Below, piece after piece: positions 1 to 23,704 of a DNA stretch of 23,704 nucleotides; the stretch's first letter is position 1; every line of letters starts with the position of its first letter. Made by a program: the position numbers and the translations under genes. The notes beneath the pieces were generated by a model. It worked only from the letters and a program-made list of their open reading frames with translations. It did not search any database and had not been told where the DNA came from. Source of the DNA: Chrysochromulina tobinii (taxonomy: Eukaryota > Haptophyta > Prymnesiales > Chrysochromulinaceae); assembly GCA_001275005.1 (NCBI GenBank), contig JWZX01002915.1:1-23704 (forward strand). The letters run 5' to 3'.

Positions 1-275
1 TCGTTCCGGCGTGCATCGCTCTCGGCAAGGCCCTCGACCGCTGCGAGCCGGTCTCCAGGGATCATGCCGAGTCCACGATCACGCGCCGACTCTAGAGGGG
101 GAGGCTGCGCCTCCCCCCGTGCCGCCGATTAACGGCCTGTGTAATAGCAGGTTGTGTCGGCCACACCTCCGTCCATAGCGATAGAGGCCCTCGTGCTTGG
201 GGGTCCGGAGGTTGTGCGCGGTGTGTTTCACAGCAGCAGCAGCACGCTCGCGCAAAGACCGTGAAGACGCGAAAC
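1..275. other. Upstream region of the LRR gene; no separate gene seen
   Basis: No convincing independent gene is visible here. The reading frame of the downstream LRR gene stays open upstream for at least about 90 bases before its first ATG, so an earlier exon or an upstream start cannot be excluded. A short CAG run lies at about 231-242. The overlapping minus-strand frames are Arg-rich and look like shadows of the LRR gene. Confidence 0.4.
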
Positions 276-2327
276 ATGCTGGAGTTTCTTTGCCTCGTGG
301 AAACGCTCGGCGAGGACGCCACGAATGCCCTATTGCTGCCTCCGGTTCGCCTCCACGGCTTGCGCTCGATGGCGTGCTGCTGCCATACCCTGGCGGCCAT
401 CGTGAGAGCGCATTACTCGTCCCCTCACTTCTGCGTGGGAGACGCTGACGCGTCGCTCGAGCTCGCAATGTTTGCTGCCGGGCTCGGCCGGGCAACGCTG
501 CGGATCGAAGGCGACCAACACTTGCCGGTGCTAGAGTGTGCCCGTTACCGGAGCCTCACCCGACTCAAGGTCGGCGCCATGGGCACGACTGCCGCGCTGT
601 ACTTTGGCGCGGTCGTTGCAGACTGCAACTGCACGGTGCGGCTTGCGAACGGAAACGCTTGCAAGGACCTCAAGCCGCTGCGGGAGAGCGCAAGTATCTC
701 CCTGCGTGGAGGCACACTTGGGTCTGAGGGCAGCGTGCTGAGTGCGACCGACCTTGCGGCACTACTCGGAGCGCTCTCCCTCAACCAGCGACTGACCAAG
801 CTCGACCTCAGCGGGAACTCACTGGGCAGCGCCTGTGTACCTCGGGTGCTCGAGCTGCTCGCTCACGGGATGATTCAGTCGGTGGGGCAGCACGGCCTGA
901 ATCTCAAGGGCAACCAGCTAGGAGACGAAGGCTGGGGTGCCATCTTTGCCGGCATCTGCGGCAACAAGGACAGTAAGATCATGTCTATGGACGCGTCCTC
1001 CGAGAGAATCGGCCCTGCTGGTAGCAAGCTGATCGCCGAGACGCTCCGCACGAGCGTCACAGGCGCCCTGACGGAGGTACGCTGAACTCTGGCCCATGAA
1101 TTGTGACCTGTTCTGAGCGGAGAGCTTGCCCTCTCCGTGTACAGGTGAACCTCGACTGCTATGCGCTGGGTGCGCTGCCCATCAAGAAGCTCAAGGGCAC
1201 CGAGCCGGATGAGTCGCTCGACCTCGCTCAAAAAGGCCTTCGTGTTGCCTCCGCCATCGTGATCGCCTCACTGATCAGCGACAACGGCGGGCTGACGAGC
1301 CTGGACCTCTCCAACAACGCACTCTGCGGAGTGGTCCAATCCTTTGGCGAAGGCGGCACCTACACCGCAGAGGGCATCAAAGCAATTGCCGACGTTCTGC
1401 GCGTCAATGGCGCGTTGACACGCGTCGACGTCCGCTTCAACAAAATTGCGGGCGACGGCGCTGCACAGCTTTCAGCCGCTGTCCTCGGCAACCTCAAGTT
1501 CGATATGTTCAACAAGATCCCGATCAAGAAGATGCGCGCCGACTCGTTCACGGAGCTGGACCTGAAGGCGAAGTACATCGGAGTCGAGGGAGCCATGGTC
1601 GTGGCAGGTCTCATACCAGTCATGGGCGCACTGACCGTGGCCAACCTCCTAGGCAGTGATCTCGATGCGGAGTCCGCCAAGATGCTCGTTCAGGTCGCCA
1701 AGCAGAAGGGGATCTCGCTCTGCGGCATCCAGCGCGACCAGACCACCGCTGACTTCTCCAGCCAAGGCCTCCTGCCACCCGATGCGATCCTGCTGGCGTC
1801 GGACCTGTCACAGGCCGTTATCACAGGCGCTCTGACCAACATGTCGCTCGCCTGCAATATGTTGGATGAGGAGGGCACCAAGGCCATCTGCAAGGCTCTC
1901 AAACACAACAAGACGCTCAAGGAGCTTGATCTGTCTGGCTTTGTTAGAAGCAACATTGGAGGGGCAGCAGGCGCCAAGCATGTGGCAGACATGCTTGGCG
2001 TCAACAGCGGGGCTGACGGTTACCAACCTTCTGGGCAATCAGCTTGATGCGGAGTCCGCCAAGTTGCTCGCTGAGGTCGCCAAGCAGAAGGGGATCTCGC
2101 TCTGCGGCATCCAGCGCGACCAGACCATCGCTGAATTCTCCCGCCAATACCTCCACAAGCGCCTCCTGCCACCCGATGCGATCCTCCTGGCGTCGGACCT
2201 GTCACAGGCCGTTGTCACAGGCGCATTGACCGAGTGCGACCTCAGGGCCAACAAGATGGGCGAGGAAGGGAAGTCCTCGATTCGTAATGCAGTACAAGGA
2301 AAGGCTGGGTTTGAGCTGCATCTGTGA
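276..2327 (+). CDS. Leucine-rich-repeat (RNI-type) protein, one intron, one frame break
   Basis: Repeats of the ribonuclease-inhibitor/NLRC3 LRR class run through most of the protein: LTKLDLSGNSLG, LNLKGNQLGDEG, LTSLDLSNNALCG, LTRVDVRFNKIAGDG, LKELDLSG, LTECDLRANKMGEEG. Such domains are protein-binding scaffolds; the partner is unknown. The first ATG is at 276; an in-frame GTG lies 15 bases upstream. Exon 1 (276-1076) ends in codon GAG. A 68-nt phase-0 intron (1077-1144, GTACGC...TACAG) removes an in-frame TGA. Exon 2 continues from 1145. At 2009-2012 (a GGGG run) the LRR pattern moves from one frame to the next (+1), and the new frame continues to a TGA at 2325-2327. The old frame stops at 2045-2047 without completing its repeat. 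The break may be a homopolymer sequencing error, a real frameshift in a decaying gene, or an unrecognised small intron. LRR identity is secure; the intact product is not. Confidence 0.72.
1619..2231 (+). repeat. Intragenic LRR duplication, two copies offset by 382-394 bp
   Basis: The segment 1619-1837 is repeated at 2000-2231 with few differences. Shared blocks include GATGCGGAGTCCGCCAAG and the stretch encoding AEVAKQKG/VQVAKQKG followed by ISLCGIQRDQT and LLPPDAILLASDLSQAV. Copy 2 has a 12-bp in-frame insertion near 2148 and one extra base at its left edge in the GGGG run, which is where the reading frame changes. The high identity points to a recent duplication or gene conversion inside the LRR array. 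Confidence 0.85.
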
Positions 2328-3251
2328 GATTCGTGTGCGAGCGTGCAGCGCGCGGAAGTGTGTAGTTTTCGTCTCGTACATGATCGAGTGGACCGGTGCT
2401 TGCTTATATATAAAATTTATATAGGGCGACCGGACGAGGAAAACACGAGTGTCGTATACCGTACAGGTACACTACACTGTACAGGTATACACTGAAAGTT
2501 CAAAATCAGGTGGAGGGGATAGTGTGTGAATCCAGAAAGAATACTCCCCTTCTACACACACTTCTACGGAAAGAATACACACACTTCTACAGAAAGAAAG
2601 TCAAAGTGTGTGTAGAACCCCTTTGTGGGTCAACGTCACTGACGTTCAAATCAGAAGGTGGAGGAGACTCGACTCTAATTGTGTGTGACACCCCCCTACC
2701 CCTTAACTACCCCTTTGGGTCAAAGAACCGGTAGCGGGCGGCAGATGGGACCAAGCTCGTGCGCGGAGCCTGACGGTGCTTTCCTCGCCGCTCGCCCAAC
2801 CTGAACATAGCATCAACCTTAATGCGCAACGCCAGCGCTCGCCACGATCGACGATGCCAATCACATGTGCGACCCCTGCTGGTTACCAAGCTCTCCCCCA
2901 TCTTCGACCGCACCTTGCGAGAGCTCGGTAATCACGCACGCGCGACGACCACCTATTCACCCAGAAAACGAGTTTCATTCACAATTTCACATTCACTACA
3001 CTACCGGTGGGAGCGGGTGGAGGCAGGGTCGGGTTCGCTGGGGGCAGCCTCTTCTGAGTCGGCCGCGGGGAGCGGTCGGCTCCGGGCCTGCGGCTGTTGA
3101 GTCGGCCGCGGCTTCGGTCGTCGCGCTGACGTGCGGGGTGTGTGTTGTTGGTGGGTTTGGATGGTTGTGAGGTTGTGAGGTTCGTCTGTGTGGTCTGTGT
3201 GCCTTTGTGCGTCCGCGTGTCCCGTGTGTCCCGTGTGTGTCCCGGCTCCCC
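2328..3251. other. Intergenic, AT-richer, with inverted and direct repeats
   Basis: No coding signal is convincing. The left part (about 2400-2720) is clearly AT-richer than the genes and includes a TATATATAAAATTTATATA-like stretch at about 2405-2423. A perfect 12-bp inverted repeat, TTCTACACACAC (2550-2561) and GTGTGTGTAGAA (2606-2617), encloses ACTTCTAC repeats. A 7-bp palindrome with a one-base centre, AACGTCA-C-TGACGTT (2632-2646), holds two TGACGT bZIP-type half-sites. A degenerate direct repeat, TCAAAATCAGGTGGAGG (from about 2499) and TCAAATCAGAAGGTGGAGG (from about 2645), suggests an old repeat element. The right part, from about 3001, is GT-rich. Confidence 0.5.
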
Positions 3252-3316
3252 CCGGTGTCTTTTTACCGGTAACCGGCTCCCCCGGTGTCTTTTTACCGGT
3301 TTTTACCGGTACCGGT
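3252..3316 (+). promoter_or_regulatory. ACCGGT array upstream of the glycosyltransferase gene
   Basis: The 14-mer GTCTTTTTACCGGT occurs at 3257-3270 and 3287-3300 inside a roughly 30-bp tandem unit. It is followed by TTTTACCGGT (3301-3310) and ACCGGT (3311-3316). The array ends 21 bp before the predicted ATG at 3338. The same 14-mer recurs at 19731-19744, also immediately upstream of a gene. A core-promoter or transcription-factor role is inferred from position and reuse only. Confidence 0.45.
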
Positions 3317-3337
3317 AGACATCTCACAGAAGTTTCG

Positions 3338-4601
3338 ATGCTCGGGTGCTCAGGGCAGGGGGCCATGGCTCTGGTATCAATGCGATTCGGCTGTGGCCGC
3401 TCCTAACCTTGCTCCAGGCTTTCGACCATTCCGTGCTTGCTGATCCGGCTCGACCATTGGACGTATGCATCCCCGTGTTCACTCGAGACAAGCGGGAGTT
3501 CCATAAGCTGTTCAAGTCGTTTGGCAAGTACTTGCGGGATGGCGAGAATGTGAATCTGCGCGTGGTGGTGAGCAACGAGCAGGAGCAAGAGCTTTTGCGG
3601 TGCATGACTTTCACGGACGACGACTCAGTAAAGACGACAACTTAGGCAAGGGCCCACGTGATGGACCCGGGAAGCCTTTCGTCAACCAAATCGGCAGCAC
3701 TCGTGTTGAGGTCTCCACGCTGCAATATCTGGTGAGCCGCTTCGAAGGGCAGTCGTTCTTTACCAAGTCGGGCCTGGCAAATGACACCGCGTTCCTCGAC
3801 GCATATGACCGTTGGTCTTACAGCAGCCTGAAAAAGTTGTACTGCGGTCTCACGTCGCGCGCGACGCATGTTCTCGTGCTCGACGCGGACTCGGAACTCG
3901 TGAAACCGACGAACCTGACCGCGCTCATCGCAAAGTTCTACGAGCGCGGAGCGCCGTTGATCCACGCCGACCTCAGATTATCGAAAGCGACCAAATGCCC
4001 GGGCAATTGGCCTTGCAAGTCCCATAAGATTGCCCAGATCGCGCTGAACAGCAGCCAGCCTCACGCAGACGACCAACGCTACTTCGCATTCAACCTGGGC
4101 TACTGGTGGCTCGTCGAGCCGGGCGTGATGCGGCGTCTGCGTGCCTACCTTGCGCGAGTACACGGCGACACCTTATCCGAGCCACGCACAGAGACGAGTT
4201 GGTTCGACGTCATCTTCCGCAATCGGCGCATGCCTGAGGTCGACCCGATGCAGATCTACTTTCGCTATTTGGGAACGATGGATCGCCGGGCCAGTGCCCA
4301 CACGCTGGTCGACATCAACCAGCTCTTCAATGAGCTCGTGCTCAAGATCGAGGATCCACAGCTCCAGGCCACCACGGCCAAGGAAGTCCGCGCGGTCGTA
4401 GACCGTTACGGGTACGAGTTGCTACCGCACGGAGATTGGGTCGGCATCCTCACGAAGAATGTGGTCTCAGTGATCAGGCAGGCGTACGCTTCTCTGGGCG
4501 TCTTCCCCACGATGAGATTTGCGTGCACAGGACAAGCCAAACATCTGCTCCAATCGATTCCACAGATTCACATCGCCACGTCCAAGCAGTGCTTCAGTTA
4601 G
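3338..4601 (+). CDS. GT-A-type glycosyltransferase-like protein
   Basis: The product resembles nucleotide-diphospho-sugar transferases. An N-terminal beta-strand block (LDVCIPVFTRDKREF, then VNLRVVVSNEQEQELL) precedes LVLDADSE, a DxD-type metal/sugar-nucleotide motif at about residues 135-137, and later FNLGYWWLVEPGVMRRL. The organisation recalls DUF6492-like proteins; donor and acceptor are unknown. The central frame has no Met before the domain, so the best model is join(3338..3373, 3418..3599, 3698..4601), giving 373 residues. The first intron (44 nt) ends CTAACCTTGCTCCAG, with a clear branch point and acceptor. The second (98 nt) runs GTGCAT...CGGCAG and restores the frame. An alternative second intron from the better-looking donor at 3628 (GTAAAG) to an acceptor at 3710 also keeps the frame. 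No clear signal anchor is seen in this model, although the skipped frame encodes a short hydrophobic LWPLLTLLQA. Confidence 0.65.
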
Positions 4602-5055
4602 CTGCCGAGAGAACCATGTTACCATGTAGTTGTTACCATGTTAGGGTGTCCGGTCCAGGGTTCGGGTGAGGGTTAGGGTTAGGGTTAGAATTAAATGTGC
4701 CTCCTATGTGCAGAGCTCGGCTCTACTGGTACCATGTGACTGGTACTACTGCTGAGCCGCTGCCGAGACTGCCGTGGTCCTCGGCCCGTCCGCCTTCTCT
4801 ACATGCTTCTCTAGCGGTTCTTGAATGTACAATGTTTCTTCCCGTCGAGGGAGTAGACAGTAGAGCAAGGAGCAGAGGATCGAATCCCAACAATTGCACG
4901 GTCTAATAAAAGACGGTCATGAGCAGTAAACTAGCTTGCTCCTTTTGGTATACAGATTGAGAAGGCGCTCATCTCGACGCTTTGAAACTGAAGAAAATTG
5001 AAAGAGACCTACAGTACTCGGTAGCACTTGCACGCCACGCCGTCCACCGCCCCCA
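4602..5055. other. Intergenic region between two plus-strand genes
   Basis: No gene is seen. It holds a short interstitial telomere-like tract (separate entry), two TTACCATGT copies at about 4619-4640, and an AATAAAA at about 4906 that could be a polyadenylation signal for the upstream gene. A T-arm-like GGATCGAATCC at about 4878 is not accompanied by a foldable tRNA. Confidence 0.4.
4669..4688 (+). repeat. Interstitial telomere-like (TTAGGG) tract
   Basis: GGGTTAGGGTTAGGGTTAG contains about three TTAGGG units on the plus strand, preceded by degenerate TTAGGG and GTTCGGG at 4640-4665. TTAGGG is the telomere unit in many algae including haptophytes. Unique genes on both sides show that this is internal and not a chromosome end. 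Confidence 0.75.
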
Positions 5056-7758
5056 ATGTTGCGCCGGGTCAACAGCTTTAGCCGTCATTTCGGCAAGAGC
5101 AAGCAGAAGTTCACCTTCGAGCTCTCGCACATCGAAATCGAGAGTGGGACTCCTTCCTTTCGTTCGGCACCATCGCTTGCGATACAGTGCGGCCGCGGGA
5201 GCAAAACGACGACCTCGAAAGAGGTCGAGACTCCCCAGTCGGAGAGTGGAGGTCTTTCGTTTGCGGGCCAAACGCTGTCGTTCCGCGCGACGCTCTTTGC
5301 AGGCAAGGAGACAGGATACTCTGAAAAACTCTACCGGGTTGCGGTGCTCGCAGTCAAGCCGGACTTTGGGACGACCAAGCCCGTGTATCAGGAAGTGGCA
5401 GCCGCCGATCTGGACGTGGCCAACTTTGCGCAGAGCAAGGAGCCTTGCAAGGTGCAGCTTATATGCCGGGGCGAGCGGCGTAACAAGATCGTGCTGGACT
5501 TCTACATCTGCGCGCGGCCGGCCACAGCTGGCGACGACGATGACGACGACGACGAGACCGAGCCAGCACGAGGGGGCTCCGGAGTCTCGCTCAAGGGATC
5601 GCCCGAGAGCCGGCCCGAGCCGCCAGCGGATGGCGTTGGCAGGGATACCTCGACGTACCGCGAGTACGACCAAATCCCGACGCCGGTGCGCTCCAACTTC
5701 CAACGGACCAAACGAGCGCCGGAGGCCACGGCGCCCGCTATGGAGGCCCTGTCTCCTCCACCCCCGTGGTCGCCCCTTTCCCAAGGCACGCCGGCGCCGG
5801 TGCCCACAGCCTCCCCCGCGCCGGTGGCCAACGGCAAAGCGGTCAAGGAGCTCAAGTCAGAGGAGCTCAAGTCAGGGGAGCTCAAGAAGGCACTGGCGGC
5901 GGCCGTGGCCGACGAGGATTACGCAGCGGCGGCGGAGCTCAAACAGGCGATCAAGGCGGCCGAGGAGGGGGAGAAGGTGAGCGTGGCGGCGATGACGGCG
6001 GCCACGGAGGCCGAGGCGGCGAGGATGGCGTTGATGACGTCGGCCGTCGATGCGGCCAAAGCTGAGGCAGCGGCGGCGACCAAGAAGGTGAGGGCGTTAG
6101 AAGAGTCCCAAGCGAGTCTGCAGTCCGAACTACGCGAGGCCAGGCAGCAGCTCAAGCGTCAGGCAGCGACGATGGCCATGTCCCGAGGGCAGGAGGACGA
6201 CAAGGAGGATGAGAGGCGAGCCAGGGAGGATGCGAGACGCGCGGAGATTGCGGAGCTCCAGGATGAGCTCGCGAATCTGCGCGGCGAGATCGGCGAGCGA
6301 CAGGAGGAGCTTACGAGCGCCTGTGATCGGATTGCGAGCCTCGAGGAGGAGCTCACGAAGAGCCTGAGCGACCTCAAGAAGGCACACGAGGAGATCCGGG
6401 AGATCCGGGCGCAGGGCGGCCCAGGTGCCCTAGAGGACGCGCTGGTCGAGGCGAAGATGCAGGCGGCGCAGTACGCGATGGAGCTCGAGGATTTGAAACA
6501 CCAGCTCAAGGGCCTCAAGCCGGCGGCTCAGAACACTCCTCAGTCCAAGACTGCAAGCAAGGCAGAGGTGCACACTGCGCAAGGCCAGTCAAGCAAACAG
6601 GCGCCTAAGTGGTTTGGCAGCACGGCGGCGCAGTCCAAGGAGACCGCCCGAAAGCCACAGGCAGCGGCGCCAAAGGAGAGTGATTTGGAGGGCCGCAGCG
6701 GCAGCGAGGAGGGCAGCGGCAGCGAGGACTCCGAGGGCCCCGAAAAGGTTGACCGGCCGTTTCCGACCCATGTCGCGCCGGGTCAAGACGCAGCTAAGGC
6801 TCTCGCCCATCGAGCTCTCGAGAACGCGTACGTGGAGGCGCGTTCACCTCGCAAGGAGCTCAAGGGCGTGTCACCAGCCCAGGAAGGCAGACCAAGACAA
6901 CCAACGGCTGCCGAGAAGCTGGTCAAGTCGAACGAGGCGTTCTATGAAGAGCTGCTCGAGATCCCTGGGAATCACGTCTGCGCCGACTGCGGCAGCTCCG
7001 AGGAGCTCAAATGGGCCTCGAGCAACCTCGGTGTGATCCTGTGCACTGATTGTGTGGGGGCGCACAGGAGCCTCGGCGTGCACATCTCGGCACCGCTCAG
7101 CCTCACATTGGATGATTGGACGGACAAGCAGCGCCGTCACATGCTCTCACTGGGCAACATGGAAGTCAATGCTGTGTACGAGGCACACGAGGCTGCGGCT
7201 CAATACAAGCCCAAGCCGGACGATGCTCTCGAGGTCAAGGTCGCGTGGATCAAGAGTAAGTATGCGGCGGGCAGCTTCAAAGAGGATGGGGACGGCCTCC
7301 TCGGGAAGCCGCGCCAGACTTCCAAAAGCTTCTCTCACAAAGGGCAGACACATTCCGGGGTGGCGTTTGTCAATGTGATCAGTGCCGAGGCGCTTCCTAA
7401 TATGGATAATTCCTCGGGCCTCGGCATCGATAAGAGCGATCCGTACTGCAGGCTCTTGAGTGGCAGCGTGATGCGCCAGACGAAGGTGATCGAGGGTACT
7501 CTCAACCCCGTGTGGAATGAGACGCTCCCGTTGAATATTGACGACTTGCGGAAGCCCATCAAGTTGACCGTGTGGGATCGAGATCTAACCTCGGCGGATG
7601 ATCTGATGGGCGACGCACGGATCTGGCCAGCTGAGCTCGAGCCGAACGAGCCCACGCGCATGGTCATCCCGCTGAACAACGTCCCAGAATGGCACAAGGA
7701 GCAGGCGACTGTAACGGTTGAGGTCACGTGGGCGCCGCTGGACGATGATTCGCGGTGA
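5056..7758 (+). CDS. ArfGAP with N-terminal NT-C2, coiled coil and C-terminal C2
   Basis: This is an intact single-exon ORF of 900 residues starting MLRRVNSF. Residues 1-155 look like an NT-C2 (EEIG/EHBP1-type) membrane-binding domain (FTFELSHIEIESG, FAGQTLSFRATL). Residues 274-304 resemble a UVR motif (VADEDYAAAAELKQAI). About 310-490 is a long acidic/basic coiled coil. Residues 625-745 are an ArfGAP domain with Cys642, Cys645, Cys663, Cys666 and the nearby HRSLGVH; Arg671 is the expected catalytic arginine. Residues 765-890 form a Ca2+-type C2 domain (DPYCRL, TLNPVWNETL, WDRDLTSADDLMG). ArfGAPs stimulate GTP hydrolysis on Arf and so control vesicle coats. A C-terminal C2 beside ArfGAP recalls plant AGD11-13/ZAC; the NT-C2 and coiled coil in front are unusual. 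The zinc-finger spacing is CX2CX17CX2C, one residue longer than the usual X16. Confidence 0.93.
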   Translation: MLRRVNSFSRHFGKSKQKFTFELSHIEIESGTPSFRSAPSLAIQCGRGSKTTTSKEVETPQSESGGLSFAGQTLSFRATLFAGKETGYSEKLYRVAVLAVKPDFGTTKPVYQEVAAADLDVANFAQSKEPCKVQLICRGERRNKIVLDFYICARPATAGDDDDDDDETEPARGGSGVSLKGSPESRPEPPADGVGRDTSTYREYDQIPTPVRSNFQRTKRAPEATAPAMEALSPPPPWSPLSQGTPAPVPTASPAPVANGKAVKELKSEELKSGELKKALAAAVADEDYAAAAELKQAIKAAEEGEKVSVAAMTAATEAEAARMALMTSAVDAAKAEAAAATKKVRALEESQASLQSELREARQQLKRQAATMAMSRGQEDDKEDERRAREDARRAEIAELQDELANLRGEIGERQEELTSACDRIASLEEELTKSLSDLKKAHEEIREIRAQGGPGALEDALVEAKMQAAQYAMELEDLKHQLKGLKPAAQNTPQSKTASKAEVHTAQGQSSKQAPKWFGSTAAQSKETARKPQAAAPKESDLEGRSGSEEGSGSEDSEGPEKVDRPFPTHVAPGQDAAKALAHRALENAYVEARSPRKELKGVSPAQEGRPRQPTAAEKLVKSNEAFYEELLEIPGNHVCADCGSSEELKWASSNLGVILCTDCVGAHRSLGVHISAPLSLTLDDWTDKQRRHMLSLGNMEVNAVYEAHEAAAQYKPKPDDALEVKVAWIKSKYAAGSFKEDGDGLLGKPRQTSKSFSHKGQTHSGVAFVNVISAEALPNMDNSSGLGIDKSDPYCRLLSGSVMRQTKVIEGTLNPVWNETLPLNIDDLRKPIKLTVWDRDLTSADDLMGDARIWPAELEPNEPTRMVIPLNNVPEWHKEQATVTVEVTWAPLDDDSR

Positions 7759-8593
7759 AAGACTCGGCCGCCCACGACGGAGCGCTCGGCGGGGAAGCAT
7801 CGATTGGTACATGGGCACATATGATGGATACATGGAGCAGTGCTCGATTCCCTCTAGATTCCTTCTAGATTCCCTCGGCGCTCTGGAGCTTGTTTGCATC
7901 GGCCATCGCCCTTGCGCGCCGCCGCCCGCCGCCTGGCCGTTCGCGCGGGTTTTTTGGGAGGGGTTCCACCGATTCTGTGCGGTCCGTTGTCTCGCGGAGC
8001 ACGTTCACACGAGAGTCGGATTACAATTTTGGTTCGTCATCTTCGAGGTCACATTTACGCAGAGCCGTAGCACGATATGTATAACGTCGCACGTACTCGA
8101 GCGTCGGGAGTCTTCCGCCGTATTTTTTTATAAACCCCCGATTCTCACTCCGTCGTACGATTTCACCGCGTGAGCCATGGGGCGCGCGCGCCGTGCCCGC
8201 AGCCCCGAGCCCGGTGCCGAGTGTGCACGTTCGCGTCGTCCCGGTCGCCGCTGGAGGTAATTAGGATCTCGACCGCGTCGGGGCCGGGCACGCGCACCGG
8301 CGTGAAGGGGTACAGGGTTAACCCCGGTCTTTTACGTCTTAGGACCAATTCGGCTTAGGACTCGCCTTACATAGCGTATTAGTGCGGCGCGGTGGGTCTT
8401 AATACATTCCATGACATGTTTGATGTTAGTGACTATACACGCGCGAAACGGCTCCTACCGCGTGGTAGCCGCGTGGTACCTGCGTCTCCTGGATGTCACG
8501 TGCACGTTGGGTTTATTCTCGCCTAAGTTACTGCGTGATGAAGATGTTCGTAGCGAAGATGTGGATCGAAGATGTGGATGGGCGGTGAAGCGA
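7759..8593. other. Convergent intergenic region
   Basis: This lies between the 3' ends of the ArfGAP gene (+) and the zinc-finger gene (-), so it should hold both 3' UTRs and terminators. No coding region is convincing. A small tandem repeat of 11-bp units (GATTCCCTCTA, GATTCCTTCTA, GATTCCCTCGG) lies at 7846-7878. The stretch 7980-8165 is AT-richer than its surroundings, with a T7 run followed by ATAAA at about 8126. Confidence 0.5.
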
Positions 8594-10087
8594 CTACACT
8601 CGTGCTAAGAGCTCATCACGCTTGCTCGCGAACTGCTCGTGCGTCAGGGCGCCTATATCGAGCAGCTCCTTGAGCCGCTTAATCTTCGAGAGGGGATCCT
8701 CGGCAGGACTCGAAGCCTTCTGCTGGGAGACCTCCAACGAGGCCCGACTTGCTCCTCGATGACTCTCACTGACGTCGCTCTCGGCGGCAGTGCGCTTGGC
8801 CAGCTTCGCTCCCGGCAGGTCGCCCGCGACGGCGCTCGGAAGAGGTCGTTTCTCGGTGAGAGGCCGGTTGGGCTTGCATGCATCAGACGAGTCCCCAGAT
8901 GAGGGCTTCGAGGGCTTCGCCTTCGCCTTCGCCTTCGCCTCCGCCTCGTTTGCCGCCATCGCGTCCCTTGCTTCAAGCCTCTCTCTCGCCGCCTTCGCCG
9001 CCGTTGCCGCCTCCTCCAGCTCCGCCGCCTTTGCCTGCTTGGCCGCCTCGGCGGCCGCCAAAGCCTGCGCGGACGGCTGGCCTCGTGGGGTACTCTCGAT
9101 CAGAGCCCACAACTGGTCCACCAGCCGATCAGGGTCGTGGACCAAATTGAGCGAGTTCCTCGCGAACTTGACGAACTTCCACCGCCTGGCCGGCACATTG
9201 TGAAACGAGAGCATCTTCTCCACATAGGGTCGCAAAGCGGCGGGGGCCCTGGCCCAGGCGGATCTCGACAGGTATGTGGCCGTGGCTGCTGGATCGTCTG
9301 GTGGCGGCTCCCGCGGTGAAAGCGGCGGCGGCGGCGGCGGCGGTTTCTGCTGCTGTGGCGGCGGCGGCTTGATTGGCGGCGGCGATAGTGGTGGGATTAC
9401 TGTGGAAGACGCCTCTATGCTGTCGCTGCCATCGCTGCTCTCGTCGTCATCACTGCTCGACGAACGCGACGGGGAAGTGCTGACGCCGCCACGGCCATCG
9501 TGATCGGATGCCCGGCCGCTACCGCCCGACTGCATCCTCCGCTCGTCGCGCTGCTGCTGCCGTCGCTTCGCTCCCCGTGACAGCGAGGGCATCTGAGCCG
9601 CCACCGCCGTCACCGCAGCCGTCGCCGCAGAAAAAGCCTCGAGCTTCTCCTGCGAAGGGGCCGCACGTCGTGCGAGTGCAACTGCGGCTGTGGCAAGCTG
9701 CTTGCCTGCCGCTGGGTTGGATGCCAACAGTGCCGCCGCCGCCGCCGCCGCCGCTGCAGCCGCCGCGGCCGCAGCTGGGATCGCCGTCTTGCACTTGAAG
9801 CAGGTGACCTTAGAGGCAAACACGTTCGCACCACAGCCAGGGCAAGTCCAGTCTCCGGAGCGAACCTCCTTGCTCTCCGTCCTGCTCAGGGAGGCGAACT
9901 TCTCCTCGGCCGTGCGCGTGTCGTACGCCTTTGCTCCGGCAGCGCCCTTGGTGCCGCTGCCCTTGCCGCTGCCCTTGCCGCTGCCCTTGCCACTGCCCTT
10001 AGCGATCGATGGCCTTTCCATGGCCGCTTCGGGCGAAAATGGTCGTGTGAATGAGGAAGAGGGGCGCTCCGCATGCAACGGGGACAT
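8594..10087 (-). CDS. RanBP2-type zinc-finger protein with SHOCT-like C-terminus
   Basis: This is an intact ORF of 497 residues. A SGKG repeat occupies residues 31-45. Then comes a RanBP2-type finger, GDWTCPGCGANVFASKVTC, with Trp80, Cys82, Cys85, Asn88, Cys96 and Cys99, matching the W-X-C-X2-C-X3-N-X6-C-X2-C pattern of single-stranded-RNA- or ubiquitin-binding fingers. A poly-Ala run (from about residue 104), Ser/Asp-rich and Pro-rich linkers follow. About residues 265-340 form a compact conserved-looking block I cannot name (RRWKFVKFARNSLNLVHD). A Lys/Ala/Glu helix follows. The last 32 residues (KIKRLKELLDIGALTHEQF) match the SHOCT consensus, a short helical-hairpin module often found at C-termini. 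Role in RNA binding is inferred. Two CCAAT boxes on the minus strand (about 10132 and 10157) lie upstream. ATG 10087 is the first in frame; Met23 is an alternative. Confidence 0.82.
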   Translation of the reverse strand: MSPLHAERPSSSFTRPFSPEAAMERPSIAKGSGKGSGKGSGKGSGTKGAAGAKAYDTRTAEEKFASLSRTESKEVRSGDWTCPGCGANVFASKVTCFKCKTAIPAAAAAAAAAAAAAAALLASNPAAGKQLATAAVALARRAAPSQEKLEAFSAATAAVTAVAAQMPSLSRGAKRRQQQRDERRMQSGGSGRASDHDGRGGVSTSPSRSSSSDDDESSDGSDSIEASSTVIPPLSPPPIKPPPPQQQKPPPPPPPLSPREPPPDDPAATATYLSRSAWARAPAALRPYVEKMLSFHNVPARRWKFVKFARNSLNLVHDPDRLVDQLWALIESTPRGQPSAQALAAAEAAKQAKAAELEEAATAAKAARERLEARDAMAANEAEAKAKAKAKPSKPSSGDSSDACKPNRPLTEKRPLPSAVAGDLPGAKLAKRTAAESDVSESHRGASRASLEVSQQKASSPAEDPLSKIKRLKELLDIGALTHEQFASKRDELLARV

Positions 10088-10410
10088 GGGGGGAATAGGG
10101 GGACAAGGGGGAATTCTAGGTAGGTGCGGGATTGGTAGGTGCGGGATGATCGGGATTGGTTGCCGGACTCCGTGCTGAGCGCAAACGCCCGCCCGACGTT
10201 AACGACGTCCACTTGATGAAGTCGCGACGCGCCCCAGCGCACTCGTGCTCAATTGGCACAGCTCGTAATCAAACTCGGCCCGTCCCGCGCCCGGAGGCAC
10301 ATGCCCCAACCAGGGCCGCTGGGGTGTCCTTACCACTGAGGTACAGGTGCCCGGGGCGTATGTTGGTGTAGAGCTTCAGCTTCGCATTGCGGCATTGGCG
10401 AGCACGTGCT
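10088..10410. promoter_or_regulatory. Presumed promoter region of the zinc-finger gene
   Basis: On the minus strand this begins with a C-rich tract just before the ATG (plus strand GGGGGGAATAGGGGGACAAG at about 10088-10112). A near-repeat TAGGTGCGGGATTGG / TAGGTGCGGGATGATC follows at about 10120-10155, and two CCAAT pentamers lie on the minus strand. The promoter role is inferred from position. No gene is convincing in the rest. Confidence 0.35.
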
Positions 10411-10764
10411 TCAGACTAAGGGCTTCAGACCAGCCTCCGCGTCCTCCTCATCGATGCCGTTGCCGTAGCACTCGAGGTGCAAGATCCGCGAGCGATCCTT
10501 CGCGCCGCCCGCCAACGGTGTCTCAAGGAAGCCGGATACGGATATGGAGCGCATCTGCCGCTTCTTCAGGGGGTTCAGCCAGGGCACGTCCCGCGTCAGA
10601 TCTACACTCGCCCACCACGCTGCCGAACGGATGCCGAACGGATACCGAACGGAGACCCCATACCTCTCGCGCGGACGGAGACCCCATACCTCTCGCGCGG
10701 TCGCGAGCGGCGCACCGCGCTGGCCTGGACGCGCAGTCTCCGCGGGCACCACGTTGGCACCCAT
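10411..10764 (-). other. Unresolved minus-strand coding-like fragment
   Basis: One minus-strand frame reads as ordinary protein over its last 65 residues (VDLTRDVPWLNPLKKRQM, SVSGFLETPLAGG, SRILHLECYGNGIDEED), followed by a stop at 10411. Upstream the frame is carried through a 26-bp tandem repeat and looks non-coding, so a true exon would start near 10620. I do not recognise the family. The short HLEC block also occurs in the ORF at 11228-11758 (RPHLECLIRI), so the two pieces may belong to one gene or to duplicated pieces. It may be a decayed gene. Confidence 0.3.
10649..10700. repeat. 26-bp tandem duplication
   Basis: ACGGAGACCCCATACCTCTC plus GCGCGG occurs twice back to back (10649-10674 and 10675-10700). 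It is preceded by an 11-bp GAACGGAT(G/A)CC repeat at about 10625-10650. The 26-bp unit is not a multiple of three, which argues against continuous coding here. Confidence 0.85.
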
Positions 10765-10846
10765 GCGACGGACCCGCTCGGCACGCAGATGCGCATCGTG
10801 GAGACGACGTCGTAGCTGACGGCGTGCTGGGCCTCAACCGGGCCTC

Positions 10847-11243
10847 TCAGCCTCCCGTACTCGAAGACGAGTCGTCAACCTGAGTTGTGTGAAGCTTGGG
10901 CTGCTGCTGCCACTGTTTGGAGTCGATCACGACTCCATTCCAGTTGGAGACGACCACCGCGAGGTCGTTCACATCGCCAGTTGCTCCAGGGTCGAACTCC
11001 GTGTCGACAATCATCAACGCATGTCCGCCTCGTCGACGTAAGCGAGGGCGGTCGTTTCGTCGCCTCCCCACCGTCGACTCGCCGCTTGTGCGAGGTCGAG
11101 CCGAGCTGCCGCTTCGGATCGACCACGCCGTACGCGTCGAAGAGGTCTAGTGCGCATGAAACTGACCGATGCCCGAAGAAGTCGGGCAGCTCGGAGAGCC
11201 AGACACTCACCTGCAGCGTCGGCAGTGTCATCTCGCTGCCCAC
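10847..11243 (-). other. Coding-like minus-strand pieces in changing frames
   Basis: Two adjoining minus-strand frames read as protein-like. One is 11243 to about 11110 (MTLPTLQVSVWLSELPDFFG, DLFDAYGVVDPKRQLGS). The other is about 11015 to 10885 (ALMIVDTEFDPGATGDVNDL, VVVSNWNGVVIDSKQW). They are in different frames and separated by Arg/Thr-rich sequence, so they would need an intron or are broken. A possible CAG|GTTGAC junction follows the second piece at about 10880. I recognise no family. Confidence 0.3.
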
Positions 11244-11758
11244 GAGTCTGAAGGCGGTTTAGCCCACGAGTCTGAAGGCGGTTTCGAGTGGCTGCCACTC
11301 CAACCCGTACTCGTACCGTACTCGAGGATACGGATGAGGCACTCGAGGTGCGGCCGATCCCTGTCTGTGCTCGCAGGCACCAGCGTGAGCCCTTCGGCAG
11401 CCGCTTGGGCGATGGCCTCCTCGGCCGTTAGGTCACCTCTAGCCGTCCTCTTGATCTGCGCCTTCTCGGCCACCGCCTCCTTGTCGGCCGCCTCGCCCGC
11501 CTCCAGCGTGATGAGCAACTCGAGCTCGGCTGCTGCATGCGAGCGCCTGTGCAGAAGATGCCCGGCGCGCCAGGGGGTAGAGGTCAGCAAGCGGCGCCAG
11601 ACTGTAGATACTAGGCTGGCCACGCAAAGGCGAAGCTTTACCGCTTTCACAAGATCTCGTATTTGCCGCGGGTGGTGGTCTACGGTACGGTCATCAGCAG
11701 TGCTAGAGAACCCGAGGGTAGGCGATGATTGAGATTGCGTCCGCACGGCGTTATGCAT
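11228..11758 (-). other. Minus-strand ORF with an AP2-flank-like motif, probably partial
   Basis: An open frame of 176 residues. The middle is plausible protein (AELELLITLEAGEAADKEAV) leading to TAEEAIAQAAAEGLTLVPAS. That phrase resembles the segment that comes just before AP2/ERF-type domains in some haptophyte proteins, as I recall it; the expected G(F/Y)KGV does not follow. Beyond it the frame runs into a 24-bp tandem repeat encoding KPPSDSWA twice. The first 60 residues look random. It could be one exon of a broken or multi-exon gene extending left. Confidence 0.3.
11238..11284. repeat. 24-bp tandem duplication
   Basis: GCCCACGAGTCTGAAGGCGG plus TTTA occurs twice in tandem (11238-11261 and 11262-11284, the second copy cut short). 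In the minus-strand ORF it encodes an 8-residue repeat, KPPSDSWA. Confidence 0.85.
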
Positions 11759-12100
11759 GAGGCGATGCCAAAGGCGACGCCCGGCGCGCCACTCATCCGC
11801 GCGATGCTCGACGCGGCGTGCGGCTGCGGCGTCAGGTTGAGGAGGCTATTGGCGTCAGGCGTCAGTGCGTCACGCGCCGTGCTCGCGCTACCAAGGGCGC
11901 GCCCCTTGGGGCGCGCTACTGGAGCGGGTCCACCTCGACGCACCTACCGCCTCCGTCAGAGACTCCACCTTCGCTGCTTCGCTGCCTGCTCCCATGCCAG
12001 GCGCTGTTGCGCCTGAGCCCCTGCTATTGCTCTATCCACCAGAAAAAGTCGGACACGTGTCTTCACAGGTCTTCTTACTCGCATCAAAAGCGCGTGAAAG
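11759..12100. other. Presumed promoter and 5' leader of STT3
   Basis: No gene is seen. The stretch holds a GGCGCGCC-rich patch with an imperfect inverted repeat, AAGGGCGCGCCCCTTGGGGC, at about 11892-11911. The STT3 ATG follows directly after CGCGTGAAAG. An upstream ORF on the plus strand (from about 11818) overlaps STT3 out of frame and is Arg-rich, so it is treated as a shadow. Confidence 0.4.
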
Positions 12101-13834
12101 ATGAAGAAGCGCACAGTCATGGCGGCGGTCTCGGCGCTCCTGAACCTCGCGCGCGGCGCGGCCGTTGCCTACAGCCTCTACCTCGCCGTGACCATCCGGC
12201 TCTTTGCCGTGATCAACTACGGCCGCGTGATCCACGAGTTCGATCCGTGGTTCAATTACCGCGCGACCGAGTACATGGTGGAGCACGGCTGGGACGCGTT
12301 CCAGGCGTGGTACGACACGAAGGCGTGGTACCCGCTCGGTCGGCACGTCGGCTCGACCACCTACCCCGGCCTGCAGCTCACCTCGTGGGCCATCTACGAG
12401 GTGGGCCGGCGCATCGACCCGGCGCTGACGGTGAACGACGTGTGCGTGCTGCTGCCTGCGGGCTTCGGCGCGATCGCGACGGCGTTCACGGGGCTCCTCT
12501 GCTGGGAGTGCACGCGCGATGCGAACTCGGCCGTCGCCGCGACCTTCTTCATGGCCATCCTCCCCGCGCACCTCATGCGCTCGGTGGCAGGCGGCTACGA
12601 CAACGAGAGCCTCGCGATCAGTGTGATCGTGGCCACTTTCTTCTTCTGGGTGCGTGCTCTGCGCTCGGCGTCGTCGTGGCCGTTTGGCATCCTCGCCGGC
12701 CTCACGTACATCTGCATGGTCGCCGCATGGGGCGGGTACGTCTTCGTCCTCAACCTGGTCGGCCTGCACGCGCTCGCTCTCGTGCTCTGCGGGCGCTACT
12801 CGCCGCAGCTGCACAAGGCGTACTCGTGTTGGTACGTGCTCGGGACGGCGGGGGCGGTGCTCGGTCCGGCGCGCTACCTCGTCGGCTGGCAGCCGTTCCA
12901 GTCGATGGAGCAGCTCGGGCCGCTCGGCGTCTTCGGCGGCCTCCAGCTGCTCTGGCTCTGTGAGCTCATCCGCGCTCGCCGTGAACGGCCGTACAACGAC
13001 GCGGAGCTCCTCGCCCTCCGTGCCAAGGTCTTCGGGGCCGCGGCGGTGCTCGCGGCCATCGGGATCATGTCTCTGCCACCCGGCTTCTTCGGCCCGCTCT
13101 CCGCGCGCGTGCGCGGCCTCTTCATCAAGCATACCAAGACAGGCAATCCGCTGGTCGACTCCGTCGCGGAGCATCAGGCGACCCCGTTGAGCATCTACTG
13201 GCAATACTACCACCTGTGCGCGATGCTCGGCGTGGCGGGCTTCTTCTTCAACTGCTTCCAGGTCCGCCACACTGAGTGCCCTCACTGGGAGATCAGGCCG
13301 AGCTCACTGGGAGATCAGGCCGAGCTCACTGGGAGATCAGGCCGAGCTCACTGGGAGATCAGGCCGAGCTCACTGGGAGATCAGGCCGAGATCTCTGATG
13401 GCCCTTGGTGCCTCCTTCTTCCAACTGCTTCCGAACGGATCGTCATACTGCCTGCTTGCCTCCCGATCCCCGCGCCCCTCCCCGCGCTCGCGACGGCGCC
13501 CCAAACCTGACGAATTCCGAATCCCACGCCCCTCCCCGCGCTCGCGACGGCGCTCCGAGCGCAGATGACGGACGCGAAGCTCTTCATTGTCGTCTACTCT
13601 CTGGTGGGCGCGTACTTTTCATCGAAGATGATCCGGCTGGTGCTACTCCTCTCCCCGGCTGCATGCGTCAACTCCGGCGCCTTTATCGGAGGTTTAGTCC
13701 AGATCTTGCTCGACGCGCACGCCGAGATCATCTCTGGAGGCGCGACGGCCACCGCGACGGCCACCGCGACTGCCACCGACGCTGGTGCAGCCGTGCGCGC
13801 CGGCTCGTCTTCGAGTGCGCCCAAGAAATCGGCG

Positions 13835-13873
<39 letters not shown>

Positions 13874-15299
13874 AAACCAAATCCGAAAAAGGGGACCAAA
13901 GAGGCTGGTCGCGCCGTACCGGGCGCCCGCCCGGGCACTGGCGCGGGCGGTGGCGGCGACGGTGGCGATGGAGATCCGACGGAGATCCGACGGAGATCCG
14001 ATGGAGATCCGACGCCACTCAGCTCGGAGTTGGCGGAGTTGCAACAGCTGTGGGAAGAGAACGTCGAGATGCGGCGCTCGTGCCCCTTGATGACCCTCGG
14101 CATGGTATGCATGCTCCCTTGATGGCTCCCTTGATTGCGTGCTTGATTGCTCACTGATGGCCCCCTTGAGTGCAGGTGTTCCTGCTCGTGCTGCTGCGCT
14201 TCTTGCCGCACTGCTTCGGGCTGGCCGAGGCGATCTCGGAGCCGCAGATTATGATGCGGGGGCGCGACACGAAGGGGAACACGATCGTGATCGACGACTT
14301 CCGAGAGGCGTACTGGTGGTTGCGGGACCACACGCCCGAGGACGCGCGCGTCATGGCCTGGTGGGATTACGGGTACCAAATCAACGGCGTGGGCAACCGC
14401 ACGACGATCGCCGACGGCAATACGTGGAACCACGAGCACATTGCCTTACTTGGCAAGTGCCTCACGTCCGATGAGAAGACGTCGCATGCAATCACGCGCC
14501 ATCTGGCCGATTATGTCCTGATTTGGACGACGCGCTATGCCGGCATGTACTCGGACGATCTCGCCAAATCTCCCCACATGGCGCGTATTGGTGCCTCGGT
14601 GTATGCCGACCGCATCGGGTACGAAGCGCCGCCCCAGCTCTCCATGGCTGATGGCCTCTGATGGCGTCTGATGGTCTCTGATGGCGTCTGATTGCGTCTG
14701 ATGGCCTCTGAGAGCGTCTGATGGCCTCTGAAGGCGTCTGATGGCGTCTGATGGCGTCTGATGGCCACTGATGGCCACTGATGGCCACTGATGGCCACTG
14801 ATGGCGGCCGTGTTGAGCTGGTGCGCATGGCCTCCCTCATCAGGTGCGATGCACCCCCATTTTACATGGACCGCTGCTCCCCTCACCTCTTATTGCATGC
14901 TGATGGCCTCCCTCATCAGGTGCGATGCACCCCAATTTTACATGGACCGCGACGGGAAGCCCTCCGACTGCATGCGCGAGTCGCTCCTGTACCGCATGCA
15001 CTCGTACCGGCTCGACCCCCTCGCTCCCAAACTCGAGCACTTTGAGGAGGCGTTCACGACGACTAACCGCATGGTACGCATCTACAACCTGATGACCACT
15101 GATGACCACGGATGACCTCTGATGACTTATTGATTGCCTCCCTCATCAGGTACGCATCTACAAGGTGCTCGACGTCTCCGAGGAGTCGCGTGCATGGCGC
15201 ACCGCCAAGGGGCTCGAGTGTGCGCGCGAGGAGTGCTACCCGCCCGCCCTCGCCGACACTCTCAAGCTCAAGCAATCCTTCCAACTCAAGTCGTCTTGA
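12101..15299 (+). CDS. STT3: Oligosaccharyltransferase catalytic subunit STT3
   Basis: STT3 transfers the lipid-linked oligosaccharide to Asn in N-X-S/T sequons in the ER lumen. My model is join(12101..13261, 13565..14104, 14176..14618, 14920..15073, 15150..15299), 815 residues, in the usual range. Exon 1 has the N-terminal membrane segment and the first acidic motif HEFDPWFNYR, then GGYDNES, many membrane helices and NPLVDSVAEHQ (the SVSEHQ loop). Exon 2 continues MTDAKLFIVVYSLVGAYFSS and MIRLVLLLSPA, then carries a Thr/Ala and Gly11-rich insert of about 120 residues in the cytosolic loop. Exon 3 has FREAYWWLRDHTPEDARVM, the sequon-binding WWDYGYQ (residue 629 on) and DLAKSPHM, matching the DXXKXXX(M/I) motif. 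Exon 5 starts VRIYKV, as in other STT3. Introns 1, 2 and 4 are phase 0; intron 3 is phase 2. Splice sites are inferred from frame and homology. Confidence 0.93.
13262..13564 (+). repeat. STT3 intron 1 with 22-bp minisatellite
   Basis: This 303-nt phase-0 intron (GTCCGC...GCGCAG) joins FNCFQ to MTDAK, as the STT3 family requires. It carries five tandem units of 22 bp, ACTGGGAGATCAGGCCGAGC plus TC, at 13284-13393. It also carries a 27-bp direct repeat (CGCCCCTCCCCGCGCTCGCG core) at 13473-13499 and 13527-13553. A single CTCTGATGGC at 13392-13401 resembles the repeat of the other introns. An ORF reads through the intron but encodes only the minisatellite. Confidence 0.8.
13741..14015 (+). repeat. 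Coding low-complexity block in STT3 exon 2
   Basis: Three repeats lie in one exon: a 12-bp GCGACGGCCACC unit (about 13741-13780, Ala-Thr repeat), a GGC run (about 13835-13867, eleven Gly), and a GGAGATCCGAC-type 11-bp unit (about 13969-14012). The GGC and Ala-Thr parts stay in frame with STT3. They fall in the cytosolic loop before the last membrane helix. Confidence 0.75.
14105..14175 (+). other. STT3 intron 2 (71 nt) with TGATGGC-type repeats
   Basis: GTATGC...GAGTGCAG, phase 0, joining MTLGM to VFLLVLL. Its interior has CTTGATGGCTC, CTTGATTGCGTG, CTTGATTGCTCA and CTGATGGCCCC, degenerate 11-12-bp versions of the repeat found in introns 3 and 4. Confidence 0.8.
14619..14919 (+). repeat. STT3 intron 3 with sixteen 10-bp CTGATGGC units and a duplicated acceptor
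   Basis: The 301-nt phase-2 intron begins GTACGA and ends CCTCCCTCATCAG. From 14648 to 14807 it is sixteen units of exactly 10 bp with consensus CTGATGGC(C/G)(T/A), few substitutions and no spacing change. After it come two copies of a roughly 50-bp segment holding the acceptor and exon start (CTCATCAG|GTGCGATGCACC), at about 14829-14876 and 14905-14952. The second acceptor (exon from 14920) keeps the frame; the first (exon from 14844) would shift it by one base. Confidence 0.85.
15074..15149 (+). other. STT3 intron 4 (76 nt) flanked by a 15-nt direct repeat
   Basis: The intron starts GTACGCATCTACAA, and the next exon starts with the same 14 bases; with the preceding G the repeat is 15 nt (15073-15087 and 15149-15163). 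Between them lie four 10-bp units (CTGATGACCA, CTGATGACCA, CGGATGACCT, CTGATGACTT) and the acceptor CCTCCCTCATCAG, shared with intron 3. Confidence 0.88.
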
Positions 15300-15795
15300 A
15301 ACGCCGTCGAAAGTCGCGCTCGTGACGGCGCTCGCGCGCCGACGCGGCTCTGCAGGTGCCGCGCGTGCCGACGGCTTTAGACGGCTGGGCCAACCGGTGC
15401 CGCCCGCTGCCACGGGGGACTGAGGTCTGTGCGAGACGGGGCACGTACGAACCGGCACGTCCTCGACACGTACAGTAACGCGACACGTCACACGACCGAG
15501 ATCATTATACACATCCACAGGGGCGTTTTCCTATAAAGACGTTATTTAAAACGAAAACAAGGACTCAATTAAACGTCTGTGAACAAACCGTAGGCGTAGC
15601 ACCGCCGGTCGACGCGTTTTGGTCTCGTTAGCGCGGCGGTCCGGGTCGGCGGCACGCAACACCACAAGGGCGAAGGGGCGGGGCGTCCCGTCGTTGCCAG
15701 TGATGATGATTGTGCGGGCTGCTCAAAAGGAACAAGTGTAGCGCGGCCGCCCAGCGCAGAACGCCCACGCGCCCCGACGCTCAGGGACGGCTCGA
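15300..15795. other. Convergent intergenic region between STT3 and the GT29 gene
   Basis: The 3' ends of both genes face each other here. The middle (about 15490-15585) is AT-rich, containing TATAAAGACGTTATTTAAAA and AATTAAACG, suitable for terminators and 3' UTRs. No convincing ORF is visible on either strand. Confidence 0.5.
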
Positions 15796-17066
15796 TCACG
15801 AGAAGAGGGTGAGCTTGCCCCTCGCCTGCAAGTCCCGGTAGATCTCATGCTCCTTCTCGAACCAGTGGACGCTCTCGTCGTTCTCCTTTGGAATCTCGAG
15901 AGCTCTCGAGCAGCTCGGCTTGGGCTTGCCGTAGTAGTGGAAGGGCTGGCACGTGTCGGTCGTGAGGCCGAAGAGACTCACCTGCGGCCATCGGTGCTCA
16001 TCAGTGACAATCAGTCATCATCAACGACAATCAGTCATCATCAACGACCCTCGGTGCTCATCAGCAACCATCAGTCCTACTCAAAAGATCATCAGTGCCC
16101 ATCAGTGCCGATAAGCGGCCATCAGTAGCATGGACGTGTCGGAGGCCCACAAGCCTGATTAGGTAAGGCCGCAAACAGAGCTCTGATTACCTTGCGGCAG
16201 AGCTGCAGCGCCACGACCACTGTGAAGAAGCCAGTCGAAGGGCGCATCTTGGAATTGCCACGCGGCCAGTCGCAACCCTGCTGGGTCGCCGCGCAGAGCG
16301 AGCCGAGGGCGCGGTGGTACACGCTATCGCTCAACAGGAAAATGTCGGTGGACGAGCGATTCCGTTCTCGCTCGCGGCCCATGTGGCGCATGATCGAGGC
16401 GACCGACTTGTCCGAAGCCGGCGTAATGAGACCTATGGGCCGAAGCGAGGCGGGTAGTTTGCGCCGCGCCTGCAAGAACTGGTCCACCATCCCCTCGACG
16501 CCGAAGAAGACATTCAGGTCCGTGCGCGTGCCCACTACCGTCTCGTACCCCTTAGTGAGCAACCAATTCGGGCGCAAGACGACCTCGTGCGCGTCGATGA
16601 GCGCGCCGTGCCGCCGCGCGAGAAGGGAGCCCGAGGCGCCAACCACGGCGCACGTGTCGCACTCGCTCTGGCCGTCGCCGCTCGCGCACAGGCCCTCGCG
16701 CAGCACTCGGCTGAGGTTCGAGGTGCGCGGCAACTGCGCCTCGAACCGCCCGAATTTGGAGGTCTCGAAGGGGTTCTCGTTTCGGAAGACGCGCTGCCGC
16801 TGCATGAGCTCGAGGCTGAAGATGAGTGGCACGGGCTCCGAAGCGGACGCGGGCCGCACGCCCGGCATCGAGCACTTGTACTGGCGCGTCTGCGCCTTGT
16901 AGCACATCTTGTCTTTGCAGGGATGCGCGCTGCCCGGGCAGGGCGGCGGCAGTGTCTTGGGTTTCTCAATCAGCGACTCGTTGAAGGGCACGACCCGCTT
17001 GTGCCTCTTCGTGCTATTATTGCTGTTGTTGAGCGCTTGGCGCTCTCGCGCGCGGCGGGAAGGCAT
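15796..17066 (-). CDS. GT29 sialyltransferase-like protein
   Basis: My model is complement(join(15796..15981, 16191..17066)), 353 residues, normal for the family. Sialyl motif L is at about residues 139-188 (CAVVGASGSLLARRHGALID, later VVLRPNW and GTRTDLNVFF). Motif S spans the splice junction (RPSTGFFTVVVALQLCRK, then VSLFGL). Motif III is FHYYGK, and motif VS is H-x4-E in HWFEKE. Cys139 and Cys290 correspond to the conserved disulfide pair. GT29 enzymes move sialic acid (or KDO-like sugars in plant relatives) from CMP-donors in the Golgi; donor here is unknown. The phase-0 intron restores motif S exactly. Met17066 is preceded by an in-frame TGA at 17084-17082, so the start is supported unless an upstream exon exists. 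The N-terminus is basic and Asn-rich with no signal anchor, unlike typical type II Golgi enzymes. Confidence 0.88.
15982..16190 (-). repeat. GT29 intron (209 nt) with sense-strand CTGATGG repeats
   Basis: On the minus (sense) strand it runs GTAATC...GATGGCCGCAG. It contains CTGATGGCCG, CTGATGGGCA, CTGATGATCT, CTGATGGTTG and CTGATGAGCA, plus two tandem 20-bp units GTTGATGATGACTGATTGTC. Spacing is often 10 or 20 bp. The motif is the one in STT3 introns and again lies on the transcribed gene's sense strand, although this gene is on the opposite DNA strand. Confidence 0.85.
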
Positions 17067-17723
17067 TCCGCCGAGGCCGCCTCACAATGACGCGCCCGCG
17101 ACAGCGGAATTGACTTCTATCTTAAATTGGCTGACCTATTTGCCTGTGGAAAGCCCAGCGAGACTCGAAACGAGCCTCTCAGCCCTACGCAGGCAAAAGC
17201 ACCCTCTGCGAGCACTCCGGCGGGGCCGGCGCGAAGGTGGGCCGCTGTCGCCTCCCACGCTGGCGCGTCGGGCCGCCTGGCGCGTGATTTCGATCCAGCA
17301 GGCTCCCATGCTCCGTCTCACCCTCGCATCCCGTGCACGTGCGCCTCTGCGCAGCTTCACAGGGCTCAGCATTCATCAGTTATCGATGGGTACGCGTGTG
17401 TTGAGCATCGTGGGAGCGCTGTATCAGTGGAGTCGTGAGACCGACGTCGAGAACAACGAGGAGATGCAGTCGCCGAATGGCGATGCCCGCTTCCTCTCCA
17501 GCTCGGCCGTGCACAAATCGTTATCTGCATGGGTCGCTGATGACATCAACGAGGTCCAGTGTTCGTGCCGTCTCACTTTGCGAGGGTCGAAACGGCGTCC
17601 CGTCGGTTCAAATTCACGAGACAAGAATTCGACGGTGTGAGCGCCGCACCCGCCGCAGCGCCACGTCGTGTCTCGTGTGAATTAAACCATTGGCTGTGAA
17701 AGCTGCCGATCGGGCGCGCTTGC
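17067..17723. other. Intergenic region upstream of the GT29 gene
   Basis: No gene could be supported. Frames on both strands are Arg/Ser/Ala-rich with no family signal. On the minus strand a good acceptor-like CTTTCCACAG lies near 17150, which could end an upstream exon's intron, but the following frame meets a stop before the GT29 ATG. Confidence 0.4.
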
Positions 17724-17808
17724 GTGTGTCGTTCTGAGCTGACCTTTCACAACCTGTCAGCATTCAACATCCAGCTCATTCTGTCTGTGCATCATCGGGC
17801 TTTCGGGC

Positions 17809-18204
17809 TTGATCCATGTGCCCATGGACTGCGCACTATACGACACGGAGGACATGTGCTTCACTGGCCCCATGCAAGTGCAGTGGATTGGCCAGCTTCT
17901 CCAAGAGACCGCTGCACAGTTTGTGCTGCATGCAGACGGCAAGCACAAGCTGGAAGCCAGAGCCGTACAGAGCGGGCTGATATCTCGGGCGGTGATCCCA
18001 ACAGAGACCAATCGTATCGAGTGTGCTGTTATCTGCGGGCTAGATGTGGCGCTCCCATGCGCGAGGGCAGGGCACGGTGCCGAAGGGGATGGCATGGCTT
18101 CGGCGGGCATGGCTTGGCACGGCGGCGAGACGCACGGGCTGCATGGGGATGGGGAGCGGCAGGCGGGCTGGCACGGCAGTGGAATCGATGCGGCTGGACT
18201 TTGA
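17809..18204 (+). pseudogene. Possible transposase-like remnant
   Basis: The first 45 residues of this open frame read as real protein (MCFTGPMQVQWIGQLLQETA, then QFVLHADGKHKL). A phrase of the form (V/L)H-x-DG-(K/T)-x-KL is, from memory, typical of the start of the catalytic region of MULE-like transposases in algal and dinoflagellate genomes, with Asp as first acidic residue. The rest of the frame degenerates into a GGCATGG-type repetitive stretch (about 18080-18180), and the expected continuation is absent. I treat it as a possible fragment only. Confidence 0.28.
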
Positions 18205-18229
18205 GAAGCTGGCTGGCATCTGCGAAGCT

Positions 18230-18600
18230 GTTGTCTGCGTCAAGAGGATCCAGCCTGGACGGGCTCTTCAACGATGCGAAGGGATCGTCGAACCGGCTGA
18301 ATCTCCTGGTCCAGGGTGTCACGGTTATACAGCTTTTGGAGAATGGTTTGCGTCCACAGTATCTCTACATGAAAACCTCCTCTGGTGGTTGGGATGCTCT
18401 CGGGGTCACTTACAACAAAGACCTATCAACATCGAACGTGAGGGCAAATATGCCCGATTCGGGTAGGCTTGGGGGCTTCGTCGTGCAAGCGAGACTCATT
18501 GCTGGAGCTACGATGGATCGCAATGGTGTTCCAGGTCGGCCTTGCACGCGACTTCAAGCTGTTTCGGAACTTGGGGCAACTTGTTCTGTATGTGCTTGGC
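18230..18600 (+). other. Coding-like fragments, frame uncertain
   Basis: Two plus-strand frames alternate in looking like protein. One gives SSLDGLFNDAKGSSNRLNLL and VTVIQLLENGLRPQYLYMKT (about 18250-18380). Another gives LLELRWIAMVFQVGLARDFK and LFRNLGQLVLYVLGLPQ (about 18495-18610). They may be exons or decayed coding sequence. No family is recognised. Confidence 0.25.
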
Positions 18601-18609
18601 CTGCCGCAA

Positions 18610-18685
18610 GGAGGAGAGTGTTTGCAAGGAGGAGAGTGTTTACGAACGGAGGAGAGTGTTTGCAAGGAGGAGAGTGTTTACGAAC
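18610..18685 (+). repeat. 38-bp minisatellite, two dimers
   Basis: The dimer GGAGGAGAGTGTTTGCAA (18 bp) plus GGAGGAGAGTGTTTACGAAC (20 bp) occurs twice in perfect tandem. The 38-bp dimer is not a multiple of three. Confidence 0.92.
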
Positions 18686-18761
18686 GTGATCCATGCCTGG
18701 CGACGTGGCTAGGACACGCACTGACCACTGAGCAGGGTGGATCTAATTTCGTTTCACATAG

Positions 18762-18953
18762 CTGGACGAATTCCAGCTCTCATGCTCATGGTACACCCGG
18801 TGCCAAGTGTGGACAACTTGGGCACGCCGGCTCTTCATACTCTCAAAGGAGAGATTGATGGATCCACACCCAGATCGCTCCGATTACTGCTCGATCACCT
18901 GCACCATCTTGGCCGCCTGGTTGGAGGATCCCATCAGAGGTTGGCACAACAGG
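18762..18953 (+). other. Candidate 64-codon exon
   Basis: After an acceptor-like GTTTCACATAG there is an open stretch with strong protein character: LDEFQLSCSWYTRCQVWTTW, LFILSKERLMDPHPDRSDYC, TCTILAAWLEDPIRGWHNR. It is followed at 18954 by GTGCGTGAC, which fits the donors of this window, and shortly by an in-frame stop. Trp and Cys content is far above chance frames. The gene it would belong to, and the next exon, are not resolved. Confidence 0.35.
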
Positions 18954-19087
18954 GTGCGTGACAGATGAGGACGCAGTTCAATCCCAGGCTCGTGACGGAC
19001 ATCCCGCTCTCCCAGGGCACAATGAACATTGCCGTGCTCCCAGCCATGGCAGCTCCCGGCCATGGCAGCGGACGATGCGACGGCAGC

Positions 19088-19360
19088 GACGGCAGCAGAC
19101 ACATAACAGACACAGCACGTTAACGAGCAGATGCCGCAGCGGGAGCAGCACCTGCTGCCTGCAACCAGCTAAAGGCGAGGTGCCTGCAACCAGCTAAAGG
19201 CGCTCCTCAACAGGCACGTCGACGAATTCGATGTGCGACGGCAGCAGACACATAACAGACACAGCACGTTAACGAGCAGATGCCGCAGCGGGAGCAGCAC
19301 CTGCTGCCTGCAACCAGCTAAAGGCGCTCCTCAACAGGCACGTCGACGAATTCGATGTGC
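19088..19360 (+). repeat. Tandem duplication of 149 and 124 bp
   Basis: The segment 19088-19236 is repeated at 19237-19360 almost perfectly. The only large difference is an internal 25-bp duplication (TGCCTGCAACCAGCTAAAGG core) present in copy 1 and single in copy 2. Both copies end GACGAATTCGATGTGC. The 25-bp difference means that only one path through the two copies can keep a frame. Confidence 0.92.
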
Positions 19361-19621
19361 GCGATGGCGTCGCGATCCTCGACATCGCCTCGGACAATCT
19401 TCTCGGCGGCGAATTCGAAGCGGACTTCAGGCTACAATTTGCATGCAGCACAAGAAGGGCGTGTGCTGATCCTCACGTCCTCCGTCAAGCTCACCACGCA
19501 CATGTTCGAGAACATGTGCATGGGCAGCTCCATCATGTCGCTTGACCACAATGAGCGGAGCATGAAGAGGAGCAGCGGTGCAGACTCTGCCACTAAAAGC
19601 CCAGGACCGTACATATTGTAA
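19315..19621 (+). pseudogene. Coding-like block with a +1 frame change
   Basis: From 19315 one frame reads QLKALLNRHVDEFDVRDGVA, ILDIASDNLLGGEFEADFRL. Near 19430-19440 the protein-like signal moves one base forward and reads YNLHAAQEGRVLILTSSVKL, TTHMFENMCMGSSIMSLDHN, to a TAA at 19619-19621. There is no acceptable intron at the switch. The start of the block lies inside the tandem duplication. It may be the 3' end of a damaged gene. No family is recognised. Confidence 0.33.
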
Positions 19622-19715
19622 GGGCGGCCCTCGAAGCTTGAACATGCTCCTATAAGCAGCCCAGCTTTCGATCCCGCACCTTCCCCCCAAAAACCTCGTC
19701 TCCCCCACTTCCCCC

Positions 19716-19762
19716 CATGTACCGGTACATGTCTTTTTACCGGTACATGTCTTTACCGGTAC
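19716..19762 (+). promoter_or_regulatory. ACCGGTACATGT array before the 736-residue ORF
   Basis: ATGTACCGGTACATGTC is followed by GTCTTTTTACCGGT (19731-19744) and GTCTTTACCGGT (19749-19760), each followed by ACATGTC. The 14-mer is identical to the one upstream of the gene at 3338. The array runs directly into the first ATG (19763), which is itself part of the last ACATGTC unit. Regulatory function is inferred. Confidence 0.45.
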
Positions 19763-21973
19763 ATGTCCTGTCGACAGTATAACCTCAACGCAATTGTCAC
19801 TGCGTGCGCAAACTTGGGCCTCTCTGCCTCAATGGCCTGGTTGACGGACGCCCCATCACCCACGTCGGGTTCGCGTCCGCCCCCGCCGTGGGGCGTTTTG
19901 CTCGACGGTACGCCACCGTACGACGGCGAGCTCATCGTCGATTCGCTGCGTGCCGAGCTCGAGCGCGAGTGGGCAGCGTTGCTCGATGCGCAGGCAGCGC
20001 TGCTGGCAAGTGCCGCCAAGCCGGTGGCCGGCGAGCTGGAGCCGTCGGCGCTGTCAGACACTTGGCTGCGTGAACCGCTCCAGCTTGCGCTGGGCTCCGT
20101 CGACGCGGAGGAGGCGCGCTGGCGCGAGGCGGCCTTGGCCTTGGAGGCGCGTTGGCGGGCCGAGATGCATGCGATGACCGAGCGGTGGCGCGCCGAGGAC
20201 GAGGCGCGGCTGCGGGCGACGCTCGAGGAGGCCGGGCACGAGGGGCGGCGGCGTGAGCAGCTGCTCGCCACCCTCGCCTCCAAGCCGCGCCGCGGCTGGG
20301 CGCGGCTGCTCGAAGCTGCAGGGCTGCGGCGCATCGGCGCTATGCGCGTCGCGTGCGCGTGGCGGGACACCTGCCTCGCCTGCCAGAGCGCGGGCGCGGC
20401 GCCCGGCGTGGCGCCAGGATCGTCGTGCGCGGCGGGAAGGCCCAGCACCGCGGCGGGCGTGGGCGCGCCTCCACTCCACAGCAGCAGCAGCAGCAGCAGC
20501 AGCTGCCGTCTCGGCGGCGGCCTCGCCTCGCCGATCCTTCGCGCTAGTTGGCTGTCTGCGCTCGTGTGGACACTGCAGCGGGAGGCAGCGGCAGCGCGCG
20601 CGGAGGCGCAAGCGGCGCGCGTGACAGCGGCCGCTGGGCGCACGCGGAAGTCCGACGTGGGCGTTGCTGTGAACGTTGCTGTGAACGGCGAGGGCGTTAC
20701 AGGCGACTCTGAGGACGACATGGCGGCGGCGGACGAGGAGGAGGACGAGGAAGAGGAGGCCGAAGCTGCGGAGGCGGAGGCGGCAGTGAACGGCGGTGGG
20801 CCCGCTTGGGAGGGTGACGTGGGAGATGCGATCTCCGAGGCCCTCGAGCGTGCCTACGCTGCCCACATCACCCATGCTCTCCACGTCGAGCAGGCTACGA
20901 CACCCATGCAGGCGACGCACTTACCGAGCGGAGGCAGCGGTGGCAACAGTAGCCGCCGTGTCAGCGGCGTCGGCGCCGGTGGCGTCGGCGTCGGTGGCGT
21001 CGGCGGTGGCGTCGTCGTCGGCGGCGGTGGCGTCGGCGAGGCCGAGGCGGTCGCGGTCGGCTTCCCCCACGGAGCGGCGCTCTGCTTGCTACTGATGCTG
21101 ATCGGTGACGCGAGTGCCGAGGAGCGCCTCGCCGCCCTGACGGAGCACTGGATCTTGGCTGACGAAACTCTGCCGGGGCTGTTACCGCACCGGCGCATGC
21201 ATCGGATCGTGACTGACGAAACTCTGCCGGGGCCGTTACCGCACCAGCGCCGCCCTCGGGACGCCGGCGACGTGGGTGAGCCCCCTCTGACGTACGTGGA
21301 GCAGCTGCATCTGCTCTCGCACGTGAGAGCGGCGGCGACGATGGCGGTGGTGGCGGCGGCATCGCTCGCACACAAGGGGACGAGGATGGCACGCGAGCCA
21401 GCGTCGCCTACCGGTGGCGCTCGGGGCGGCGCATACCTATCGCCTCAGGCGCTGCTGTCGCCGCCGCCGCCGCCGCCGCCGCCGCTGACACCCTCGCCAT
21501 CAGATGCAGGAAGCAGCAGGAGCAGCAGTAGCGTCATCCAGTACGTGGGCAGTGGCAGCGGGTTCGCCGCCGCCGCCGCTCAGGCCGCCACCGCGCTGGC
21601 CAGCAGTATCACCATGGACGCCCAGGACGACGCGTCGGCGCATGCCCTGATCGCCGCCGAGGCAACGGCCGAGCTGTTGCAGATTCTCTCTCAACGGCCC
21701 GACACGTGGGCGGTCTCGCCCCCAGGCGTGCGCCAGTTCCTTTTATGGCTCGCTGCGACTGAGGCGGCTGTGGGCGAGGTGCTCGCGGGCAGCACGGAGC
21801 TCGCCTCGGCCATAGGCGCAGCGTCGGGCGCACCGCAACCGCACGCACCCGAGAATGGCGAGTGGACGCTGCTCGGGCACGCGGCGCGTATGCTGCGTGA
21901 ACAAGTGACGCCGCTCCTCGCTGGCACCGTGGCCGAGTTCGTCGGGCCGTACGTGCATGCGGGCTTGACGTAG
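19763..21973 (+). CDS. Unknown Ala-rich, low-complexity protein
   Basis: One long intact frame with strong GC3 bias encodes 736 residues. I recognise no family. About residues 50-195 are Glu/Arg/Ala-rich and likely helical or coiled coil (WREAALALEARWRAEMHAMT). Then follow a Ser8 run from CAG/AGC repeats (near 20480), an acidic run (DEEEDEEEEAEAAEAE), a Gly/Val repeat (VGAGGVGVGGVGGGVVV), an in-frame 54-bp duplication encoding DETLPG(L/P)LPH twice (first unit from 21159, second from 21213), and a Pro run. The last 140 residues (LIAAEATAELLQILSQRPDT, FLLWLAATEAAVGEVLAG) look like a folded helical domain. The ATG at 19763 lies inside the promoter-like array; Met24 (19832) is the more conservative start. 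Confidence 0.6.
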   Translation: MSCRQYNLNAIVTACANLGLSASMAWLTDAPSPTSGSRPPPPWGVLLDGTPPYDGELIVDSLRAELEREWAALLDAQAALLASAAKPVAGELEPSALSDTWLREPLQLALGSVDAEEARWREAALALEARWRAEMHAMTERWRAEDEARLRATLEEAGHEGRRREQLLATLASKPRRGWARLLEAAGLRRIGAMRVACAWRDTCLACQSAGAAPGVAPGSSCAAGRPSTAAGVGAPPLHSSSSSSSSCRLGGGLASPILRASWLSALVWTLQREAAAARAEAQAARVTAAAGRTRKSDVGVAVNVAVNGEGVTGDSEDDMAAADEEEDEEEEAEAAEAEAAVNGGGPAWEGDVGDAISEALERAYAAHITHALHVEQATTPMQATHLPSGGSGGNSSRRVSGVGAGGVGVGGVGGGVVVGGGGVGEAEAVAVGFPHGAALCLLLMLIGDASAEERLAALTEHWILADETLPGLLPHRRMHRIVTDETLPGPLPHQRRPRDAGDVGEPPLTYVEQLHLLSHVRAAATMAVVAAASLAHKGTRMAREPASPTGGARGGAYLSPQALLSPPPPPPPPLTPSPSDAGSSRSSSSVIQYVGSGSGFAAAAAQAATALASSITMDAQDDASAHALIAAEATAELLQILSQRPDTWAVSPPGVRQFLLWLAATEAAVGEVLAGSTELASAIGAASGAPQPHAPENGEWTLLGHAARMLREQVTPLLAGTVAEFVGPYVHAGLT

Positions 21974-22230
21974 CCGCGGCGGCCAGCGCTACGCTACGGC
22001 TGTGTAGCTACCACCTACCGACCGGTACGTTTCCGTGTCCAAGCCGCACCATATGCGTTATGCTCGCTGATGCACATCCCTTCCAGGGATAATCTGGAGT
22101 GGGTCGAGAATATTTCTACCAGAGGCCCTCCGCTCACGTGAACAAACTAACTCTCATACATCCACGACCTGTCTTCTCTGAGTCCTGCGTCCATCTAATC
22201 GCAAATCCGAAATCGGTGGGAGCCTTCGAA
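21974..22230. other. Convergent intergenic region
   Basis: This short region separates the 3' ends of the plus-strand unknown gene and the minus-strand predicted myristoylated gene. It contains one more CCGACCGGTACG at about 22018-22029. No gene is visible. Confidence 0.45.
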
Positions 22231-23304
22231 TCACGATGGGGGAGCCGCCGTCCAGTGCGCCTCCCAGTCTGCGCCGTAGCAGTCCTCAAACTCCTGCCGT
22301 GTGTAAGCGCACCCGTCGGACGCATCGATGCGCTTCTCGGGGGGAGCCGCCGCCCAGCACGCCTCCCAGTCTGCGCCGTAGCAGTCCTCAAACTCCTGCC
22401 GTGTGTACAGACACCCGTCGGACGCATCCAACCGCCTCTCGTCGCTGCTGTCTGTGTGCGTAGGCGCGCCGTCGCCGTTAGGGTCTTCCTCGGGCGGCGG
22501 CTGCTCGTAGCCATCAGGGTAGCCGTTAGGGTAGCCGTTAGGGTCTTCCTCGGGCGGTGGCAGCTCGTAGCCGCCTCCGTCGGCAGCGACGGGGGCGGCG
22601 CCGTTGTCGCCGTCGTATCCCTGCATGCTCTCGTACTGCTGGTTCGTCAAATAGGCCGCCTCCGGGTCGGGCGCCACGTGCTTCTCGATGTAGTCGCGCT
22701 TGTAGCCTGGCGCGTACGACGAGAGGAAGGTCACGGTCACCTGCTGCCCTGCGCCCTTGGCTGGCACGCGAGGCCCCGGCCCCACCTTATGAGCCTGCAC
22801 GTACATGTACGGCACCGGCTGGAGCGCCGAGGTGGGCACTTCGAAGAAGAAGCCCTGCACGCCGTGCGACTCATACACCGCGCGCCTCGCGCACGTGATC
22901 GAGAGCATGATCTCAGGCGCCGTGATAGGCGCACCCGCCGCGCCCGGGCGATTGTGCTTGCCGGCTTGCCGAACGTCCTTCACCGCCTTCTTCGCAGCGG
23001 TCGCGGGCGGCGGCGGCTGCGGCACGGGCGCGGGCGCGGGCGCGGGTGCCGGCGCATCCACGTAGTCCCAATCGAGGCCCGCGAGCACGTAGTTGCCCGT
23101 CTCGTCGACCATGTACTCGCCCGAGTACTCGTCTACGGCGTACGTGACGCCATCGGCGAACACGTAGTTGCCCTCCTCATCGTAGACGTAGTCTCCCTCC
23201 TCCGTGATGGCGTATCCCATGTAGTGGCGCGCGCCCGTATGCGTCCATCCATACTCGGAACGCACCTGCTCCACGGCCTTCTTCTTCGACTGCGAGCCGC
23301 CCAT
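22231..23304 (-). CDS. Predicted N-myristoylated protein with C-terminal DASDG repeats
   Basis: The frame opens at 23313, but the second Met (23304) gives MGGSQSKKK, a textbook N-myristoylation signal (Gly2, Ser6) with a following basic patch for membrane binding, so I choose 23304 (357 residues). The N-terminal 80 residues repeat an acidic/Tyr pattern (EGDYVYDEEGNYVFADG, GEYMVDETGNYVLAG). An Ala-Pro/Pro linker follows, then a compact middle (EIMLSITCARRAVYESHGVQ, FFFEVPTSALQPVPYMYVQA). A Tyr/Pro/Glu-rich segment with a PPPEEDPNG repeat comes next. The end has two 34-residue-offset copies of (L/I)DASDGC(L/A)YTRQEFEDCYGADWEA. Similar short DxxDG-YTxxEFxxYYG motifs occur, as I recall, in many algal proteins without known function. 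The likely role is a membrane-tethered scaffold, an inference. Confidence 0.78.
   Translation of the reverse strand: MGGSQSKKKAVEQVRSEYGWTHTGARHYMGYAITEEGDYVYDEEGNYVFADGVTYAVDEYSGEYMVDETGNYVLAGLDWDYVDAPAPAPAPAPVPQPPPPATAAKKAVKDVRQAGKHNRPGAAGAPITAPEIMLSITCARRAVYESHGVQGFFFEVPTSALQPVPYMYVQAHKVGPGPRVPAKGAGQQVTVTFLSSYAPGYKRDYIEKHVAPDPEAAYLTNQQYESMQGYDGDNGAAPVAADGGGYELPPPEEDPNGYPNGYPDGYEQPPPEEDPNGDGAPTHTDSSDERRLDASDGCLYTRQEFEDCYGADWEACWAAAPPEKRIDASDGCAYTRQEFEDCYGADWEAHWTAAPPS
22237..22434 (-). repeat. 102-bp in-frame tandem repeat in the predicted myristoylated protein
   Basis: Two near-identical copies (22336-22434 and 22237-22332) encode the DASDGC-YTRQEFEDCYGADWEA module. Shared DNA includes the plus-strand block GCGCCGTAGCAGTCCTCAAA. 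The period of 102 bp (34 codons) keeps the frame, so unit gain or loss is tolerated. Confidence 0.9.
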
Positions 23305-23386
23305 CCGGACCACCGAGGGCGCTGGGTGTAGGCGGCACTCGCCACAGCGCCAGCCAACCCTCCTTCAGCGAGGAGCAACACCGACG

Positions 23387-23704
23387 ATGGGACGTCCAGG
23401 AAAAATTGGCTCGCCCGCCCGCTCCGGCGCTTCCGAGATCTCCGAGCTCGCGCGACGAAAGTTACTCCAACACGAAGACACAATCGTCACGCCGGACACA
23501 CCGACGAACATGCCCGTGAGAACGTGCTGGCGAAATCGAGCCCGCCACTCACGTTGCAAGTGGCTCAATGCATATGAAGGTGCGTGCGTCTGTGGTACTT
23601 GTACATGTGTGGTCGTCCAAGTCAAGTCAAGTCAAGTCAAGTCAAGTCAAGTGATTCAAAATGGCGGTCGCCTTTCCGCCGCCTTTGGTGCCCATCGCTG
23701 GCGC
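23387..23704 (+). CDS. Partial ORF running off the right edge
   Basis: From ATG 23387 a plus-strand frame (MGRPGKIGSPARSGASEISE, ARRKLLQHEDTIVTPDTPTN) stays open to the end of the window, 106 codons. It lies 82 bp from the divergent predicted myristoylated gene, so a shared bidirectional promoter is possible. At 23580 GTGCGTGCG fits the donors of this window, so the true exon may end there, with the CAAGT microsatellite inside the intron. A minus-strand ORF (23365-23625) covers the same bases, so the coding strand is uncertain. No family is recognised. Confidence 0.3.
   Translation, partial: MGRPGKIGSPARSGASEISELARRKLLQHEDTIVTPDTPTNMPVRTCWRNRARHSRCKWLNAYEGACVCGTCTCVVVQVKSSQVKSSQVIQNGGRLSAAFGAHRWR
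23618..23652. repeat. (CAAGT)7 microsatellite
   Basis: Seven perfect CAAGT units. In the partial plus-strand ORF the 15-bp super-period would read QVKSS repeatedly. Confidence 0.95.

Follow-up and report, generated by a model that had tools for sequence, protein, structure and literature searches.

Tandem Putative Branch-Site Units and Introner-Like Elements in Introns of Chrysochromulina tobinii

Introduction

The origin of new spliceosomal introns is a long-standing question. In LINE-type target-primed insertion, the 3′ end of the new copy is fixed, its 5′ part is variable, and the target duplications differ in length. Introners occur across diverse eukaryotes, a Chrysochromulina sp. metagenome bin among them (Gozashti 2022, PMC9860276), and that article gives duplications of 3–9 bp for some earlier introner families. 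The example from the Chrysochromulina bin carries the 5′ splice site and 4-bp duplications, and has no terminal inverted repeats. A general survey (PMC11782384) reports 213 introns with direct repeats of 4–30 bp, on average 11.4 bp, close to their borders. A potato RdRp intron gained by tandem genomic duplication is described in PMC4974935, and Mirusvirus introners are discussed in PMC12768974.

In the present work, we examine a 10-bp repeat in the introns of two genes of Chrysochromulina tobinii that point at each other, and we follow it through the genome. The reading that we favor, with a probability of roughly two in three, is that spliceosomal introns hold these arrays as tandem branch-site units, and that a considerable part of such introns would be introners inserted into exons. 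The genome appears to hold many intron gains with the exon copies still present.

Results and Discussion

The window, by which we mean the whole analyzed stretch of 23,704 nucleotides, contains the two host genes. On the plus strand lies the gene of an STT3 oligosaccharyltransferase (12101..15299), for which our own gene model predicts five exons, two of them with Pfam matches (PF02516 and PF21436; STT3 E-value 4e-60). On the minus strand lies a GT29 sialyltransferase-like gene (15796..17066), identified by Pfam (PF00777, E-value 6e-22) and by homologues; the exact protein is listed from metagenome sources only, and the one named haptophyte among the listed homologues is Prymnesium polylepis, with 58% identity over half of the query.

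The four STT3 introns, all on the plus strand, differ considerably in their content. Intron 1 (13262..13564, predicted boundaries) holds a 22-bp tandem array and one CTGATGGC, at 13395, while intron 2 (14105..14175) ends in GAGTGCAG. Intron 3 (14647..14919) is probably of the GC-AG type, its donor having been placed from the reading frame by eye, and it has an alternative acceptor at 14843. Its array of units (CTGATGGCNN) extends over 14648..14807, and is followed by a 31-bp stretch (14844..14874) that repeats, but for one mismatch, the beginning of the next exon (14920–14950) and is flanked by two CCTCCCTCATCAG ends. The intron closes at 14904..14919 with TTGCCTCCCTCATCAG, again with one mismatch, which is the 3′ end of the intron type called family A below. 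Intron 4 (15074..15149) opens with GTACGCATCTACAA (15074..15087), an exact 14-bp copy of the start of the next exon (15150–15163), continues with the repeat units and ends in GATTGCCTCCCTCATCAG. By eye, the two ends of the intron 4 element read CTGATGA...TCATCAG, a possible terminal inverted repeat of the kind present in some introner families. The GT29 intron (15982..16190, minus strand) comes from our own gene model; other gene-model runs placed its donor nearer.

The octamer CTGATGGC occurs 18 times in the whole window, compared to 1.3 expected, and none of 100 shuffles reached this number. With at most one mismatch allowed, the sense:antisense counts are 1:0, 2:0, 16:0 and 3:0 for STT3 introns 1 to 4, and 4:0 for the GT29 intron. 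The initial annotation, which had placed the repeats of STT3 introns 2, 3 and 4 and of the GT29 intron on the sense strand of the host, is thus borne out on this point, while some of its details have to be modified. It had given sixteen exact units for intron 3; the 10-bp spacing is indeed exact for all sixteen, but the exact octamer is found in 12 of them and four depart from it. Related units are present in all four introns said to carry the repeat. In STT3 intron 4 the unit is CTGATGACC and the exact CTGATGGC is absent, and the GT29 intron, with its sense-strand YTGA units, has a single exact octamer. A spacing of mostly 10 or 20 bp is seen in the GT29 intron, but not in intron 2, where the units are 11–12 bp apart. 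The shorter word CTGAT is also found in antisense. Five such cases in intron 1 come from the 22-bp array, those in introns 3 (two) and 4 (one) are the acceptor-type end CATCAG read backwards, and the GT29 intron has two. Outside the five introns, the window has two exact octamers, at 21496 and 22510, both within exons predicted by our own gene model.

We now consider the genome as a whole (53 Mb in 2,253 contigs, GC content 64%). It contains CTGATGGC 10,432 times and the reversed word 910 times. Three consecutive units are found at 751 places, overlapping ones counted, and never in the reversed form. At a distance of 5–35 bases upstream of CAGGTG, the octamer occurs 733 times, the reverse-oriented pattern 148 times and the backward controls 4 times each. 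Among the matches of the reverse-oriented pattern listed, 60 of 100 end, as judged by eye, in ATCAGGTG, like a unit of an antisense array, and part of the 148 cases may therefore be array-internal.

Since our own gene models are not to be leaned on for this purpose, exon gaps were defined by protein homology, as the sequence between neighboring exon matches to the kinesin, protein kinase, myosin and Cpn60 families. This gave 80 gaps (40 kinesin, 32 myosin, 7 kinase and 1 Cpn60), picked by eye from listings and not exhaustive, of which 52 are interrupted by a stop or a frame change, the other 28 being coding inserts that stay open. CTGAT[GT][AG]C has 104 sense and 0 antisense occurrences in the interrupted gaps, with 23 gaps leaning to sense and none to antisense; in the open coding gaps it is absent from both strands. 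The 60-base flanks of the interrupted gaps have 9 sense and 1 antisense occurrences, and some of these flanking bases are intron, because the limits of a protein match and the splice sites do not coincide exactly. The exact octamer gives 37 sense and 0 antisense in the interrupted gaps, and CTGATG alone gives 90 and 11, with 22 gaps leaning to sense and 4 to antisense. The acceptor end CATCAG, it can be noted, is CTGATG on the opposite strand.

A gene finder was also trained on this DNA, with the arrays masked on both strands; six loci (L001–L004, L006 and L007), most of them overlapping others, were left out before the counts were made. The masked model places 49 of 93 arrays in introns in sense and 1 in antisense, the other 43 being uncalled. 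In the unmasked model the corresponding intron numbers are 51 and 3, with 5 sense and 20 antisense arrays in exons and 14 between genes. Read in antisense, the repeat is free of stops; to this we ascribe the 20 antisense "exon" arrays, and for this reason we trust the masked model and the homology gaps over the unmasked run. The rule that orientation follows transcription, originally stated from the two genes of the window, thus holds well beyond them, both in the gaps (104:0) and near CAGGTG (733 versus 148), and where genes can be called the two orientations are far from equally frequent (49 versus 1 arrays).

In the window, the density of the word is 6.8 per kb for called introns (sense) and 0.22 per kb for uncalled sequence. 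For the array-targeted loci the values are 9.6 and 6.2 per kb, and 321 of their 648 words lie where the gene model calls nothing, so that the uncalled values are an approximate measure of intergenic density. Ten arbitrary 3-kb contig starts have 1.4 per kb in called introns (sense) and 1.7 per kb in uncalled sequence, with 18 of the 21 words uncalled. The array sites of loci L036 and L037 adjoin called genes of the same strand.

The branch-site pattern is yUnAy, and CTGAY fits it. An acceptor could be assigned in 38 of the 52 interrupted gaps, 14 being left without assignment. As a raw fraction, 28 of these 38 introns have the last CTGA[TCG] 15–39 nt before the acceptor, and in 7 of the 38 there is no CTGA[TCG] within 60 nt of the acceptor. 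CTGA[TC] is commoner in sense in 40 of the 52 gaps and commoner in antisense in none; as only 21 of the 52 have at least three units, this bias extends to introns without arrays. Among CTGAY intervals of up to 45 bp, 109 of 189 are 10 bp. The motif and its distance to the acceptor support the repeat unit being a putative branch-site unit, a fit that is not proof of use. The earlier suggestion that the repeat acts in RNA as redundant branch sites is consistent with both features, but the use of CTGAY as branch site is something that we infer.

Two intron families look, as far as their sequences go, like introners. In family A, the 19-mer TTGCCTCCCTCATCAG|GTG, which comprises the 3′ end of the intron and the GTG of the exon, has 494 exact copies in the genome, and a 29-base form of this end occurs 38 times. 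Family B, first met in two kinesin gaps as GCATGCAAGTGCTCANCACGGC followed by CCCCACAG, is free of arrays, and its core GCATGCAAGTGCTCANCACGGC has 585 exact copies. The reversed controls give 0 in both cases. Both families thus show the introner trait of the same sequence at many unrelated intron sites. Over 33 loci, the family B core (at most three mismatches) lies 22 times in sense and 2 times in antisense, both of the latter in one called gene (L013), with 15 of 39 uncalled; the family A end (at most one mismatch) lies 22 times in sense and 0 times in antisense, with 28 of 50 uncalled. For the fetched family B copies, the coding score is higher in sense than in antisense for 20 of 20 downstream and 15 of 20 upstream.

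Exon copies were sought by anchored alignment in 20 copies of each family, located on different contigs and among the first listed places. One family B copy (L115) was left out for want of an acceptor, giving n = 19. The null was made of cross-paired loci, with 99% points of 11.2 (A) and 9.6 (B). Above these points, the start of the next exon recurs 5′ of the element in 13 of 20 family A copies, most of whose observed scores are exceeded by the null maximum of 25.0, and in 14 of 19 family B copies, where the null maximum is 11.0. Unanchored alignment separated the copies less well, with 7 of 20 above the null maximum. A further introner trait, the target-site duplication, is thus found in both families, with lengths outside the described 3–9 bp.

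The exon copies have lengths of 13–47 bp with a median of 27 (n = 26), their right ends being set by the alignment and possibly off by some bases. For family B, the length set is without L100, L113 and L115, whose acceptors were unmatched, L113 having passed the exon-copy test. In the family A set, L085 has 79% identity and is a doubtful duplication. The copies start with GT in 22 of 26 cases and are preceded by G in 22 of 26. At locus L145, a family-B-like element lies between two exact copies of 33–34 bases within a conserved myosin exon.

The 52 interrupted gaps, which were not chosen for family, have exon copies above the 99% point of the null in 5 cases and above the 95% point in 14, which indicates that recognizable insertions are a minority. 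At least one in-frame donor–acceptor pair is possible in 51 of them, and 20 have neither units nor family ends. An A-type or CATCAG end is seen in 9 of the 21 gaps with at least three units, and 12 are without an A-type end; arrays are thus not confined to family A. The arrays may arrive with the element or grow later; no trend of growth with age was seen, the number of units not tracking the identity of the exon copies (rho 0.05, n = 13).

Proposed Mechanism and Alternatives

In the mechanism that we propose, short elements would insert into exons, bringing with them a branch site together with a 3′ splice site that ends in CTCATCAG. The 5′ splice site, mostly G|GTRNG, would be supplied by the 13–47 bp duplication of the target exon. 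Only elements inserted in sense would be spliced out and hence survive. The array unit, CTGAY plus about five bases with a period of 10 bp, would be tandem-copied from the branch site, each new unit being copied from one already present. The repeats would be sense-only because only the sense orientation can be spliced and because new units copy existing ones; insertion in sense, with a donor from the duplicated exon, would thus explain the orientation rule, with splicing as the factor that sets it.

Duplications that are both long and variable speak against a cut-and-paste element, whose stagger would be fixed; the target-site duplication of fixed length expected of such a DNA transposon is not seen in the 26 copies. 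We prefer a spread that is RNA-templated or based on repair, a route that we infer and regard as unproven. The initial annotation had suggested a transcription- or splicing-coupled route; the shared 3′ ends and the exon copies point to insertion for part of the introns, but the route itself is conjectural. A more far-reaching idea, which we consider rather unlikely, is that both families spread via an RNA intermediate, with new copies made from it at staggered nicks in exons that are being transcribed. Such a route would account for target duplications of differing length, for 3′ ends that are fixed while the 5′ parts vary, and for insertion in sense only. Family A might then gain or keep extra branch sites as a 10-bp array, which would aid the immediate splicing of insertions.

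These introns could instead be ordinary old ones, in which a branch-site unit expanded by slippage separately in each intron, mobility being irrelevant to the arrays. The sense orientation would then follow from the seed being a branch site, and it fits this explanation that the units of any one intron tend to resemble each other but not those of other introns (CTGATGGCCT in L061 and L142, CTGATGACCA in L136, CTGATTGACT in L053) and that the A-type end is missing from the 12 multi-unit gaps mentioned above. However, the intron ends shared by hundreds of copies and the exon copies at intron starts call for insertion in part of the introns. Moreover, an exact exon copy is present in five family A copies, of which four have 2–5 units already and one (L091) has none. 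We consider slippage as the whole explanation to be fairly unlikely. Exon pieces are also seen, by eye, to repeat in or beside introns, sometimes several times (L051, L052, L053 and L073), as would be expected if introns arose where exon sequence with an internal AG|GT was duplicated in tandem, no mobile element being involved. This is improbable, as 40–158 bp lie between the two exon copies and the core or the 3′ end is common to hundreds of other places.

Two further proposals concern a function of the arrays. With a period of 10 bp, every reading frame receives a TGA in the space of 30 bases; an unspliced transcript would thus soon run into a stop, and the arrays might be retained for this reason. 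Such a supply of stops is a direct consequence of the unit and of the spacing seen in 109 of 189 CTGAY intervals, but introns without arrays are common (the 20 of 52 gaps above), and we find it quite improbable as the cause. The other proposal, made in the initial annotation, is that the introns encode C/D-box small RNAs. The words CTGA and TGATGA are present, and there are two Rfam matches in the GT29 intron, but within 13000–16400 these have 16.8 and 17.1 bits, below the gathering scores of 45 and 40. For the array of intron 3, a special RNA fold was likewise rejected, since the fold has no clear advantage over shuffled sequence (z = −1.37, with 23 of 200 shuffles equally good). Small RNAs of this type are hence scarcely credible here.

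Occurrences elsewhere were also inspected. Seven prokaryotic stretches match three units and look unrelated, as judged from word counts for all seven and excerpts of three. The viral contigs searched contain neither the array nor the family A end (0 each); the family B core is present in one of them (L159), with an acceptor-like CCACAG|GT after the core.

With insertion into exons as the preferred reading, the exon copies that are still in place make the insertion site, the recruitment of the donor and the subsequent decay directly readable. The long and variable duplications do not fit the short fixed ones of cut-and-paste elements, which opens a route by RNA or repair to testing. The arrays, in turn, provide introns that form a natural series, from one putative branch site up to sixteen.

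Comparison with Known Systems

Among the openly accessible papers listed, no title or abstract describes a branch-site array, or introner duplications as long as these, in a haptophyte. Three traits are shared with LINE-type insertion, namely the fixed 3′ end, the variable 5′ part and the variable length of the target duplications, and here the fixed 3′ end is also required by splicing. As in the introners described in PMC9860276, similar introns are found at many sites, and one splice site is carried by the element while the other comes from the duplicated target. Unlike the introner of the Chrysochromulina bin given in that article, the present elements carry the 3′ site and have variable copies of 13–47 bp, and family A holds a 10-bp array of putative branch sites. 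The border repeats in PMC11782384 are direct repeats as well, whereas those found here are longer and are tied to two element families in one genome. Finally, a genomic duplication is involved both here and in the potato RdRp intron of PMC4974935, but in the present case the exon copies are separated by a repeated and apparently non-exonic element.

In STT3 intron 3, 31 bp of the exon that follows (14920-14950) recur as a copy at 14844-14874, and the intron has two possible acceptors, 14843 and 14919. If 14843 were used, the second element would need to be translated or spliced separately. Intron 1 of the same gene (13262-13564) contains a 22-bp tandem array. By eye, a stretch near 13411 is similar to the end of the upstream exon, and for this reason intron 1 may be a further insertion. 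GC donors are common in the self-trained gene models for 33 loci of this genome, being predicted at 28% in one run and at 15% in another.

A second intron family, which lacks the array, has the form GCATGCAAGTGCTCANCACGGC ... CCCCACAG, or close variants. Its core occurs exactly 585 times in a genome-wide word count, and its exon copies, in which the start of the next exon recurs on the 5' side of the intron element, reach 47 bp. Members were found at loci L063, L078, L099-L118, L138 and L145, the last being a gap between myosin exon matches. Another myosin gap, L150, contains AACCCT repeats, and contig-internal, telomere-like AGGGTT repeats are seen at 4657-4688 of the window.

At L052, L053, L073 and L109, the entire unit of intron plus exon copy appears by eye to be tandemly repeated. 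Such units look as if neighbouring copies had recombined after insertion. Finally, contigs C101 and C235 have array matches at matching spacings, and likewise one of two matches to the array-free family. The two are perhaps separately assembled alleles, and the pair is a possible source of empty sites.
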